The notes below the pieces were generated by a model. The model did not search any database. It was not told the DNA's origin and was given only the letters and a program-made list of their open reading frames with translations. From the NCBI GenBank assembly GCA_018648325.1, contig JABGRK010000011.1, forward strand, positions 147,578 through 211,577: a DNA stretch of 64,000 bases, given 5' to 3'. A program made the translations under genes and the position numbers. The number at the start of each line of letters is the position of its first letter. Within the stretch, counting starts at the first letter, position 1. Of the stretch, positions 1 through 64,000 are shown in pieces. Origin of the DNA: Chloroflexota bacterium (GTDB lineage Bacteria; Chloroflexota; Dehalococcoidia; JABGRK01).

Positions 1-330
1 ATGAAGGTGGAAAAGGCCAAGGAAGCGGTCAAGCACGGAATGGTGTATTTGCATATGTTTACCTCATGCCCAACAGCGTGGCGCTCTGAGGTAGATACAG
101 CTATCGATTTGGGTAGAACAGCTGTAGAGTCCAATTACTATCCGCTGTGGGAAGCCATAGATGGCAAGCTCAAATTAACTTATAAGCCCAAGTCGAAAAG
201 ACCAATAACCGATTTCACCAAAATGCAGGGGAGATTCAAGCATTTGGATGCTGAGCATCTGAAGATATTCCAGAAATGGGTAGACGATAACTATGCAATT
301 GTAGCCGCGCTGGATGCCGCAAAGTACTAA
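1..330 (+). CDS. 2-oxoacid:ferredoxin oxidoreductase beta subunit, C-terminal part (cut by window edge)
   Basis: This is the last 109 residues of a pyruvate/2-oxoacid:ferredoxin oxidoreductase beta (thiamine-diphosphate) subunit. The stretch around FTSCPTAWRSE, and RPITDF plus QGRFKHL further on, match the end of the complete beta subunit at 35485-36408 (FSPCPTGWRS, RPITDY, QGRYRHL). The family is about 300 residues long, so the real start lies left of the window and the first ATG is an internal methionine. The thiamine-diphosphate motif and iron-sulfur cysteines are not in view. The genome therefore has at least two such enzymes, and the substrate of this one cannot be told from the fragment. 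Confidence 0.88.
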   Translation: MKVEKAKEAVKHGMVYLHMFTSCPTAWRSEVDTAIDLGRTAVESNYYPLWEAIDGKLKLTYKPKSKRPITDFTKMQGRFKHLDAEHLKIFQKWVDDNYAIVAALDAAKY

Positions 331-354
331 AGCTATGTAAAAATGTATGTTTGT

Positions 355-406
355 GCCTGGCGTATCGCACTTAAGTTTTTGGTGATGCGCCGGGCGCTTT
401 ATTTTA
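355..406 (+). terminator. rho-independent terminator after the oxidoreductase gene
   Basis: Left arm GCCTGGCGTATC (355-366) pairs with GATGCGCCGGGC (384-395) over 12 positions, with two G-T wobbles. The loop is 17 bases and a T-rich run (gctttatttta) follows. It lies 25 bases after the stop codon, as expected for the end of the upstream operon. Confidence 0.75.
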
Positions 407-429
407 TGCCACTGCAGGCAAATTCCCTC

Positions 430-457
430 TTGACAGGCCATGTGGTAATGTTAAAAT
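430..457 (+). promoter_or_regulatory. sigma70-type promoter for the CBS/serine operon
   Basis: A perfect -35 TTGACA (430-435), a 16-base spacer and -10 TAAAAT (452-457, 5 of 6) lie after the terminator and about 100 bases before the next gene. This is probably the start of the run from 561 to about 7178. Confidence 0.6.
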
Positions 458-560
458 GGAGCAAATGATCGGATCGCTAGTGCTAAAGATTGCTCAAGCT
501 TCCGGTCAGTGTTGTATTAGGCAAGGTTCGTAGTAACCCGCTTAAGGGAGTTGAAAGGTA

Positions 561-1859
561 TTGGATACTGATGGTTGGCTAGGGGCCGTCCTCTCGCTGC
601 TTTTCCTGGCACTGCTGATGTTGTTCTGGATAGCCGAGGCAAGCGTTAATAACGCTTCTCGGGGCAGAATAAAACGGCAGGCCGATAGTGGCAGTAAAAA
701 AGCCCGAGTCATAGATAAACTTCTGGATGACACTGAAAGTCTTTTTTCAACTCTGATTGTTGCTAAAAGTCTGGCAGTCGTAGGGCTCTTTGTGGCGACT
801 TCGGTGTTTGTTGCCGATGCCTATAACGGATTACGAGTTACCCCTGTAATCGTTACGGTTGCAGTTTTGATTGTAATTATCGCTTTGCTGCAGATTGTTT
901 GCAGAGAGATAGCGCTGCGCAGGTCAGAGAAAATAGTTGTTGGTTTGTCTGGCGTTCTGTCGGTTACAGCCACAACGCTTGCTCCCATAAGCGGCTTGGT
1001 GTCATTTCTGGCAAGGGCAATAGCAGGTATTTTCCGTGGCAAACCTGATGAGGATACAGATGAGGACGAGTCCGATGAGATGCGTCTTCTGGTGGATGAG
1101 AATCAGGAAGAAGTTGACTTAGAGCAAGACGAGAAGGATATGATCCGCGCTGTAGTAGAGCTGGATGAAACACTAGCTCGCGAGATAATGATACCACGCA
1201 TAGATGTTGTAGCTGCCGCCAAGGAATCAAGTATCAGGCAAATAATTGAGATCATCGTAAGTACCGGTTACTCTCGCATACCGATATACGAAGATACCAT
1301 AGATAATATAGTGGGGCTTGTATACGCCAAGGACCTGCTTCCGATATTGGAGCAGGGTAAAATAGAAGAACCGATAACGGAAATAGCGCGTACCCCTCAC
1401 TTCATACCGGAGTCAAAAAAAGTTGACGATTTGCTGCACGAGTTTCAGCAGAGCAAGGTGCATGTGGCTATAGTGGTGGATGAATATGGCGGAACCGCCG
1501 GGCTTGTTACTATCGAGGATTTGCTTGAGGAGATCGTTGGAGAGATAGAAGACGAATATGATGCGGAGGAATCAAAGGTAGAACGCGTAAGCGATTCCGA
1601 AGCGGTTATGAATGCCAAAGTGAGTATAGACGAGGTAAAAGACATCTTTGGCGTCGATATCGAGGGAGAAGATTACGACACGGTTGGCGGATTTGTTTTC
1701 AGTCGGCTTGGTCGTATACCAGTTGTAGCGGATGTTATAGAAATAGACGGTATAAAAATAGAGGTCCTTACTACCGTTGGCAGACGTGTAAAAGAGGTCA
1801 AAATTAGCAAGATATCCAATGTTAAAACAAAAGACAACGGATCAGATAAACAAGAATAG
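561..1859 (+). CDS. CNNM/CorC-type membrane protein with CBS pair
   Basis: This 432-residue protein has the hemolysin-C/CorC layout. An N-terminal DUF21-like region has about four hydrophobic segments (near residues 8-25, 65-86, 93-113 and 125-152). An acidic linker follows, then two CBS domains starting near the EIMIPRIDV stretch (about residue 207) and at DEYGGTAGLVTIEDLLEEI. The C-terminal CorC_HlyC domain contains the TVGGFVFSRLGRIP stretch. Family members are linked to magnesium/cobalt efflux or membrane integrity; the older hemolysin name is not functional evidence. The start is TTG with GGGAG ten bases upstream. The next gene begins 25 bases after the stop, so co-transcription with the serine genes is likely. 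Confidence 0.85.
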   Translation: MDTDGWLGAVLSLLFLALLMLFWIAEASVNNASRGRIKRQADSGSKKARVIDKLLDDTESLFSTLIVAKSLAVVGLFVATSVFVADAYNGLRVTPVIVTVAVLIVIIALLQIVCREIALRRSEKIVVGLSGVLSVTATTLAPISGLVSFLARAIAGIFRGKPDEDTDEDESDEMRLLVDENQEEVDLEQDEKDMIRAVVELDETLAREIMIPRIDVVAAAKESSIRQIIEIIVSTGYSRIPIYEDTIDNIVGLVYAKDLLPILEQGKIEEPITEIARTPHFIPESKKVDDLLHEFQQSKVHVAIVVDEYGGTAGLVTIEDLLEEIVGEIEDEYDAEESKVERVSDSEAVMNAKVSIDEVKDIFGVDIEGEDYDTVGGFVFSRLGRIPVVADVIEIDGIKIEVLTTVGRRVKEVKISKISNVKTKDNGSDKQE

Positions 1860-1884
1860 ACCATTTAATTAGGAGGCAATAAAT

Positions 1885-2970
1885 ATGAATTTACGTATTC
1901 CCGGTCCAACCCCGTTACCTGATAATGTACTTCAGATCATGTCCAAGCAAATGATAAATCATCGTGGAGTTGAGTTTGGGCAGATACTAAACAGTGTTAC
2001 GGAAAACTTTAAAACGCTGTTTCAAACTAAAAACGATATTTTTGTATATACAACGTCCGGCACAGGTGGTCTTGAGGCTGCCGTGGTCAACACTCTATCA
2101 CCGGGAGACAAGGTGTTAGCAGTTGTTATCGGCGTTTTCGGAGAGCGCTTCGCTCAGATCGCTGAGGTCTATGGTGCAGATGTAACACGACTTGTCTTCG
2201 AATTTGGCACCGGTGCCGATCCCGACAAAGTCAAACAGGCACTTGATGCGGACCCGTCCATTAAAGCAGTACTGGTTACGCATAATGAAACCTCAACCGG
2301 TGTAACCAATGATCTTGAGGCTCTGGCCAAGGTGATAAAGAGCTACGACAAGCTGCTTTTAGTAGATGCTATCAGCAGCCTTGGCTGTATTGATCTTAAG
2401 GTAGACGCATGGAAATGTGATGTTGTGGTAACCGGATCCCAAAAGGGTTGGATGGCACCTCCAGGCGCTGCCATGCTCAGCTTCAGTGCTAAGGCTTGGG
2501 AAGCGGTTGAAAAGTCCAAGATGCCCAAGTTCTATTTTGATGCAAAAAAAGCAAAGAGCTATCTGGAGAAAAACCAGACTCCGTGGACTCCTGGCGTTCC
2601 CACCTTCTACGCTCTTCATGTAGCACTGAACGAATTAGTTAAAGAGGGGCTTGATAGTATATTTGCACGGCATATAAAAACGGCCCAGAAAACGCGTGAT
2701 GGTCTGAAGGCGATGGGCCTGACACTGTTTGCCGAACCTAAATATGCCTCCAATACAATATCGTCAGTCAAGGTCACTGACGGACTTGATGGAATAAAGC
2801 TGTTAAAGATTCTACTTGATGAGCACGATACGGTTATCGCTGGTGGTCAGGCCAACCTGGGTGGTAAGATATTCCGCGTTGGTCACCTGGGATACGTTGT
2901 GGAATCCGAAATCGATGCCGTGCTTGAGGCCTTAAAGCAAGCACTACCCAAAGCCGGATTTAAGGCATAG
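1885..2970 (+). CDS. class V aminotransferase (alanine/serine-glyoxylate or phosphoserine type)
   Basis: This 361-residue pyridoxal-phosphate enzyme belongs to the alanine-glyoxylate/serine-pyruvate aminotransferase group. It opens with RIPGPTPLPDNV, carries a phosphate-binding TSGTGGLEAAV, LLVDAISSLG with the aspartate that contacts the cofactor, and the Schiff-base lysine in GSQKGWMAPPG. An AGGAGGC ribosome site sits seven bases before ATG. serA follows 45 bases later. That context suggests this enzyme does the amination step of serine synthesis in place of a classical SerC, but this is inference. Glyoxylate transamination is the alternative. Confidence 0.85.
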   Translation: MNLRIPGPTPLPDNVLQIMSKQMINHRGVEFGQILNSVTENFKTLFQTKNDIFVYTTSGTGGLEAAVVNTLSPGDKVLAVVIGVFGERFAQIAEVYGADVTRLVFEFGTGADPDKVKQALDADPSIKAVLVTHNETSTGVTNDLEALAKVIKSYDKLLLVDAISSLGCIDLKVDAWKCDVVVTGSQKGWMAPPGAAMLSFSAKAWEAVEKSKMPKFYFDAKKAKSYLEKNQTPWTPGVPTFYALHVALNELVKEGLDSIFARHIKTAQKTRDGLKAMGLTLFAEPKYASNTISSVKVTDGLDGIKLLKILLDEHDTVIAGGQANLGGKIFRVGHLGYVVESEIDAVLEALKQALPKAGFKA

Positions 2971-3015
2971 CATAAAGTTTAACTGGTTAGCAGAGAAAGT
3001 GAGCAGGAGTGTTAC

Positions 3016-4590
3016 ATGAAGGTATTAGTTGCTGATAAGATAGCCGATGAAGGATTGGAAATTCTCAAAAGCTTTGCCGAGGTTGACCTAAAAGTCGGTC
3101 TTGATAAGCAGCAGCTTATTGATATCATGGGTGATTACGATGCTCTTGTGATCCGCAGCCAGCCCAAGGTCACCGCCGATATTATTGAGGCTGGTACAAA
3201 ACTTCAGATTATTGGTCGAGCCGGAGTCGGTGTCGATAATATAGATCTGGAAGCTGCCACCAGACGCGGTATCGTTGTGGTAAACGCCCCTGCAGGAAAC
3301 ACCATCTCCACCGCCGAGCATACGCTGGCACTTATGATGTCGGTGGCTCGTAACATTCCTCAGGCATGCGCTGTTCTAAAAGGTGGACAGTGGAAAAGGG
3401 CCGAGTACACAGGCACTGAGATAACGGGTAAAACGCTTGGTATTGTTGGCATGGGCAGGGTTGGCTCCGAGGTTGCCCGTCGTGCCATTGGTCTTGAGAT
3501 GAAGGTTCTTGTTCACGATCCATTCGTGTCTAAAGATTACGTGCAGAATATTGGGGCTAAGCTGGTTCCGCTTGATGACTTACTGAAAGACTCAGATTTT
3601 ATAACTATTCACACTACGCTTACCGATGCCACCAGAGGGTTGATTGGTTCTGAGCAGCTTGCCACGCTAAAACCAAGCGCGTATATCATCAACGTGGCAC
3701 GCGGCGGCATAATTGATGAGCAGGCACTTCACGATGCTGTCGAGCAGGGCGTAATTGCCGGTGCGGCCATAGATGTTTATACATCGGAACCGGCCACCGA
3801 TAACGTTTTGGTTAAGTGCGATAATATCATAACCACGCCGCACCTTGGTGCTTCCACCAATGAGGCGCAGGTCGGTGTTGCCGTTACTGTCGCAGAGCAG
3901 GTTAACGCTGTTCTAAAGGGAATGCCTGCCAAGTTCGCAGTCAATGCGCCCATTATCCCCGCCGAAACCTTGTCTGTGCTCATGCCCTTTATTGATGTAG
4001 CATCCAAGGTAGGGGAAGTGGTTACTCAATTGGCTGAGGGTCAGCTGGAGAAGGTTGTAATAAACTACAATGGCGATATCGCCAATTACGATACGGCCAC
4101 ACTTAAGGCCTCCGTTATCAAGTCACTGGTAGATCCTGTATCGGAAGAACACGTTAATCTGATCAACGCCAACGTCATCGCCCAGAGCAGGGGACTTAAG
4201 GTTGTTGAGCAGAAAGAAGTTAATATAGAAAACTACGTAAACATGATAACTGTAGAGCTTACCACCGATGCTGGCACCACCAAGGTGGGTGGCACCCTGA
4301 TGCGCGGCGAAACCCACATTGTCCTTATAAACGACTACTGGGTAGACGTTGTAGCCACTGGGGGCTACTGGATGTTCAGCGATCATCTCGATCGTCCCGG
4401 GCTTATCGGCACCGTCGCTTCAACCATAGGTGCTGTTGATGTAAATATCAGTTCCATGCAGGTGGGTCGCTTAAAACCACGCGGACAGGCTTTAATGATT
4501 CTGGGGCTTGATGAGCTTCTTCCCGAGGAGCAGCGCCAAAAGCTGCTTACCATTCCCGATGTCTATAATGCCAAGCAGGTCAAGCTCTAG
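3016..4590 (+). CDS. serA: D-3-phosphoglycerate dehydrogenase
   Basis: SerA oxidises 3-phosphoglycerate to 3-phosphohydroxypyruvate with NAD, the first step of serine synthesis. The 524-residue length is the long bacterial form. It has an N-terminal substrate domain with GRAGVGVDNIDL, a Rossmann NAD site GIVGMGRVGSEVARRA, INVARGGIIDE, the catalytic region ending TTPHLGAST, an intervening domain, and a C-terminal ACT domain (DRPGLIGTVAS, about residues 455-524) that usually binds serine for feedback control. It lies between the class V aminotransferase and the acyl-CoA synthetase on the same strand. No phosphoserine phosphatase (serB) is recognisable in the window. Confidence 0.95.
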   Translation: MKVLVADKIADEGLEILKSFAEVDLKVGLDKQQLIDIMGDYDALVIRSQPKVTADIIEAGTKLQIIGRAGVGVDNIDLEAATRRGIVVVNAPAGNTISTAEHTLALMMSVARNIPQACAVLKGGQWKRAEYTGTEITGKTLGIVGMGRVGSEVARRAIGLEMKVLVHDPFVSKDYVQNIGAKLVPLDDLLKDSDFITIHTTLTDATRGLIGSEQLATLKPSAYIINVARGGIIDEQALHDAVEQGVIAGAAIDVYTSEPATDNVLVKCDNIITTPHLGASTNEAQVGVAVTVAEQVNAVLKGMPAKFAVNAPIIPAETLSVLMPFIDVASKVGEVVTQLAEGQLEKVVINYNGDIANYDTATLKASVIKSLVDPVSEEHVNLINANVIAQSRGLKVVEQKEVNIENYVNMITVELTTDAGTTKVGGTLMRGETHIVLINDYWVDVVATGGYWMFSDHLDRPGLIGTVASTIGAVDVNISSMQVGRLKPRGQALMILGLDELLPEEQRQKLLTIPDVYNAKQVKL

Positions 4591-4608
4591 TAAGGATATA
4601 AGCGTAAT

Positions 4609-6111
4609 ATGAATGTTGCCCGTCTCGCCCAGGAGAACATCGATAAATTCGGTGAGTATGTCAGCATAATCTACGAGGACAAAGAATACACCAATACCCG
4701 GATTGAGTGCGATGGCAGGAAGCTGGGAAACGCTCTACTTCAAATGGGTGTTGTGCGCGCCGATCGTATTATTATACAGATGCCCAACTGTCCAGAGGTG
4801 TTAAGCGCTTTTCAGGCTATATTCAAGATAGGCGCGGTGATTGTTCCCATTAATTACCTTGTGGGACACGATGAACTTACCCACATTTACCGCGACTCAG
4901 GTACCACCACGGTCATAACCAGCATCGAATTTCTGGACAAGGTTAAGGCTGCCAAGGCAGAGGCCCCCAACGTTAAAAACGTTATTCTTGTAGATGGTAG
5001 TGCTCCTGATATGTTCTCGTATACCGATCTAATCGCCGATAGTTCGGATGAACTGGATATGGTTGATACTGAGGATGATGAACTGGCAGCGCTTATTTAT
5101 ACCGCCGGAACAACTGGAAAACCAAAAGGCGTTATGCTTACACACAAGGCGCTATACTCCAATGCTTACAACCAGTACAATACGGTCAATCCTGGGCCGG
5201 AGACCGTTAATATCACGGCGCTACCGCTTTCTCACTCATACGGCGTTGCGCTGATGAACGGCACACTGCTTAACGGCAATAAAACGGTGCTGCTTCGGTG
5301 GTTCAACCTTCAGCAGTATTTTGAGGCTATGGAGAAGTACAAGACGGTGGCTACAACCGCCGTTCCTACTATGTACATTTACATGCTGCTTTATCCCGAT
5401 GCCCATAAGTACGATATCAGCTCCATGAAGTTCTGGGTCTATGGCTCAGCACCTATGTCCAATGATCACATCAAGCAAATGCAAACAAAATTCGGAGCAT
5501 GGATGGTCGAGGGCTGGGGTCTTACGGAGGCAGGTGGTAATAACAGCTTCAACACTCTTGCCGGGTTCAACAAGATGGGCTCCATCGGCACCCCCATGAG
5601 TGGTGTTGAGATGAAGATATTTGATGAAGATAGCAAAGAACTGCCTCAGGGTCAAGCAGGTGAGATTGTTATCCGTGGCGATATGCTGATGCAGGGCTAC
5701 TGGAATATGCCTGAGCAGACGGCCGAGGTGCTGCGTGACGGCTGGTTGTATACCGGCGACATCGGTTACGTAGATGAAGAGGGCTATTTTTATATCACCG
5801 ACCGCAAGAAGGACATGTTGATAAAAGGCGGGGAGAACATCTTCCCTCGTGAAGTTGAAAACGTCCTTATGGATCATTCCTGTGTCATGGAGGCGGCGGT
5901 TATCGGTATTCCCGACGATACCTATGGTGAGAACGTAAAAGCGTTTATTACCCTCGCACCGGAGCAAAAGGTATCAGATGTTGAGCTGATCGCTCATTGT
6001 AAGGAAAAACTGGGTAGTTTCAAGTCGCCCAAGGTTGTTAAATTCATGGATGCCCTTCCTAAAAGCGTTATGGGCAAAATACTAAAAAAAGAACTACGCA
6101 AACTAGATTAG
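4609..6111 (+). CDS. AMP-forming acyl-CoA synthetase / acid-CoA ligase
   Basis: This 500-residue member of the ANL superfamily activates a carboxylic acid to an acyl-adenylate and then a CoA thioester. Visible motifs are the AMP loop YTAGTTGKPKGVML (near residue 162), VYGSAPMS, EGWGLTEAGGNN, the YTGDIG aspartate, the hinge DRKKDMLIKGGENIFPREVE and the catalytic lysine near the end in MGKILKKELRK. The acid substrate (long chain, medium chain or aromatic) cannot be read from sequence. It is 18 bases after serA and 14 before the DUF1015 gene, so it is probably one transcript with them. The link to serine metabolism is not obvious. Confidence 0.9.
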   Translation: MNVARLAQENIDKFGEYVSIIYEDKEYTNTRIECDGRKLGNALLQMGVVRADRIIIQMPNCPEVLSAFQAIFKIGAVIVPINYLVGHDELTHIYRDSGTTTVITSIEFLDKVKAAKAEAPNVKNVILVDGSAPDMFSYTDLIADSSDELDMVDTEDDELAALIYTAGTTGKPKGVMLTHKALYSNAYNQYNTVNPGPETVNITALPLSHSYGVALMNGTLLNGNKTVLLRWFNLQQYFEAMEKYKTVATTAVPTMYIYMLLYPDAHKYDISSMKFWVYGSAPMSNDHIKQMQTKFGAWMVEGWGLTEAGGNNSFNTLAGFNKMGSIGTPMSGVEMKIFDEDSKELPQGQAGEIVIRGDMLMQGYWNMPEQTAEVLRDGWLYTGDIGYVDEEGYFYITDRKKDMLIKGGENIFPREVENVLMDHSCVMEAAVIGIPDDTYGENVKAFITLAPEQKVSDVELIAHCKEKLGSFKSPKVVKFMDALPKSVMGKILKKELRKLD

Positions 6112-6125
6112 GCAGGTAGTAAAAA

Positions 6126-7178
6126 TTGCAGATTATTCCCTTTGCTGGCATGTTTTACAATAAGGCCACGGTTGATATTCAGGACGTGGTTTCTCCCCCG
6201 TGGGACGTTATTTCCAAAGATTCCAGCTATTCTAAATACAACATTGTAAATATCGACCTGCACAAGGATAAACAGCTATTTGACCAGCTAATTGCCGACG
6301 ATGTTCTTATCACTGACGACAAGCCTGCCATTTATGTTTACGCTCAGGAATATACGTGGGACGGCGTGCGTAGGCAGAGATCTGGCTTTGTGGCACTGAC
6401 AAGGCTGGAAAACTACAGCAAAAACACCATCATGCCGCATGAGAAGATCATATACTCGCATATCCAGAACCGTGTCGATGCTCTAAAAACGCTAAAGGCC
6501 AACTTCAGCCCTGTTTTTGCACTGCATGAGGGTACAATTGATATCGAAACAAGTGGCGAGCCCATGTTTGAGGTGGAGCATGAGGGCGTGGTAAACAAGC
6601 TATGGCCTGTTTATGATGAGGCAGTTATTGAGCGTGTTCAAAAAGATGTAGCAGCCAGACAGCTTTACGTTGCAGACGGCCATCACCGCTATGGTTCGGG
6701 CCTGAAGTACAAAGAGGAAAGCCATGATGCCAAGTACGTTATGATGTTCTTTGCGCCCATGGATGAGACACTAACCATACTACCTGCACATCGCGTACTT
6801 GATGCCCGAATCGATATGGACAGAGTCAAGGCCGTATTCGACGTTGCTGATGCTCAAAGCGATTATCATGCTTCATCCAGTATTGTTATGTACTGCGATG
6901 GCGTTTATCACACGCTTACTGCCAAAAACAAAGAAAGTCTGTCAGATATAATCGATCTGCATTCCATGCTGTCCGGCCTTGATGACAAGCTAAGCTACGT
7001 CAAGGACATGGATGATGCACTGTCCCGCACCGACGCTGTAAACGGTACAGCGTTTCTGGTTAACGCCGTAACTCCTGATGAGATAGTGCGTGTGTGCAAT
7101 GCCGGTGAAATCTTCCCGCAAAAGGCCACCTACTTCTATCCCAAGATTCTGTCTGGCCTTGTCATGTACAAGTTCTAG
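6126..7178 (+). CDS. DUF1015 family protein
   Basis: This 350-residue protein has the hallmarks of the DUF1015 family: an N-terminal VVSPPWDVISK, an IMPHEKI stretch, and the signature VADGHHRYGSGLKY near residue 180. The biochemical function of the family is not established. Members often occur beside serA in anaerobes, as here, which hints at a role around serine or phosphoglycerate metabolism; that is inference from context. The start is TTG, preceded by GGCAGG. No terminator is evident downstream. Confidence 0.8.
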   Translation: MQIIPFAGMFYNKATVDIQDVVSPPWDVISKDSSYSKYNIVNIDLHKDKQLFDQLIADDVLITDDKPAIYVYAQEYTWDGVRRQRSGFVALTRLENYSKNTIMPHEKIIYSHIQNRVDALKTLKANFSPVFALHEGTIDIETSGEPMFEVEHEGVVNKLWPVYDEAVIERVQKDVAARQLYVADGHHRYGSGLKYKEESHDAKYVMMFFAPMDETLTILPAHRVLDARIDMDRVKAVFDVADAQSDYHASSSIVMYCDGVYHTLTAKNKESLSDIIDLHSMLSGLDDKLSYVKDMDDALSRTDAVNGTAFLVNAVTPDEIVRVCNAGEIFPQKATYFYPKILSGLVMYKF

Positions 7179-7220
7179 ATATTTACATTTTCGGACATAT
7201 CCTCAAGCTATCTTAATCTC

Positions 7221-7249
7221 CTGATACACCGTTAAGCTCGGACTATAAT
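7221..7249 (+). promoter_or_regulatory. candidate promoter before the interrupted duplicated-domain gene
   Basis: A consensus -10 TATAAT (7244-7249) is preceded at 17 bases by CTGATA (7221-7226, 4 of 6 to TTGACA). It lies about 70 bases before the ATG at 7320 in the gap after the DUF1015 gene. Confidence 0.45.
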
Positions 7250-7319
7250 CGATTCACGTCTCAAAGAAAGTAATATAAAACTTGCTTTTTGATTTGTTTT
7301 CTGCCATGTTGGTGAAGCA

Positions 7320-8048
7320 ATGTTTGAGGATCAAAAGATAATAGAAGAATTCGTTAAGCAATTTCCCGTGCTTGAAAGTGCGGCTTAGAAGAAATTGGAG
7401 GTGGGGGCGCGAAAGTACATAGGTGTAAACAATTTTTATTGCAATGTATTATGTCCGTTTCTTGAAAAAGAACTAGTTGACATGAGTAATCCAGAGCGTC
7501 TTGACAGAATATTCGAGTTTCTTGAGGAAATGGCTTTGTCTGATGACTCCTATGTACGAGACAGTCTCATTACTACGATATTAGAACCATTACGTGATGA
7601 AGAGAAGGGATGGCAAAACGCGAGGAAATTGATGGGCAAGCGTACTGGGAAGCTAATGGATATGGTTGAAGATGGAACTATATTGACATATGTAAATCTT
7701 GTAGGAGTATTCCTCAAGCGGTTCCCTGAATTTCAGAGCGCTTACAAGAAAGAATTAGTGTGGGGGAATGGAGAGGAACTGAGTGCAAATAGTTTGGCTG
7801 GAATGGTGCTGAGCCCGTATCTCAGAGAAGAACTGCCTGACATGAATAATCAGGAGCGCCTTGACAGGATATTCGGGTTTATAGAGGAAATGATTGTATC
7901 GGATGACTATTCCGTACGGGATGTTGTCTATACCTCTATTGTAGATGAGTACGGACCTCATAATAAGAAGGAACTTGAAAATGCACGACGGTTTATGCGG
8001 AAACGCACTAGAGAATTCAGTGATAAAATCATTAAAGAAGGAGAATAA
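7320..8048 (+). pseudogene. tandem-duplicated hypothetical protein (DUF7674-like) interrupted by in-frame TAG
   Basis: Reading from ATG 7320 (GGTGA upstream) gives a 22-residue start that meets TAG at 7386-7388. The same frame then stays open to 8048. The protein is two copies of one domain of about 110 residues. Copy 1 has FVKQFPVLESAA-stop-KKLEV and copy 2 has FLKRFPEFQSAYKKELV, so the stop falls at or next to a tyrosine of the other copy. Later matches include ERLDRIFEFLEEM versus ERLDRIFGFIEEM and MGKRT versus MRKRT. The family name is from memory and its function is unknown. The downstream part alone could start at TTG 7395 (217 residues), but that start has no good ribosome site. A recent nonsense mutation is the simplest reading. 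Confidence 0.6.
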
Positions 8049-8111
8049 TACATAAGTGGTAGAGTTCCTACAGCTATACATGTAAGTACTGCACGGCGAA
8101 TTGCAGGAAAA

Positions 8112-8837
8112 CTAACTAGCCCCTTCAATCGCAGCCTTCTGTATATCAAAAAGTTCCGTAATACCCTTTTCCGCCAGCGCCAATAGCTCCTGCGTGTCCT
8201 TCTTGGAAAAAGGCGTCCCCTCGGCGGTGCCCTGCAACTCAACGTACTCAAGCTTATCGGTCATTACTACGTTGAAGTCCACCTCGGCGTTGGAGTCCTC
8301 GTTGTAGCACAGGTCTAAAAGTGGAATCCCGTCCACAATGCCCACACTTGTCGCTGCCACCTGAGAAATAATCGGGATAGTTGAAATATCGCCTTTCTTT
8401 TGCAGGTTTATCAGCGCCAGATGCAGAGCTATATATGCGCCGGTGATAGATGCGGTTCTGGTACCGCCGTCCGCCTGTATAACGTCGCAGTCTATGGTAA
8501 AAGTTTTTTCGCCCAGCTTACTCAGATCAACAATGGACCGCAGTGATCGACCGATCAAACGCTGTATCTCCTGCGTGCGTCCTCCCGGTTTGCCCTGCGT
8601 AACCTCGCGCTGTCGTCGTGTATGCGTCGAGCGTGGCAGCATGCTGTACTCGGCGGTAACCCATCCCTTGCCTTGTCCTTTAAGGAAGTTGGGCACTTTA
8701 TTCTCAACACTTACCGAGCAGATAACCCTCGTATCGCCTGTTGAAATTAATACCGACCCTTCGGCATATGGCTGGAACCCCGGTGTTACTGTTATGGGGC
8801 GCAATTCGTCTTTTGCGCGTTCGTCAAGTCTGGTCAA
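8112..8837 (-). CDS. rph: ribonuclease PH
   Basis: This phosphate-dependent 3'-5' exoribonuclease trims tRNA 3' ends. The 241 residues match the usual family length. Recognisable stretches are [12 protein letters not shown] at the start, [64 protein letters not shown] with the conserved aspartates, and [19 protein letters not shown]. It is last in the minus-strand block after the metallopeptidase (92-base gap) and ends 63 bases from the convergent interrupted gene. The link to the uptake genes is probably only positional. Confidence 0.96.
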
Positions 8838-8929
8838 TATTTATCTCCTCAAAAGTGTGATTTCACGATTGGTTATGCTAAAGCCAAGTATACCACTGCG
8901 CCGATTCTATTGCACCTTTTCCGGCTGTC

Positions 8930-10192
8930 TTAAGGCAGTATCGCATCGGCCACCGTATCCGCGACGCTTGCATCCGGAGCCACTATTAGTAGTACGTCGT
9001 CGCCTGAAATCTCTAGATACGTAATCATGTCGCCCGCTCTCCATCCCTTCTTGTACAGTCCATCAACCGCCCATAGCCAGGTGTCATCCGCCCTGTTGTC
9101 CGCATATATGTCGAAGAACTCCTGTGCATCTATCACACTATCCCATACCGAATGTACGACCAGCACTTTATCTCCATTGTCGTCTCTCAGGTAGGCGAAA
9201 CTGTCTCCACCCCAACCGGCAGTAGCCTCCGTTGTTGCCTCCGAGGGTTCAATGAATGCCTCCAGCATATGCTTCAGATCAAATTCGCCCAACGCTCCGG
9301 CTTCTTTTTGATCCCAGCTTCCACCAAGTAATGCCTCTAAATCAGGCAGACCGACTACAATAGGATTATCCCCCGCCGTGTATTTTTCAGGATGCATGAT
9401 CTGCTCCATGGACTTAGGTGGATTGTCGTAGATGCTATTAACGGCATCCCATCCACCATCCTCATAAATACTGAGAACAAACTCACTTCCTTCTCTATAA
9501 GGGAAAATCAGGCTTTCCTTGATAATTTCAGGTGCATTGTCGTATATCGGGCTCTGCATTTCATCGGACTCCTGCACATATATGTCCCGTTCACGCCCAT
9601 TCAATGCTTGCCAGTAAAAAAAGCCCTGAGCAAGTGTGGCATCGCCCTCCATCAGTGATTTGATGCCCATTGAATATTCCGAGTCATCGCCGCTTAGCTC
9701 AAGCAGTGCCTCAATGTCGTAGTGTTGGTCCTGCAAGGCGTGCGTGATTTCATGAGCAAACGTCATTTTGTTTCTTACGCTTAAATGCTGCTCGTCGCTT
9801 ATTACATACATTTTCTTTGTCTTCTGATCGTAGTATCCGGCGATCTGCTCTTTATTAAGATCCAGATAGAGCTGATAGAGGTCCAGGTCTTCCTCAATCA
9901 GTCCCAGCAAAATCAGCAACTCTTTTTGTATAGCCTCTTCCTGCTCATCGTACTCGGCCTCAAAATTACCCTGCAGCTTGTCGTGCAGTTCCTGCCTGGT
10001 AATGAACTCATATTCGATATCGGTCAACTCAGGGAGTTGGCGGTTCTTGGCCACCCAGTTTTTGATTCCGTCCAAAACTTGTTCATTGGTACGTGTGCAC
10101 AAACAACTAAAGTTGATAAGCAAGCTTACAACCAGCAATATCGGTAGTGTAATTGGTATAAATCGTTTTACTGCTTTTCTGATTTTTGCCAC
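8930..10192 (-). CDS. membrane-anchored zincin metallopeptidase, uncharacterised
   Basis: This 420-residue protein begins with a basic stretch and one hydrophobic segment (about residues 12-30, ending FSCLC). That could be a signal anchor or a poor lipobox, so the protein is probably exported. At about residue 147 it has MTFAHEITHALQDQHYD, an HExxH zinc site with flanking residues typical of minigluzincin-like families of unknown role. EGDATLAQGF about 35 residues later may give the third ligand. The C-terminal part (WGGDSFAYLRD, then DGDKVLVVHSVWDS) resembles families seen beside such zincins. The start is GTG inside the 3' end of the preceding gene (25-base overlap), so translation is probably coupled. 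No substrate can be proposed. Confidence 0.7.
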   Translation of the reverse strand: MAKIRKAVKRFIPITLPILLVVSLLINFSCLCTRTNEQVLDGIKNWVAKNRQLPELTDIEYEFITRQELHDKLQGNFEAEYDEQEEAIQKELLILLGLIEEDLDLYQLYLDLNKEQIAGYYDQKTKKMYVISDEQHLSVRNKMTFAHEITHALQDQHYDIEALLELSGDDSEYSMGIKSLMEGDATLAQGFFYWQALNGRERDIYVQESDEMQSPIYDNAPEIIKESLIFPYREGSEFVLSIYEDGGWDAVNSIYDNPPKSMEQIMHPEKYTAGDNPIVVGLPDLEALLGGSWDQKEAGALGEFDLKHMLEAFIEPSEATTEATAGWGGDSFAYLRDDNGDKVLVVHSVWDSVIDAQEFFDIYADNRADDTWLWAVDGLYKKGWRAGDMITYLEISGDDVLLIVAPDASVADTVADAILP

Positions 10193-11025
10193 AATCTACT
10201 CCCATCTGTTATAAATTCGATTGTACCATTTATATCAGTACGAAACACCTGCGTATCGCTCAACCTATCAAGCACATCATTGGAAGGATGTCCGAATTTA
10301 TTATCAGCCCCCACTGATATCACCGCTACGTCCGGGCTTATCACACGTATGAATTTATCACTAATTGATGTGTTCGAACCGTGGTGCGCTACTTTAAGCA
10401 CCTCAGAATTCAGTTCCCAGCCATTATCAATCAGTTTGCGTTCAGCTTGAGTGCCAATGTCCGCCGTAAAAAGAAAGCTTATGTCGTTGTAGACCAGCCG
10501 CAGCACCATGGCGTTGTTATCTATATCAGACGACGTTTCTTCGATGTAGTTTGCTTGCGGATTAATCACCTCCAGGTAGATATTGCCACTCAGGTCTATT
10601 TGACCACCGGCGCTAGCATATGTGGTTTTAATCGCTTTTTCCGATATCAACCGTTGCCACTCACCGTGCGTTGACGAGGTATATTCAACATCTGGTTGAA
10701 CAACTCTCTTTACATCGTACCTGCGCAGCACATCTACCAACCCCGCCAGATGATCGTCGTGGGGATGCGTCAAAATAATCAGGTCTATTGTGTGGTCCCA
10801 GAAGGGGAGTCTTCTACCAAGTTCCAGATTGAGTAGTTCAGGGCTGGTCCCGCCGTCTATCAGTATCGTCTGCCGAGAAGGAGTGCGTATCAGAACAGCG
10901 TCTCCTTGTCCCACATCAAGAAAGTGAACATGAAGTTTATTGTCCGAAACAGCCGACGCTGATGATATCAGTACCACCAATAGCACAACCAGTGGAAATC
11001 CCAGCCATTGCGCAAACTTTTTCAT
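10168..11025 (-). CDS. metallo-beta-lactamase fold protein, ComEC C-terminal-domain-like
   Basis: This 285-residue protein has an N-terminal signal-like hydrophobic segment followed by a metallo-beta-lactamase domain: FLDVGQGDAVLI, THPHDDHLAG (HxHxDH), a later ADIGTQAE and KVAHHGSNTS, and ending with GTIEFITDGSRLW. This pattern is the domain normally fused to the end of ComEC and implicated in degrading the non-transported DNA strand during uptake. Here it is a separate gene whose start overlaps the comEC stop by four bases. The signal segment would place it outside the membrane. Confidence 0.85.
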   Translation of the reverse strand: MKKFAQWLGFPLVVLLVVLISSASAVSDNKLHVHFLDVGQGDAVLIRTPSRQTILIDGGTSPELLNLELGRRLPFWDHTIDLIILTHPHDDHLAGLVDVLRRYDVKRVVQPDVEYTSSTHGEWQRLISEKAIKTTYASAGGQIDLSGNIYLEVINPQANYIEETSSDIDNNAMVLRLVYNDISFLFTADIGTQAERKLIDNGWELNSEVLKVAHHGSNTSISDKFIRVISPDVAVISVGADNKFGHPSNDVLDRLSDTQVFRTDINGTIEFITDGSRLWQKSEKQ

Positions 11026-12590
11026 GGCGCACGCCTGACTAAACGGAATATCCTTTTGCGATTACCAAGAATTATCAGTACGAAACCAGCGATTACGTAA
11101 AAAGCGATAACCGGTGCTGCCGCTACACTATCCATTTCAATTGATGAAAACGACAGCGATGAGAAAAACTCAATTATTTTGATCAGATATGTTAGAGCGA
11201 CCCACGCTGCCCAACCGATCACACGTGCCACTGGAAGTGCGAATATGCCCAAAATGCCCACCAGTGCACTGGTTACAATCACCAGTGGTAATACGGGTAG
11301 TGCCAGAAACGTTGCCGGCAGTGATACCAGCGACACCCGATTAAAGTAGAACGCCACTGCGGGCATGGTAGCCAGCGTCGCCCCCAGCGTTATAGCAACA
11401 CTCTTGTTTATGAAGTTGCCAATATTGCTTAGTGGCTCGTACGATTGTTTGCCGCTCAGGCGTCTGATTGATGATTGCCCCGCTGCTTCAAAATAAGGTG
11501 ATAAAAGCACTATCCCCAACATAGCAAGGAAGCTGAGACGAAATCCCACGTCCCATAGAACATATGGTTGCAGCGCGACCATTATCGCCGCGGTAAGAGC
11601 CAGTGCATTTAGCGACCTGTTGCTCCTGCCGGACCATATTGCAAGCAGGTAAACACTGCTCATTATTGCAGCACGTATCGCCGACGGGTGCATACCGGAG
11701 ATCATGGTATAAAGCCATATGATGATCAGTGGCAGTAGTAGATAGGCAGGTCGGTGCCTGCCAAAAAACCACGCTCCAAGTGCCATAAAAAGTCCGGCCA
11801 TTATTGTGATGTGAATCCCTGATATGGCAATCAGGTGCATTGTGCCCGATATTGCTAGCCCATCCTTGAGGCTATCGGGAATGGTCCCGCGCTTGCCCAG
11901 TAGTATGGCTTGTGCCATCGATGCCTGCGGCTCGTGCAGGGACGAGTTGATTGCGCCTGACATGTCCGTTCTTAGAGTGTATATCCCTCTCAGAATGGCG
12001 TTTCCCTGCCCGCTTTCAATGAGCTGCACATTCGGGTAATAAGCTATTGAGTAGATGCGCTGTCGCTCCAGGTATTCCTTGTAGTTGAAGTCCTCCAATA
12101 CTGGTGGTTCTTCAAGCGTCGCACTGATTTCTATACGGTCGTCATAGTTGTAGTAGGGGAAATCACGATTAATCCCCAGTGCCGGATATTTTTCGGGGTA
12201 CACAAGTATCTTTCCATTGGTTTCTATCCACTCGCTGTCCGGTTTAATCCTCTCAAGTGATATATGAAGCAGAGTATAAGAATCTCTCACCTCAGGATCG
12301 GAATCGATGACTCCCTGCATGGCAGCGTAACTACCGTTGTACGTTTCCAGGTCGTCTTGACCAACAGCGTTTTCGTAACTCTGTATGCGGCTGATTCCGC
12401 CTAATAACGCTATTGAAATAAGCACTAATAACACGATTCGCTTTCCGCTACGCAGCCGTATGAGAAGTAGTATAGATGCGGCGATTGCAGGCAGTGTGAT
12501 GTAAAAGGGCAAATGCAGATTCGATTCAAACAATATTAGTCCGGCGTATATTCCGGCAGTCCAAAAAACGCAAAACAGTATTAGTATCAA
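11022..12590 (-). CDS. comEC: ComEC/Rec2 DNA-uptake channel without the lactamase domain
   Basis: This 522-residue polytopic membrane protein is the predicted channel for single-stranded DNA entry in natural transformation. The first third has an N-terminal OB-like domain after two hydrophobic segments. The competence domain contains HLIAISGIHITIMAGLF, SGMHPSAIRAAIM and LWDVGFRLSFLAMLGIVLLSP, all diagnostic. It ends soon after the last helices (QRRIFRLV-type tail), lacking the C-terminal metallo-beta-lactamase domain that the next, four-base-overlapping gene supplies. comEA is 20 bases upstream, so comEA, comEC and the lactamase protein form one operon. Confidence 0.92.
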   Translation of the reverse strand: MILILFCVFWTAGIYAGLILFESNLHLPFYITLPAIAASILLLIRLRSGKRIVLLVLISIALLGGISRIQSYENAVGQDDLETYNGSYAAMQGVIDSDPEVRDSYTLLHISLERIKPDSEWIETNGKILVYPEKYPALGINRDFPYYNYDDRIEISATLEEPPVLEDFNYKEYLERQRIYSIAYYPNVQLIESGQGNAILRGIYTLRTDMSGAINSSLHEPQASMAQAILLGKRGTIPDSLKDGLAISGTMHLIAISGIHITIMAGLFMALGAWFFGRHRPAYLLLPLIIIWLYTMISGMHPSAIRAAIMSSVYLLAIWSGRSNRSLNALALTAAIMVALQPYVLWDVGFRLSFLAMLGIVLLSPYFEAAGQSSIRRLSGKQSYEPLSNIGNFINKSVAITLGATLATMPAVAFYFNRVSLVSLPATFLALPVLPLVIVTSALVGILGIFALPVARVIGWAAWVALTYLIKIIEFFSSLSFSSIEMDSVAAAPVIAFYVIAGFVLIILGNRKRIFRLVRRAP

Positions 12591-12610
12591 AACTTGTCCT
12601 TAACAACTAT

Positions 12611-13168
12611 CTAAATAGTTATCTTGCCTTTGATCTTGGCAAGTGTACTCTCCCCGATTCCAGAAACGTAGGTTAATTCATCAGCGCTCATATATGGCCC
12701 ATATTCGTTACGGTAATCCACAATCCTTCCGGCTAGTGTTTCCCCTATGCCTGGAAGTGCATCCAACAGCCAGATTTCTGCTGTATTGATGTTGATCCTT
12801 TGCGGTGACTGACTGATGCTGGGAACGTATATAAACGTCCTGTTTTTTGCATCAGCGTTTGTCGATATTGCATCAGTCGCCGCTAAATCGGTATATCCTC
12901 CGGCTGCTGCAATTGCATCATTGATCTCATACCCCAATTGAAGCTCGTAAAACCCCGGCTCTGCTACCTCTCCGCGTATATCTACAGTTAGGGTCGGAGT
13001 TTGCTGGATAGACATCTGTATGAATGTTTTAGACGCAAAATAGCTATTTATAAGTATAACTGATGCGCTGGTGATAGCAATGACTGATAGTATTAGTAGT
13101 GTCATGCGTCTGCGCGAATGCATTCCCATATTCGGCTCTTTCGGGAATTTTTGTAATTCAGGTAGCAA
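12611..13168 (-). CDS. comEA: competence protein ComEA-like, SLBB plus helix-hairpin-helix DNA-binding
   Basis: ComEA is a membrane-tethered receptor that binds incoming double-stranded DNA. This 185-residue protein has one transmembrane segment (about residues 27-46), an SLBB domain (VDIRGEVAEPGFYEL, DAIAAAGGY) and a C-terminal helix-hairpin-helix pair (RININTAEIWLLDALPGIG, then LTYVSGIGESTLAKI). The longest reading starts at TTG 13168. An ATG at 13129 with GAAAGAG upstream is a credible alternative that begins MGMHSRRR. It heads the comEA-comEC operon and is divergent from argF across about 70 bases. Confidence 0.9.
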   Translation of the reverse strand: MLPELQKFPKEPNMGMHSRRRMTLLILSVIAITSASVILINSYFASKTFIQMSIQQTPTLTVDIRGEVAEPGFYELQLGYEINDAIAAAGGYTDLAATDAISTNADAKNRTFIYVPSISQSPQRININTAEIWLLDALPGIGETLAGRIVDYRNEYGPYMSADELTYVSGIGESTLAKIKGKITI

Positions 13169-13180
13169 TAGGGGTTGCGT

Positions 13181-13208
13181 TTGCTTGCCCTTGGTATTAT
13201 CTTATAAT
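13181..13208 (+). promoter_or_regulatory. candidate argF promoter
   Basis: A consensus TATAAT (13203-13208) is preceded at 16 bases by TTGCTT (13181-13186, 3 of 6). It lies 31 bases before the argF ATG, in the short divergent gap with comEA. No arginine-operator palindrome was recognised. Confidence 0.45.
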
Positions 13209-13239
13209 ATACTAAAATTATACATATAAGGAAAGTTAC

Positions 13240-14154
13240 ATGTTAAGCCATTCGCTGGTATCCATAGCCGATCTTGATGCAGCCGACATAACTGGGCTGA
13301 TTGATACTGCCGTGTCTCTAAAAAAACGTGGTCCTATTAAAGACTTTGCCGGTAAGACTCTGGCGCTGCTGTTCGAAAAACCCTCTCTGCGCACCAAGGT
13401 AAGCTTTGATGTGGCAATGTACCAGCTTGGCGGGCATACCGTCTTTATGAGCGATAAAGAGGTGGGTTTAGGGCAACGTGAGCCGGTACGTGATGCTGCT
13501 TTGGTATTGAGCCGCTATGTGGACGTTATATCCGCACGGACGTTTGCCCACAAAACTGTACAGGATCTGGCTAAGTATTCCACTGTTCCGGTAATAAATG
13601 CTCTCTCTGATGAGGAGCACCCGTGTCAGGCTCTGGCTGATCTGCTGACTATACATGAGCATAAGGGTAAGCTTGAGGGGATTAATCTGGCTTATATCGG
13701 CGATGGCAATAATATTGCCGCCAGTTTACTTTTGGCATCAGCGCTGGTTGGTATGAACATCAATCTGGCCTCACCAAATGGATATGAGGTGGATGTAGCC
13801 GTTCAAGCTAAAGCAAAAGAATATGCCGCAATTAGCGGCTCAAAGATAGTGATAACAAATGACATCAGGGAAGTAGCTGCTGGTGCCGATGTATTGTACA
13901 CCGATGTCTGGGCCAGTATGGGCCAGGAGTCCGAATCTGAAAAGCGCAAAAAAGATTTTGCCGGTTATCAGGTCAACACAGGTCTTTTTGCTATTGCTGC
14001 CGGCGATGCTATTTTAATGCACGATTTACCTGCTCATCACGGTGATGAGGTTGAGCATGGTATTATATATGGTGAACGGTCGGTAGTGTTCGATCAGGCT
14101 GAAAACCGCATGCATGCCCAAAAAGCGGTGCTATATAAACTTATTAATACTTAA
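13240..14154 (+). CDS. argF: ornithine carbamoyltransferase
   Basis: This enzyme joins carbamoyl phosphate to ornithine to form citrulline in arginine synthesis. The 304-residue length is normal. The carbamoyl-phosphate loop reads KPSLRTKVSF instead of the common STRTR, followed by EEHPCQALADL (HPCQ) and VLYTDVWASMG for ornithine. The usual HCLPA motif reads HDLPAHHGDEV, with aspartate where the conserved cysteine is expected. The overall pattern still fits ornithine rather than aspartate carbamoyltransferase, but a changed substrate (for example an acetyl- or succinyl-ornithine type) is possible. AAGGAAAG precedes ATG. It is first in a plus-strand series. Confidence 0.85.
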   Translation: MLSHSLVSIADLDAADITGLIDTAVSLKKRGPIKDFAGKTLALLFEKPSLRTKVSFDVAMYQLGGHTVFMSDKEVGLGQREPVRDAALVLSRYVDVISARTFAHKTVQDLAKYSTVPVINALSDEEHPCQALADLLTIHEHKGKLEGINLAYIGDGNNIAASLLLASALVGMNINLASPNGYEVDVAVQAKAKEYAAISGSKIVITNDIREVAAGADVLYTDVWASMGQESESEKRKKDFAGYQVNTGLFAIAAGDAILMHDLPAHHGDEVEHGIIYGERSVVFDQAENRMHAQKAVLYKLINT

Positions 14155-14184
14155 ATCAGATGATGTTTCAGGGGGTGAAACATA

Positions 14185-15303
14185 ATGGGGAAAGATAAAA
14201 ATCCTTTTGAGGCTACCAGTTTGGCCAAATACAATCCTGTTGGTAATGCTGCCAGGCAGGCTCTTGTATGGTCGCCGGAGATCTCCGTTATAGCAGAGTC
14301 CGAACCTTTGCTGATGGAAATCAAGAATATGCTTGATGACAAAGATATATCCGGTGCAAACGAACGTGCCAAGGATGTGTTGGAGTCGCTCAAAAAAATC
14401 GGGAAAAAAGAAAGAAAGATCGTCAGACCTTTTCTTATGCTGATAAGCGGTGATTTTAAGAGCGAAGCTGGTCTGCATGATGATGCCGAGGCGATGTACA
14501 GTGAGGCCGCTAAAGAGGCCAAAAAAGGTGGCGATAAACTGATGTTCTCAGTAGCACAGTGCTTTCTGGGAATGAATATGTGGTCCAGGGGTAAGCTGGA
14601 CGATGCACTCAAGTATTTTGATCAGGCGGTAAAAAACAATAACAGGTATGTTCAGGCCCTTATAAACAAGGGCGTTGCACTTATAGAAAAAGACAAGGCT
14701 AAAAAAGCCGTTGCCGAGTTTGATAAAGCGCTGAAAGTGGATATGAATAATTCGCTGGCATGGGTTAACAAGGGCGCTGCGCTCATACGCATTGGCAAGT
14801 ACAAGGATGCACTTACTTTTCTTGAGATGGCGCTGGCTGCCAACAGAAGTAATGCTTTGGCCAGTTATAACAAGGGCCTGATTATGGAACAAATAAAGAA
14901 ACCCAATGATGCGGCAGCTTGTTACGAGGTCGCCTTTGATAGTAAAGATGAATTGCCGGATAATGGCGAGCAGCTTTATTTTGCATGGGTAAACCTTATG
15001 CTTACTGCAGTGCTGAAGACTATAGCTTCCAACGATATGAAAAAAGCAGATAAGCTTATTTTAGACTTTAAACGTCTTACGGCAAGCGCTGCCAGCGATG
15101 GTGTTGGTGATCGTATCGATGATGCAATTGAAATTTACAAGTCCAATATGAATAAAAAGCAAAAAGAGCATTTCAGCGTTTTTGAGTATAAAATGCAGAC
15201 CGTTCAGGATGCCATGGTGCTGTGGGGTGCGCTTAGGGACTGGGTTTCAAGGAAGTGGCCTGATGATCTAACGGTGGCAAAAGTGTTGAAGGGGGCTTTG
15301 TAA
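14185..15303 (+). CDS. tetratricopeptide-repeat protein
   Basis: This 372-residue soluble protein is without a signal peptide. The middle (about residues 90-265) holds consecutive TPR units with the expected pattern, e.g. GKLDDALKYFDQAVK, DKAKKAVAEFDKALK, GKYKDALTFLEMALA and KKPNDAAACYEVAFD. The N-terminal 60 residues and the C-terminal 90 residues match nothing I recognise. TPRs make protein-protein contacts; no partner is evident. The stop is directly followed (one base) by the PIN-domain gene, so the two are translated together. Confidence 0.8.
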   Translation: MGKDKNPFEATSLAKYNPVGNAARQALVWSPEISVIAESEPLLMEIKNMLDDKDISGANERAKDVLESLKKIGKKERKIVRPFLMLISGDFKSEAGLHDDAEAMYSEAAKEAKKGGDKLMFSVAQCFLGMNMWSRGKLDDALKYFDQAVKNNNRYVQALINKGVALIEKDKAKKAVAEFDKALKVDMNNSLAWVNKGAALIRIGKYKDALTFLEMALAANRSNALASYNKGLIMEQIKKPNDAAACYEVAFDSKDELPDNGEQLYFAWVNLMLTAVLKTIASNDMKKADKLILDFKRLTASAASDGVGDRIDDAIEIYKSNMNKKQKEHFSVFEYKMQTVQDAMVLWGALRDWVSRKWPDDLTVAKVLKGAL

Positions 15304-15304
15304 A

Positions 15305-15682
15305 ATGCGTGAAGAAGTAGTGGATACAAGCGTTTTTCTGTCGTCCCTGGTTGCTGATGATGAGAAACACAATGAAGCTATAGCGCTGATGGAGGAAATG
15401 GACAAGGAAGAGACTATTTTCCATGTGCCCTCTCTGGTTATACTAGAGATAATCGCTACTCTGTCACGGCTTGCCGGGGTTGAGGAAGCGCGTGAGGCCA
15501 AAAACGTTATTGACTTCTGGATCGACAGGGGCAAGATAAAAGTGCACCACTTCGATCTGAAGCAGATGGATGAGGCTGTTGAGATAGCACTGAACCGCAG
15601 GTTGCATCTTGCCGATGCTGTTGTCATACAGCTTGCCGAAGAGAGGGGCCTGCCTCTTATCAGTATGATGAGAAAATCATGA
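15305..15682 (+). CDS. PIN-domain ribonuclease-like protein
   Basis: This 125-residue PIN domain is of VapC size. Acidic residues expected in the active site are visible: VVDTSVFLSSL (first aspartate), PSLVILEIIATL (glutamate) and LHLADAVVIQLA (aspartate). The fourth acidic position, usually within a TFD-like strand near the end, reads LISMMRKS and is not obvious. No VapB-type antitoxin is adjacent. The gene sits between a TPR gene and der, overlapping der by four bases (ATGA). That housekeeping placement argues against a simple toxin-antitoxin pair. Confidence 0.75.
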   Translation: MREEVVDTSVFLSSLVADDEKHNEAIALMEEMDKEETIFHVPSLVILEIIATLSRLAGVEEAREAKNVIDFWIDRGKIKVHHFDLKQMDEAVEIALNRRLHLADAVVIQLAEERGLPLISMMRKS

Positions 15683-17001
15683 CCAAACCAGTTGTCGCAA
15701 TAGTGGGCAGACCCAACGTAGGGAAGTCCACTCTTTTCAACCGCATAGCCGGACGCTCCATCGCCATCGTAGAAGATCTGCCCGGTACCACCAGAGACCG
15801 CGTGTACCAGGATGTAGCATGGCAAGATCGCGTGTTCGTTTTGGTTGACACGGGTGGGCTTGAGATCTCAACCGACGATGATATTGGGAAAATGGTCAGG
15901 GCACAGGTAGAAATCGCTATCGCCGAGGCCGACGTTATTGTCTTTCTGGTCGATGTTACCGACAGTGTTACCATACCCGATAAAGAGATTGCCGAAGTCT
16001 TGCGTCGGTCGGATAAACAGGTACTTTTGGTAGTAAATAAATGCGATAACTGGTCGCGCCGTGATCACCTCGCCGAGTTCTACGAACTTTCAGTGGGCGA
16101 ACCCGTTGCTATAAGTGCGCATCATGCCATCGGCACCACCGACCTATTGGACGCTGTAACAGCAATGCTTCCCAGTGGTGAAGAACAGCCGGAGCAGCTG
16201 GCTGACAAGATGAAAGTTGCCATTGTTGGCCGGCCCAACGTTGGCAAATCCATGTTGCTCAATTCCATTCTTGGTGAGGATCGTTCCATCGTCAGCGATG
16301 TTGCCGGCACAACGCGTGATGCAATAGATACCATCGTTGAATATGAGGGTGAGCAGGTGGTTCTCATCGACACAGGCGGTATACGCCGCCGCGGACGCAT
16401 TGATCGCGGGATAGAAAAATACAGCGTTTTGCGTGCGATAAGGGCCATTGACCGCGCTGATATCGCCATTTTAGTGCTGGATGTCACCGATCCGCTGGCG
16501 GCACAGGACATGCATATTGCTGGATATGTGCACGACGCCTTAAAGGGCATGGTAGTGGTGGTTAATAAGTGGGATCTGGCAATTGAACTGGATATAGAGG
16601 CTCCTCATCTTACGCAGGTAATAGCTGCCAAACTTAAATTCTTCCCCGATGTGTCCATAATATACACCTCGGCGCTAAACGGCGAGGGAGTAACCGATGT
16701 ACTAAAATACTCTAAAAAAGTGTTTGAGGAGCGCAATAAGAGATTTACTACGCCACAGGTTAACAAGGTGATAAAGGAGGCTCTTATAACACATAGCCCG
16801 CGTACGGTAAAAGGCCGACGCCTTAATGTATTGTACGCAACCCAGAGTGAAGTTAATCCTCCAACATTTGTACTTTTCGTAAACGACAGCAACCTGCTGC
16901 ATTTTTCTTATAAAAGGTATCTTGAGAACAAGTTGCGTGATGCTTTTGGTTTCAAGGGAACTCCGCTAAATCTAATCTTTAAAAACAGGGGTGAAAAGTG
17001 A
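15679..17001 (+). CDS. der: ribosome-assembly GTPase Der (EngA)
   Basis: Der is an essential GTPase with two tandem G domains that matures the 50S subunit. The 440 residues include G1 motifs GRPNVGKSTLFN (about residue 9) and GRPNVGKSMLLN (about 184), G3 motifs DTGGLE and DTGGIRRRG, G4 motifs NKCD and NKWD, and a C-terminal KH-like domain (VNKVIKEALITHSPRTVKGRRL). The length is standard. It overlaps the PIN gene at its start and plsY at its end by four bases each, which indicates a coupled operon. Confidence 0.97.
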   Translation: MTKPVVAIVGRPNVGKSTLFNRIAGRSIAIVEDLPGTTRDRVYQDVAWQDRVFVLVDTGGLEISTDDDIGKMVRAQVEIAIAEADVIVFLVDVTDSVTIPDKEIAEVLRRSDKQVLLVVNKCDNWSRRDHLAEFYELSVGEPVAISAHHAIGTTDLLDAVTAMLPSGEEQPEQLADKMKVAIVGRPNVGKSMLLNSILGEDRSIVSDVAGTTRDAIDTIVEYEGEQVVLIDTGGIRRRGRIDRGIEKYSVLRAIRAIDRADIAILVLDVTDPLAAQDMHIAGYVHDALKGMVVVVNKWDLAIELDIEAPHLTQVIAAKLKFFPDVSIIYTSALNGEGVTDVLKYSKKVFEERNKRFTTPQVNKVIKEALITHSPRTVKGRRLNVLYATQSEVNPPTFVLFVNDSNLLHFSYKRYLENKLRDAFGFKGTPLNLIFKNRGEK

Positions 17002-17648
17002 GCGCCTGGCTATACATTCTGGTAATTGCAATCGGCTATTTGCTGGGCGCTATACCGTTTGGTCTAGTTATCGGCAGGCTTCGTCGCGGTGTAGATGTGC
17101 GGCAGTATGGCAGCGGAAAAACAGGTGTTGCTAATGTAACGCGTACTGCGGGTAAAGGCGCAGGCGTACTGGTGTTCATACTGGATATCGGAAAAGGCGC
17201 AGCAGTTGCTATAATTGCCAGAGCTATTGCCGGATGGTGGACGGGCGCTGCATGGTATCCGGCCGCGGGAGCGGCAGCATTTGCCGCCATGATAGGGCAT
17301 AGCTGGTCAGTTTACATAAAGTTCAAGGGTGGCCGAGGTGTTACCGTTGGTGTAGGTGGACTGCTCGGTATGTACTGGCCGATAGGTCTGACCTGTCTTG
17401 TGGTGTTCTTCATAGTAGTTGTTCGTACAAAGTATATATCGCTTGCCTCGATGGTTGCGGCAAGCGCGTCAATATGGATCTCCATCCCAATGATAGCTCT
17501 AACTACTTTATCGGGCTGGTATCTGATATTCGGAATAGCAGGCACAACCCTGATAGTCTATCGCCACCGTGATAATATAAAAAGACTTCTTACCGGTACC
17601 GAACGCAAGGCTGGTCAAAAAGTAGATATTGAAAGTAGCGAGGCTTAA
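16998..17648 (+). CDS. plsY: glycerol-3-phosphate acyltransferase PlsY
   Basis: PlsY transfers the acyl group from acyl-phosphate to glycerol-3-phosphate, the first step of phospholipid synthesis. The 216-residue integral membrane protein shows the conserved YLLGAIPFGLVIGR near the start, QYGSGKTGVANVTRTAGK (the SG.NxG.TN-type loop, here with GKTGVANV) and GHSWSVYIKFKGGRGVTVGVGG. About five to six hydrophobic helices alternate with these loops. The start is GTG overlapping der, and gpsA, which makes its substrate, is three bases downstream. Confidence 0.93.
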   Translation: MSAWLYILVIAIGYLLGAIPFGLVIGRLRRGVDVRQYGSGKTGVANVTRTAGKGAGVLVFILDIGKGAAVAIIARAIAGWWTGAAWYPAAGAAAFAAMIGHSWSVYIKFKGGRGVTVGVGGLLGMYWPIGLTCLVVFFIVVVRTKYISLASMVAASASIWISIPMIALTTLSGWYLIFGIAGTTLIVYRHRDNIKRLLTGTERKAGQKVDIESSEA

Positions 17649-17651
17649 GCA

Positions 17652-18668
17652 ATGGCCAATATTGCCGTTTTGGGCAATACAACCTGGGGTACTACACTGG
17701 CGCTGCTGGCTCTGCGTGCCGGAGCAAATGTACGTATCTGGACCCGCAGTGATGATGAAGCCCGGCGGCTCAATGCAGCCAGAGCTGATCAACGCTCATT
17801 GCCGAGCATAACTCTACCGGATGAATTAACCTACTTCGGTTCGATAAAAGAGACACTTAACGGGGCATCCATGCTGATAGTGGCGGTGCCCTCGCAAACC
17901 GTTCGTGAAAACATGGCGCTGGCCGCCGATCACGTAGGGAGTTCAATGCTCATTATGAGCGCCTCCAAAGGCCTTGAGCAGGGCAGCGGCAAACGCATAT
18001 CAGAGGTTATCGCCGACACTGTAAATCCGAGATACCATAAAAACATTTGCTCACTATCCGGCCCTAACCTGTCGGGCGAGATAGTGCAGAACATGCCAGC
18101 CACCACAGTTGTTGCTGCTGCTGATATAGAAGTAGCAACAAGAGCGCAGCAAATAATGTCATCCAAGCTGTTCCGAGTGTATATCAGTGAGGACATAACT
18201 GGAGTTGAGCTGGGTGGTGCGCTCAAGAACATAATTGCCCTGTCAGCCGGTATGAGTGATGGCTTAAACTACGGAGATAATGCAAAATCGGCGCTTATCA
18301 CACGTGGTCTTGCCGAAATATCACGTTTGGGCATAGCTATGGGAGCCAATCCCTTTACCTTTTACGGGCTGGCCGGTCTGGGAGATCTGGTGACCACCTG
18401 TGCCAGCAAACTTAGCCGGAACCATCATGTGGGTGAACATCTGGCAAAAGGCAAGAAGCTCGATGAGATAACTTCATCTATGACGGGCATTGCCGAAGGT
18501 ATCACGGCCTCAGTTGTTGCCAGAGAACTGGCGCATAAACTGAGTGTGGAAATGCCTATAACCGAGCAGGTGTACAGAGTACTGTATAAGGGTGTTTCGG
18601 TTAAACAGGCCATGCAAAGTTTAATGGAACGTGAACTAAGGCATGAGCGGGCTGGACTTGATCGTTAG
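17652..18668 (+). CDS. gpsA: NAD(P)-dependent glycerol-3-phosphate dehydrogenase
   Basis: GpsA reduces dihydroxyacetone phosphate to glycerol-3-phosphate for phospholipids. The 338-residue protein begins with the nucleotide fold IAVLGNTTWGTTLALL, in which GNTTWG replaces the more common GxGxWG spacing. It has the SASKGLEQGSGKRISEV and SGPNLSGEI motifs and the catalytic lysine region GGALKNIIALSAGMSDGLNYGDNAKSALITRGL. The product feeds PlsY, encoded immediately upstream. The stop overlaps the end of the convergent rsmE gene by four bases. Confidence 0.95.
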   Translation: MANIAVLGNTTWGTTLALLALRAGANVRIWTRSDDEARRLNAARADQRSLPSITLPDELTYFGSIKETLNGASMLIVAVPSQTVRENMALAADHVGSSMLIMSASKGLEQGSGKRISEVIADTVNPRYHKNICSLSGPNLSGEIVQNMPATTVVAAADIEVATRAQQIMSSKLFRVYISEDITGVELGGALKNIIALSAGMSDGLNYGDNAKSALITRGLAEISRLGIAMGANPFTFYGLAGLGDLVTTCASKLSRNHHVGEHLAKGKKLDEITSSMTGIAEGITASVVARELAHKLSVEMPITEQVYRVLYKGVSVKQAMQSLMERELRHERAGLDR

Positions 18669-19405
18669 CCGCCAAGGTCTCCCGACTCATAGAGTATAAC
18701 CGATGCAGCCACCAGTCCCGCAGTCTCCGCTCGCAGTATGCGTTTTCCCATGCTAAAAAGCTTTATTCCCGAACTTTGCGCTAAATCGATCTCAGATGGA
18801 GAAAAACCGCCTACCGGCCCAATGAAAACGCTTACAGATTGGTCATGAGCAAAAGGCGTTTTAGTCAGTAGATCACGTATACCGGTTTCGTCTTCATCCT
18901 CCCACGCCAGCAGCGACAAATCCGAATCTGCGTTTGACTGTTTACAGGCGTCTTTAAAACTCAGGGCGCTATGTAGTTCGGGTAAAACTCCTCGCCGTGA
19001 TTGTTCCGCCGCCTCCCTGATGATATCCTGCCAGCGCTCAACCTTACCTTCGTCCCACTTCGCAACGCATCTGTCGCAGATAATGGGAACGATTGAGGTA
19101 ACGCCTATCTCGGTACATTTCTGAAGTACGTACTCAAATCTGGTTTTCTTAAGTATCGCCTGGTACAGAGTTATACGGGTACGAGGTTCGCTATTTGTGA
19201 CGGTCTTACTGGTGATTGTGCCCTCAACGCTGTCTTTTGAGATGGAGGTGATAGTGGTATAAAACTCGCTGCCGCTGTTATCCAGAACAACAATTTTATC
19301 GTCTACTTTGAGCCTGAGCACATTGCGTATCTGATGAACAAGCCCACCATTAATAGTGACTTGCTGTCCCTCGATGCATTCCTTGACAATAAAAAAGCGG
19401 TTCAT
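18665..19405 (-). CDS. rsmE: 16S rRNA (uracil1498-N3)-methyltransferase
   Basis: RsmE is a SPOUT-class S-adenosylmethionine methyltransferase that acts on 16S rRNA. Over 246 residues it shows an N-terminal PUA-like domain (QIRNVLRLKVDDKIVVLD), the KKTRFEYVLQKCTEIGVTSI motif, and the C-terminal knot FIGPVGGFSPSEIDLA followed by GKRILRAETAGLVAASVILY. It follows dnaJ by 19 bases on the minus strand, a common arrangement, so it is probably the last gene of the heat-shock operon. Confidence 0.95.
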   Translation of the reverse strand: MNRFFIVKECIEGQQVTINGGLVHQIRNVLRLKVDDKIVVLDNSGSEFYTTITSISKDSVEGTITSKTVTNSEPRTRITLYQAILKKTRFEYVLQKCTEIGVTSIVPIICDRCVAKWDEGKVERWQDIIREAAEQSRRGVLPELHSALSFKDACKQSNADSDLSLLAWEDEDETGIRDLLTKTPFAHDQSVSVFIGPVGGFSPSEIDLAQSSGIKLFSMGKRILRAETAGLVAASVILYESGDLGG

Positions 19406-19424
19406 GAGAGTGGAGTAAATCTCC

Positions 19425-20546
19425 TTACTTGAAGATGTCGCTTATCCTGTCAAAAAAGCCCTTTTTCTCCTTGGGCAGTACCGCCTGCCCCATCGTCTTG
19501 GCCAGATCCTGGAGCAGTTTTTCTTGCTTTTCATCCAGTGTTTGCGGAGTAACAACGTGTACCTTTACCAGAAGGTCACCTTGTCCAGAGCGGCTTAAGT
19601 GTGAAACACCCTTGCCCTTGAATCGGAAGATATGCCCAGTTTGAGTGCCTTTGGGTATTTTAAGTTTGGTATTGCCGTTTAAGGTTGGAACCTCAATCTC
19701 ATCGCCCAGTACCGCCTGCGTAAAATTGATTGGTTGATTATAGTGAATATCATCACCCTCACGGCTAAACTTGTCATGTTTTTTCACCGAAAGATGAACG
19801 TATAAATTGCCCGCAGGTCCTCCGTGAACCCCTGCGCCGCCTTCACCGCTAAACCTTATCTGCGAGCCGTCATCAACGCCGGCCGGAATATTAACCTTTA
19901 TTTTGCGCTGTTTATCCTCGCGGCCGGAACCGTTGCAGTGCTTGCATGGTTTAGAAATAATGGTTCCCTCGCCTTTGCATTGGTTGCAGGTGGCAACGTT
20001 TACAAAATTGCCGAATACACTGGTTTGCGAGCGACGTACCTGACCCGAACCGTTGCATGTGGGACACGTCTCTGACTTGCTGCCGGGCTCTGATTTTGAG
20101 CCGTGGCAGACTGCGCATACTTCAGAACGTGCAATTTTAAGCTCTTTTTCGCTGCCGAACGCAGCTTCATCAAAGGTTATTCCAAAGTTATAACGCAGAT
20201 CTGAACCTCTGCGTGGGGTGTTTTGCGATGTGGACCTTGACCCGCCAAAGAATGTTTCAAAGATGTCTCCCAGTCCCCCGAATCCGAATCCCTCGAATCC
20301 GCCGCTACCGCCAAAGCCACCCTGAACACCTGCATGCCCGAACCTGTCGAAGGTATCACGCTTGCCCTCGTCGCTCAAGACCTCGTAGGCTTCACTTGCC
20401 TCTTTAAACTTGTCCTCGGCACCGGCGTCCTTGTTGCGGTCGGGGTGGTACTTCATTGCCAGCTTGCGGTATGCTTTTTTTAGATCATCCGCTGTAGCTG
20501 ATCTGGGTACCCCCAGAACGTCATAATAATCTCTTTTTTCCGCCAT
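19425..20546 (-). CDS. dnaJ: chaperone DnaJ
   Basis: This Hsp40 co-chaperone stimulates DnaK ATPase and delivers substrates. The 373 residues carry a J domain with HPD (KYHPDRNKD), a Gly/Phe-rich linker ([15 protein letters not shown]) and four zinc-binding CxxCxGxG-type repeats ([32 protein letters not shown]). The first repeat is slightly altered (CHGSK). C-terminal substrate domains follow. It lies three bases after the DUF3795 gene in the operon that starts at the CIRCE element. Confidence 0.97.
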
Positions 20547-20549
20547 AAA

Positions 20550-20873
20550 TTACCCGTTTTCTACCTTTTCATTCCATATCTTGATAAACTCATCTTGTCC
20601 GACTTGTTTCAGTAATTGCTGATTTTCAATAAAATCCTGACCGTATCTGGTCCAGCGCTTGGCAAATGTTTTGTAGTCTTTGCAGGGATACTGCTCGCAA
20701 GCCCAGCAGTGCTCTATTCCCTTATCTATGCAACACAAATGATACTTGCATTTGTCGCATCTGCCCGCCGTTGATGCACCCGGGCAGGCATTCCGTTCCT
20801 GCGTGTATCTGGGGCACCCGCCGCAAAACACTGCGCATGATGGTACAATTCCCTGGTAATGTTTCATATACAT
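20550..20873 (-). CDS. DUF3795-type cysteine-rich protein
   Basis: This 107-residue protein has at least ten cysteines, including CAVFCGGCPRYT, CDKCKYHLCC and HCWACEQYPC, the pattern of DUF3795 zinc-binding proteins common in anaerobes. The C-terminal half (FAKRWTRYGQDFIENQQLL) also fits the family. The function is unknown. It sits between dnaK and dnaJ, three bases before dnaJ, so it should be expressed with the chaperones. That placement suggests, but does not show, a role in thiol or metal stress. Confidence 0.8.
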   Translation of the reverse strand: MYMKHYQGIVPSCAVFCGGCPRYTQERNACPGASTAGRCDKCKYHLCCIDKGIEHCWACEQYPCKDYKTFAKRWTRYGQDFIENQQLLKQVGQDEFIKIWNEKVENG

Positions 20874-20910
20874 ATTATAAATTGACTCAAGCCTGAATCA
20901 CAAGCGAGAA

Positions 20911-20934
20911 GGGCAGAGGATATACCGTCTGCCC
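20911..20934 (-). terminator. hairpin after dnaK, weak or partial terminator
   Basis: The inverted repeat GGGCAGA (20911-20917) and TCTGCCC (20928-20934) has a 10-base loop in the 87-base gap between dnaK and the DUF3795 gene. No clear T-run follows on the minus strand. It may attenuate transcription into dnaJ or act as an RNA processing site. Confidence 0.4.
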
Positions 20935-20960
20935 CTGTCCTTTAAAAACGCATACTAAAA

Positions 20961-22862
20961 CTATACTTCTCTAAACTCACCTTCAACGGTGCCTTCGTCC
21001 TTGGGTTCTTCACCGGCTGGTGCTTCTTCGCCCTCCGGTGGCGGGGCTGCTCCCTGACCATCCTGCCCGTATACTGCAGAGCCTATTTTCTGGATAGCCT
21101 CGTTCAGCTCCAGTGTAGTACTCTTCATCAGTTCCAAATCTGAACTTTCCAGCGCCGAGCGCACTGCGGCAATCTTGCCCTCTATTTCTGTTTTGACGTC
21201 CTCAGGCACCTTGTCTGCGTGCTCCTTGAGCATCTTTTCTGCCTGATAAGCCGTGGTGTCGGCGGTGTTTTTAACTTCGATTTCCTCTTTTTTCTTGGCA
21301 TCCTCATCGGCATGCAGCTCAGCATCCTGCTGCATTTTCTCAACTTCTTCTTTAGAGAGGCCGCTGGATGCGGTTATAGTTATCTTCTGCTCCTTGCCGG
21401 TGCCCTTGTCCTTGGCGCTCACGCTTAAAATACCATTGGCATCTATATCAAACGTGACCTCGATCTGAGGCAGACCGCGCGGTGCAGGTGCTATGCCGTC
21501 AAGATGAAAACGCCCCAATGACCTGTTGTCATTGGCCATACTGCGCTCACCCTGTAATACGTTGATTTCAACGCTGGGCTGATTGTCCGCCGCCGTACTA
21601 AACACCTGTGATTTGCTGGTGGGAATGGTGGTGTTGCGGGCAATAAGCGGTGTTGATACACCTCCCAGAGTTTCGATCCCAAGTGTCAGCGGTGATACAT
21701 CCAGAAGCAGAACATCCCTGACGTCTCCTTTGAGTACACCCGCCTGAATGGCAGCACCTATGGCAACCACCTCATCCGGGTTCACACCCTTGTGCGGCTC
21801 TTTACCGAAAAAGCTCTTAACTTTCTCCTGAACAAGTGGCATTCTGGTCATTCCGCCAACCAGTATTACTTCGTTTATCTTGGATGAATCGATCCCCGCG
21901 TCATCAAGGGCCTTTTTGCAGGGAACTATGGTTCGCTCCACCATCTCGCCGGTAAGTTGCTCCAGCTTGGCACGCGACAGTGTGATATTGAGATGTTTGG
22001 GTCCGCTGGCGTCAGCCGTAACAAAGGGCAGGTTTATCTCAGACTGCATTACCGATGACAGCTCGCATTTTGCCTTTTCCGCCGCCTCGCGCAGCCTCTG
22101 AAGGGCCATACGGTCCTGCTTAAGGTCAATACCCTGATCCTTTTTGAACTCCTCGCTCAGCCAATCAAGTATGATCTGATCAAAATCATCGCCGCCAAGG
22201 TGAGTATCGCCGTTGGTGGACTTGACGTGGAAGGTTCCCTCACCGATCTCCAGTATTGAAATATCAAAGGTTCCGCCACCAAGGTCATATACGGCAATGG
22301 TCTCATCGCCCTTTTTCTCAAGGCCGTAGGCCAGTGCCGCTGCCGTCGGCTCGTTGATGATACGCAGAACCTCAAGCCCTGCTATCTTGCCGGCGTCTTT
22401 GGTTGCCTGGCGCTGTGAGTCATTGAAATATGCCGGTACGGTAATAACCGCCTCGGTTACAGGCTCACCGAGGTATGCCTCGGCATCAGCTTTAAACTTC
22501 TGTAGCAGCATGGCGGCAATTTCCGGGGGACTGTAGTCCTTATCTCCCATGGTAACTTTCACATCGCCATTATCTGCTGCTAAAAGCTTAAACGGAACCA
22601 GCTTGGTATCGCGCTTTACAGCCGCATCATCAAACCTGCGTCCGATGAATCGCTTGGTGCTAAATATCGTATTTTCGGGATTTGTGGCGGCCTGACGCTT
22701 TGCTATCTGACCGATCACACGCTCTCCCGTTTTGGTTACTGCAACCACAGATGGTGTAACCCTGCCACCCTCCGAATTGGGGATAACAGCCGGATCTCCA
22801 CCTTCCATTACTGCCACGCAGCTATTGGTGGTTCCCAGATCAATTCCTATTACTTTACCCAT
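20961..22862 (-). CDS. dnaK: chaperone DnaK (Hsp70)
   Basis: This 633-residue Hsp70 is complete. Its ATPase domain begins [18 protein letters not shown] and contains [18 protein letters not shown] and [16 protein letters not shown]. The substrate domain includes [17 protein letters not shown], and the C-terminal lid ends in an acidic tail ([24 protein letters not shown]). AAGGAGG precedes ATG. It is 37 bases downstream of grpE in the CIRCE-controlled operon. Confidence 0.98.
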
Positions 22863-22899
22863 ATTAGTCCTCCTTTTTTACGTAAGAGAGAATTAGTAC

Positions 22900-23442
22900 C
22901 TAATCCTCTTGCTCTTTACTATTTTCTTCGCTATCACCTTTGCCCACTGCGACCATTGGAGGTCTCAGCAAGCGGTCGTTAATCTTATATCCTGTTCGAA
23001 ATTCCTGCACAACCTGTCCCTCTTCACCTTCGATGTGGCACACTGCCTCATGCAAATTGGGATCAAACAATTGTCCCATCGCTTCCATTTTGCACAATCC
23101 CAGTGATTCCAGATAAGTGAGCATTTTTCGCTCAATCAGCCTTATTCCCTCTACCCAGCCAGCATCCCGCTGATCGGCAGGTATTGACTCTATCGCCCGT
23201 TCAAAATCGTCAATTACCGGCAACAGATTAAGAACGATCACAGACTTGATGCTCTCGGATAGATCACGTTTATCCTGTTCGCTGCGCTTTTTGAAATTGA
23301 TCAGATCGGCCTCGGTACGCTGCCAGTTGGCCATGTACTTATCTGCCTTTTCCTTTTCTTCCTCAAGCGCCTTTTCTATATCAGATGATTTGCTCTTTTT
23401 TTCTTTTGCCTCGTCCGATTCCTGTTTCTTCTTAGAGTGCAA
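22900..23442 (-). CDS. grpE: nucleotide exchange factor GrpE
   Basis: GrpE releases ADP from DnaK. The core is recognisable as a charged coiled-coil N-terminus (EKALEEEKEKADKYMANWQRTEADLINFKKR) and a C-terminal beta domain (LFDPNLHEAVCHIEGEEG, GYKINDRLLRPPMVAV). I chose TTG at 23442 because GGGAGGT lies just upstream, inside the last codons of hrcA, and the start falls four bases after the hrcA stop. A longer version from ATG 23469 (189 residues) lacks a ribosome site and overlaps hrcA. Confidence 0.93.
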   Translation of the reverse strand: MHSKKKQESDEAKEKKSKSSDIEKALEEEKEKADKYMANWQRTEADLINFKKRSEQDKRDLSESIKSVIVLNLLPVIDDFERAIESIPADQRDAGWVEGIRLIERKMLTYLESLGLCKMEAMGQLFDPNLHEAVCHIEGEEGQVVQEFRTGYKINDRLLRPPMVAVGKGDSEENSKEQED

Positions 23443-23446
23443 TTGC

Positions 23447-24478
23447 TTACCTCCCGCGTGGTTGACCATAAAGGTCGTTTAAAAACTCATTCATTATGGT
23501 GGATAGACAACGAACTGCAGAGATAGTTCGCTCGTACCGCATTCTGGTAGGTCCCAGTACACCCAGCGCGCCGCTCATATGTCCCGGTATGCCGTATTTG
23601 CTGGCTATCACACTGCAATCCTGCATGGCGTTCTCTTTGTTGTCCTTGCCTACCACTATACCAATGCCGTCGTCAATGAGCGCCTGTATCAGTACGGCAG
23701 AAAGGAAACTCTTGGCTTCGATGATTTCAACAATATCCCTTAGCTTTTGTGGCAGTACAAATTCCGGCTGACCGAAAAAGTGCCTTATGCCATCAATGTA
23801 CATTTCCGAGTAATCCAGGTGGTTTTCCTCCTGCATACGCTCAATCACAACCGTTGCAATTTGCTTTTCAACGTCTGTTAGGGGAATGGCAATCTTTTCA
23901 ATTTCCTGGGTTGTCAGACCTGTGTAGGCGGCACTTAGTTTACTTGCTATGTCACTTAAAGTTGCTTGAGTCGCTTCATCGGTCAGGTATATCATCTGCT
24001 GCTTTATTTTAGCTTCCTCAATAACCAGAATCAGCAGTGCAATAGTCTCATGCACGGAAATAAGCTCAAGATGCTTGAACTTTGATCGAATCGGCTTTGG
24101 CAGAGCGACAACCGCTACGTTTTGCACCGTACGCGACAACACGGATGCCGCCAGCTTTCCCCATTCATCGATGTCTTTTTTAGCCTGATGAAACTGGTGT
24201 CTTATAAGATGTTGCTCGGCCAGGGGCAATTCGGCACTGCCGGCCAAAGACTGAATATAGTATAGATATCCTTTATCGGATGGCACTCGTCCCGCGGAGT
24301 GGTGCGGCTGCATTATGTAGCCCTGTTCCTCAAGGCTTACCATCTCATTACGTATGGTTGCCGAGCTTATCTTTTCGGGATATTGATGTGCAATGCTGTC
24401 AGACGCAATGGGATTAGCGGAGGTTATGTGCTCCTTGATTATGATCCTTAAAATTACGTCTTGTCTTTGTGTAAGCAT
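23447..24478 (-). CDS. hrcA: heat-inducible transcription repressor HrcA
   Basis: HrcA binds CIRCE operators and represses class I heat-shock genes. The 343-residue protein has an N-terminal winged helix (LRIIIKEHITSANPIASDSI, SSATIRNEMVSLEEQGYIMQPHHSAGRVPSDKGYLYYI) and a C-terminal domain ending in the characteristic GVLGPTRMRYERTISAVRCLS. It is the first gene of its own operon, and a perfect CIRCE element lies just upstream, so it is autoregulated. Confidence 0.97.
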   Translation of the reverse strand: MLTQRQDVILRIIIKEHITSANPIASDSIAHQYPEKISSATIRNEMVSLEEQGYIMQPHHSAGRVPSDKGYLYYIQSLAGSAELPLAEQHLIRHQFHQAKKDIDEWGKLAASVLSRTVQNVAVVALPKPIRSKFKHLELISVHETIALLILVIEEAKIKQQMIYLTDEATQATLSDIASKLSAAYTGLTTQEIEKIAIPLTDVEKQIATVVIERMQEENHLDYSEMYIDGIRHFFGQPEFVLPQKLRDIVEIIEAKSFLSAVLIQALIDDGIGIVVGKDNKENAMQDCSVIASKYGIPGHMSGALGVLGPTRMRYERTISAVRCLSTIMNEFLNDLYGQPRGR

Positions 24479-24499
24479 TACATTTGCCCTTACGTTTAA

Positions 24500-24526
24500 T
24501 TAGCACTCTAGGGCTTTGAGTGCTAA
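24500..24526. promoter_or_regulatory. CIRCE operator, perfect 9-9-9
   Basis: TTAGCACTC (24500-24508), a nine-base spacer and GAGTGCTAA (24518-24526) match the CIRCE consensus exactly. The operator lies between the predicted hrcA promoter and the hrcA start, about 22 bases before the start codon, so it should act on the hrcA-grpE-dnaK-DUF3795-dnaJ transcript. Confidence 0.96.
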
Positions 24527-24538
24527 TTCGTACGTATA

Positions 24539-24568
24539 AATCTATCATCCAAGGCTACTTTTTGTCAA
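24539..24568 (-). promoter_or_regulatory. heat-shock operon promoter
   Basis: On the minus strand TTGACA (24563-24568) is followed after 18 bases by TAGATT (24539-24544, 4 of 6). The CIRCE element starts about 12 bases downstream, covering the expected transcription start. Confidence 0.6.
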
Positions 24569-24625
24569 GAGGTTGACCAGCAAAAAAGCTTTGCGCTATA
24601 CTTCAACCACGAGTGCAAGCAAGAG

Positions 24626-25615
24626 GTGGATTTGTTAAAATATGCCCGCGTAACCGGTTGGGGCAAATATTTACCGGATAAAGTTGTTACCAACCAAGAA
24701 CTGGAAAAAAAAGTCAACACATCCGATACGTGGATACAGACGCGCACCGGCATAAAGGAAAGGCGCCTGGCTGCGGATGATGAAGTCGCTTCTGATATGG
24801 CGATAAAAGCTGCTAAAGATGCTCTCGCAGTGGCAGGGGTCAAGCCGGAGCAGTTAGACCTGGTGATTGTTGCAACCGTTACCCCAGAGATGATATTCCC
24901 ATCATGCGCATCACTGGTGCAACATGCCATCGGTGCAAAAAACGCCGCCGCTTTTGATCTTAATGCCGCCTGCAACGGATTTGTTTCTGCCGTCTCTACT
25001 GCCAGCCAGTACATTGGCACGGGAACGTACAAGAAAATCTTGGTGGTGGGCAGTGAGGTTTACTCCCGTATTTTGGACTGGACCGACAGGGGAACCTGCG
25101 TACTCTTTGGTGATGGTGCCGGCGCGGTTGTGCTTGAAACTGGCGATGGTCCTGCCGGTTTCTTGAGCTTTAACATGGGCAGCGATGGTTCCAAACCTGA
25201 CATACTGTACTTGCTTGGAATTTGTGGCGCGCCTGCTAACAAGGTAGATGATAATCATTACATTTCAATGAATGGATCTGAGGTATACAAGGTCGCTGTC
25301 CGGTCTATGACCAAGTCATGTAAGAAAGCACTAGCTGATGCAGGACTGACAATTAACGATGTTAACCTGCTTGTTCCTCATCAGGCAAACAAACGCATAA
25401 TACAGGCAGTGGGGAAAAAGCTTGGACTCAACGAGGACAAGGTGTTTTTAAACGTTCAGAAGTACGGCAACACATCCGCTGCCTCAATCCCAATAGCACT
25501 TTGCGAGGCAGTAGAGCAGGGATTAATTAAGGATAACGACAATATTGTTTTTGTGGCATTCGGTGCCGGTTTAAGCTGGGGCGCATCCGTGTTAAAATGG
25601 GGCACCGGGCGATAA
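24626..25615 (+). CDS. fabH: 3-oxoacyl-ACP synthase III
   Basis: FabH condenses acetyl-CoA (or a branched starter) with malonyl-ACP to begin fatty-acid synthesis. The 329 residues contain the catalytic cysteine in DLNAACNGFVSA, the histidine in VPHQANKRI and the asparagine in YGNTSAASIP. It also has WIQTRTGIKERRLA near the start. The longest frame starts at GTG 24626, but TTG 24632, with GAGGTG just before it, has better ribosome-site spacing. It is divergent from hrcA and followed 32 bases later by a metallo-hydrolase gene. No other fatty-acid genes are nearby. Confidence 0.93.
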   Translation: MDLLKYARVTGWGKYLPDKVVTNQELEKKVNTSDTWIQTRTGIKERRLAADDEVASDMAIKAAKDALAVAGVKPEQLDLVIVATVTPEMIFPSCASLVQHAIGAKNAAAFDLNAACNGFVSAVSTASQYIGTGTYKKILVVGSEVYSRILDWTDRGTCVLFGDGAGAVVLETGDGPAGFLSFNMGSDGSKPDILYLLGICGAPANKVDDNHYISMNGSEVYKVAVRSMTKSCKKALADAGLTINDVNLLVPHQANKRIIQAVGKKLGLNEDKVFLNVQKYGNTSAASIPIALCEAVEQGLIKDNDNIVFVAFGAGLSWGASVLKWGTGR

Positions 25616-25647
25616 CAATTATCAGTAAGCTTTGAAAGGCAATTAAG

Positions 25648-26286
25648 ATGGATATAACTTGGCTGGGACATTCCTGTTTCGTAATAAAGGGAAAGCAGGC
25701 AACTGTTGTTACCGATCCCTATCATAAATTCGGTGGTTATAAAATGGGACTGGTGTCTGCCGACATCATTACCATAAGCCACCAGCATGATCACCATAAT
25801 AATGCTGCAGGGGTGCATGGAACGCACAAAGACGTAACCGGACCGGGAGAGTACGAGATCAAGGGAATATTCGTTACCGGAATCGGGACTTACCATGATA
25901 ACGTAAACGGCGAAAAGCTGGGTAAAAATACTATCTATCTTATTGAAATCGATGGCATACGTGTGTGTCATCTGGGTGATTTGGGGCACAAGCTTACCTC
26001 GCGTCAGACAGAGGAACTCAGTGAAGTTGATGTACTAATGGTCCCGGTGGGTGGACTGACAACCGTAAACGCGCCCGCAGCCGCAGAGGTAATCAACATG
26101 CTGGACCCTGAAATTGTCATCCCCATGCACTACAAAACAGACGCGGTAGAAGACGAACTGGAACCTCTGGAGAAATTCCTCAAAGAGATGGGTCATAAAG
26201 AGGCGGTTGCTCAACCCAAACTAAACATCACCAAATCAACGCTTAAGCGTGACACTCAACTTGTTGTGCTGGATTACAAAGCCTAG
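25648..26286 (+). CDS. metallo-beta-lactamase fold hydrolase, uncharacterised
   Basis: This 212-residue protein starts with DITWLGHSCFVIKG and has the zinc motif ISHQHDHHNN (HxHDH), a GPGEYEIKGIFVTGI strand, HLGDLGHKL and PMHYKTD. This is the lineage of small UPF0173-like hydrolases, many annotated as Zn-dependent hydrolases of the lactamase superfamily. The substrate is unknown. It overlaps the convergent rho gene by four bases at the 3' ends. Confidence 0.8.
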   Translation: MDITWLGHSCFVIKGKQATVVTDPYHKFGGYKMGLVSADIITISHQHDHHNNAAGVHGTHKDVTGPGEYEIKGIFVTGIGTYHDNVNGEKLGKNTIYLIEIDGIRVCHLGDLGHKLTSRQTEELSEVDVLMVPVGGLTTVNAPAAAEVINMLDPEIVIPMHYKTDAVEDELEPLEKFLKEMGHKEAVAQPKLNITKSTLKRDTQLVVLDYKA

Positions 26287-27560
26287 CTTGCTTCTTTACT
26301 GAGGGTGTTCAGGAACTCTTCATTGGTCTTTGTCTTGGCAAGTCTTTCAAGAAGACGCTCCGTAGCTTCGGCTGTTCCGTTGGCATTTGAACTCAGAAGT
26401 GACATCATTTTTCGCAAGAGCCACACCTGTTTTAATGTTTTTTCGCTGAGCAGCAATTCCTCTCTTCTGGTGCTTGAGCGCGATATATCGATGGATGGGA
26501 AAACACGTTTATCCGATAGCTTGCGATCAAGATGGACCTCCATGTTGCCGGTACCCTTAAACTCCTCATAGATAACATCATCCATGCGGCTACCGGTATC
26601 TACCAGACAGGTGGCAAGTATTGTCAGAGAGCCACTCTCATCGGTGTTTCTGGCCGAACCAAAGAAGCGTTTTGGCGGGTAAAGGGCCACCGGATCGATA
26701 CCACCTGAGAGCGTTCGTCCGCTGGATGGAGTAGCCAGATTATAGGCACGGGTGAGGCGGGTTATACTGTCCAATAGTATTACCACGTCCTGTCCTGTTT
26801 CAACCCGACGCTTGGCGCTTTCTATGGCTATTTCAGCAACTCTGGTGTGATTCTCAACCGGCTCGTCGAAAGTGGAACTAACAACTTCTGCGTCCACAGA
26901 TCGCTTCCAGTCCGTTACCTCCTCAGGTCTCTCACCGATGAGGCATACCATAAGGTGGATATTTTCATAGTTTTCCATAATGCCATGGGCAATACTTTTT
27001 AACAAAAAGGTTTTACCTGCTTTTGGCGGAGAGAGAATAAGTCCTCTTTGTCCTCGTCCGATGGGTGCCACCATATTGATAACCCGCTGTGAAAGTTCCT
27101 TTGGGCTGGTAATCAGATCGATAATCTCATCAGGAAAAGTCGGTGTGAAATTATCAAAATGTGGCCTTAGTTTAGCTACATCGGGGTTTATTCCGTTAAC
27201 TGCCTCTACGCGCAGTAGACCGTAGTACTTCTCATTGTCTTTGGGATATCTGGCCTGTCCCGATACAAAATCGCCGGTGCGTAGTGAGAAACGGCGGATC
27301 TGGGACTGGGATATGTATACATCGCTGGCACCCGGCATTAACCCGTCTCTTCTAAGGAAACCGAAGCCGTCGTCAACAAGGTCCAAAGTGCCGCCCAAAA
27401 ATAGCTGTCCCTGTTGCTCTGCCTGATATTGCATTAGATTGGTAACCAGCTCCGCCTTTTTCATTGTGCCGTAATTAGCAATTTTCATGCCTTTGGCTAT
27501 TTCGGCAAGTTCTTCCAGCGGTTTTTCGTTGAGTTCAGTCATGCTTACTGCATTGGTCAT
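26283..27560 (-). CDS. rho: transcription termination factor Rho
   Basis: Rho is the hexameric RNA helicase that ends transcription. The 425 residues show an N-terminal Rho_N helix bundle ([25 protein letters not shown]), a cold-shock-like RNA-binding domain (GFGFLRRDG), Walker [16 protein letters not shown], Walker [17 protein letters not shown], the Q-loop [11 protein letters not shown] and the R-loop [26 protein letters not shown] precedes ATG. It is 106 bases after the transaldolase gene in the pyrG-fsa-rho series. No long insert is seen in the N-terminus. Confidence 0.97.
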
Positions 27561-27666
27561 TATTATGATCCTCCGTAACGGGAAATAATTAGTAAAATAG
27601 GGATATTAAGTATTTTCCCTAATAATCGATGGGGCTATTTACAGACTTTACCAAACGCCAGGCAAC

Positions 27667-28317
27667 TTATGTTTTAGAGATGCTATTCCAGTCTGCCATG
27701 AATCGCTCAATTCCTATATCTGTTAGCGGATGTTTGATCATCTGCATAAGTACTTTATAAGGTACGGTTGCGATATGCGCGCCAGCTTTGGCGGCACTCA
27801 GGCAATGTAAAGGGTGTCTTATGCTTGCTGCAATTACCTGTGTTGAAAAATCATACTGTTTATATATAGTTACCACATCGGTAACAAGTTGCATGCCGTC
27901 GTGAGTTATATCATCAAGTCTTCCTACAAACGGGCTGACGTAGGCGGCTCCGGCCAGAGCAACAAGTAGAGCCTGATTTGGCGAAAAACAAAGTGTCAGG
28001 TTGCACTTAATATGCTCTTTGGACAGAACTGATGTTGCTTCAAGACCTGCAGGCGTGATAGGAATTTTAACTACCACATTCGGCGACCATTTGGCGATAT
28101 CCCTAGCCTCTTTTATCATCCCTGCTGCATCAAGGCTGATTACCTCAGCGCTGATAGGGCCGTCTATAATAGAAGCAATCTCCGTAATGACCGATTTCAA
28201 ATCGGCGTTGTTCTCTTTTGCCATCAATGATGGATTGGTGGTAACACCACTAACCACACCAAGCTTGGCTGCACTACGGAGTTCATCAAAGTTTGCGGTA
28301 TCTAGGAAGATGTGCAT
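27667..28317 (-). CDS. transaldolase / fructose-6-phosphate aldolase
   Basis: This 216-residue small transaldolase of the TalC/FsaA group begins [33 protein letters not shown]. The Schiff-base lysine is in NVVVKIPIT, and further conserved stretches are [32 protein letters not shown] and [13 protein letters not shown]. The group includes both fructose-6-phosphate aldolases and true transaldolases in the pentose phosphate pathway; anaerobes of this kind usually use it as the transaldolase. It is 22 bases downstream of pyrG. Confidence 0.93.
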
Positions 28318-28339
28318 GAGGATTCTCCTTTAGAATATA

Positions 28340-29998
28340 TCATAGGCCAGTGTTTTTGTCCATATTATTTGTCAGTGGCAGTGCCGGCTGATCGCCTTCT
28401 CGCAAAATAGTCTTGGCGACGCCAATAAAATCCCTGAATAGCGGATGTGGTCGTCCCGGCCTTGACATAAATTCCGGGTGGAACTGTACACCCACCATCC
28501 ACGGGTGATCCTTGATCTCGGCTATCTCTACAAGATTGTCATCCGGTGAGACACCGCTGGTTACCAGTCCGGCGTCAATCAGTTTCTGGCGATAGTCGTT
28601 ATTAAACTCAAAGCGGTGCCTGTGTCGTTCAGCAATAAGAGACTTGTTATATGCATCTTGCGCCAGCGTGTCGTTAATAAGTTTGCAGGGGTAAGCACCC
28701 AACCTCATGGTGCCACCCTTATCGTCCACCCCGCGTTGCTCCGGAAGCAGGTCGATGACTGGATACTGGCAAGAAGGAGCAAACTCGGTGGAGTTGCAAT
28801 CGGCAGATCCGAAAACGTGCCTGGCAAATTCGATTACCAGCACATGCATTCCCAAACAAAGGCCTAGATAAGGTATCTTGTTTTCCCGGGCATACTTGGC
28901 CGCCATTATCTTGCCTTCTATGCCACGCTCGCCGAACCCGCCCGGTACAACAATGCCGCTGGCAAAGCGAAGCTCATGCTCAATGTCGCCCGTTTCCAGT
29001 TCCTCTGCGTTTACCAGTGAAATCTCAACGTCCCTATCGTGATACAGCGCCGCATGTCGCAAGGCCTCACGTACAGATATGTAGGCATCAGCAAGCTCAA
29101 CATACTTGCCTACAAGAGCGATTCTAACCTTTTTCTTGGGGACCATGATCTTGTCGACCATTTGACGCCATTCCGATAGATCCTGCTTGTTTGGTTTCAA
29201 ATTCAGTTTTTCAACAATGAAATCACCAAGTCCCATGTCTTCCAGTGTCACCGGAATTTCATATATAGTCGGGGCTGTAAGCAAAGGTATTACTGCTCTC
29301 TGATCCACGTCGCAGAAAAGCGATATTTTAGCTTTCATCTCATCCGGTACTGGATAATCGCTACGGCATGCGATAACGTCAGGCTGAATACCAATGCGCC
29401 TCAACTCGTTTACACTATGCTGGGTAGGTTTGGTTTTAAGCTCTCCGGAGGAAAGCAGGTAGGGAAGCAGTGTAACATGAATATACAGGGTGTTTTCCCT
29501 GCCAACGTCGTTTCTAAGCTGACGTATTGCCTCCAGGAAGGGCAGACCCTCAATGTCACCTACCGTTCCGCCTACCTCGACGATAACCACATCAGCTCCG
29601 GACTGCTCGGCAACCAGATGCACGCGTTTTTTCATCTCGTTGGTCACATGCGGAATCACCTGAATGGTGCCGCCAAGGAAGTCGCCCCGGCGCTCATTGG
29701 TAATAACCGAACTATATATCTGTCCCGACGTAACGCTCGATGCAGTAGTGAGGTTTATATCAATGAAACGTTCGTAGTGTCCCAGGTCAAGGTCGGTTTC
29801 AGCACCGTCCTCAGTAACAAATACCTCGCCGTGCTGGTATGGAGACATTGTTCCGGGATCTACGTTTAGATAGGGGTCAAGCTTCTGTACCGAAACGGAG
29901 ATGTTGCGGCTTTTAAGGATACGACCGATAGCTGCTACCGTAATTCCTTTACCTACAGAACTGACTACGCCACCGGTTACAAATATGTATTTTGCCAA
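28340..29998 (-). CDS. pyrG: CTP synthase
   Basis: CTP synthase aminates UTP with glutamine. The 552-residue protein has the synthetase domain ([66 protein letters not shown]) and a class I glutaminase domain with the nucleophile in [16 protein letters not shown] and the His-Glu pair in VGVQFHPEF. The start is TTG with AAAGGA upstream, inside a CCTTTAAAGG palindrome. A strong promoter 112-140 bases upstream leaves a leader of roughly 100 bases containing an A9 tract. Confidence 0.97.
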
Positions 29999-30109
29999 AA
30001 AGATGTCCTTTAAAGGATTTTAAAAAAGGGTTTTTTTTTGCAAATTTTGCAAAAACTAAAAAGCACTTAAGCTTTGGAGTCAGTTGAGGTTCTTATTAAA
30101 TCTAGCCAA

Positions 30110-30138
30110 ATAATAATGCCGGCGCTCTGGTATGTCAA
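30110..30138 (-). promoter_or_regulatory. pyrG promoter
   Basis: On the minus strand a perfect TTGACA (30133-30138), a 17-base spacer and TATTAT (30110-30115, 5 of 6) form one of the best promoters in the window. It points to pyrG. Its -35 box is the left half of the inverted repeat at 30133-30150. Confidence 0.75.
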
Positions 30139-30150
30139 CCCCCGTTGACA
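30133..30150. repeat. perfect inverted repeat joining two divergent -35 boxes
   Basis: TGTCAAC (30133-30139), CCCC, GTTGACA (30144-30150). Each arm contains a perfect TTGACA reading outward. This may be a regulator site, or simply two -35 elements placed back to back. Confidence 0.7.
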
Positions 30151-30174
30151 GGAAATTTCACTTGGGCGGATAAC
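30145..30174 (+). promoter_or_regulatory. candidate divergent promoter toward the antiporters
   Basis: TTGACA (30145-30150), an 18-base spacer and GATAAC (30169-30174, 4 of 6). It would give a 5' leader of nearly 300 bases before the antiporter at 30469. Confidence 0.45.
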
Positions 30175-30311
30175 CTCTAAAAACAAATCTAAACTGATCG
30201 TGAAACAATGTATGGAAATATAGCTATATTTGCTCCGGTTTTATTAGCATATTTTAGCCAATATATACCAGGTTTTTGATCACTCCCACAAAGTAATAGG
30301 TATAAACACCC

Positions 30312-30340
30312 TTGAGCGTAACTGTAATTACATGTATCAT
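30312..30340 (+). promoter_or_regulatory. second candidate antiporter promoter
   Basis: TTGAGC (30312-30317, 4 of 6), a 17-base spacer and TATCAT (30335-30340, 5 of 6). It is nearer the gene than the promoter at 30145 and may be the main start. Confidence 0.45.
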
Positions 30341-30468
30341 GATATTAGTATTTTGATAGTAGTTTGACAAAATAATTTAACTTAAACATTGAGTGCTTCA
30401 TAAACTAAATTGGTACTTATTGTTCCACGCGGTTATATCGGCCTCAGGTTTATCTAGAGAGTTGGCAT

Positions 30469-31749
30469 GTGTTAGATTTTCTTGATATCCATGTTGGAGA
30501 AGTTTCCTCAGCCCTTACCTTTGGTCTATTGCTTGGGCTTGGTCTTTTAGGCGGAAAGCTTGCTAAAAAGGTGAAGTTGCCGTCAATTACGGGCTATCTG
30601 TTATTTGGCATACTGCTCAACCCCTATATGACCGGTAAGATCGACCCCGAAGGCCATTATTTCGACCCTCATACAATAGAACAGATGGTTGAATTCATTA
30701 ATATCATCGCCCTCAGCTTCATTGCCTATATTATTGGTGGAAGTCTTTACTTAAAAGAAATGAAGGGCCTTGGTAAAAGCATAGGAATAGTTACTATTAT
30801 TCAGGGTGCTGTGCCCTTTATTTTTGTTTTTTTACTCATCGCTTTTGGCGGATCAATTATTGCTGGAGATGTGCTTAAAACCAACACCGAGTACATTGCC
30901 CTTGGTCTTGTTGCAGGAACGATAGCACTGGCAACTGCACCGGCGGCAACCGTTGCCGTACTGCATGAGGTAAAGGCCAGAGGCCCGCTCACCCAGACTA
31001 TCCTGGGTGTGGTGGCACTGGATGATGCCCTGGCGGTTATAGCCTTTATTCTAGGTTCTGGTATTGCACTGGCAATGCTTAAAGACGGAGGATCAGTACC
31101 TCTATTAGAATTGATGCAAACACCGATTATTCACATGGCACTTTCGGTGCTGCTGGGTGTTGTGTTTGGATTCTTGCTTATTTATATCTCGCGCTTCTTC
31201 AGAGGGCAGAGAGGCACTATGACCATTGTTGTGCTGGGTGCGGTTGTTGTCTGCGGTGGTATCGCCGAAATGCTGCATTTTGAGTATATACTTACCTGTA
31301 TGGCCTTTGGTTTCGTTGTTGTAAATAAGATGAAGTCCACCCGTCTTATCGATATGGCCCTGTCCATGGAGGACATGGTATTTGTCGCCTTCTTCGCAGT
31401 TGTGGGTGCTCACTTCGACTTTTCCCGGATTGGCGAGGCAACACTCATCGGCTGCCTGATACTGGTTGCCAGGTTTGCAGGTAAATACCTGGGTTCCTGG
31501 TTGGGTACATCTGTTGCTAAATCGCCGCCACACGTTAAGAAGTGGCTGGGTATCACCCTGCTTCCTCAGGCGGGCGTAAGCATAGGGCTTGCTACCTCTT
31601 TTGCCGCTAAGGCTGGTGCGGATGGTTTGGCAGATATTGGTAGTTTGCTTCTAAGCTCCATTCTTGTCGCGGTTATTATTACCGAGATAATTTCGCCTCC
31701 GCTGGTAAGAATTGCGGTCATAAAATCTGGTGAAGGGCGCGATGTTTAG
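30469..31749 (+). CDS. CPA2-type cation:proton antiporter, copy 1
   Basis: This 426-residue polytopic protein of the Na+/H+ exchanger family has about twelve to thirteen hydrophobic segments. Family-typical stretches are LPSITGYLLFGILLNP, LATAPAATVAVLHEVKARGPLTQTILGVVALDDALAVIAF (the DD pair in the ion path), and the C-terminal WLGITLLPQAGVSIGLA. It has no C-terminal TrkA-N or universal-stress domain. The start is GTG. A clearly related second copy begins 218 bases downstream, after a terminator. Sodium, potassium or proton exchange cannot be told apart here. Confidence 0.88.
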   Translation: MLDFLDIHVGEVSSALTFGLLLGLGLLGGKLAKKVKLPSITGYLLFGILLNPYMTGKIDPEGHYFDPHTIEQMVEFINIIALSFIAYIIGGSLYLKEMKGLGKSIGIVTIIQGAVPFIFVFLLIAFGGSIIAGDVLKTNTEYIALGLVAGTIALATAPAATVAVLHEVKARGPLTQTILGVVALDDALAVIAFILGSGIALAMLKDGGSVPLLELMQTPIIHMALSVLLGVVFGFLLIYISRFFRGQRGTMTIVVLGAVVVCGGIAEMLHFEYILTCMAFGFVVVNKMKSTRLIDMALSMEDMVFVAFFAVVGAHFDFSRIGEATLIGCLILVARFAGKYLGSWLGTSVAKSPPHVKKWLGITLLPQAGVSIGLATSFAAKAGADGLADIGSLLLSSILVAVIITEIISPPLVRIAVIKSGEGRDV

Positions 31750-31787
31750 CACTAATCCATAAACATTTACACCAAAAATTTTATGCA

Positions 31788-31822
31788 GGGTATTCGCATT
31801 GCGAATACCCCTTGTTTCTTTA
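31788..31822 (+). terminator. terminator between the two antiporter genes
   Basis: GGGTATTCGCA (31788-31798) and TGCGAATACCC (31800-31810) are perfectly complementary; sterically this is a 9-bp stem with a CATTG loop. A T-rich tail (cttgtttcttta) follows. Confidence 0.85.
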
Positions 31823-31840
31823 TATCAAACGTTGTATAAT
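31812..31840 (+). promoter_or_regulatory. candidate promoter for antiporter copy 2
   Basis: TTGTTT (31812-31817, 3 of 6) inside the terminator tail, a 17-base spacer and a consensus TATAAT (31835-31840). It would let copy 2 be transcribed apart from copy 1. Confidence 0.5.
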
Positions 31841-31966
31841 CCCCGCATGAAAAGCAGATACTTTCAGGTCTTTGTAGTATCTATTTCCACTATATAATTG
31901 AATATAAACACGTATATATATCCGGCTTTTATAATTCTGAGTTTTGGTACTAGGGGATAGGGCGAG

Positions 31967-33256
31967 TTGGAATTTTTGGGTTTACATATTGATACCGGCT
32001 CCGTTGAATCTACGGCGTTTACTTTTGGTTTGATCCTTGTCTTTGGTGTAATCGGTGGCCGTGTCGCCCGCAAAGTTGGTCTTCCTGCAATCACCGGTTA
32101 TCTGGTGTTTGGTATTTTAATCAATCCGAAAGTTTCCGGCATCGTTACTGTAGACGCAATGGTTCATGTCGAGGAACTTGTAACCCCCATTGCCCTAAGC
32201 ATCATTGCATATCTTATTGGCGGCAGCCTTCGTATGGATACCCTCAGAGGCTTGGGAAGGAGCGTGTTTGCAATAACACTTGCACAGGGACTGGCTCCGT
32301 TCATATTTGTTTTCTTAATAATTACCTTTTTGGTTCCTGCCCTGTTGGGCAGCTATTTACCCGAATTCGATACCAATTCATATCTGGCTATGGGACTTGT
32401 CGCCGGTGCTATTTCACTAGCCACAGCGCCGGCTGCGGTTATTGCCGTACTTCATGAACTTAAGGCAAAGGGCCCACTAACCAATACCATTCTCGCTGTT
32501 GTGGCTATTGATGATGCCCTGGCGGTTGTAATGTTTGCCCTTGTGGCCGGTTTTTCCTCGTCACTGATCAATAGTGGCGGAACACAATCGGTATTTGACA
32601 TGATTTCACATCCCGTTGTTGAAATAGTATTCTCCCTTATTTTAGGTTTGATATTTGCCTTTATCCTCATCTATGTCACCAGATTCATACGACAGCAGCG
32701 TGTTCAGACAATACTGGCTGTACTGGGAATGGTTGTGGTTTGCGGTGGTGTTGCCACATATCTTGGCCTATCCATTATTCTGGCCAATATGGCCTTCGGA
32801 TTTGTGGTTGTAAACCAGATGAAGCACAGTAGAATGATAGATGCCATAGTAGGCATTGAAGATATCGTATTTGTGCTGTTCTTTACCCTGGCCGGAGCTA
32901 CTTTCCTTGTCCATGAAACTATTAATACGCAGCTGCTGTTGGTTGTGGGCGTGACAGGTTCATTGATTGTTCTGGCCCGATGTGGTGGCAAGTTTGGCGG
33001 CTCATGGCTTGGCGCCAAACTATCGGGCGCGCCGGAGGCAGTCAGGAAGAATCTGGGCTTTGCGCTTATGCCTAAGGCAGGGGTAAGTATAGGGCTTGCT
33101 ATGTCACTGGCTGAAAAGCCGGAGTTTGTAACTATCAGCTCAATATTGGTTAGTTCGCTTATCGTCTCTACCATCATAAACGAGCTTATTGCGCCGCCTC
33201 TGGCAAAGCATGGTATACTCAAATCCGGTGAAGGACGCACTGCAACAACAAGATAG
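31967..33256 (+). CDS. CPA2-type cation:proton antiporter, copy 2
   Basis: This 429-residue paralog of the preceding gene has the same topology. Matching landmarks are LPAITGYLVFGILINP, SLATAPAAVIAVLHELKAKGPLTNTILAVVAIDDALAVVMF with the DD pair, VVVCGGVATYL and LGFALMPKAGVSIGLAMSL. It ends KSGEGR, just as copy 1 ends KSGEGRDV. The start is TTG after a G-rich ribosome site (AGGGGATAGGG). It has its own terminator and promoter in front, so the two may be used under different conditions or have different ions. Confidence 0.88.
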   Translation: MEFLGLHIDTGSVESTAFTFGLILVFGVIGGRVARKVGLPAITGYLVFGILINPKVSGIVTVDAMVHVEELVTPIALSIIAYLIGGSLRMDTLRGLGRSVFAITLAQGLAPFIFVFLIITFLVPALLGSYLPEFDTNSYLAMGLVAGAISLATAPAAVIAVLHELKAKGPLTNTILAVVAIDDALAVVMFALVAGFSSSLINSGGTQSVFDMISHPVVEIVFSLILGLIFAFILIYVTRFIRQQRVQTILAVLGMVVVCGGVATYLGLSIILANMAFGFVVVNQMKHSRMIDAIVGIEDIVFVLFFTLAGATFLVHETINTQLLLVVGVTGSLIVLARCGGKFGGSWLGAKLSGAPEAVRKNLGFALMPKAGVSIGLAMSLAEKPEFVTISSILVSSLIVSTIINELIAPPLAKHGILKSGEGRTATTR

Positions 33257-33341
33257 CGCTGGCAATCGCTGTCACAATTCCTTATATATCTTCATATCAT
33301 ATACCTCTGTATCCCCATACAATTGCAATCTGAGATATAGC

Positions 33342-33371
33342 TTGCAAGACGAATGAGGGTTATGCTAAAAT
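33342..33371 (+). promoter_or_regulatory. promoter for tRNA-Arg and probably porGDAB
   Basis: TTGCAA (33342-33347, 4 of 6), an 18-base spacer and TAAAAT (33366-33371, 5 of 6) preceded by TG for an extended -10. The tRNA begins 12 bases after the -10. Confidence 0.6.
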
Positions 33372-33382
33372 TTTAGACAGTA

Positions 33383-33454
33383 GCCCCCGTAGCTCAGTGG
33401 ATAGAGCACCAGCCTCCGGAGCTGGGGGCGAGAGTTCGAGTCTCTCCGGGGGTA
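33383..33454 (+). tRNA. tRNA-Arg (anticodon CCG)
   Basis: The cloverleaf is complete: acceptor GCCCCCG with CGGGGGT, D arm GCTC/GAGC, anticodon stem CCAGC/GCTGG with loop CTCCGGA (anticodon CCG, reads CGG), and T arm GAGAG/CTCTC with TTCGAGT. The discriminator is A and CCA is not encoded. The POR gamma start codon is 23 bases downstream with no terminator hairpin other than the tRNA itself. Confidence 0.93.
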
Positions 33455-33477
33455 TTTTTTATGGGCAGGGAGGATCA

Positions 33478-34029
33478 ATGCTAGAAATGCGTTGGCATGG
33501 CCGGGGCGGTCAGGGTGCCGTTACCTCAGCCGAACTTGTAGCCTTAGCGGCTATCAGCGAAGAGAAGTACGCTCAAGCGTTCCCCAGTTTTGGACCCGAA
33601 AGACGAGGCGCACCGGTACAGGCTTTCAACAGAATTAATGAAGGCTCGCCGGTTAGGGTAAGGTCAGAAGTAACCAAACCCGATGCTGTAATCGTACTGG
33701 ATCCCATTCTTCTTAAGATTATTGATGTCACATCAGGCCTTAAAAGTGGCGGATATCTGATCGTGAACACCAAGAGAAGCATCGATGATATTAAGGCAGA
33801 ATACAATGGAGACTACAAAATTGCAGTTCTCGACGCTATGAAAATAGCGAAAGAGAAACTGGGTGTTCCCATTACCAATACCACAATGATGGGTGCACTG
33901 ATCAGGGTTACGGGTTGTGTGAAAATGGAGTCTGTAATCGCCCCCTTGCATCATCGTTTTGGCAGAATCGCGGAAAAGAACATTGTCGCCTGCCAGACAG
34001 CCTATGATCAAACAGTAGTGGAGGCTTAA
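33478..34029 (+). CDS. porG: pyruvate:ferredoxin oxidoreductase gamma subunit
   Basis: This is the gamma subunit of the four-subunit enzyme that converts pyruvate and CoA to acetyl-CoA and CO2 (or the reverse) with ferredoxin. It starts MLEMRWHGRGGQGAVTSAELVALAAI, the family signature, and contains FPSFGPERRGAPVQAF. I place the start at ATG 33478, with GGGAGG just before it, giving 183 residues. An upstream in-frame reading would run through the tRNA and is not real. It is first in porGDAB with gaps of a few bases. Pyruvate is the likely substrate, by family resemblance. Confidence 0.93.
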   Translation: MLEMRWHGRGGQGAVTSAELVALAAISEEKYAQAFPSFGPERRGAPVQAFNRINEGSPVRVRSEVTKPDAVIVLDPILLKIIDVTSGLKSGGYLIVNTKRSIDDIKAEYNGDYKIAVLDAMKIAKEKLGVPITNTTMMGALIRVTGCVKMESVIAPLHHRFGRIAEKNIVACQTAYDQTVVEA

Positions 34030-34031
34030 AA

Positions 34032-34307
34032 TTGCTTAGCTGGAAAGATATACCCATGGGTGCAATAGTCCAGACGCCGGGCAGTGCCAAAGAGTACAGA
34101 ACTGGTGACTGGCGATCACAGCGTCCCGTGTGGGACCTGTCAAAATGTATAAAATGCGGCCTTTGTTATATTTACTGTCCCGATGCCAGTATTGGCTGGA
34201 AGGATGACGGATATCCGCAGTGGGATGAGTTCCATTGTAAGGGATGCGGTATCTGCGCCACTGAGTGCTGGACAAAGGCAATAAATTTGGTGGAGGAGAC
34301 TGAGTAA
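34032..34307 (+). CDS. porD: pyruvate:ferredoxin oxidoreductase delta subunit (ferredoxin)
   Basis: This 91-residue subunit carries two [4Fe-4S] motifs, CIKCGLCYIYCPDA and CKGCGICATECWTKA. In the second the usual proline after the fourth cysteine is replaced (CW), as often seen in PorD. It passes electrons from the thiamine-diphosphate beta subunit to external ferredoxin. The start is TTG two bases after the porG stop, and its stop overlaps the porA ATG. Confidence 0.94.
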   Translation: MLSWKDIPMGAIVQTPGSAKEYRTGDWRSQRPVWDLSKCIKCGLCYIYCPDASIGWKDDGYPQWDEFHCKGCGICATECWTKAINLVEETE

Positions 34308-35482
34308 TGGCGAAAAAAGTCGGAACCGAAGTATCCTTTGCCGTGGCTGATGCCGTAAAACTGGCAGACGTAGATGTTATAGCAGCCTATCCTATTACAC
34401 CGCAGACTCACATCGTGGAGAAACTCTCCGAGTATGTAGCTGATGGTGAACTGGATGCCGAGTACATCTGTGTCGAATCTGAGCACTCTGCAATGAGCGC
34501 ATGTTGCGGTTCATCTGCTACCGGTGCCAGAACCTTTACCGCTACTGCGGGCCAGGGTTTGGAGTTGATGCACGAAGTGCTGACAATTCCAGCCTCAAGT
34601 AGACTGCCCATGGTTGCAGCAATCTGTAACAGGGCGCTGTCAGGACCGCTTAGTGTCTGGGGCGATCACTCCGATCTGATGGGTGTTCGTGACACGGGCT
34701 GGATTCAGATCATTGCAGAGAATGGACAGGACGTCCATGATCTCACGATCGCAGCCTTTAAAATCTCCGAGCATAAAGATGTAATGTTCCCGGTTATGGT
34801 TCACATGGATGGTTTCCATCTGACGCACGTAATCGAGCCCATTGTAATCATGGATCAGGAGGATGTAGACAAATTCCTTCCTCCGTTTGAGTACAATAAT
34901 AAGCTTGATCCTGCAAGCCCGGTGTCGCAGGGAACATACGCACCACCGCACATCTATCCTGAGATAAAAAAGGCACAGGATGTGGCGCTGGTAAACTCCA
35001 AGGAAACTATTAAAGCTATCTGGAAAGAATACGGCGATCTTTTTGGCCGGTATTACAATCCGATAGAGACCTATAAAACAGATGATGCCGAAACCATACT
35101 GGTCACCATGGGAAGCTTCAGTGAAACAGCTTCTCTGGCAATAGACAAACTGCGTGAGCAGGGCAAAAAAGTCGGTCTTCTCCGGGTTCGCCTGTGGAGA
35201 CCATTCCCGTTTGCAGAACTGCGCGATGCGGCAAAGAGTGCTAAAACAATGATAGTTCTGGACAGGGCTCTCTCCTTCGGTGGCCCGGCCGGTCCTCTGT
35301 GCTCAGAGATCAGGTCAGCTTTTTATCAGGAGAAAAATCGCCCCCAGATCATAAGTTTCATCAGCGGTCTTGGCGGTCGGGACATCGATCCGGAAGACTT
35401 CGAAGCAATGATCGCACGTGGCGAAGATATCGCTAAAAACGGTAGTGATAGTGAATACGAAATATTGGGAGTGAGGGAATAA
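34307..35482 (+). CDS. porA: pyruvate:ferredoxin oxidoreductase alpha subunit
   Basis: This 391-residue alpha subunit binds the thiamine pyrimidine end and contacts CoA. It has the AYPITPQTHIVEKL motif, EHSAMSACCGSSATGARTFTATAGQGLELMHEVL, and a C-terminal half with VTMGSFSETASLAIDKLREQGKKVGLLRVRLWRPFPFAEL. The one-base overlap with porD and two-base gap to porB show a single operon. Confidence 0.96.
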   Translation: MAKKVGTEVSFAVADAVKLADVDVIAAYPITPQTHIVEKLSEYVADGELDAEYICVESEHSAMSACCGSSATGARTFTATAGQGLELMHEVLTIPASSRLPMVAAICNRALSGPLSVWGDHSDLMGVRDTGWIQIIAENGQDVHDLTIAAFKISEHKDVMFPVMVHMDGFHLTHVIEPIVIMDQEDVDKFLPPFEYNNKLDPASPVSQGTYAPPHIYPEIKKAQDVALVNSKETIKAIWKEYGDLFGRYYNPIETYKTDDAETILVTMGSFSETASLAIDKLREQGKKVGLLRVRLWRPFPFAELRDAAKSAKTMIVLDRALSFGGPAGPLCSEIRSAFYQEKNRPQIISFISGLGGRDIDPEDFEAMIARGEDIAKNGSDSEYEILGVRE

Positions 35483-35484
35483 TA

Positions 35485-36408
35485 ATGGAAAAATACGGCC
35501 TTTATACCCCAAGGGTAGCTCCCCAAAAAGAATACTTTGCAGCAGGTCACCGTGCCTGTGTAGGTTGCGGCGAAATGCTGGCTGTCAGGCTGGTATGCAA
35601 GGCGCTGGGTAAAGAAACAATAGTAATCAATTCCACCGGATGTATTGAAATTGTATCATCGCTGTTTCCCGATACAAGCTGGGAAGTGCCGTGGATGCAT
35701 ACCCTGTTTGAAAATTCGGCTGCAGTCGCATCCGGCGTTGAGTCGGCCATAAAAGTAATGCAAAGAAAAGGCAAGTACGCTGACGGCAAAGTCAATGTAG
35801 TTGCCATGGGTGGTGACGGTGCCACACTGGATATCGGAATGCAGGCGTTGTCCGGCGCAATGGAGCGCGGTCACGATTTCGTTTACGTATGCTACGATAA
35901 CGAAGCCTATATGAACACCGGTATACAGAGGTCAAGCGCAACCCCTTATGGCGCAATGACCACCACGTCGCCTCCGGGCAAGAAAAGCATCGGTCAGCAG
36001 ACGTGGAAAAAAGATATGCCGGCAATAGCGGTTGCTCATAATATTCCTTATGTAGCTACTGCCAGTCCCGCCTATCCGTTTGATCTGATGGAGAAAGTTA
36101 AGAAGGCTGCGGCAACAAAGGGCCCTGCTTACTTACAGATATTCTCCCCCTGTCCCACTGGCTGGAGAAGTGCCGGAGAAATAAGTGTTAAGCTGGCCAG
36201 ACTGGCAGTTGAAACCGGTGCATTCCCGCTATATGAGGTGGAAAACGGCAAGTATAATCTGACCATGGATTTTGAAAAACTTCGCCCCATAACAGATTAC
36301 ATGAAACCTCAAGGGCGATACAGACACTTAACTGAGAGTGATATCGTGCTCATTGAGAAGAAACTTCACGAGCAGGTGCAGGAACTCAGGGATAAATCAA
36401 GCCGGTAA
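35485..36408 (+). CDS. porB: pyruvate:ferredoxin oxidoreductase beta subunit
   Basis: This 307-residue beta subunit holds thiamine diphosphate and an iron-sulfur cluster. The N-terminal CVGCGEMLAVRLVC and a third cysteine in NSTGCIEIV are cluster ligands. GGDGATLDIG and YDNEAYMNTG form the thiamine-diphosphate/magnesium motif, and SPCPTGWRS gives the C-terminal cysteine. It is a paralog of the partial gene at 1-330. It completes porGDAB; a 2Fe-2S/4Fe-4S protein follows after 52 bases. Confidence 0.96.
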   Translation: MEKYGLYTPRVAPQKEYFAAGHRACVGCGEMLAVRLVCKALGKETIVINSTGCIEIVSSLFPDTSWEVPWMHTLFENSAAVASGVESAIKVMQRKGKYADGKVNVVAMGGDGATLDIGMQALSGAMERGHDFVYVCYDNEAYMNTGIQRSSATPYGAMTTTSPPGKKSIGQQTWKKDMPAIAVAHNIPYVATASPAYPFDLMEKVKKAAATKGPAYLQIFSPCPTGWRSAGEISVKLARLAVETGAFPLYEVENGKYNLTMDFEKLRPITDYMKPQGRYRHLTESDIVLIEKKLHEQVQELRDKSSR

Positions 36409-36460
36409 CTAAACGATAAGCTGCGTGTACCCGTAACGCAGTATATAATGAGGTAAATGA

Positions 36461-37174
36461 ATGGTTAAAATTACGATTGATGGCCGTCAGGTTGATGCTG
36501 AGGACGAGCAAACTATACTGTCTGTAGCCCAGAGAGAAGGCATTGAAATCCCGACACTCTGTAAACATGAGGCAGTAAAGCCTTTGGGAACCTGCCGTGT
36601 ATGCATGGTTGAGGTTGTTCAGGATGGTAAGTCCAGGTCTGTAGCATCGTGCATCTTCAAAGCAAAAGAAGGTATGGAAGTCAAAACCGATTCTGATGTC
36701 GCCAAGGAAGCTCGCATAAATGCAGTGCAGACCCTGCTTGAGAGAGCCCCCAATTCACAGGTTGTTCAGGATATGGCCACAAGATTAGGGGTCCAGGACG
36801 TTAGTACTACCTCCACCAGCACTGAAAAGTGCATACAATGCACCTTATGCGTAAGGATTTGCGAGGATATTGTTGGGGTCAGCGCTATTGCCATGGTAAA
36901 AACCGAAAATGGAAGAAAAGTTGCTGCCAATCCCAAAAATAAGACTCTCACATGCATAGGCTGTGGGTCTTGTGCTTACGCATGTCCCACCGGAAATATT
37001 GAGATGATTGATGCTGATGGTATCAGGACTATAAAGAACTGGGACGGCAAGTTCGAGATTGCCAAATGCAAAACCTGTGGCAATTACCTTGCACCTCAGG
37101 TTCAGTTGGATCACATAAAAAATACATACGGCATTGATGTCGATGTAGCTGTTTGCCGTAGTTGCAGCGCTTAA
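36461..37174 (+). CDS. NuoG/HoxU-like [2Fe-2S] and 4Fe-4S electron carrier
   Basis: This 237-residue protein has an N-terminal plant-type [2Fe-2S] domain with ligands C34, C45, C48 and C64, followed by two [4Fe-4S] motifs, CIQCTLCVRICED and CIGCGSCAYACPTG. The order matches the start of NuoG, HoxU and the N-terminus of iron hydrogenases, but the Cys/His cluster between them is absent. The tail carries CKTCGNYLAP then CRSC 25 residues later, probably a zinc or extra metal site. Lying after porGDAB, it may carry electrons between ferredoxin and an NAD(P)-active partner not present here. Confidence 0.82.
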   Translation: MVKITIDGRQVDAEDEQTILSVAQREGIEIPTLCKHEAVKPLGTCRVCMVEVVQDGKSRSVASCIFKAKEGMEVKTDSDVAKEARINAVQTLLERAPNSQVVQDMATRLGVQDVSTTSTSTEKCIQCTLCVRICEDIVGVSAIAMVKTENGRKVAANPKNKTLTCIGCGSCAYACPTGNIEMIDADGIRTIKNWDGKFEIAKCKTCGNYLAPQVQLDHIKNTYGIDVDVAVCRSCSA

Positions 37175-37205
37175 GTTTAAGTAGAGGCTGCGCTTTTTAA
37201 TCTAG

Positions 37206-37282
37206 CGGGGTGTGGCGCAGTTGGCTAGCGCGCATGCTTTGGGAGCATGAGGTCGCCGGTTCGAGTCCGGCCACCCCGACCA
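37206..37282 (+). tRNA. tRNA-Pro (anticodon TGG)
   Basis: Acceptor CGGGGTG pairs with CACCCCG. The anticodon arm CATGC/GCATG has loop TTTGGGA (anticodon TGG), and the T arm CCGG/CCGG has TTCGAGT. The discriminator A is followed by an encoded CCA (37280-37282), unlike the tRNA-Arg above. Confidence 0.95.
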
Positions 37283-37320
37283 GCAATTAATAGGGAAGCA
37301 ACATAGTTAACATAATATGA

Positions 37321-37353
37321 AGCGTGTCTGAAAATGGCACGCTTTTTTATTTT
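37321..37353 (+). terminator. terminator after tRNA-Pro
   Basis: AGCGTGTC (37321-37328), a seven-base loop and GGCACGCT (37336-37343) form an 8-bp stem with one T-G pair. TTTTTTATTTT follows. Confidence 0.85.
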
Positions 37354-37377
37354 CACCAAGCACAAAATATGAAAAAA

Positions 37378-37470
37378 AAGGTGCAGGACCTTGTCCTGCC
37401 GGGGGATTTGGGGGTGTCCCCCAATCCATCGTTTCTTTTCCCCCAAGCTTGGGGGAGTGAGGGGGTTGAT
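37378..37470. repeat. cluster of three G/C-tract inverted repeats (REP/MITE-like)
   Basis: Three hairpins follow in 93 bases: GCAGGAC-CTT-GTCCTGC (37383-37399); a GGGGG/CCCCC stem with TGT loop and flanking pairs (37404-37427); and the perfect 18-base palindrome TCCCCCAAGCTTGGGGGA (37439-37456). A further GAGGGGG ends the cluster. The base composition differs sharply from the surroundings. No transposase is present and no second copy was seen in the window. Confidence 0.65.
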
Positions 37471-37531
37471 AAAAAGCCTCTTATGGCGTACATGGAATAA
37501 TGTTAGAATAAGTTTGTATGAGGAACTAATC

Positions 37532-37837
37532 ATGACAAACGACGCAATAAAAATCTCAGTTAAGGTAAGTCCCGGCGCCCGCAAAAACAGCATAGCCGAT
37601 TATACCGACGATGTGCTGCGCTTAAAGATTGCAGCTCCCCCTGTCGACGGTAAAGCAAACAAAGAGCTTATTGCATATCTAAGCAAAGTCCTTGGTATCA
37701 GTAAAAGCTCAATCGATATAGAAAAAGGGCTTACCAGCAGAAATAAACAGATATCTATAGAAGGTATAGATAAAGCCCGGTTTGATATAATAGTTAACGA
37801 TCTTTTTAGATCAGGAACCCAGGATAAGTTTTTCTAG
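37532..37837 (+). CDS. DUF167 (YggU family) small protein
   Basis: This 101-residue protein has the DUF167 core: ISVKVSPGARKNSI, then LRLKIAAPPVDGKANKELIAYLSKVLGISKSSIDI and a lysine-rich GLTSRNKQI stretch. The function of the family is unknown. ATG 37532, with AGGA seven bases upstream, is the start; an in-frame extension would run back through the palindromic repeat and is unlikely. The 3' end overlaps the convergent aldolase gene by 27 bases. Confidence 0.85.
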   Translation: MTNDAIKISVKVSPGARKNSIADYTDDVLRLKIAAPPVDGKANKELIAYLSKVLGISKSSIDIEKGLTSRNKQISIEGIDKARFDIIVNDLFRSGTQDKFF

Positions 37838-38644
37838 CTTCTTACCAAGTATCAGTGGCTCCTGTCTCTGCCATATATTTCGTCCCACGGCAATGCCAAC
37901 TGCACCGGACTGAAGTATGTCGCCCACCGTTCCCAGAAACTCATCGTCTGTATTGGTCATCGAGCCACCGGACATAACCACCTTTGTCGGATAAGCCGCA
38001 TCAACCACATGCTTAAAACTCTCTACCGAACCGGTGTATTTCACCTTGACTATGTCTGCACCCAGTTCCAGTCCAACTCTTGCCGCATAGGCCACTATCG
38101 ACGGTGTTTCATCAATGGCAAGCTTGGTGCCTTCCATCTCTTTGAGTGCTGCTTTAAGCGTAGTTGAAGTAGATGTTTTGTTCATGATCGAGCTACCCCT
38201 GGGATACATCCAGCCGATAACAGGAATACCCTTGGCGTGCGCCTTTCTGACGATGCCAGCGAATTCCTTGTTCATTTGGGTCTCGTACTTCGAGCCGGTG
38301 TATACAGTATAGCCGACTGCGGTTGCCCCCAGTGCAATGGCGTCTTCAACTGAGTACAGCTGCGGAGAGTAGGGATCATCATCAGTGTACAGCTCTGATT
38401 TTCCGTTCAGTTTGAAAATCAGCGGCACATCCGCTTCCTTGATCTCGTTTTTGTATTTTTCGGCAAGGCCTGCGTGCAGTACCAGCCCTGTAAAATTACC
38501 CTTTTGGGCGATATCCAGAATATAAAGCAGATCAGTGCTGCGCGGGTTTTTAGTAAAATCCCTTGGTCCATGCTCAAGGCCCTGGTCGTAGGCAAGTATC
38601 ATTGCCCTGTCATTTGGCATTATCCTCTGAAGTTCAGTTTTCAT
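37811..38644 (-). CDS. archaeal-type class I fructose-bisphosphate aldolase
   Basis: This 277-residue member of the DhnA/FbaB aldolase group cleaves or forms fructose 1,6-bisphosphate by a Schiff base. It contains MILAYDQGLEHGPRDF, GLVLHAGLAEKY, GWMYPRG, the catalytic lysine in ADIVKVKYTGS, and the phosphate-binding VVMSGGS and GAVGIAVGRNIWQR. A related lineage includes the ADTH-synthase enzymes of aromatic amino-acid synthesis. The phosphofructokinase gene immediately upstream (12-base gap) supports the sugar-phosphate role. Confidence 0.87.
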   Translation of the reverse strand: MKTELQRIMPNDRAMILAYDQGLEHGPRDFTKNPRSTDLLYILDIAQKGNFTGLVLHAGLAEKYKNEIKEADVPLIFKLNGKSELYTDDDPYSPQLYSVEDAIALGATAVGYTVYTGSKYETQMNKEFAGIVRKAHAKGIPVIGWMYPRGSSIMNKTSTSTTLKAALKEMEGTKLAIDETPSIVAYAARVGLELGADIVKVKYTGSVESFKHVVDAAYPTKVVMSGGSMTNTDDEFLGTVGDILQSGAVGIAVGRNIWQRQEPLILGKKLEKLILGS

Positions 38645-38656
38645 AATTTGCTTCTC

Positions 38657-39697
38657 CTAACCGAAGAATTTTTCGGCTATATTATAAATTTTAAGACTAC
38701 ATGGCCTTATGCCACCCCGTACATCCTCCAGCGGAACGTCCCTGACCTTGTTGTTTTTAAGGGCAATTAGTCTGCCGTATTTGCCTTCCTTGGCTATTTG
38801 CATGGCCTTTACACCAAAGTGTGTTGCCAGCGACCGGTCGTAAGCTACTGGTGTTCCGCCTCGTTGTACATATCCCAGAGCTGAGAATCTGGTATTAAAA
38901 TCTGTTCGTTCTGAGATGATCTCAGCCAAATAGCGGCCAACGCCACCCAGTTTGGACGTTTTGCCATCCACATTGTAGCTGTATTTAGTGCCGTCAATAA
39001 CAGTTCCTTCGGCCACCACGATTATACTAAAGCTGATGCCCCGCTTGTTTCTGGCCGTCAGCATTTCAATAAGTGTACCTATTTTTTTGTCGTCCATGAC
39101 TATCTCGGGAATCAGAATGTAATCAGCACCGTTGGCCATACCGGCGTAAGTAGCTATCCATCCGGCGTTACGTCCCATAACCTCAAGAATCATAACGCGG
39201 TGATGGCTGGCAGCGGTGGACCTGAGCCTGTCCAGCGCATCTGTTGCTACCTGCACCGCAGTTTGAAACCCAATGCAGTACTCTGTGCCCCTAACATCGT
39301 TATCTATCGTCTTGGGAATACCAATAATAGGCAGTCCCAGTTCATACATTTCAAGCGAACAGTTCAGTGTGCCGTCGCCACCAAGTACTATCAGCCCATC
39401 AAGTCCCAGCCTTTTTACCGAATTGATTACCTGCTGAGGCCCGTCCTTAATATCAAAAGGGCTTGTACGTGATGTACTTAGTATCGTGCCGCCCCTGTCA
39501 ATAATACCAGAGGTATTAATGCGATCCAGCAGTATTATATTGCTTTTCTCGCCCAGCAGACCCTGCCAGCCTCTTATTATACCAATGGCATCGTAACCGG
39601 AAGCAATCGCTGTTTTGGCAACCGCTCTGATTGCTGCATTAAGGCCGGGGCAGTCACCGCCACTGGTTAAAATACCAATTCTTTTTCTCTGTTCCAT
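38657..39697 (-). CDS. pfkA: 6-phosphofructokinase
   Basis: This 346-residue enzyme phosphorylates fructose 6-phosphate. It begins RIGILTSGGDCPGLNAAIRAV, with VLGGDGTLNCSLEM and GIPKTIDNDVRGTEYCIGF, and the active site MGRNAGWIATYAG. Glycine in GGDG at the position equivalent to E. coli 104 favours ATP over pyrophosphate. Lysine in PKTIDND (position 124) is the pattern of group III enzymes, so donor specificity should be treated as open. I chose ATG 39697, with AAGGAG seven bases upstream. An in-frame upstream extension of 26 residues has no ribosome site. It is expressed with the aldolase gene. Confidence 0.93.
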   Translation of the reverse strand: MEQRKRIGILTSGGDCPGLNAAIRAVAKTAIASGYDAIGIIRGWQGLLGEKSNIILLDRINTSGIIDRGGTILSTSRTSPFDIKDGPQQVINSVKRLGLDGLIVLGGDGTLNCSLEMYELGLPIIGIPKTIDNDVRGTEYCIGFQTAVQVATDALDRLRSTAASHHRVMILEVMGRNAGWIATYAGMANGADYILIPEIVMDDKKIGTLIEMLTARNKRGISFSIIVVAEGTVIDGTKYSYNVDGKTSKLGGVGRYLAEIISERTDFNTRFSALGYVQRGGTPVAYDRSLATHFGVKAMQIAKEGKYGRLIALKNNKVRDVPLEDVRGGIRPCSLKIYNIAEKFFG

Positions 39698-39882
39698 GGG
39701 CTTACTCCTTGCGTTACCTTCCGGATAAAAACTGTATGTACTCAGTATGGCAGTATAGCACTGAGTTATCTGCAAAGCAATATTTTAAAAGCTCACGTAT
39801 TCGCTATATTGCGCTCATAATATAATGGCTGGTAAAATGTCGCACAGGCAATGTTCAGTTATAGATGGGAGATATAATAGTT

Positions 39883-40332
39883 ATGAAAGCAAGAGAAGGT
39901 AAGATCGGCAGGGTTTTCGTTATCAGACTTGAGGATGGCGACAAGTTGCCGGATTGTCTTGAAACGTTTGCCGATGATAACGGCGTAAAAGCCGGGCAAG
40001 TGGTTCTGGTTGGCGGCATAGGTGGGGGGCAAATAGTTACCGGCCCTCGCGTATCTGACGCCAGGCCTCCTGATCCGATGCTGCTGCCCGTAGACGGCGC
40101 TCATGAGGTGGTAGGCGTTGGTGTGATGGTGCCGGGGCCCAATGGCAAAGCGCAACTGCACATACACGGTGCGCTGGGCAGATCAGGGCATACAATGACA
40201 GGGTGTCTAAGGCCGGGCGTGAAAACATGGGTTGTTGCCGAAGCCATTCTATATGAGATCACAGGGATTGATATGGCGCGGATAATGGACGAGGATACCG
40301 GATTTGCCCTGCTGCAACCAACTGATAAGTAG
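39883..40332 (+). CDS. DUF296/PPC-domain protein
   Basis: This protein of about 149 residues is a single PPC (plants and prokaryotes conserved, DUF296) domain: GRVFVIRLEDGDKLPDCLETFA, VGGIGGGQI, HIHGALGRSG and LRPGVKTWVVAEAILYEI. Histidines in HIHGA form a possible metal site, as in structures of the family. PPC proteins form trimers; some archaeal and plant members bind DNA, and bacterial roles are unclear. The start could be ATG 39865 (six residues more), but ATG 39883 has GGGAG upstream. Confidence 0.82.
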   Translation: MKAREGKIGRVFVIRLEDGDKLPDCLETFADDNGVKAGQVVLVGGIGGGQIVTGPRVSDARPPDPMLLPVDGAHEVVGVGVMVPGPNGKAQLHIHGALGRSGHTMTGCLRPGVKTWVVAEAILYEITGIDMARIMDEDTGFALLQPTDK

Positions 40333-40428
40333 TAGCACCTGTTTTTTATGCAAAGCCCAACCAATAGTAGCATGCGAAGCAGTAGATATAGTATGATTGG
40401 TTGAAAATACGTAACTAGAGAATGATAT

Positions 40429-40974
40429 ATGCCATCTGAAACATCTGAATCCAACCCGACTAAGCCAGTAGTCAAATTAATAAGAAGAATCAAAAACAGT
40501 CTTATTAAGATAGACAGTGAGTTTAAACAACAGTGGCATCACTATCTTATCCAAAGCGTTCTTGCCGCGCTGTGCTTTATGTTGGTGCTATGGGTTTTTA
40601 ACGATGAGGAGATGGTTATCACTACGTCGATCGGTGCAAGCACCTTCATCGTTTTTGCCATGCCCAAAGCGGTTACAGCGCAACCCAGATCTCTTATCGG
40701 CGGTTATCTCATAGGACTTGCCGTTGGTTCTCTTTCCCTGGCTATTCCGCATGAGACGTTCTTACCTACAATTGCCGTGTATGCCGCTGTTGTGGGTGTT
40801 GCCATGCTCCTGATGGTTGTTACTGATACTGAACACCCTCCTGCATGTGGTATAGCGCTGGGTGTTGCTATCAGCGGCTGGTCATGGTGGGTTGGCTTAA
40901 CGATAGTGATAACCGCAGTCATTTTAACTATAGTACATATTTCACTGGCAAGATATCTCAAGGATCTGGTCTAG
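40429..40974 (+). CDS. HPP-family membrane protein
   Basis: This 181-residue protein has a charged cytoplasmic start of about 45 residues and then four hydrophobic helices. Family marks are SIGASTFIVFAMPKAVTAQPRSLIGGYLIG and the DTEHPPACGIALGVA motif that gives the family its name (HPP). Some plant and cyanobacterial HPP proteins transport nitrite across organelle membranes; the role here is unknown. It is convergent with the radical SAM gene, eight bases apart. Confidence 0.87.
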   Translation: MPSETSESNPTKPVVKLIRRIKNSLIKIDSEFKQQWHHYLIQSVLAALCFMLVLWVFNDEEMVITTSIGASTFIVFAMPKAVTAQPRSLIGGYLIGLAVGSLSLAIPHETFLPTIAVYAAVVGVAMLLMVVTDTEHPPACGIALGVAISGWSWWVGLTIVITAVILTIVHISLARYLKDLV

Positions 40975-40982
40975 CACTTACC

Positions 40983-42248
40983 TTAAGTCGTGAAACTCTG
41001 GTAGTTAAACATAGCTAAAATAGCTTCCTCTACTTTTGCTTCAGCATCAGGCTTGTTACCCTCCACACTGCTCCATGCATTTTCAATGAGTTGATCAATC
41101 TCGGCACTGGGATTGCCATAGCCCCGGTAGTGCCCTGAGTACTTGCGTAATTTATAGCTGTGCCTCTCTTTGGCAGACATTGACTTGTAGTCGGCTATAA
41201 CCTTGAGAATCTTATCTTTATCCTGAGGCAATTGACCTTCGATTTCAAAAATCAGGTTATCAATATGATCGCTAATCAGGTATGAATTACAGTTCAGGTT
41301 CTGGACCATAAGCTCAATCTCATCTATCATCTCGTCCTCGGTAGCTAGTACAAAGTTGCCAGCCTTATATTCCTCGTACAGCGGCGTGCCTTTGCGAATC
41401 TTGAGCGTACGTAATCTGATAAAATCGGCATCCCCGATCTCGTTGAGCACTCGCGCAGATTCCAGTGCGTTCTCTCGTGACCACTTTTTACCGCCTAACC
41501 CGGGCATCATGTATTCAGATACTTCAAGTCCGGCTCGAACCGCTTTTTGCCCGGCATCTATCTGCTGAGCAGAGGTGGCACCCTTTTGCATATAGGCAAG
41601 CACATCGTCCGATCCGGACTCAAGCCCTATGTGTACTCTGGAAAGTCCTGCCTCATGCAACGCATTCATCTCTTCCTGCGTCTTTTTGCTTATGGACTTG
41701 GCCATTGCATATGTGGTAATGCGCTCGATTTTAGGGAAGGTCTTTTTGAGATACTGCAGTGCTGGAACAAGATCACGCGTGTGCATAATAATGCTGTTGG
41801 AGTCCTGGATGAACATCGTTTTCTCGCCGGAATCAATCCAGTTGCCAATGTGTACCAGCGCCTGGTACCTGTTCTCGATCTCTTGAGAGTCAACCGAATC
41901 TCCGTAGATATCAGGATTACCTCTAAGTATCGCTCTCAAGACAGTGTTATTTACCTTTCCGTCGTGCCCAAGTTTAACGGATGCCGCCTTTATCTGATCG
42001 TAAATCCCTTTAATACTGTCAATGTCGCCCTTAATCTCCTCCACCGACTTATATTCAAACTTTTGTCCAACACGGCCTCGTCTTCCGGCACAAAAAAGGC
42101 ACCTGTTCCAGGGACAGCGCCGGGTAAACCTAAGTAGCAGTGATCGCGCCGCACCCTCGCTGGGGGGTCTGGCCGGACCCATATCGTAAGAGTAGCCCTT
42201 CATATTATCAGTATTCATTTTGTACGTTTGTTCTGCAAAATTACTCAT
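40983..42248 (-). CDS. radical SAM protein with CX4CX2C motif
   Basis: This 421-residue protein has RCPWNRCLFC near residue 45, a CX4CX2C spacing instead of the standard CX3CX2C, as in a group of uncharacterised radical SAM proteins (GCxxNxCxFC type). Downstream features of an Elp3/MiaB-like TIM barrel follow: RVHIGLESGSDDVLAYMQKG, GLEVSEYMMPGLGG and FIRLRTLKIRKGTPLYEEY. The C-terminal 80 residues are helical. The start is ATG 42248 with GGAGAG upstream; a TTG 18 bases earlier is less likely. No maturation partner or substrate is evident nearby. Confidence 0.82.
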   Translation of the reverse strand: MSNFAEQTYKMNTDNMKGYSYDMGPARPPSEGAARSLLLRFTRRCPWNRCLFCAGRRGRVGQKFEYKSVEEIKGDIDSIKGIYDQIKAASVKLGHDGKVNNTVLRAILRGNPDIYGDSVDSQEIENRYQALVHIGNWIDSGEKTMFIQDSNSIIMHTRDLVPALQYLKKTFPKIERITTYAMAKSISKKTQEEMNALHEAGLSRVHIGLESGSDDVLAYMQKGATSAQQIDAGQKAVRAGLEVSEYMMPGLGGKKWSRENALESARVLNEIGDADFIRLRTLKIRKGTPLYEEYKAGNFVLATEDEMIDEIELMVQNLNCNSYLISDHIDNLIFEIEGQLPQDKDKILKVIADYKSMSAKERHSYKLRKYSGHYRGYGNPSAEIDQLIENAWSSVEGNKPDAEAKVEEAILAMFNYQSFTT

Positions 42249-42457
42249 ATCATCTCTCCGTTTCAAGTATCAATCACATCAATTTATATAAAAAAATTTG
42301 TTACTTCTCTTACCTATAGTTTAACAAACTGGCCTTAATAAAAACAAATACGTTTGAACTTTGCATTGTCTTTGTTGCGTATTTGGGGTCACTTTGCTAA
42401 AATTTAAGCAGGCCTGCCATGCTCGTGATACCAATTAATTTGCAGCTATGACTAAAA

Positions 42458-42487
42458 TTGTTTTTGCAAACGTAGCTATGCTATAAT
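42458..42487 (+). promoter_or_regulatory. extended -10 promoter for tig-clpP
   Basis: TATAAT (42482-42487) is preceded by TGC, giving a consensus extended -10. TTGTTT (42458-42463, 3 of 6) lies 18 bases upstream. The tig start is 31 bases downstream of the -10. Confidence 0.65.
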
Positions 42488-42518
42488 TTGAACTAAGAAT
42501 TAAGGGAGTTGTGTAAAC

Positions 42519-43862
42519 GTGAAAGTTACTTCAGAAAAGGTCCCTGATAGTCAGGTTGAGTTGAATGTTGAACTGGAACCCGCAGAAATAGAACTCTATT
42601 CAGAAAAAGCCTACAAGAGGCTGGTAAAAAAAGTAAATATCCCCGGATTTCGTAAAGGAAAAACCCCGCGCAGCGTATTGGAGCAGTATGTAGGCAGAGG
42701 CGCTTTTCTTGACGATATAATGAACAACGATCTGAGTGCCATTTATGGCAAGGCGATTGAAGAGCAGAAAATCGATGCTATTGACCAGCCCCAGATAGAG
42801 ATCACCCAGATCGATCCCATCACATTCAAGGCCACCATACCCGTTCGTCCTACAGTTAAGCTAGGCGACTACAAAAACGTTCGTATTGAAGCAGACGTCG
42901 CTGAAATCACGCAGGAGCAGATAACTGGTGTAATAGACCAGTTGCGCAACGCACAGGCCGCATGGGAGCCCGTTGACAGGGATACCAAGTGGGATGACAT
43001 GCTCACTGTCGATGTCGAGGCCAGCCACGAAGGAACTTCGCTGGGCAAAGAAGAGGGACGCCAGTACCAGATATTACCGGAGTCCCAAGCACCCGCACCG
43101 GGATTCGCCGAGCAACTTGTGGAGCAAAAGAAAGGTGACAAGAAAAACTTTTCTTTGTCCGTCCCCGAGGATTTTGGAAACCAGCTTTTCGCCGGTAAGG
43201 AAATCACCTTTGATGTCGCAATAAGTGAGATAAAAGAGAAGCATCTGCCAGAGCTAAACGATGACTTTGCTAAGGTTGTCGGTTCCGATAGCGTAGATAA
43301 ACTTAAAGAAAACATACAGGAAGATCTCAAAACAAGGGCAGTAGATCAGTCCAGAATGCAGCATGAGGAAAATATCGTTAACGCCATCGTTGAGCAGGCT
43401 ACCATCGAGTATCCTCCGGTTATGAAGGATCGCGAAGTCGAAATGATGCTGGATGAACAAAGAAATCAGCTTGCACAGGCACAGGTAAATCTTGATGACT
43501 ACTTGAAGCATGTTAATAAAACCGTTGACGATCTCAAGGCGGAAATGGAGCCCATGGCTATTAGAAAGGTCAAGGGTTCTCTTGTTCTATCTCAGGTTTC
43601 CGAAGATGAAAAGATCGAGGTTGTTGATGAGGAACTAACTGCCGAACTGGAAAAAATGATTCCTGCAGATGAAAATGAAGCCAAGCGCTTCCGGGAAGCA
43701 TTTGAAAATCCTGTAGCCAGAGCCTCGGTCATGAGATCATTACGTACCAAAAAGACGCTGGAGCGTTTGGTTGAAATAGCAACAAGCAAAGCAGTGAAAG
43801 TACCAGCAAAGAAAAAGAGCCCTGCTAAAGCTAAAAAGGAGGTCAAAGATGCAGCCGAGTAA
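42519..43862 (+). CDS. tig: trigger factor
   Basis: This ribosome-associated chaperone and peptidyl-prolyl isomerase has 447 residues. The ribosome-binding domain has the signature [18 protein letters not shown] (about residue 38). An FKBP-like domain follows (about 150-240), then the helical C-terminal chaperone domain, ending in a lysine/alanine-rich tail ([18 protein letters not shown]). The start is GTG with AAGGGAG upstream. It overlaps clpP by 14 bases, the common tig-clpP arrangement. Confidence 0.96.
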
Positions 43863-44457
43863 CATAATCCCCATGGTCATAGAGTCCGGTGCCAGAGGAG
43901 AGAGATCGTTTGACATCTACTCCCTGCTGCTCAAGGAGCGCATCATATTCCTGGGCACAGCCATAAACGACCAGATCGCCAATCTTATCATTGCCCAGCT
44001 TCTCTATCTGGACAGGGAAGACCCTGATAGAGATATAAGCCTGTACATTCACAGTCCCGGCGGTGTAATAACCGCAGGTTTGGCAATATATGACACTATG
44101 CAGCTTATCAGGCCCAAGGTCAGCACCATCTGCGTTGGTATGGCGGCCAGTATGGGCACCGTACTGCTTTGTGCCGGAGCTACGGGCAAGCGCTATGCAT
44201 TGCCCAATTCCACAGTTCATATGCACCAGCCTATCGGTGGCGCACAGGGTCAGGCGGCAGATATAGAGATCGCCGCTAAAGAGATTCTGCGCATGCAGGA
44301 TATACTGCGTGAAATCCTGTCAAAGCATACCGGTCAGACAGTAGAGAAAATCGCTCGTGATTCCGACAGAGACTATTATCTCACAGCCGAGCAGGCCGTT
44401 GAGTACAATCTTGTTGATGAGATTCTTATCAAGCCGGAAAAGAAAGAGAAAAAGTAA
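43849..44457 (+). CDS. clpP: ATP-dependent Clp protease proteolytic subunit
   Basis: This 202-residue serine protease has the triad Ser in [11 protein letters not shown], His in [12 protein letters not shown] and Asp in the C-terminal YNLVDEIL. The start [28 protein letters not shown] is typical. AGGAGGT lies just before ATG within the tig tail. Its ATPase partner ClpX or ClpC is not in this window. Confidence 0.97.
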
Positions 44458-44554
44458 ATCAGTATTCGTATATCCCCTCTTAATGTATTGATGTAACGAA
44501 ATTTTTGTAGGGGAAAAAGCTTATGTTTTTAGGTAAAACTACGTTCGTTTAATA

Positions 44555-44583
44555 TTGACCTTTCAGCCTAATTCAGTTAGAAT
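44555..44583 (+). promoter_or_regulatory. promoter of the ferredoxin-AOR operon
   Basis: TTGACC (44555-44560, 5 of 6), a 17-base spacer and TAGAAT (44578-44583, 5 of 6). The ribosome site AAGGAGG is at 44595-44601, so the leader is very short. Confidence 0.65.
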
Positions 44584-44608
44584 AGCAGCGAAGTAAGGAG
44601 GAAAAGCC

Positions 44609-45124
44609 GTGCAAAAGATTATACTTGTTGATCCAACAAAATGCACCGGATGCAGAACATGCGAGATGGTGTGTTCGGTAAAACATCTGGGTGTTTCCAA
44701 TCCGTCACGAGCCAGAATACACATAGTGAAGTGGGAGCAGGAATGCTTTGAAATACCGATGCTTTGCCAGCAGTGCGAAGATGCACCATGTGCAGCGGTA
44801 TGTCCGGTAAGGGCTATCAGTCGTGATGAGGAACTTGGTACAAATACTATAGACCATGACAAGTGCATAGTATGCAAAATGTGCGTGCTCTCATGCCCGT
44901 TTGGCGCAATGAAGTACGATGTCAGGGGCCACAAAGTCTCAAAATGTGACCAGTGTCACGGTGACCCACAGTGTGTTGCTATCTGCGATACGCATGCGGT
45001 TACCTATGTCGATGCCAATATGGCCAACGCAAACAAGCAGCGTGATGCAGCCAGCAAGGGCTATGTCTTAAGAAAAGAACAGAAAGAGGCAATCGGCCCC
45101 GAGGTCGGGCATCCCATGCCCTAA
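44609..45124 (+). CDS. four-cluster ferredoxin (HycB/AOR-partner type)
   Basis: This 171-residue iron-sulfur protein has sixteen cysteines in the four-cluster pattern of HycB/DmsB-like electron-transfer subunits: CTGCRTCEMVCSVKH, CQQCEDAPCAAVCPV, CIVCKMCVLSCPFG and CDQCHGDPQCVAICD. No twin-arginine signal is present, so it is cytoplasmic. It is first in the operon with the aldehyde-oxidoreductase-family gene. The enzyme probably hands electrons to this protein, much as BamC accompanies BamB and similar ferredoxins accompany bacterial AORs. The start is GTG after AAGGAGG. Confidence 0.88.
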   Translation: MQKIILVDPTKCTGCRTCEMVCSVKHLGVSNPSRARIHIVKWEQECFEIPMLCQQCEDAPCAAVCPVRAISRDEELGTNTIDHDKCIVCKMCVLSCPFGAMKYDVRGHKVSKCDQCHGDPQCVAICDTHAVTYVDANMANANKQRDAASKGYVLRKEQKEAIGPEVGHPMP

Positions 45125-45172
45125 GCTTGAATGAGTCCTTTATAAAAAGCAGCCTTATAAGGAGCGTAAGAT

Positions 45173-45661
45173 ATGGCAAAGGGATTTAATCCCCCAAAAA
45201 AAGATAATAAAGACGAAGAAACAGTAACTATACACGGTGTAGAGGTCAAAAAAGATCAGGAAGAATACACCGATCTGCTGGGTCGTAAGATGAAGGTTGA
45301 CAAGAGCAAGAAAGCTTCAGAGGCCCGCCATCGTACCAGTCAGGATGTGGATGTAGCCAAGCAAAAGGGCGTTGAGATGGAAAAAACCGCCAGTGGATAT
45401 TGGCGGCCGGTACGCTCGGTAAGATGTTCAAGCTGTCAAGAGCGCGTTACTGTTCCCAAGGGCGCTGAAACGTTTGAGTGTCCTTTCTGCGGCATGCGCT
45501 ATCGCATTTCCTGGCCTACGCCGGATCAGCCCAGAGTTCGTGGAGCAGTGTGGGATGCAATGCCACCTGCCGGACTTACCTGGCCTAAAGGGTGGCCCGG
45601 TGAGCTCGACGACGATGGCAATCCCATCAAAAAAGATCCGTATGGCACAGGCAAAAAGTAA
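45173..45661 (+). CDS. zinc-ribbon protein in the AOR operon, unknown
   Basis: I do not recognise this 162-residue protein as a named family. The first 80 residues are highly charged and lysine-rich. A zinc ribbon follows (CSSCQERV, then CPFCGMRY 18 residues later), then a Trp/Pro-rich tail (WPTPDQP, PPAGLTWPKGWPGE). It lies between the four-cluster ferredoxin and the AOR-family enzyme with gaps of about 47 bases each. It may be a specific assembly or electron-transfer partner, but nothing in the sequence proves this. Confidence 0.7.
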   Translation: MAKGFNPPKKDNKDEETVTIHGVEVKKDQEEYTDLLGRKMKVDKSKKASEARHRTSQDVDVAKQKGVEMEKTASGYWRPVRSVRCSSCQERVTVPKGAETFECPFCGMRYRISWPTPDQPRVRGAVWDAMPPAGLTWPKGWPGELDDDGNPIKKDPYGTGKK

Positions 45662-45706
45662 ATATTTAATTAATAGAAACCTAATAAAAGGTGGAGTTTA
45701 TTTACT

Positions 45707-47608
45707 ATGACAATGAGTATTAGCAATCAGAAAATAGGTTATGTGAACCTGACCACCGGCGAGATCCGCAAAGAGTATATCACAGAGGATATGCGCAAGT
45801 TCCTTATCGGCAGCCGTGGTTTTAATATGTATCTTATGCATACGCTTACACCCAAGGGAATAGACGCCTTTGATCCCAGGAACTGGTGGTTTATTTCCTG
45901 CGGTGTGCTGGGTGGTATGCTTGTTCCGTCTTGTGGAAGAACGCAGGTATCGGGGCTATCTCCTCTCACAGGAGCAGTTGGTGACAGTAACATGGGCGGT
46001 TTTTTTGGTGTAGAGATGAGGTATTCCGGTTTTGATACCATAGCAGTTACCGGAAAAGCCGAAAAACCTGTTTATTTGTATGTGCATGATGATGAAATCG
46101 AGATATTGGATGCTAAATATATCTGGGGAACAGACACCTCGGATTGCATCGAGAGAATACGTGAAAAGCACAAGGATGCAGATATCAGCGCAGCGATGAT
46201 AGGCCAGGCGGGTGAAAACCTGGTCAGATACGCCAACGTCAGGACCGGCCTTAAATCATCGGCTGGTAGAACTGGCATGGGCGCACTTATGGGTTCCAAG
46301 AACCTGAAGTGTGTTGCCGCCAGAGGAACACAGGATCTACCGCTTCATCAGCCTGAAGAGGCGTTGGCTAACTGGAAATCCGAGGTTGCCAAGGCCAGAG
46401 AGCGCCGCATGGTAAAAACACTTCTGCGGTTTGGTAAAGGTATCTATTTCGGTAATACCAACACCGTTGGCCTGATCAGGGCCTATAACTTTAAACAGAA
46501 CCAGATGCTATATGCAGATGATCTTGAAGTAGAGTCCATGGACAGGTACACCGTTGGTCGCGAGGCCTGTTACGGTTGCCAGATTCACTGTCGTCACAGG
46601 TGGAAGGTGCCGGAGGGCCCGTATAAAGGACACTACGGCGTTGGTCCCGAGTACACATCGCTTGGTTCCATGGGAACTGAGATCGGTAACGTTAAAATGG
46701 ATGTGTGTCTGGCCGCTGACGACCTTGTAAACAAATGGGGTGTCGACAACCTTGAGGCCGGTAGTATGATCGGCTGGGCCATGGAGCTTTATGAGCTTGG
46801 AATACTAACCAAAGAAGATACCGGCGGGCTTGACCTCAAGTGGGGCGACCCCGAGGTTATATATGAGCTGGTCAGACAGATAACCTTTAGAGAGGGTTTG
46901 GGTGATATACTTGCCGAAGGCCCCTTAAGAGCTGCCGAGAAAATCGGCAAAAACTCTGCTTACTACCTGGTACAGGTAAAAGGTATGAGCAACCTGCAGT
47001 CAGATGAGCGCCCAACACCGTCTCTGGCATTGAACGTGGCTGTTGCCACACGTGGTTCCGATCACCTGCGTGGTCGTCCCGTACCGGACCTGTTCGGTTT
47101 ACCGAAGGATGTTCTTGAGAGAATGTATGGCGGTGAGCAGACAACCGACTTTAACTCCTACATGGGTAAACCCAGAATGGTGTGGCATCATGAGATATCA
47201 GCCGCCACGCATGACACCATAGGTAACTGTGGTATGGGTGGACAGCCGGATATGCCTTACACACTTAAGATCAACACAGGTCTTGAGCTAAGCAACGAAG
47301 AGATGTGGACCATCGGTGAGAGAATCCATATAATTGAGCGCTTGTTTAACAAGAGCCGTGGATTTGGCAGAAAAGATGATCACCTAGCCGATCGTTACTA
47401 TGACGTACCCACAACTATGGGTATGCCTAAGGCAAGGGGCAAGACCATTGACCGCGATAAGTTTGAAATCATGCTTGATGAGTTCTACGAGTTGCATGGT
47501 TGTGACAGCGAAGGCCATCCAACTAAAGAAACAATCAAACGTCTTGGCTTGGATAAAGAGCCGTCATATATCCTGGGAACTCCGGGCAAGGAGATCGAAC
47601 TTAAGTAA
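45707..47608 (+). CDS. aldehyde:ferredoxin oxidoreductase family tungsten/molybdenum enzyme
   Basis: This 633-residue AOR-family protein carries a bis-pterin tungsten or molybdenum cofactor and one [4Fe-4S] cluster. It starts with the family opening IGYVNLTTGEIRKE, has GRTGMGALMGSKNLKCVA (pterin contact), the cluster ligands in EACYGCQIHCRH, and a late cysteine in TIGNCGMGG. The family includes aldehyde oxidoreductases and the benzoyl-CoA reductase catalytic subunit BamB, and sequence alone does not settle which. The four-cluster ferredoxin in the operon fits either. A strong terminator follows 113 bases downstream. Confidence 0.88.
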   Translation: MTMSISNQKIGYVNLTTGEIRKEYITEDMRKFLIGSRGFNMYLMHTLTPKGIDAFDPRNWWFISCGVLGGMLVPSCGRTQVSGLSPLTGAVGDSNMGGFFGVEMRYSGFDTIAVTGKAEKPVYLYVHDDEIEILDAKYIWGTDTSDCIERIREKHKDADISAAMIGQAGENLVRYANVRTGLKSSAGRTGMGALMGSKNLKCVAARGTQDLPLHQPEEALANWKSEVAKARERRMVKTLLRFGKGIYFGNTNTVGLIRAYNFKQNQMLYADDLEVESMDRYTVGREACYGCQIHCRHRWKVPEGPYKGHYGVGPEYTSLGSMGTEIGNVKMDVCLAADDLVNKWGVDNLEAGSMIGWAMELYELGILTKEDTGGLDLKWGDPEVIYELVRQITFREGLGDILAEGPLRAAEKIGKNSAYYLVQVKGMSNLQSDERPTPSLALNVAVATRGSDHLRGRPVPDLFGLPKDVLERMYGGEQTTDFNSYMGKPRMVWHHEISAATHDTIGNCGMGGQPDMPYTLKINTGLELSNEEMWTIGERIHIIERLFNKSRGFGRKDDHLADRYYDVPTTMGMPKARGKTIDRDKFEIMLDEFYELHGCDSEGHPTKETIKRLGLDKEPSYILGTPGKEIELK

Positions 47609-47720
47609 AATACACAAGCAAGTACAAGTTGTAACATGAATCTATCCTGAAACAGGCCTTCATACAAATGGAGGGTGAGCTTTAAAATTAAGTAAGGATG
47701 TTATTGTATGTGACCCTATA

Positions 47721-47765
47721 AAAAGACTCTAGGTAACGTAAAGCTTCTAGAGTCTTTTTTATTTT
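47721..47765 (+). terminator. strong terminator between the AOR and Hdr/Fdh operons
   Basis: AAAAGACTCTAG (47721-47732) and CTAGAGTCTTTT (47747-47758) form a perfect 12-bp stem with a 14-base loop, followed by TTATTTT. It separates the AOR transcript from the next operon. No convincing promoter was found between it and 47830; TTGCAA at 47764 with TAAAAG is a weak candidate. Confidence 0.92.
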
Positions 47766-47829
47766 GCAATAATTGTTGGTTAAATTTAAAAGCGGCTTTG
47801 CTAGAGTTAGATCTAAAGGGTATAACGTA

Positions 47830-49134
47830 ATGGATAAAAAGTCGGTTATTGTTGTCGGCGGCGGAATAGCGGGAATACAGGCCAGTATCGATCTGGGTAG
47901 TATGGGCTACAAGGTTTATCTGGTCGAGAAAACGGCGGCCATTGGCGGTCGTATGGCTCAGTTGGACAAGACGTTTCCCACCAATGATTGCTCTATATGT
48001 ATACTTGCTCCCAAGATGATCGAATGCGTTCGCCATGAAAACGTTGAGCTTGTGACCTATGCCGAACTGCAAGATGTAAAACCCGACAAGTTCGGTGGCT
48101 ACAAAGTCAAGATTCTTAAAAAGCCCCGCTACGTAGATATTGATAAGTGCACCGGTTGTGAAGACTGCATAGCAAAATGCGCCACTAAAACAGCCAACGA
48201 ATTTAACCAGAAGATCGACCAAAGAAAAGCCATTTATATCCCGTTTGCACAGGCCGTTCCCCGCAAGGCCGTTATTGATGCCGAAATATGTCGCTATATC
48301 ATTAATGGTAAATGCGGACTGTGTGAAAAGGTGTGTCAGGCGGGTGCGATTGATTACAATCAAAAAGAAGAGATATTAGAGCTTGATGTTGGGGCCATTG
48401 TTTTGGCAACAGGCTTCGATCTGTACGACATATCGGCAATGAAGGAATATGGCTATGGCAGTATCAAAAACGTGATCACCGCCATGCAGTTTGAGCGCCT
48501 GATATGTGCCTCCGGTCCTACCAGCGGACATCTTGAGAGGCCGTCAGACAGCCAGATTCCCAAAAGGCTGGCCTTCATTCAGTGCGTTGGTTCGCGTGAC
48601 TGGCACAACAATCCGTATTGCTCCAGTGTTTGCTGTATGCACGCCACAAAAGAGGCAATACTAGCCAACGAGCATTACCCTGATCTAAAGCCCTACATCT
48701 TCTATACCGATATGCGTGCTGTGGGCAAGCGCTTCCAGGAATACGTGCAAAGAGCCCATGCGCAATACGACGTGGAATATATCAGAAGCCGCCCCTCAAA
48801 GATCATGGAGGATGAGGAAACCAAGAATCCGGTTATTTACTATGACGACACCGTCGAGCGTAAAGTAAAGCAGATGGAAGTCGATATGGTTGTTCTTTGT
48901 CAGGCGCTGGTGCCTTCTGCAAGCCATAAGGATATTTCCGATATTCTGGGCGTAGGGCTTGACGGTTGCGGCTTTATAAATGTACCGGACAAACTGTTTA
49001 ATCCCATGGATACGGACAAAGATGGGATATTTGCCTGTGGTTTCTGTCAGAGCCCGCAGGATATTCCTGATTCGGTTATTCAAGCCTCAGGATGCGCTGC
49101 CAGAGTAGCTGAATATCTGGCGGAGGTTAAGTAG
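47830..49134 (+). CDS. HdrA-like flavoprotein with iron-sulfur clusters, short form
   Basis: This 434-residue protein is of the HdrA/QmoA type. The FAD fold VIVVGGGIAGIQASIDLGSMGYKVYLVEK starts at residue 6. The HdrA-specific PTNDCSICILAPKMIECVRHENV follows, then ferredoxin-like cysteines (CTGCEDCIAKC and CGLCEKVCQAG) and CVGSRD with YCSSVCCMHATKEA. It lacks the N-terminal extension of full-length HdrA. ATG 47830 with AAAGGG upstream is the start; an upstream in-frame TTG is ignored. It opens a six-gene operon, with the next gene starting at the base after its stop. In bifurcating enzymes HdrA's flavin splits electron pairs. Confidence 0.86.
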   Translation: MDKKSVIVVGGGIAGIQASIDLGSMGYKVYLVEKTAAIGGRMAQLDKTFPTNDCSICILAPKMIECVRHENVELVTYAELQDVKPDKFGGYKVKILKKPRYVDIDKCTGCEDCIAKCATKTANEFNQKIDQRKAIYIPFAQAVPRKAVIDAEICRYIINGKCGLCEKVCQAGAIDYNQKEEILELDVGAIVLATGFDLYDISAMKEYGYGSIKNVITAMQFERLICASGPTSGHLERPSDSQIPKRLAFIQCVGSRDWHNNPYCSSVCCMHATKEAILANEHYPDLKPYIFYTDMRAVGKRFQEYVQRAHAQYDVEYIRSRPSKIMEDEETKNPVIYYDDTVERKVKQMEVDMVVLCQALVPSASHKDISDILGVGLDGCGFINVPDKLFNPMDTDKDGIFACGFCQSPQDIPDSVIQASGCAARVAEYLAEVK

Positions 49135-50838
49135 ATGTCAGATGCACGCGTAGGCGTTTTTGTTTGTCACTGCGGCACCAATATCGGAGGTGTGGTAGAT
49201 GTGTCCGCCGTGGCCCAGTATGCCAAAACACTGCCAAATGTGGTGTGGGCAGAAACCAACCTGTATACATGCTCCGAGGGCGGCCTCGCGTCTATCAGAG
49301 AAAAGATAGAAGAACATAAACTGAATCGAGTGGTGGTTGCTGCCTGTACCCCACGCACGCATGAGCCTCTGTTCAAAAATACCTGCGAAGAAGCAGGCTT
49401 GAACAGATATCTATTTGAGTTTGTTAATATCAGGGAGCATTGCTCCTGGATACATATGCAGGAAAAAGAAGATGCTACCCAGAAGGCCAAGGATCTGGTT
49501 GCCATGGGCATATCCAAGGTGCAGTACCTTGATCCTCAGCAGGAGTATGAGGGTGATGTTTTCGGATCGTCAATGGTCGTCGGCGGCGGCATTGCCGGCA
49601 TGACCTCGGCCTTAAGTCTGGCCAATCAGGGATACGAAGTACATCTGGTCGAGCGGGAAAATGAGCTTGGGGGTTTGCTTAAGGGAGTGCACAAGCTTTT
49701 TCCCACAAACGCAGATGCTCATAAAGTAATTACCCCTATAATTGACAAGGTAAAAGCCCATAAAAACATAAAACTTCACATGCCAGCCCTTATCAATGAC
49801 GTCAAGGGATTTATCGGCGATTTCGATATAACAATTGACGAAAATGGCGCAGACAGCGAGGTTAAAGTAGGAACGATCATTGTTGCTACCGGTGCGCAAG
49901 AGCTCAAGCCCGTTGGCTATCACCACTATGGTGAACTGGAAAATGTCGTTACTCAACTGGAACTTGAGGGCAGGCTCAAAAAAGATGAAAAGTGGCTTCA
50001 CCATATCAAAGGTATTGCCATAATTAACTGCGTTGGCTGCCGCAATGCCGAGAGATCGTATTGCTCAAGGTTCTGTTGCATGACCGCGGTCAAGAATGCG
50101 TGGATACTAAAAGAGGCCAATCCAAAATCCAGGGTTATCGTTTTACATCATGACCTGATGGCTTACGGCGTTGAGTTTGAGGAATACTACAGGAAGGCAA
50201 TGGAAGCCGGAGTACTGTTCCTTAGATATGACTTTGCGAATCCGCCTGAGGTTATCGGCAAGGATAAGGTCGAGCATGTCAAGATTCACGATGAGCTAAC
50301 CGATAGCCACCTTGATGTTGCCTGCGATCTGGTTGTTCTGACCACGCCGCTGGTTTCAGCCAGAGACAACGAGCCTGTTTCAAAGATGCTCAAAGTCCCT
50401 CTGGGTGATGGGATGTTCTTCCTCGAGGCACATGTTAAGCTGCGCCCGGTGGAATTTGCCACCGATGGTGTTTACATAGCTGGCTCGGCGCGCTGGCCTG
50501 TTGATATTGCCGAGAGTATATCGCAGGGTTATGCGGCAGCGGCAAAGGCTGCTATACCGATGAGCAGCGGCAAGATAAAGGTGGAAGCAATAACATCATA
50601 CGTAAATATAGAGCAGTGCGTTGCCTGCGGGACATGCATGCTGGCATGCCCGTTTAGCGCAATTACCGTAATGGACAGTGATGGCAGAGTCCACGCTCAG
50701 GTAAACGAAGCCATGTGCAAAGGCTGCGGAACGTGTGTGGCAACCTGTCCGTCCGGCGCCATACAACAAAAGGGTTGTACCGATCAACAAATCCTGTCCA
50801 TGATAAACACTCTTGCGGAGGTTGGTGGAATTGAGTAA
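49135..50838 (+). CDS. second HdrA-like flavoprotein, long form
   Basis: This 567-residue HdrA/QmoB-like subunit has an N-terminal domain (VGVFVCHCGTNIGGVVDV, VVVAACTPRTHEPLF) and an FAD fold (MVVGGGIAGMTSALSLANQGYEVHLVERENELGG). CVGCRNAERSYCSRFCCMTAVKNA comes next, and a C-terminal two-cluster ferredoxin (CVACGTCMLACPFSA, CKGCGTCVATCPSGA) closes it. It differs from the preceding short HdrA and is likely to pair with it as QmoA and QmoB do. It overlaps the MvhD-like gene by eight bases, and a fused HdrA-MvhD is known in QmoB, so these two genes may equal a split QmoB. Confidence 0.87.
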   Translation: MSDARVGVFVCHCGTNIGGVVDVSAVAQYAKTLPNVVWAETNLYTCSEGGLASIREKIEEHKLNRVVVAACTPRTHEPLFKNTCEEAGLNRYLFEFVNIREHCSWIHMQEKEDATQKAKDLVAMGISKVQYLDPQQEYEGDVFGSSMVVGGGIAGMTSALSLANQGYEVHLVERENELGGLLKGVHKLFPTNADAHKVITPIIDKVKAHKNIKLHMPALINDVKGFIGDFDITIDENGADSEVKVGTIIVATGAQELKPVGYHHYGELENVVTQLELEGRLKKDEKWLHHIKGIAIINCVGCRNAERSYCSRFCCMTAVKNAWILKEANPKSRVIVLHHDLMAYGVEFEEYYRKAMEAGVLFLRYDFANPPEVIGKDKVEHVKIHDELTDSHLDVACDLVVLTTPLVSARDNEPVSKMLKVPLGDGMFFLEAHVKLRPVEFATDGVYIAGSARWPVDIAESISQGYAAAAKAAIPMSSGKIKVEAITSYVNIEQCVACGTCMLACPFSAITVMDSDGRVHAQVNEAMCKGCGTCVATCPSGAIQQKGCTDQQILSMINTLAEVGGIE

Positions 50839-51271
50839 CAACGGTTTTCAGCCCAAATTACTTGCCTTTTGCTGCAATTGGTGTTCATATGCCGGCGCCG
50901 ATCTGGCCGGTGTATCACGGCTGCAAATGCCGCACAATCTACGAGTGATCCGTGTTATGTGCTCAGGCCGCGTCTCGCCCGAATGGGTTATAAAGGCGCT
51001 GTCTTCCGGCATGGATGGTGTTATGGTTCTTGGTTGTCATATCGGCGACTGCCATTACATCGACGGAAACCATCGTACTAAAAAACGTTTTGCTATTCTG
51101 GCAAAACTTCTGGGTACAATGGGCATAAATCCAAACAGGCTGTATCTGGATTGGGTCTCCGCATCAGAGGGAGTCAAATTCCAGGACGTGGTTATCAAAT
51201 TCGTTGACCGTATAAAAGAACTGGGACCAACCCCTATCGGTGCTTATCAAGGAGTAAAGGTTGATAGATAA
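50831..51271 (+). CDS. mvhD: MvhD-like [2Fe-2S] subunit
   Basis: This 146-residue protein is of the methyl-viologen-reducing hydrogenase delta family: KLLAFCCNWCSYAGADLAG, IRVMCSGRVSPEWVIKAL and GVMVLGCHIGDCHY. It carries a [2Fe-2S] cluster that links an electron-input enzyme to HdrA; in methanogens either hydrogenase or formate dehydrogenase docks here. I chose TTG 50831, with GGAGGT eight bases upstream inside the previous gene. All cysteines are ordinary codons, unlike selenocysteine-bearing BamF relatives. Confidence 0.9.
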   Translation: MSNNGFQPKLLAFCCNWCSYAGADLAGVSRLQMPHNLRVIRVMCSGRVSPEWVIKALSSGMDGVMVLGCHIGDCHYIDGNHRTKKRFAILAKLLGTMGINPNRLYLDWVSASEGVKFQDVVIKFVDRIKELGPTPIGAYQGVKVDR

Positions 51272-52061
51272 GGTTCGCCAATTAGTAGTTGATTTACTAG
51301 ACAGTGGAAGAGCAGATGCTGTTCTGGCTTTGGCTAATGTTCATGCCAATGTTCAGCCATATCTGTATAAGAAGGGCGATAGTCTGGACAGTCTTGCCCT
51401 GTGGCCAAAGTACTCCATGGGCCCGATACTTAAGTCTATCCAGGCCGCACAACCGGATATGAAGCTGGCAGTAGTGGCCAGAGGCTGTGATGACAGGGCG
51501 CTGGTTGAACTGGCAAAAAGAGGCCAGATTGATCTCAATAACGTTCAAATCATAGGGCTGGCGTGCACTGCAGACGAGGCCACTGAGTGTGAGTGTGCAA
51601 ATCCCTATCCGGCAAACATAGATGTTGGAAATAAGGTTGACGGCGTTGCATCTACTGATCTGCTTGCCGAGCTTAAAGGCAAGAGTTACGATGATCGTTT
51701 GATCTTCTGGAAACAGGCCTTTGACAAGTGCATTAAATGCTACGGTTGCCGTAATGCCTGTCCGCTTTGTATATGCGAGGAATGTATTTTAGAAGATGAT
51801 TCATGGGTCAAAGCTGGTGAGATACCGCCACCGTTTCCCATATTCCATCTTATCAGGGCATATCACTTGAGCGACAAGTGTGTTGAGTGTGGCGAGTGCC
51901 AGAATTCCTGCCCTATGGATATTCCGCTTACATCGCTGTACGCCCTTATCAGAAACGAGTTCAACGAATTGTTTGACTATATACCCGGCGCAGAAATTGA
52001 TCGCAAGTCGCCACTGGTGACATCACTGGAGGAAGATCCAATTCGGGAGGAGACAGCTTGA
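51261..52061 (+). CDS. FdhB/FrhB-like iron-sulfur subunit
   Basis: This 266-residue protein is related to the beta subunit of F420-dependent formate dehydrogenase and hydrogenase. It has an N-terminal alpha/beta domain (KLAVVARGCDDRALVELAKRG, IGLACT) and cysteine sets CIKCYGCRNACPLCICEEC and CVECGECQNSCPMDIPLTS. The first set is the FrhB-type cysteine-dense motif. It overlaps mvhD by 11 bases and the formate dehydrogenase by four. It probably channels electrons between the formate dehydrogenase catalytic subunit and MvhD/HdrA. Whether it binds FAD or a deazaflavin is not visible. The start is TTG after AAGGAG. Confidence 0.83.
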   Translation: MIDKVRQLVVDLLDSGRADAVLALANVHANVQPYLYKKGDSLDSLALWPKYSMGPILKSIQAAQPDMKLAVVARGCDDRALVELAKRGQIDLNNVQIIGLACTADEATECECANPYPANIDVGNKVDGVASTDLLAELKGKSYDDRLIFWKQAFDKCIKCYGCRNACPLCICEECILEDDSWVKAGEIPPPFPIFHLIRAYHLSDKCVECGECQNSCPMDIPLTSLYALIRNEFNELFDYIPGAEIDRKSPLVTSLEEDPIREETA

Positions 52062-54094
52062 ACTGCGATTTTGTATTAACAACCTGTCCTTATTGCGGCT
52101 GCGGCTGTAACTTCTACCTTCAGGTCATCGATGGCAAGGCTGTGGGAGTCGTGCCGTGCAAAACCCATCCCGTAAGCAAGGGTACGCTGTGTATCAAGGG
52201 CTGGAATGCCCATCAGTTCGTACACGATGAAAAAAGGCTGACCAAACCGCTTATCAAGAAAAGTGGAAGGTTTGAAGAAGTCAGCTGGGATGAGGCGCTG
52301 GATTATACCGCAAAGCGTATGCTTGAGATTAAAGAAAAAACCGGGCCAGACTCTTTTGGATTTTTGAGCTCGGCTAAGTGCACCAATGAAGAAAACTACC
52401 TGCTGATGAAATTATCAAGGGGGGTAATGGGCACAAACAACGTAGATCATTGTGCCCGGCTCTGACATTCACCAACGGTGGCCGGTCTGGTCGCCTCCTT
52501 TGGCAGCGGTGCAATGACCAACTCGATTGACGAGTTTGAGGATGCCGATTGTATTCTGATCACAGGTTCCAATACAACGGAAAACCATCCGCTTATAGCT
52601 AACAGAATACTGCGCGCACAAGAAAAAGGCGCCAAAGTTATCGTGATCGATCCCCGCAAAACGCAAATAGGCGACCTTGCAGATATTTATGCACGTCAAA
52701 ACCTGGGCAGTGACGTTGCATGGTTGAACGGTCTGATAAACGTGATCATTTCCGAAGGCTGGTACGACAAAGAGTTTGTCTCAGGTCGTACCGAGGGCTT
52801 TGAAGAGCTCAAAGCCAAGGTTGCCGATTATACCCCGGACAAGATAGAGCAGATTTCCGGCATACCGGCAGCTACTATCAAGCAGATCGCCGAAGCATAT
52901 GCCAAAGCTGAAAACGGGTCCATTGTATATTGCATGGGCATAACCCAGCACATAAGCGGCACAGATAACGTTATGTCACTGGCAAATCTGGCCATGGTTA
53001 CCGGCAACGTGGGCAAAAGAAGCACCGGCGTTAACCCGCTCAGAGGTCAGAACAACGTGCAGGGCGCCTGCGACTTAGGAGCGCTACCCAACGTGTTTAC
53101 CGGCTATCAGGCAGTTATTAATGACGAACTGCGCGCCAAGTTTGAAAAAGCGTGGGGTGTGAAGCTGGACGGCAAGGTGGGCCAGACCATCATGGAAATG
53201 ATGAACAACGCGCATGATGGCAAACTTGCGGGTATGTACGTCATGGCCGAAAACCCAATGCTATCTGATCCTGACATAAATCATGTACGTGAAGCCCTTG
53301 AAAACCTTGACTTTTTAGTAGTGCAGGACATATTTATGACCGAGACTGCCCAGCTTGCAGATGTGGTGCTGCCGGGCACAACTTATGCCGAAAAAGACGG
53401 CACAATTACCAATACCGATCGCACCGTGCAGAGATGTCGCAAAGCGATCGAGCCCATAGGTGACAGTAAGCCAGACTGGGAGATACTCGCGCTGCTGGGC
53501 CAGAAGATGGGTATCAGCAATTTCGACTACAACTCGCCTGAGGATGTGTACAAAGAGATCATGGCCGTTACACCTATTTACGCAGGCATCAGCTATGAGC
53601 GTATCGAAAACGAAACCTTGCACTGGCCATGTCCAACCGCCGATCATCCCGGAACCTTGTTCCTGCATAGCGGCACCTTCTCACGCGGCTTGGGTGCGCT
53701 AAAAAGTATTGACTACAGAGAACCGGCCGAGATGCCGGATAATGATTACCCGATGCAACTGACCACCGGCAGAATGATGTTCCATTTCCATACCGGAACC
53801 ATGACCAGAAACTCACCAGCTTTACATAAAGAAGTCAAGGAATCCTATGTCGAGGTCAATCCGTCCGATGCAAAAGAGCAGGGCATAGTTGAGGATGAGA
53901 AGATCTCAATTGCTTCACGTCGGGGCCAGATTGAGGCAAAGGCCAGGATAACCAATAAAGTTGGCAGGGGAGTGGTGTTTATCCCGTTCCACTTTGTGGA
54001 GGGTGCGGCAAATGTGCTCACAAACCCTGCACTTGATCCCGTGGCCAAAATACCTGAATATAAGGTTTGCGCAGTTAAGGTAGAAAAAATCTAA
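52058..54094 (+). CDS. fdhA: formate dehydrogenase catalytic subunit, selenoprotein
   Basis: This is one reading frame of 678 residues in which UGA at 52463-52465 is read as selenocysteine (residue 136). The context is DHCARL-Sec-HSPTVAGL, directly comparable with the active site of E. coli FdhF (CARV-Sec-HGPSVAG). The N-terminus has the [4Fe-4S] motif CPYCGCGCNF. The later part has the molybdopterin-dinucleotide domains (LITGSNTTENHPLIANRI, VIDPRKTQIGDLAD, GVNPLRGQNNVQGACDLG, MQLTTGRMMFHFHTGTMTRNSP). It oxidises formate or reduces CO2 with a molybdenum or tungsten cofactor. The start is TTG overlapping the previous gene by four bases. Annotation tools that stop at UGA would split it. Confidence 0.95.
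52466..52510 (+). promoter_or_regulatory. bacterial SECIS hairpin directing selenocysteine at UGA 52463
   Basis: Just after UGA, GGTGGCC (52477-52483) pairs with GGTCGCC (52489-52495) around the loop GGTCT (52484-52488). The GGUCU apical loop lies 18 bases after the UGA, as in E. coli fdhF, where SelB contacts it. The stem has two G-U pairs. Confidence 0.88.
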
Positions 54095-54115
54095 AGCTAA
54101 AAGAGGAGTGTTTTA

Positions 54116-54583
54116 GTGGAAGATAAGATCGATAAACTGATACACGAGTACAAGTTATATTACTGCGTAGAGTGCGGCAAGTGTGTTGCTGCCTGCCCCA
54201 TGAACGTTATATACGATGATTTCACCTATGGTTTTTCCTCCAGAGGTATTATCAGAAAAGTCATACTGGAGCAGGATGTGGTCGATGGTGAGGACATATG
54301 GAATTGCCTGAACTGCAAGTTGTGCGAGGAAGTTTGCCCTGCAGGCGTTAAGTTCTCCGACTTCATAAAAGATGCCAGGGAAAAAGCTATCGCCGAAGGA
54401 CATTCAGAGAATGCGGCTCATTGCGATCGCTGTGGCACTTACTACCTGCCTGTGCGAACGGTATCGGCCTATAAACATATGCTTGATAAGAACCATCGCC
54501 CCGAGGAATTCACCAATCTATGCCCCAAGTGCAAGTTGGACTCTAGCGCCGAACATATGAAGCTGGATGTGTTCAAGAGGTAA
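54116..54583 (+). CDS. hdrC: HdrC-like iron-sulfur protein with C-terminal cysteine pair
   Basis: This 155-residue protein resembles heterodisulfide reductase subunit C: two [4Fe-4S] motifs, YYCVECGKCVAACPMN and CLNCKLCEEVCPAGVKFSDF, separated by RGIIRKVIL. The C-terminal tail adds CDRCGTYYLP and, 29 residues on, CPKC. This is the same arrangement as in the protein at 36461-37174. In classical complexes HdrC relays electrons to HdrB, but no HdrB with CCG motifs lies here. The start is GTG after GAGGAG, 21 bases from fdhA. It closes the operon. Confidence 0.85.
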   Translation: MEDKIDKLIHEYKLYYCVECGKCVAACPMNVIYDDFTYGFSSRGIIRKVILEQDVVDGEDIWNCLNCKLCEEVCPAGVKFSDFIKDAREKAIAEGHSENAAHCDRCGTYYLPVRTVSAYKHMLDKNHRPEEFTNLCPKCKLDSSAEHMKLDVFKR

Positions 54584-54612
54584 CCGCTAATCAATTAGAT
54601 ATGAAGCGCAGT

Positions 54613-55422
54613 TTATATCAGCCCTTGCATTTTTAAACCGTCGTCTATTTCTTTTGACAGATCATAGGCCTGAATTGTCTTTCCGTTACTGTCAACCACA
54701 CTGTCATTTTCGATCCTGACGCGCCCTTCGCAAAACGCCTTTATAGTAGAAACTATCAGCGGGTATTCACGCATCAGTCCATACTTGCGGATGGCCTCAA
54801 ACAGGCTGTTTTCTTCGCCGATGCCTGCCTGTATTTCAGATATGGACTTTCCCCTTATCTGCTCCCAATAACCATCAAACAGCGGCCCTCGTATAGAGAA
54901 CTGGCAGCAGGTAACAGGTGGGCCTTCGTCCAGCTCTGGTGTCGCCTGGTGCATCATGATGCCCGTCTCAGATGCACCTTCATCAATAAGCTGCCAGATA
55001 ACCTCTTTCCATGTGCCCTTGGGTCCGCCAGGAACCGCCGGATGCAGGTTGAGAAGGTTATATTTGCTGCACATTTCCGGTCCTGTAACCAGCATGTATC
55101 CGGCAAGCACACACAAATCAGCCTCATATCCATCAAGAGCACGTATAACTTCCTTGTCGTATGCCGCACGCCACTGATTAATATCAGCCTTTCGTAGTTT
55201 TGGCTCAAACTGTTTGGATGAGCAGTAGATAAGAGGGATACCGTAAGATTTAACCAGTCTGTGGAATTTATCAGTCTCGTCTGCCTGCCCCGGTTCGCGA
55301 TTGCAGAAAACAAAACCTATTTTCGCCTTTATGTTGCCTGATAAGATATTATCCATCGCGGTAGTAAGCAGAGCACGCGAACCGGCACCACGTCCCGAAG
55401 AAAACCAGCCTATCCTATACAT
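54613..55422 (-). CDS. formyltransferase-family protein (PurN/GART-like)
   Basis: This 269-residue protein has the formyltransferase fold: IGWFSSGRGAGSRALL at the start, FVFCNRE, VLAGYMLVTGPEM, NLHPAVPGGPKGTW (Asn-His of the active site) and PELDEGPPVTCCQF with the conserved Asp. It is longer than PurN (about 200 residues), with an extra 60-residue C-terminus. The substrate could be glycinamide ribonucleotide or another amine using 10-formyl-tetrahydrofolate. No purine genes are adjacent. It overlaps the PHP gene by 13 bases and closes the long minus-strand series. Confidence 0.83.
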   Translation of the reverse strand: MYRIGWFSSGRGAGSRALLTTAMDNILSGNIKAKIGFVFCNREPGQADETDKFHRLVKSYGIPLIYCSSKQFEPKLRKADINQWRAAYDKEVIRALDGYEADLCVLAGYMLVTGPEMCSKYNLLNLHPAVPGGPKGTWKEVIWQLIDEGASETGIMMHQATPELDEGPPVTCCQFSIRGPLFDGYWEQIRGKSISEIQAGIGEENSLFEAIRKYGLMREYPLIVSTIKAFCEGRVRIENDSVVDSNGKTIQAYDLSKEIDDGLKMQGLI

Positions 55423-56087
55423 AACCGCTTCCTTATCTTCTTGGATGCCTTGCGCATCACCGATACAAGGCGGTGAAAGGGGTTGGCAATGTGCCCGTTT
55501 ATAGTTGCTTTCATCAGGGATTTCTTAAACCCTTCGGCACCTGCAAATTCGGGCATCTCTATATACGAAGATCCTATCTCGACTACCGTATGTGCGTCGC
55601 TACCAGCACTTCCCAGAAGCCTGTGCTTTTTAGCAAATCTATACGCTTTTGCCGAATCTCCCGGAAATACCGTATGTGAGTTGAAAACCTCGATTATATC
55701 AATGTCCTTCACGATCGATTCCAGCGCTGAACGTTCAATTGCCGATGGCCTGAAGTGGCTATCAAACGGATGTGGAATAAGTACCAACCCGCCTTGGGCT
55801 TTAATGCGTTTTACAGTTTCTTGTGGCGTTAGGTCCGGTGGCACCCGCTTTGTCAAAAACAGCCCGATAATCTCGCCACGGGACGTTCTGATCTCCTCAC
55901 CTACTATCACTGTAAACGGAGCCATTTCTTTGAGCAAAACAGCCCCTTCTATACTGTTGTGGTCTGTAAGCGCAAGACAGTTGACTCCAGTAGCAACGCA
56001 CTGACTTACAATGTCCTCAAGCGAGCTGTGGGAATCCCCTGAATACTGGCTATGTAAATGAAGGTCAGCCTTTAACATATGGCGCAT
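55410..56087 (-). CDS. PHP-domain metal-dependent phosphoesterase
   Basis: This 225-residue PHP protein shows the metal motifs ADLHLHSQYSGDS (HxH), LTDHNSIEG, VGEEI, LIPHPFDS and GSDAHT in the expected order. Related small PHP proteins act on 3',5'-nucleotides or short RNAs (YciV/TrpH group); the substrate here is unknown. Two ATGs are possible (56087 and 56078). It lies between xseB and the formyltransferase-like gene, overlapping the latter. Confidence 0.85.
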   Translation of the reverse strand: MRHMLKADLHLHSQYSGDSHSSLEDIVSQCVATGVNCLALTDHNSIEGAVLLKEMAPFTVIVGEEIRTSRGEIIGLFLTKRVPPDLTPQETVKRIKAQGGLVLIPHPFDSHFRPSAIERSALESIVKDIDIIEVFNSHTVFPGDSAKAYRFAKKHRLLGSAGSDAHTVVEIGSSYIEMPEFAGAEGFKKSLMKATINGHIANPFHRLVSVMRKASKKIRKRLCIG

Positions 56088-56119
56088 GTCTCCATTAATT
56101 CGTTTCTATTTACTAACAA

Positions 56120-56329
56120 TCACTCGGTTTCGTCAAATGCTGTTTGCAGCTTGGATATCTTTAGCTCCGCTGCGTTAAGAAGCTGGTTACATTGTTTGCT
56201 CAGCTTCATGCCCTCCTCGTAGAGGGCCAAAGACTGCTCAAGAGTAAGGTCCCCGGCATCCAGCTTGCTCACCACTTCTTCAAGTTTGGTTAGAAGTTGT
56301 TCAAATGAGGGTTCCTTGGTGTCCATCAC
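56120..56329 (-). CDS. xseB: exodeoxyribonuclease VII small subunit
   Basis: This 69-residue XseB has the family pattern SFEQLLTKLEEVVSKLDAGDLTLEQSLALYEEGMKLSKQCNQLL. It binds XseA to form exonuclease VII, which degrades single-stranded DNA. It overlaps xseA by 29 bases, so the two are translationally coupled. Confidence 0.94.
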   Translation of the reverse strand: MMDTKEPSFEQLLTKLEEVVSKLDAGDLTLEQSLALYEEGMKLSKQCNQLLNAAELKISKLQTAFDETE

Positions 56330-57503
56330 TTCTTTTACCCGTTACCTTTCCTTTTATCTGTCCATCGCTTACCTGCAAGATGAGTGCCTCTCCGCCGCGC
56401 ACATCGCCAGTACGGGTAACAATCTTGCCTGATGCCTTCTGGACTATGGCATAGCCTCGTTTAAGCGTTCCCATGGGATCAAGAGACTTAAGTTGCGATG
56501 TAGACGCACTTAGTTCGGACCGGATTAGGGCAACAGAGCTTCTGACCTGCCTGCCCGTCATGTCAAGCAGATCGTCTATGCGCTGACGGCTCCTTGAGAG
56601 ATCCGGTGCTTTAACACCTTCATAAACGTATTTTAACCTTTCACGCCTCTGTGTCAATCCGTCCTGCGCCAAGTTTAATATCGTATTTGTATACGAGTCG
56701 ATACGTTCCTTTATTTCGACTATGTCGGGCACTGCTATCTCTGCCGCCGCCGATGGGGTAGGGGCGCGCTTGTCAGCAACGTAGTCGGTAATGGTGGAAT
56801 CAGTCTCATGTCCAACACCGCTGATGATAGGTACGTTGCTGCTGTAAACGGCCCTGGCCACGATCTCCTCGTTAAACGCCCAAAGGTCTTCCAGCGATCC
56901 TCCTCCCCTTGCCATAATAATTACGTCTATATCGTCTGACCCGTTCAGCTCAGATAGCGCGTTCACAATACCGGGTGCGGCTTTGTCACCCTGAACCATG
57001 GTCGGCGCTACTATAAGTTCGGCCAGCGGATAGCGCCGTGTGATGATGTTAACAACGTCTCTGTAGGCAGCACTAACCGGCGATGTAACAACCCCTATGC
57101 GACGGGGATAGGCGGGTAATTGGCGCTTTCTGGACTCGTCAAACAAGCCCTCTTTTTCCAGCTTGCCCTTGAGTTGTTCAAAGGCCAGGTGCAGTTCACC
57201 CACACCTTCCGGTTGAATGAGGTCAACATAGATTTGCAGATCGCCTTTTAGCTCATATAAAGAAAGACGGCCATGTACTATGACCGCCATGCCATTTTTT
57301 AGTTCAATTGATGGTCGTTCGCTCTTGAACATTACGCACTTGAGCTGCCCCGACCCATCTTTGACAGTGAAGTACAGGTGATCGGCCTGCGATTTGTACA
57401 TGTTGGATATTTCGCCCTTGACCCAGAGGTCACTAAGCCGCTCATTGCTCTCCAACAGTTCGCGAGCGTATGAGGTTACCTCACCTACACCGTAGATTTG
57501 CAT
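56301..57503 (-). CDS. xseA: exodeoxyribonuclease VII large subunit
   Basis: This 400-residue XseA has an N-terminal OB fold (LSDLWVKGEISNMYKSQADHLYFTVKDGSGQLKCVMF) and the catalytic domain (RIGVVTSPVSAAYRDVVNIITRRYP, IIMARGGGSLEDLWAFNEE, ISGVGHETDSTITDYVADKRAPTPSAAAE). A long coiled-coil C-terminus follows, then DPMGTLKRGYAIV. The length is close to the 400-450 norm. Its start is separated from efp by almost no bases. Confidence 0.96.
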   Translation of the reverse strand: MQIYGVGEVTSYARELLESNERLSDLWVKGEISNMYKSQADHLYFTVKDGSGQLKCVMFKSERPSIELKNGMAVIVHGRLSLYELKGDLQIYVDLIQPEGVGELHLAFEQLKGKLEKEGLFDESRKRQLPAYPRRIGVVTSPVSAAYRDVVNIITRRYPLAELIVAPTMVQGDKAAPGIVNALSELNGSDDIDVIIMARGGGSLEDLWAFNEEIVARAVYSSNVPIISGVGHETDSTITDYVADKRAPTPSAAAEIAVPDIVEIKERIDSYTNTILNLAQDGLTQRRERLKYVYEGVKAPDLSRSRQRIDDLLDMTGRQVRSSVALIRSELSASTSQLKSLDPMGTLKRGYAIVQKASGKIVTRTGDVRGGEALILQVSDGQIKGKVTGKRSDGHQGTLI

Positions 57504-58064
57504 CTAACTAACTCTTTCGAGATAAGTTCCTGTTCTTGTATCAACGCTTATGGTGTCCCCTATGTTGAGAAACATGGGTACTTGCACAATCAACCCTGTT
57601 TCCAGCGTAGCCGGTTTGTTTCCACCCGTAGCTGTGTCTCCCTTAAAACTGGGGCCTGTATCTGTGATATTCAGATGCACCGAATTGGGCAGTTCCACGC
57701 CAATTGCTTTCTCATCGTATACCATAACCTCCAGCTCCTGGCCATCCTTGATGTAATTTACGCCATCACCCAGAAGATCGGTGTTTATCATCGTCTGCTC
57801 ATAAGTTTCGGTGTCCATGAAATAATATAGATCATTTTCCGAATACAGGTAGCTGGAACGTCTCTTTTCAATGTGCGCAGGTGTGAACTTTGAACCCGAC
57901 TGAAAGGTTTTTTCGATGCTGTGTCCGGCACGCAAATCCTTCAGCTTGAGCCTCACCTGTGCACTGCCTCGCCCCGTTTTTATATGCTCCCAGTCAACTA
58001 TAGTGTATAATTGCCCGTCCATTTCAATGGTCAGGCCCTTTTTTAAGTCCCCTGTGCCTATCAT
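57504..58064 (-). CDS. efp: translation elongation factor P
   Basis: EF-P relieves ribosome stalling at proline runs. The 186 residues show three beta domains: KKGLTIEMDGQLYTIVDWEH, LKDLRAGHSIEKTFQSG, and the C-terminal TGLIVQVPMFLNIGDTISVDTRTGTYLERV. The tip of domain I reads HIKTGRGSAQVR: arginine occupies the loop site that is lysine in E. coli (modified by EpmA) and in Bacillus. An arginine there is rhamnosylated in Pseudomonas by EarP, which is not encoded in this window. It lies between the peptidase gene (19 bases) and xseA. Confidence 0.95.
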   Translation of the reverse strand: MIGTGDLKKGLTIEMDGQLYTIVDWEHIKTGRGSAQVRLKLKDLRAGHSIEKTFQSGSKFTPAHIEKRRSSYLYSENDLYYFMDTETYEQTMINTDLLGDGVNYIKDGQELEVMVYDEKAIGVELPNSVHLNITDTGPSFKGDTATGGNKPATLETGLIVQVPMFLNIGDTISVDTRTGTYLERVS

Positions 58065-58083
58065 AATTCCTCCCAGGTTAGTT

Positions 58084-59157
58084 TTACTTGGAAACGTGCG
58101 TCAGCAGTCGCGTTTTGCCCTTTTCTAACACTACCATGTCTTCAATGCGGACGCCACCCCATCCGGGGATATATATGCCCGGCTCGATCGTAAAAACCAT
58201 GCCATTTTGTAGTATGTCTTCAGATTTTTCGCCCAGCTTTGGTTCTTCGTGCACAACAAGACCTGTGCCATGCCCCAGTGCGTGCAGAAAATACTGGCCA
58301 TAACCGGCATCCGCAATAACGTTTCTGGCAATCCCGTCAGCCTGATGGCCGGTCATGCCGCTTTCTATCTTATCGATTGCCGCTATCTGGGATTTCAGAA
58401 CTATATCGTAGATTTCCTTATATTTATCACCCGGTTCGCCCAAACACAGCGTGCGGGTTGTATCGCTGCCATAGCCGTCAATACGCGCCCCAAAGTCTAT
58501 AATGATCGGATCTCCCGGTGCAATTACACGATCAGAGTTGGAATGATGAGGGAAAGCGGAATTGGGCCCCGATGCGACTATTATACCGAAGGGAACAGAC
58601 CCACTGCCGTTCTCCCTTAATATACGTTCAAGGAGCCAGGCGAGTTCCTTTTCGCTCATGCCGATCTTAATCTGCTGATTCATACTCTCGAATGATGCAT
58701 CGGCAACAGCTGCTGCTTTCTGCATTGACTCCAGCTCTTGCGCATCTTTGATCGTACGCAGACCGGTTACCATATCGCCTGTTGCAACAAGTTCTACGGC
58801 CTTTTCGACGGAATCAAGAGCGATATTCATTTTGCTATATGTGCTATAGGTGATACCCGTATCGTCAAAACCCAGCTTTGATATGCCCATACCAGAAATA
58901 ATATCGGGCAGCCAGTTGTGAATTTCGCCTTTTGTATTGATGATACTGATTTCGGAAGTAGGGGATGCATCCTGCCTGGCCCACTCGACATAACGTGAGT
59001 CCAGTGCCAGTATGGCATCGTCTTGTGAAATAATGAGATAACCGGCAGTACTTGAGAATCCGGAAAGGTAGCGGCGGTCCTTCTGCTGTGATATAAGCAG
59101 GGCATCAATTCCGGCTTCGGTCATCTTTTGGCGAAGACCGTTTAACCGCTGATTCAT
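58084..59157 (-). CDS. Xaa-Pro aminopeptidase-type M24 metallopeptidase
   Basis: This 357-residue protein has a creatinase-like N-terminal domain (LRQKMTEAGIDALLISQQKDRRYLSGF) and the pita-bread M24 domain. Metal ligands are visible in IIDFGARIDGYGSDTTRTL (two Asp), HALGHGTGLVVHEEP (His), MVFTIEPGIYIPGWGGVRIEDMVV (two Glu). It probably removes N-terminal residues before proline. An aminopeptidase P/PepQ gene next to efp is a common arrangement in many bacteria. It is three bases after aroQ. Confidence 0.92.
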   Translation of the reverse strand: MNQRLNGLRQKMTEAGIDALLISQQKDRRYLSGFSSTAGYLIISQDDAILALDSRYVEWARQDASPTSEISIINTKGEIHNWLPDIISGMGISKLGFDDTGITYSTYSKMNIALDSVEKAVELVATGDMVTGLRTIKDAQELESMQKAAAVADASFESMNQQIKIGMSEKELAWLLERILRENGSGSVPFGIIVASGPNSAFPHHSNSDRVIAPGDPIIIDFGARIDGYGSDTTRTLCLGEPGDKYKEIYDIVLKSQIAAIDKIESGMTGHQADGIARNVIADAGYGQYFLHALGHGTGLVVHEEPKLGEKSEDILQNGMVFTIEPGIYIPGWGGVRIEDMVVLEKGKTRLLTHVSK

Positions 59158-59160
59158 ACT

Positions 59161-59595
59161 TTATGAGCCCTCTTTCAATATGTCAGCCAGAGTCTCAAGA
59201 GCGACAAGATAGCTTCTGTATCCCAAACCGGCTATCTGGCCCAGCGCAATTGGAGCTATTACCGACTTCTGTCTCCACTCCTCACGGGCGTGGATGTTTG
59301 ACAAGTGCACTTCGATAATAGGAGCCTTAAGGTCGGCCAGCGCATCCCTCAGAGACAGCCCGTAGTGAGTCAGTGCACCGGGGTTGATGATGATCCCGTC
59401 CGCCTTTTTTGACTGAACGGCATCTACGATGTCACCCTCGCTGTTAGACTGAAACGCCTCGATGCCTATACCAAGCGCCTTTGCCCTGTCGGCGAGTTTA
59501 GCGTTGATTTCATCCAGCGACACACTGCCATAAATCTCGTTATCCCTTTGTCCCAGTTGATTCAGGTTAGGTCCGTTAATTACCAGTATCTTCAT
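59161..59595 (-). CDS. aroQ: 3-dehydroquinate dehydratase, type II
   Basis: This enzyme converts 3-dehydroquinate to 3-dehydroshikimate in the shikimate pathway. The 144 residues fit the small dodecameric type II enzyme: ILVINGPNLNQLGQRDNEIYG with the catalytic tyrosine, FQSNSEGDIVDAV, IINPGALTHYGLSLRDAL and IEVHLSNIHAREEWR. Usual NPGAYTHTS is replaced by NPGALTHYG, a modest variation. It overlaps topA by 20 bases. No other shikimate genes are in the window. Confidence 0.93.
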   Translation of the reverse strand: MKILVINGPNLNQLGQRDNEIYGSVSLDEINAKLADRAKALGIGIEAFQSNSEGDIVDAVQSKKADGIIINPGALTHYGLSLRDALADLKAPIIEVHLSNIHAREEWRQKSVIAPIALGQIAGLGYRSYLVALETLADILKEGS

Positions 59596-61645
59596 TACCT
59601 GCTACCTCGCTTTTTGAAGTATCCGGTTTCTTGTTGCTGGTGTAGTCGCACTTGGGGAAGGTTGAACAACCAAAGAATTTGCGCCCTTTCTTGGAGCGCC
59701 TCTCAATCAAATCACCCTCACCGCATTGCGGGCATTTTATGCCTGTCTCTTTAACGATTGATTTGGTGTTTTTGCACTCGGGGAAACCGGTACATGCAAT
59801 GAATTTGCCAAAGCGGCCCTGCTTGATTACCATGGGCTGGCCGCATTTATCACAGTCAACGCCGGCAGGCTCATCCTCAACTACAACCTTCTGTATGGCC
59901 TCATCCGCTTTAACAAGATCTTTATCAAAAGATTCGTAGAATTTCCTGATAATGGGGACCCACTGCTGCTGGCCTTCGGCTATTACATCCAGCTCATCTT
60001 CAATCGACGCCGTAAATCCCAGATCCACGATGTCCCTAAAATGCTCTGTTAGCAGGTCGCTTACCAGCATACCTATCTCTTCAGGCGTAAAAGCACCCTT
60101 CACCTTGGTCACATAGCCACGCCCCTGGATAATAGACAGGATTGGCGCGTAAGTACTCGGTCTACCTACCCCGTTTTCCTCCAACGCCTTGATTATTGTA
60201 GCCTCGGTATACCTTGGCGGTGGCTGTGTGAAGTGCTGATCGGGTATAAGGCTTATCAAGTCCAGTATTTCGTCCTTGGTAAGTTTGGGCAGCGGCGGTT
60301 TTTTGCCGTTGTCCTCATCCTCTTCATCAACACTCTCGCTGTACAGAGCAAGAAATCCCGGGAACTTCACCTTGGAAGCCGTAACTCGAAAAAGGTAATC
60401 CTTAGCTGGCTTTTGCGGTTTAGCATTAATGTTTGCAGTATCTGTACCGATTACAGCCGGTGACATCTGAGAAGCTACCATCCGATTCCAGATCAGATTA
60501 TACAACCTGTGCTGATCCCGGGATAAATAGCCCTTGATCTTATCAGGTTCCCTGAGCACCGATGAGGGGCGTACTGCCTCGTGAGCCTCCTGTGCACCCT
60601 TTGACTTCTTAGCAAAAATTCTTGCCGTTTTGGGCAGATATGTATCCCCGTATTTTTCAGCGATAAATGTTCTGGTAGTTTCCAGCGCATCAGCTGATAC
60701 CCTTGTGGAATCGGTACGCATGTAGGTTATCAGACCAACCGTGCCCTCCTTGCCCAGCGCCAGCCCTTCGTAAAGTTGCTGTGCTATGGACATAGTGCGT
60801 CTGGAATCCCATTTCAGCTTACGGTATGCCTCCTGCTGCAGTGTACTGGTTATAAAGGGTGGTGCTGGTTGTCTGCGGGTTTCCTTGTGCTTGATTTCAG
60901 CAACACTGTACACAGCCTTCTGAAGCTCAGATGTAAACTTTTTAACCTCATCCTGGCTTGATATGACTATCTTTTTGCTTCCCTTGGCTGCGTATCCTAT
61001 TAAATCGGTTTTGAAGGGTTTTGACGGCTTACCTTTTGTTTGTTTGGCCAGCTCAGCGTCTATGCTCCAGTACTCAACCGGTGTAAATTCCTTGATCTGG
61101 CGCTCGCGATCAACGATCATCTTGAGCACGGCCGACTGCACCCGTCCTGCAGAGAGACCCCTGCGTACCTTGCGCCATAGCAGTGGACTCAGCTTGTAAC
61201 CCACCAGCCGGTCCAGAACACGGCGTGCCTGCTGAGCATTAACCAGGTGCATATCTATATCACGCGGATGATTAAACGCCTCTTTAACAGCATCCTTGGT
61301 GATTTCCTGGAACACAACCCTATATGCCTTTTTCTTCTTATCAGGATCGGTCGCCTCCAGCAGATGCCACGATATTGCCTCTCCTTCACGATCAGGGTCA
61401 GTTGCCAGATAGATCGCGGAGGCATTTTTAGCTGCCTTTTTGAGCTCGGTAACGACCTTTCTTTTATCGCGCGGAATAAGATAGTGGGGGGCAAAATCGT
61501 CTTCCACGTCAACGCCCAGCTTGCTTTTGGGCAAATCCCTGACGTGTCCAACCGATGCTTTAACTTCATATTTGCTTCCCAGATACTGACCAATGGTTTT
61601 AGCCTTGGCCGGCGACTCTACTATAACCAGTTTTTTGCTTGCCAT
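59576..61645 (-). CDS. topA: DNA topoisomerase I
   Basis: This 689-residue type IA topoisomerase relaxes negative supercoils. The N-terminal TOPRIM domain (KKLVIVESPAKAKTIGQYLG, ATDPDREGEAISWHL) is followed by ARRVLDRLVGYKLSPLLW and the active tyrosine in GLITYMRTDSTRVSADAL. RYTEATIIKALEENGVGRPSTYAPIL comes after that. Two C-terminal zinc-finger units (CDKCGQPM, CTGFPEC and CPQCGEG, CSTFPKC) follow. It is shorter than the E. coli enzyme, as usual in this type. dprA is ten bases upstream. Confidence 0.97.
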   Translation of the reverse strand: MASKKLVIVESPAKAKTIGQYLGSKYEVKASVGHVRDLPKSKLGVDVEDDFAPHYLIPRDKRKVVTELKKAAKNASAIYLATDPDREGEAISWHLLEATDPDKKKKAYRVVFQEITKDAVKEAFNHPRDIDMHLVNAQQARRVLDRLVGYKLSPLLWRKVRRGLSAGRVQSAVLKMIVDRERQIKEFTPVEYWSIDAELAKQTKGKPSKPFKTDLIGYAAKGSKKIVISSQDEVKKFTSELQKAVYSVAEIKHKETRRQPAPPFITSTLQQEAYRKLKWDSRRTMSIAQQLYEGLALGKEGTVGLITYMRTDSTRVSADALETTRTFIAEKYGDTYLPKTARIFAKKSKGAQEAHEAVRPSSVLREPDKIKGYLSRDQHRLYNLIWNRMVASQMSPAVIGTDTANINAKPQKPAKDYLFRVTASKVKFPGFLALYSESVDEEDEDNGKKPPLPKLTKDEILDLISLIPDQHFTQPPPRYTEATIIKALEENGVGRPSTYAPILSIIQGRGYVTKVKGAFTPEEIGMLVSDLLTEHFRDIVDLGFTASIEDELDVIAEGQQQWVPIIRKFYESFDKDLVKADEAIQKVVVEDEPAGVDCDKCGQPMVIKQGRFGKFIACTGFPECKNTKSIVKETGIKCPQCGEGDLIERRSKKGRKFFGCSTFPKCDYTSNKKPDTSKSEVAGNEDTGN

Positions 61646-61655
61646 CTATTACCCT

Positions 61656-62759
61656 TTACGCATTAATTATATTTGACTGTCTTGATAGTACATAGTTCAT
61701 GCCGTTTACCTGCTTGACAAGTCCTCGCAGTTCCATCATAGCAAGATTGCTGCTCACAATTGCTATACCAAGGCCGCTGCTACGGCATATTGCATCTATA
61801 TGAGTCGGATCGTACGATAGCTGCTTTATCAGCGCAGATTCCGTCTCACTTACCATTATTGATTGTTTTGGCTCGACCTGTGCCGGAATAGCGCTCAGGT
61901 TTAGCTCCTCTAGTATGTCTTCGGCTTGCATTACCAGCTTGGCTCCATCTTGAATCAAATGGTTGGTTCCGCGGCTCAAGGGCGATAGCACGTTGCCTGG
62001 TACTGCAAAAACTTCTCTATTTTGTTCCAGAGCCATGTCCGCGGTAATCAGTGCGCCGCTGGCATCTGCAGCTTCCACAACCAGTACTCCCAGGCTAAGT
62101 CCGCTCATAATACGATTGCGCCGTGGGAAATTATGCGCCGCAGGCTTGGTTCCAATAGGGTAGTCGCTTATCAGTGCGCCGTTTTCCGCTATGTGCTTAG
62201 CAAGCTCAGCATTTTCTGCCGGGTAAATCATATCCAAACCACAACCCATAACGGCAATGGTTCGTCCTCCGGCACGAAGCGCTGCCTTGTGCGCTACGGT
62301 GTCAATTCCCCTTGCAAGGCCGCTGATAACGGTTATCTTATTGCGAGCAAGGTCCTTGGATATCCCCTCGGCGATTTCTTTGCCGTATACAGATGCCTGC
62401 CTTGAGCCTACCACCGCTATAGACCAGTAATCGTTCGCAGTAAGCATTCCCTTTACATATATAACGGGTGGGGCATCGTATATGTCACGCAGCTGGCTGG
62501 GATACTCAGGATCGTTCCATGTGTGTGCCTTAACGTTGTGCGTTGCCAGCTTTTCCATCTCCCTGTCAAGAGCTATAGACGATCGCCCGGAAATAATAGC
62601 CTCAACAGATTTTGTATCCAACCCGGCAGCCTTTAGTTGCTTGGCATCAGCATGCCACGCCTGTTCCATGGAGGCAAAATTTTGCTCCAGCTTAAGCGTT
62701 CTGGCACGTCCGATCCCAGGTATTAAATTGAAGCCAATGTAATAGCTAACTTGAGACAT
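61656..62759 (-). CDS. dprA: DNA-processing protein DprA
   Basis: DprA protects incoming single-stranded DNA and loads RecA during transformation. The 367-residue protein has a short N-terminal helix-hairpin region (LIPGIGRARTLKLEQ), the Rossmann core IAVVGSRQASVYGKEIAEGIS, SGLARGIDTVAHKAALRAGGRTIAVMGCGLDMIYPAEN, FPRRNRIMSGLSLGVLVVEA and VFAVPGN, and a C-terminal winged helix. Together with comEA/comEC elsewhere in the window it suggests a natural-transformation capability. It is 38 bases downstream of the DUF5343 gene and ten upstream of topA, a classic pair. Confidence 0.96.
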   Translation of the reverse strand: MSQVSYYIGFNLIPGIGRARTLKLEQNFASMEQAWHADAKQLKAAGLDTKSVEAIISGRSSIALDREMEKLATHNVKAHTWNDPEYPSQLRDIYDAPPVIYVKGMLTANDYWSIAVVGSRQASVYGKEIAEGISKDLARNKITVISGLARGIDTVAHKAALRAGGRTIAVMGCGLDMIYPAENAELAKHIAENGALISDYPIGTKPAAHNFPRRNRIMSGLSLGVLVVEAADASGALITADMALEQNREVFAVPGNVLSPLSRGTNHLIQDGAKLVMQAEDILEELNLSAIPAQVEPKQSIMVSETESALIKQLSYDPTHIDAICRSSGLGIAIVSSNLAMMELRGLVKQVNGMNYVLSRQSNIINA

Positions 62760-62797
62760 TTCTCGTTATTGTAGCATAGGAGGCAAAGATGCGGCAA

Positions 62798-63460
62798 TTA
62801 CTCGTCAATTTGTGAACGCCTAATAGCCAGCCTGATTTTTCTAAATAGCACTATTAGCTCCTCAAGGCTCATATCAGCGGTCTCGGGAGTTATAGACAGG
62901 GCGAAGGTAGGGGAAGGGTCTAACGGCGCCCCCTCAGGAGACGTCTTTTCAGTTCTGCGTTTCCTTGGTATCCGATCCTGTTTTAGTCTATTTGCCGCTC
63001 CCGGCTCTTTTGACGAAACAAGTGCGGGGTTGATTTGAATATTTGCCTGCTGGCATAAACTGATAAAAAAACGGCTGGCCTTTGTTGCCATTTCTATACC
63101 CAGGCCCAGCTCGGTAATAAAGCAATTATGAATCTGGTCTCTTGAGGCCTGTTTAATGTCAATCTCATCAAATATATCTGTGTAGGCCGTTTTAACTATA
63201 TCCTGCAGGGCCAGTACATATGAAGGCCCACGTGTTTTTAAAAGACGGCTCTTTGTGGTCGGCTTGCCATCTTCGTCTATTATCCCCAGATATCTTAGGG
63301 CACCAACAACCTTGTACTCATTGCCCGGTGCCACGCTGTTATTTTTCAGCAGGCGTGCATCCACCTTAGCAGGGGAGAGGCGGTGCATAAGTTCTATACC
63401 GGCAAGCATACCCCCGGTCGGTCCGTAGGGTGGCGGGACCTGTTTTTCGGCGTCGCTCAT
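62798..63460 (-). CDS. DUF5343-type protein
   Basis: This 220-residue protein begins PPYGPTGGMLAGIELMHRLSPAKVDARLL, then YKVVGALRYLGIIDEDGKPT, which I match to the DUF5343 family from memory. The region near residues 20-110 could be a winged-helix-like fold. The C-terminus is basic (RLKQDRIPRKRRTEK) with an unstructured linker and a final helical segment. No function is known. An excellent GGGAGGTGA ribosome site lies seven bases before ATG. Its promoter is overlaid by the CGGACT/AGTCCG repeats, so it is probably regulated, possibly by its own product. It heads the dprA-topA series. Confidence 0.7.
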   Translation of the reverse strand: MSDAEKQVPPPYGPTGGMLAGIELMHRLSPAKVDARLLKNNSVAPGNEYKVVGALRYLGIIDEDGKPTTKSRLLKTRGPSYVLALQDIVKTAYTDIFDEIDIKQASRDQIHNCFITELGLGIEMATKASRFFISLCQQANIQINPALVSSKEPGAANRLKQDRIPRKRRTEKTSPEGAPLDPSPTFALSITPETADMSLEELIVLFRKIRLAIRRSQIDE

Positions 63461-63481
63461 GTTTCACCTCCCAAATGAGTT

Positions 63482-63807
63482 GCGGACTGTGATAAATAGT
63501 GCCAGTCCTGCCCGATATTATAGTGTTGCGTACTACGGACTGTCAATAGTCCGCAACTGTGCACCAACGAACCTACAATAAGACAAAAATGACTTCATTT
63601 TACATGAGTCCGTAGAATATATTCGCGGCGGACTGCCAAATTAGTCCCCAGTCCGCACAATACTTGTGCGGGACTACGGAAAAGACTTGCGGGTTTTTGT
63701 GCAGTCCGTGCGCTTTTCGGCATTTCGCGTAGCTAAACGAAGCGCCAAAATGACGGACTGTAGGCGACATTAATCGCTGTGAGGCGCAATAAAATACAGT
63801 CCGGACT
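63482..63807. repeat. ten interspersed copies of CGGACT/AGTCCG
   Basis: The hexamer CGGACT occurs at 63483, 63536, 63629, 63754 and 63802, and its complement AGTCCG at 63548, 63607, 63650, 63703 and 63798. Inverted pairs are 63536/63548 (six-base gap), the 8-bp pair GCGGACTG (63628-63635) and CAGTCCGC (63649-63656), and the palindrome AGTCCGGACT (63798-63807). Looser versions are at 63503 (CAGTCC), 63643 (AGTCCC) and 63670 (GGGACTACGG). Confidence 0.85.
63517..63546 (-). promoter_or_regulatory. promoter of the DUF5343-dprA-topA series
   Basis: On the minus strand TTGACA (63541-63546), an 18-base spacer and TATAAT (63517-63522) are both perfect. One repeat (63536) sits in the spacer and overlaps the -35, another (63548) lies just upstream, and a third (63483) lies in the leader about 25 bases after the start. 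Confidence 0.75.
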
Positions 63808-64000
63808 AAAGAGTTGCCCGAAATGCAAAAAGAGGGCTGTCAGCGAATCTTTAAAGCTAAAGAGGTCGCTTTGCAGGCATGCCGTCACGGCGTGGATACC
63901 TGTCAGAAGTGGGGGAAACCTTGCTAAAAAACAGTAAACACCTGTTATCGGGGAACACATTATGTAAAATAGGTTCTGTTTTAGAAAATATTCCTCCCAG

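Follow-up and report, generated by a model that had tools for sequence, protein, structure and literature searches.

A conserved zinc-ribbon gene is linked to a distinct clade of AOR-family enzymes in Chloroflexota

The window analyzed here, a stretch of 64,000 nucleotides from the genome of a Chloroflexota bacterium (GCA_018648325.1, contig JABGRK010000011.1, forward strand, positions 147,578 to 211,577), contains a trio of genes encoding a ferredoxin (WorS), a zinc-ribbon protein (ZR), and an AOR-family large subunit (WorL), preceded by a promoter-like site and separated by a terminator from a Hdr/MvhD/Fdh operon that runs up to 54583 (table 1). A preliminary description, made from the letters alone, had proposed each of these elements, and all of them were found where it had placed them.

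Table 1. Features of the ZR–WorL locus and of the operon that follows (positions in the window).
Feature	Position	Strand	Remarks
Promoter, sigma-70-like TTGACC-17-TAGAAT	44555..44583	+	5' of the ferredoxin gene; 10/12 consensus matches
Four-cluster [4Fe-4S] ferredoxin subunit, WorS type	44609..45124	+	GTG start, 171 aa
Zinc-ribbon protein ZR, 162 aa	45173..45661	+	C-x2-C...C-x2-C; Lys-rich N-terminus, Trp/Pro-rich C-terminus
AOR/WOR-family large subunit WorL, 633 aa	45707..47608	+	AFOR_N + AFOR_C; non-canonical active site
Intrinsic terminator hairpin	47720..47759 (about)	+	between the two transcripts; 14-bp hairpin, T-run
HdrA-like flavoprotein, first of two	47830..49134	+	ATG at 47830; listed ORF starts at 47773, TTG
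HdrA2-like flavoprotein	49135..50838	+	61% identical relatives in genomes G717 and G245
MvhD/FlpD-like subunit	50813..51271	+	PF02662, 4.6e-54; start uncertain
Fe-S protein	51261..52061	+	positional counterpart: 326-aa FrhB/FdhB-like protein in G245
Formate dehydrogenase alpha subunit	52058..54094	+	selenocysteine (DHCARLUHSP) assigned to an in-frame TGA, 52463-52465
HdrC-like Fe-S subunit	54116..54583	+	last gene of the operon

The trio is conserved in a sister genome (L021), against which all three genes are under purifying selection (dN/dS of about 0.02 for the ferredoxin, 0.06 for ZR, and 0.04 for the AOR) and which also keeps the −35 hexamer and the spacing of the promoter. Sites resembling this promoter are not rare, with 7 found against 5.8 ± 2.8 in shuffled sequences. 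The terminator hairpin (−16.1 kcal/mol, z −3.6) was equalled in none of 200 shuffles; it is missed by a consensus scan because of its long loop. With regard to the selenocysteine codon of the formate dehydrogenase, a tRNA-Sec (71.1 bits) is present in the genome.

The ferredoxin carries 16 cysteines in four [4Fe-4S] patterns, as read from its sequence, and among PDB chains it comes closest to the Fe-S subunits 8c0z_C (1.8e-40) and 9mqx_E, whereas the BamC chain 4z3w_E matches it at just 4.4e-10. The earlier proposal that it is of the BamC type thus does not hold, both on account of these far closer AOR small subunits and because BamC has three clusters (PMC13328260) rather than four. A small subunit with four [4Fe-4S] clusters encoded close to the large subunit is the arrangement that defines class II WORs, and the window set shows it.

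The large subunit belongs to the AOR/WOR family, its AFOR_N and AFOR_C domains being matched far over the cut-offs (PF02730, 9.6e-66; PF01314, 2.8e-96) and its four [4Fe-4S] cysteines all being present (P0003 in a 15-sequence alignment where C288, C291, and C508 are invariant and C295 nearly so). Nine PDB matches were obtained, including P. furiosus AOR (1.1e-88), and BamB is the weakest of them (5.5e-55). In P. furiosus AOR numbering, WorL nevertheless reads K243, T313, S427, H448, and R452, so that the second-shell set T243/E313/Y427/H448 becomes K/T/S/H, with His448 alone kept; Glu311 and Tyr312 are retained as well. Column 322 holds a glycine, and the columns of the BamB Zn-site residues Glu251, His255, Glu257, and His260 hold Y, T, T, and R. 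According to PMC12096430, Glu313 is the general base and Tyr427 positions the substrate in aldehyde oxidoreductases, most characterized AORs retain all four second-shell residues, an exchange of the tyrosine has been proposed as a possible reason for the inactivity of WOR4, and Cys322 ligates the metal in benzoyl-CoA reductase (tungsten) and in YdhV.

These substitutions are not a peculiarity of the window enzyme. In the phylogeny of the family, a clade of 42 rows (SH-aLRT 99) takes in every ZR-linked AOR with a length of 390 aa or more (17/17), and among its readable rows Glu313 is found in 0/41, Tyr427 in 0/39, and Cys322 in 0/41, while Arg452 is present in 38/40 and His448 in 33/40. Outside the clade, Glu313 is found in 32 and Cys322 in 16 of 56 rows, eight rows likewise lacking both. 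A tree on 45 chosen rows separates the WorL clade from the BamB clade, each with 100/100 support, and places WorL outside ordinary AORs. As a member of a clade devoid of Glu313, Tyr427, and Cys322, WorL is thus unlikely to catalyze ordinary aldehyde oxidation. The presence of a linked ZR gene follows this tree, with 6 changes against 15.8 when labels are shuffled and none of 500 shuffles that low. Members without ZR make up 25 of the 42 rows, some of them having been picked as the best relatives of the query, and the T313/S427 site recurs in some of these members (L026, L118); ZR is therefore not essential to that active site.

The zinc-ribbon protein had been presented as private to this operon, a claim contradicted by two paralogues in the same genome and homologues in ten others, which together form a set of 18 confident genes in 11 genomes within the Chloroflexota, the phylum that the genome searches covered. 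In profile searches, a clean gap separates these confident matches (5.2e-10 or better) from the weak ones (1.9e-5 or weaker). An AOR-family gene adjoins ZR in 18/18 loci, and ZR lies directly upstream of it in 16 of them, with tight spacing and, in some cases, an overlap of the two genes. Conversely, none of the weaker ZR-like loci in two examined sets has an AOR gene nearby (0/28 and 0/7, the sets sharing the locus G012:C32 and covering part of all weak matches). Together with the E-value gap, these AOR-less weak loci lead us to reject the view that ZR is simply a ubiquitous zinc ribbon. The suggestion that ZR is a new element, as yet without a name, that goes with AORs of this type is supported: no confident ZR was found away from an AOR gene, and neither of the observations that were to overturn it, a placement of WorL among ordinary AORs and a wide occurrence of ZR elsewhere, was made in the genomes covered.

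Within this family, conservation centers on approximately residues 75-130, the Lys-rich N-terminus and the Trp/Pro-rich C-terminus being genus-specific, and the 162-residue protein is a genus-specific elaboration on a core of 50-90 residues. R84, C85, C88, R91, C103, C106, and W114 are invariant in 18/18 homologues; two arginines and one tryptophan, none of them zinc ligands, thus belong to the invariant core. A rubredoxin-like electron carrier was set aside because the two CxxC pairs of ZR are about 14 residues apart, a zinc-ribbon-like spacing. No Pfam or NCBIfam family matches ZR at cut-off, a PDB sequence search returned 0 matches at E 1, a search of the compact ZR against plasmids gave no match, and PF12172 (ChsH2/DUF35, the zinc ribbon of thiolase partners) is absent among the 25 most frequent of the 59 Pfam families that match the 18 members. 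Literature searches combining AOR with zinc-ribbon, zinc-finger, or zinc-binding protein, LysW with aldehyde, or Chloroflexota AOR with benzoyl-CoA yielded no description of ZR, and the word "zinc" does not occur in the main text of PMC13328260; as far as these sources go, the protein seems to be undescribed in print. The paper that these searches turned up, PMC1779556, deals with ubiquitin-like proteins.

From a genomic context perspective, bamB-like, had, or oah genes lie within 25 kb of 4/6 ZR loci, a raw count judged on the six loci whose contigs exceed 25 kb, the contigs of the other 12 of 18 being no longer than that. The neighbors are bamB-like at G000:C7 and G245:C6 and had/oah at G662:C10 and G303:C137. 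The window copy and the C4 copy of ZR–AOR have no bam genes nearby, and no Had was found in the window's genome at E 1e-60. A relative of the Hdr operon (HdrA2, 61% identity) adjoins a bam-type cluster in another family and, in G245, the ZR–AOR–ferredoxin set, the Hdr-operon relative, and a bam-type cluster all lie within about 24 kb. This arrangement lends indirect, comparative support to the idea that the AOR and Hdr operons may form one redox system.

The preliminary description had gone further and likened WorL and WorS to BamB-BamC of class II benzoyl-CoA reductase, and the next operon to BamD-F. The common superfamily and the Hdr/MvhD-like operon downstream fit this idea; however, WorL has neither Cys322 nor the Zn-site residues and lies outside the BamB clade, its ferredoxin has four clusters, BamB-like proteins are encoded separately on another contig of the same genome (831 bits to 4z3w), and a terminator stands between the two operons. 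Residues, tree, ferredoxin type, and these separate proteins rule out identity with BamB/BamC, and make a close variant of the enzyme extremely improbable. No BamG-I (NuoEFG-like) subunits turned up in the operon downstream, whose ORFs were inspected as far as 54583. The benzoyl-CoA-reductase reading is thus wrong for the enzyme, yet points to the right neighborhood. Alternatively, WorL could be an ordinary W-dependent aldehyde oxidoreductase with tolerated second-shell substitutions, ZR being a minor stabilizing protein. The retention of His448, Glu311, and Tyr312 would agree with this, as would AORs being the nearest solved structures and the ferredoxin resembling AOR small subunits, but the absence of Glu313 and Tyr427 throughout the readable clade rows, set against their retention in most characterized AORs and the proposed cause of WOR4 inactivity, makes it rather unlikely.

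Similarly unlikely, in our view, is a role of ZR in maturation, as a dedicated factor or chaperone that helps to insert the W-cofactor or the [4Fe-4S] cluster into enzymes of the WorL clade while staying outside the finished enzyme. Its gene lies immediately before worL, ZR-less members are expected if general maturation can substitute, and 14/18 ZR members weakly match HypA, a metallochaperone family; yet these matches look like those of a generic zinc ribbon (best E 2.3e-4; 14 bits for the window ZR against a cut-off of 28.9), and the pterin-synthesis neighbors known for the family are MoaD/WorX-like and unrelated to ZR (PMC1779556 and PMC13328260). Structure models of ZR (mean pLDDT 70 and 76, cores about 80-87) bring up another candidate, a LysW-like carrier that would present a covalently bound acyl or aldehyde intermediate to the AOR-type enzyme. 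All five leading structural matches of the window ZR model are LysW chains (5eio_C, Z 5.1, 1.8 A over 44 residues), as are the first two for the core model (3wwl, Z 4.9, 3.3 A over 52 residues), and LysW_Arch matches weakly (E 5.5e-4). However, a Z of about 5 falls in the tool's range for common arrangements, under its clear level, and zinc domains of RBR ligases score nearly as well. The C-terminal acceptor motif of LysW is EDWGE. It is absent in all 18 ZR homologues, whose C-termini are mutually unlike and mostly basic, and a carrier role accordingly appears very improbable.

On balance, we give roughly even chances to a reading in which WorL and WorS form a tungsten enzyme that has ZR as a dedicated structural or docking partner and performs a low-potential redox step. 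In that case ZR would most likely sit on WorL as a small subunit with a structural or docking role, a maturation role being less likely, and the two may associate physically, a conserved gene pair alone being no proof of a complex. WorL would probably perform other chemistry than ordinary aldehyde oxidation, most likely, judging from gene neighborhoods, a low-potential redox reaction in a pathway that degrades aromatic or alicyclic acids anaerobically, with electrons predicted to pass through WorS to ferredoxin or a Hdr-type module. We infer the metal content, substrate, and electron partner of WorL, as well as the mechanism of ZR, from these comparisons. More tentatively, the clade might represent a third functional class of AOR/WOR enzymes, tungsten-dependent and with the active site of neither aldehyde oxidases nor benzoyl-CoA reductase, in which ZR is a genuine subunit, Arg452/His448 replace the Glu/His relay, and the reaction is an undescribed low-potential one whose substrates are aromatic or alicyclic acids, either free or as CoA esters. 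According to PMC12096430, an aldehyde-type site is missing from the BamB and YdhV clades of the family, where a cysteine ligates the metal, and all other clades having a characterized member are variants of aldehyde oxidation. A clade with neither residue set, often paired with ZR and in several cases near benzoyl-CoA-pathway genes, suggests that the chemistry of the family is broader than known. ZR–WorL–WorS thus offers a concrete target in the search for a new tungsten-dependent reaction in the anaerobic metabolism of uncultured Chloroflexota, and the ZR gene a marker by which such an enzyme can be recognized.

Among known systems, class II WORs (such as P. furiosus ASOR and C. bescii GOR; PMC13328260) likewise combine an AOR-family large subunit with an adjacent four-cluster ferredoxin, but the window set adds a zinc-ribbon gene and its WorL lacks Glu313 and Tyr427. 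Aromatoleum AOR (8c0z) and WOR (9mqx), which are the nearest solved structures for the ferredoxin and among the nearest for the large subunit, retain T243/E313/Y427/H448, unlike the window enzyme. BamBC shares the superfamily, and two genomes have bam-type genes close to related gene sets, whereas the window system differs in its active-site and Zn-site residues, its ferredoxin, and its clade. LysW heads the structural matches of the ZR models, at low Z, and ZR differs from it in its terminus and gene context. Finally, the YdhV clade also lacks the AOR second-shell residues, but YdhV carries a Cys metal ligand (PMC12096430) that the WorL clade does not have.

The operon outlined in the preliminary description, in which a promoter precedes genes for a ferredoxin, a zinc-ribbon protein (ZR) and an AOR-family enzyme (WorL), is present in the window with all its parts, in a genome of 2.0 Mb that is 93% complete and holds 13 AOR_N matches. 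Relative to the genus-mate G039, most differences in this operon lie at third codon positions, with dN/dS of about 0.02 for the ferredoxin, 0.06 for ZR and 0.04 for the AOR; within ZR, residues 71-130 are identical at 57/60 positions and residues 1-70 at 55/70, the core being the best-kept part of the protein. The formate dehydrogenase alpha gene at 52058-54094 of the window, which ORF lists split, is a single selenoprotein gene with an in-frame TGA at 52463-52465 (motif DHCARLUHSP), and the genome yields a tRNA-Sec match of 71.1 bits.

Coordinates of the operon elements in the window and of related genes at other AOR-family loci (L numbers)
Feature	Position	Remark
Promoter	44555-44583	
Four-cluster ferredoxin	44609-45124	
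Zinc-ribbon protein ZR	45173-45661	
AOR-family enzyme	45707-47608	
Terminator hairpin	about 47720-47759	last element, after AOR gene
Three neighbouring Cys322 BamB-like proteins	L025 5847-12469 (-)	window genome, contig C7, ~179.8-186.5 kb
Fer4-CCG protein, 670-700 aa, conserved	L215 2662-4707	also L216, L217, L213, L220, L100, L214, L174

The proposed tie between the zinc-ribbon gene and this type of AOR proved stronger than a first reading of the sequence could have told. A search with one ZR sequence returned 12 places in 6 of 294 genomes of the class, and profile searches of 400 phylum genomes, 6 chosen genomes and 393 class genomes brought the confident places to 18, in 11 genomes (three copies each in the window genome, G039 and G059, two in G105, and one each in G042, G245, G303, G662, G717, G738 and G696). 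Each of the 18 genes has an AOR-family neighbour encoded on its own strand: 16 stand immediately before the AOR gene and two come in the order AOR-ferredoxin-ZR. An AOR was near none of the weak zinc-ribbon matches used as controls (0/28 loci in one set, 0/7 in another). The gene is rare, since confident carriers amount to 10/393 genomes in the class sample and 2/400 in the phylum sample. All 18 proteins share R84, C85, C88, R91, C103, C106 and W114 (numbered as in the window protein); the Lys-rich N-terminus is confined to the window genus, and the WPxGxPGELD tail recurs only in the second paralogue pair of that genus.

As for the enzyme, an identity with BamB of class II benzoyl-CoA reductase is refuted by PDB ranking, clade placement and residues. 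Its nearest PDB matches by sequence are AOR structures, and BamB is the weakest of the nine. In a tree of 98 rows (six PDB references plus 92 locus rows with a minimum length of 390 aa, the 74-aa end of the G696 AOR being among the fragments too short to enter), all 17 ZR-linked rows fall within one 42-row clade (SH-aLRT 99) and none among the 56 rows outside, 17/42 being a biased frequency because 18 loci (L213-L230) were selected as high-scoring relatives of the query. With bootstrap on 45 chosen rows, support reached 100/100 for this focal clade, 100/100 for BamB and 100/99 for AOR sensu stricto. The ZR label requires six changes on the tree, and ZR has therefore been gained or lost several times.

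The portions of PMC12096430 drawn upon here place Thr243, Glu313, Tyr427 and His448 (P. furiosus numbering) in the second shell of most AORs; to BamB they assign Cys322 with Glu251/His255/Glu257/His260, the Cys being common to YdhV. With numbering checked against typed chains, the focal clade lacks Glu313 (0/41 rows that can be read there, with T in 14, S in 12, G in 5, I in 4, Y in 3, A in 2 and N in 1), Tyr427 (0/39) and Cys322 (0/41), and holds Arg452 in 38/40 rows and His448 in 33/40; outside it, Glu313 occurs in 32/56 rows and Cys322 in 16/56, and several of the eight rows with neither are long branches. The Glu313 column is unambiguous because of its motif context, GPEY-T-S versus GPEY-E-S. 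The window enzyme itself reads K243, E311, Y312, T313, S427, H448 and R452. Judged by these residues, the focal clade has a third kind of active site, and the window enzyme belongs with neither ordinary AORs nor BamB. T313/S427/H448/R452 are also found in the ZR-less clade members L026 (10801-12705, contig C9 of the window genome) and L118 (G039), which have this active site with neither a ZR nor a ferredoxin gene adjacent, and which provide a natural test of what ZR contributes. A separate AOR group (L037, L120, L130, L132, L139, L141 and L143) carries a Cys aligned with BamB Cys322, lacks the Zn-site residues of BamB and resembles the published description of YdhV.

The proposed link to benzoyl-CoA metabolism holds as gene neighbourhood only. 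BamB-like proteins of the window genome sit away from the window, on contig C7, where one of them (P0004) scores 831 bits to 4z3w. Some 12 kb away from them, at C7:165950-168114, is another ZR-AOR pair; it is preceded by genes for a 2-oxoacid:ferredoxin oxidoreductase that is a relative of phenylglyoxylate dehydrogenase but scores under curated cut-offs. The three copies read L/N, M/H and E/H at Glu251/His255 and may, given these differences, act on different substrates; a PaaX-type regulator and FdhD are nearby. In G245, contig C6 brings together within about 24 kb a ZR-AOR-ferredoxin trio starting at 54.3 kb, a set like HdrA/HdrA2/MvhD/FrhB at ~62-67 kb (its HdrA2 61% identical to that of the window), NuoEFG-like genes, a long HdrA, and a BamB-like AOR with Cys322 at 75.7-77.7 kb. 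The benzoyl-CoA-pathway genes had and oah lie 4.6 kb beyond the ZR trio of G662, on the same strand and both above curated cut-offs, and ~14-16 kb off on the ZR contig of G303. As a raw proximity count, 4/6 ZR loci on contigs longer than 25 kb have pathway genes within 25 kb; the window and C4 copies have none of them within that distance. Had occurs in 7/11 ZR genomes versus 0/5 tested ZR-less genomes with clade AORs; it is absent from the window genome and G039, and the G717 match is partial and below cut-off. Small zinc-ribbon proteins and thiolase-like genes also lie near the ZR-AOR sets of G245 (L029 12076-13770; zinc-ribbon protein of ChsH2 type, thiolase-like gene assigned by eye) and G662 (L172 12019-13610). 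Contig C20 of G245 carries two identical AOR genes (L112/L113), one near each end and oppositely oriented, which are probably a repeat or an assembly artefact.

Eight AORs of the focal clade, two of them with ZR and six lacking it, have a Fer4-CCG protein (GlpC/LdhH-like) as neighbour; the query used detected it next to no other AOR of the set. This adjacency is suggestive of an electron outlet of Hdr or quinone type, and the protein is possibly the electron partner of focal-clade AORs.

AF2 models give zinc-ribbon cores for both the window ZR (mean pLDDT 70) and a compact ZR (76), and LysW chains rank first in both structure lists, but with Z near 5 and closely followed by RBR-ligase zinc domains. 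LysW carries a C-terminal acceptor, which is missing from ZR. A protein-protein role is favoured because of the invariant Arg/Trp next to the zinc site, the tight coupling to WorL and the absence of confident ZR genes away from WorL; ZR would then be a subunit, our first choice, or else a maturation factor.

Among known systems, more than 4,000 WORs have been sorted by subunits into five classes (PMC13328260), none of which, as presented in the parts cited here, has a zinc-ribbon partner; the main text has neither "zinc" nor "Chloroflexi/Chloroflexota". In the consulted parts of PMC1779556, the reported AOR neighbours are MoaD, MoeB and ferredoxin, zinc ribbons not being among them, and the relevant passages of PMC5736913 and PMC7117926 report Chloroflexi with class I benzoyl-CoA reductase and with AOR, the ZR-AOR pairing being absent from them. 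Set beside these systems, a WOR-family variant with a conserved zinc-ribbon partner is new.

Follow-up and report, generated by a model that had tools for sequence, protein, structure and literature searches.

The stretch of DNA analysed here (64 kb, referred to below as the window) carries on its minus strand a gene for a 220-amino-acid DUF5343 protein (62798..63460; Pfam PF17278, E=1e-9, above the curated cut-off), which we propose to be an autoregulator. It is followed on the same strand, after 38 bp, by dprA (61656..62759; Pfam PF02481, E=1.2e-82) and, after a further 10 bp, by topA (59576..61645), an entry of the ORF list whose identity comes from reading the sequence. Both genes are presumably co-transcribed with DUF5343. 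On the other side, beyond the window, lies rsmG (L002:1935-2696), also on the minus strand. The same neighbourhood contains a 666-amino-acid ORF (L002:4213-6213) with repeated 'GSAYVFTRSG' motifs, suggestive of a repeat protein that is secreted or sits at the cell surface.

Between rsmG and the DUF5343-dprA-topA genes lies a dense array of short repeated words (63483..63807), a putative operator array. A first-pass annotation of this DNA had reported ten copies of CGGACT/AGTCCG around the DUF5343 promoter, and both their number and their positions were borne out: exact copies are found at 63483, 63536, 63548(-), 63607(-), 63629, 63650(-), 63703(-), 63754, 63798(-) and 63802. To appreciate this density, we note that 2000 first-order Markov sequences contained a mean of 0.10 copies per 325 bp, with a maximum of 2. 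The density of the hexamer elsewhere, which the annotation had singled out as a check, was equally low, with a mean of 0.09 copies and never more than one in the remaining 325-bp tiles of the window. When all hexamers were compared across all 325-bp segments of the 64 kb, CGGACT ranked first with its 10 copies, followed by the overlapping word CAGTCC (8), and the next best word reached 6. The cluster is therefore real, but the word had been drawn too narrowly: the conserved core is GGACT(G/A), hereafter GGACTR, of which CGGACT is a subset. Thirteen GGACT/AGTCC cores in both orientations span 63484 to 63807, including three (63504, 63643 and 63671) that the CGGACT count had missed.

Spacings of 51-53 bp are present between sites of the array, and we found no single spacing rule among them; the spacing is irregular. 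A search for helical periodicity returned best periods of 9.25-10.25 bp, which were weak, inconsistent and inflated by related sequences, and this line was dropped.

The DUF5343 gene has a perfect promoter on the minus strand, as had been noted, with a TTGACA -35 box (63541..63546) and a TATAAT -10 box (63517..63522) separated by 18 bp. Two of the words form an inverted pair, CGGACTATTGACAGTCCG, over the -35 box (63536..63553, minus strand). One further site had been placed in the leader; a site is indeed present downstream of the -10 box, but there are two (63484 and 63504, within 63483..63508), in inverted orientation in the presumed leader, and an inverted pair is found there in several orthologues as well. 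The putative binding sites thus overlap the core promoter of DUF5343's own gene, as is expected of an autorepressor.

Conservation and linkage of the array

A class-wide search of 393 genomes, mostly draft assemblies, separated strong DUF5343 orthologues (E < 1e-36) sharply from weaker homologues. With the locus described above, the 26 strong loci (L016-L041) make up a set of 27, drawn from many families and with about 40-67% protein identity to the queries; start codons were picked by rule, and some of the 27 loci are close relatives, so that their counts are not all independent. The most frequent 6-mer in the 400 bp upstream of these genes was GGACTG/CAGTCC, with 134 copies distributed over 27/27 loci, against 11 expected when scaled from the adjacent gene bodies. 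CGGACT occurred 89 times in these upstream regions, compared with 4.9 in shuffles (maximum 12 in 500). From -300 to the start codon there were 12-30 sites per kb; inside the DUF5343 gene and further upstream than -300 the density fell to about 1.5 per kb. The conservation upstream of DUF5343 genes in relatives that the first-pass annotation had asked about is thus present in the 27 orthologues.

The geometry of the promoter is conserved as well. Of the 27 orthologues, 21 have a recognisable TTGACA promoter, and 20 of these 21 have a site downstream of the -10 box. In 16/27 the -35 box is enclosed in a GGACTR-TTGA-CAGTC inverted pair, that is, a GGACTR pair over TTGACAGTC. The picture is weaker in a few orthologues: L020 has one site, and in L037-L041 the pattern used recognised no TTGACA promoter.

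The genes around the array vary. Directly downstream of DUF5343, dprA is found in 14 of the 27 orthologues, and at least 10 others have something else there. Upstream, rsmG was detected at the locus described here and at one other (L036); elsewhere the neighbour is an FAD-dependent oxidoreductase-like gene (L011) or a cytidine-deaminase-like gene (several loci), names that come from reading the translations. Conversely, eleven dprA genes that do not directly follow a strong orthologue, in genomes with a strong orthologue elsewhere or with only a divergent DUF5343, have 0-1 GGACTR in up to 500 bp upstream. Since the array persists next to varying upstream and downstream genes, and dprA genes away from DUF5343 lack it, the array belongs to DUF5343 and not to dprA, topA or rsmG. 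With gaps of 38 and 10 bp between the genes, control of dprA and topA, which had also been suggested, is plausible in this genome, but such control is not what is conserved, since loci that lack dprA still have the array.

The putative operator word changes between DUF5343 clades

In a tree of the family the 27 strong orthologues form one clade (support 100/99), and deep branches elsewhere are unsure. More divergent DUF5343 clades have promoter arrays made of other words, namely GGACAA, TGGAAT, TGAAAT and TGATTA. Clade words were fixed on training loci, after which 20 further loci were fetched, and only these held-out counts are independent. On the held-out loci, GGACAA occurred 16 times in clade f14/g61 (0.7 expected), TGGAAT 25 times in clade f15 (1.4 expected) and TGAAAT 7 times in clade f44 (0.7 expected), and the counts of each word in the other clades were mostly near expectation. 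Two single genes carry TGATTA (6) and TTGCAAT (5); since these two words were counted on the very sequence in which they had been discovered, this is weaker evidence.

Genomes with two DUF5343 genes offer an internal comparison. In six such genomes the strong orthologue has 6-9 GGACTR sites upstream, and the second DUF5343 gene has 0-1. The divergent DUF5343 paralogue of the genome studied here (L009, G000 C10:10868-11377) has no GGACTR array, and no repeated word was detected upstream of it. The presence of other words in other clades, together with paralogues that lack GGACTG arrays, indicates that the operator word follows the DUF5343 gene. These results, with the conservation upstream of orthologues, strongly support the earlier suggestion that a regulator, perhaps DUF5343 itself, binds the region at multiple sites. 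On one contig (G039 C31) two DUF5343 genes lie about 37 kb apart, one (L063) with a TGATTA array (6) and the other (L036) with a GGACTR array.

The DUF5343 protein and its proposed role

DUF5343 is the sole significant Pfam domain in the protein (39.2 bits against a cut-off of 27), and PF17278 was matched by 53/53 members of alignment A3 at E up to 1. An AlphaFold2 model built from six sequences had a mean pLDDT of 71.6, with ten-residue blocks at residues 21-70 reaching about 88-91. The model has a helix-helix-helix-hairpin pattern at residues ~15-68, resembling a winged helix, followed by a helical domain, a disordered linker and a C-terminal helix. A Foldseek search with this model gave no match at E<=0.001 (best PDB E 0.09). 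Matches to helix-turn-helix sequences were marginal (an IclR HTH at E=0.02 in one of 53 members and a MarR-type chain at E=0.19), and a PDB sequence hit near threshold, 7bqq (E=0.0019), was set aside as a poor per-domain match. Judging from the model, the N-terminal part of DUF5343 likely adopts a winged-helix fold. The putative recognition helix, at about residues 43-57, is APGNEYKVVGAL in the GGACTG clade and differs in other DUF5343 clades.

The protein also resembles in sequence PDC-M34A, a candidate phage-defence component of PADLOC (E=1.6e-12), which we treat as a lead only; PDC-M34A is a candidate model, and no other part of such a system was identified here. No DUF5343 relative was found in the viral contigs searched, and no paper on either DUF5343 or PDC-M34A was found in the literature searched.

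We consider it likely that DUF5343 is a DNA-binding protein, probably of the winged-helix type, that binds along the array and acts as a repressor of its own promoter and of any co-transcribed genes. The N-terminal part, a predicted three-helix bundle with a beta-hairpin wing, would bind single GGACT(G/A) words in either orientation. The presence of sites in both orientations and their irregular spacing suggest that single words are bound, with flexible contacts between the bound copies, and binding may be cooperative. Many bound copies would then build a nucleoprotein complex extending over the start region, the -35 box and as much as 300 bp of upstream DNA. This complex would block RNA polymerase, so that DUF5343 would limit its own level; at the locus described here the same block would lower the level of the co-directional dprA and topA. 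The sites that overlap the -35 box and those that follow the -10 box are in repressor positions. The most likely outcome is therefore autorepression through an extended complex, and activation by way of the distal sites is a possibility. Autorepressors with several operators typically have the operator over the -35 box and start region of the regulator gene, and have one to three dimeric operators; the DUF5343 array, in contrast, has up to about a dozen 6-bp half-sites in both orientations over 300 bp. On this reading, a domain family of unknown function gains a testable role and predicted DNA words in several clades, its clades would form a natural series of protein-operator pairs with changed specificity, and a possible route of dprA and topA control appears in these poorly cultivated Chloroflexota.

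A separate, unlinked regulator might instead bind the array and control DUF5343, which would then be some sort of effector such as a defence protein, as the similarity to PDC-M34A would allow; the fold assignment of DUF5343 is not significant, and a distinct regulator in each clade would give the same co-divergence. Each change of word, seen from one DUF5343 clade to another and even between the two DUF5343 genes of a single genome, would require such a regulator to have duplicated and diverged in parallel. In the genomes checked, clustered sites are moreover almost confined to the DUF5343 promoter, which is unusual for a separate regulator, and we regard this explanation as unlikely.

The anatomy of the array also recalls partition systems, in which repeats lie over the promoter of a small DNA-binding-protein gene. 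In type III plasmid partition, TubR binds tubC repeats upstream of its own gene and also represses tubRZ (PMC7762940), and both cases share direct and inverted repeats that precede the gene of a (here putative) DNA-binding protein. DUF5343 differs from TubR in that no TubZ or TubY partner was seen, the contig is chromosomal, dprA-topA or unrelated genes lie downstream, and no significant structural match was obtained. The parC repeats of ParR (type II) and those of omega (type Ib), about ten in number, flank or cover a promoter and serve both repression and nucleoprotein assembly (PMC5016525). The number of short repeats at the promoter is similar here, but ParR and omega are ribbon-helix-helix proteins, whereas DUF5343 is predicted to be mostly helical with a winged-helix-like start, and no motor protein was seen. 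In our view it is very unlikely that DUF5343 assembles into a complex of the TubR or ParR kind whose task is to move or position DNA and which causes autorepression only incidentally. The DUF5343-dprA-topA operon contains no TubZ, ParM or ParA gene, and in the other loci, read within 1.5 kb of DUF5343, none was seen next to it; a ParA-like ORF lies about 1.7 kb downstream at L039. In addition, the position of the array varies in single-contig genomes, and one genome (G039) can carry two arrays of different words.

An iteron-type replication origin had been suggested too, and repeated short sites upstream of a putative DNA-binding-protein gene, with rsmG as the upstream neighbour, would be in keeping with it; rsmG is often found near origins in other bacteria. 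This suggestion was not supported and appears highly improbable: dnaA is on contig C11 and the array on C2, and the array stays with one gene although its neighbours differ, rsmG having been detected upstream only here and at L036. The reading that the repeat is functionless and arose by chance or mutation, for which the shortness of the words and their irregular spacing might speak, was rejected as having a negligible probability, given the conservation in many families of the class at 40-60% protein identity (89 CGGACT copies against at most 12 in shuffles) and the Markov, tile and hexamer-scan statistics.

Beyond autorepression by DUF5343, a broader and more tentative proposal is that these proteins constitute a new, probably winged-helix family that binds arrays by oligomerising on clade-specific clusters of 6-bp words. 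Protein and operator would then co-evolve as a self-contained, portable unit that might also be used for silencing or locus organisation, and a second target may lie near the tmRNA gene in two genomes. Ten genomes were searched for inverted GGACTR pairs, TTGACAGTCC and direct pairs; outside the DUF5343 promoter these were mostly scattered single sites, and clusters were rare. One such cluster, in G062 (C68, L140:2499-2668), packs seven GGACTR sites into 170 bp; it lies some 270 bp downstream of the tmRNA gene and may be another target of this regulator. A group of six GGACTR sites in G252 (C142, L163:1553-1722) occupies positions matching those in G062.
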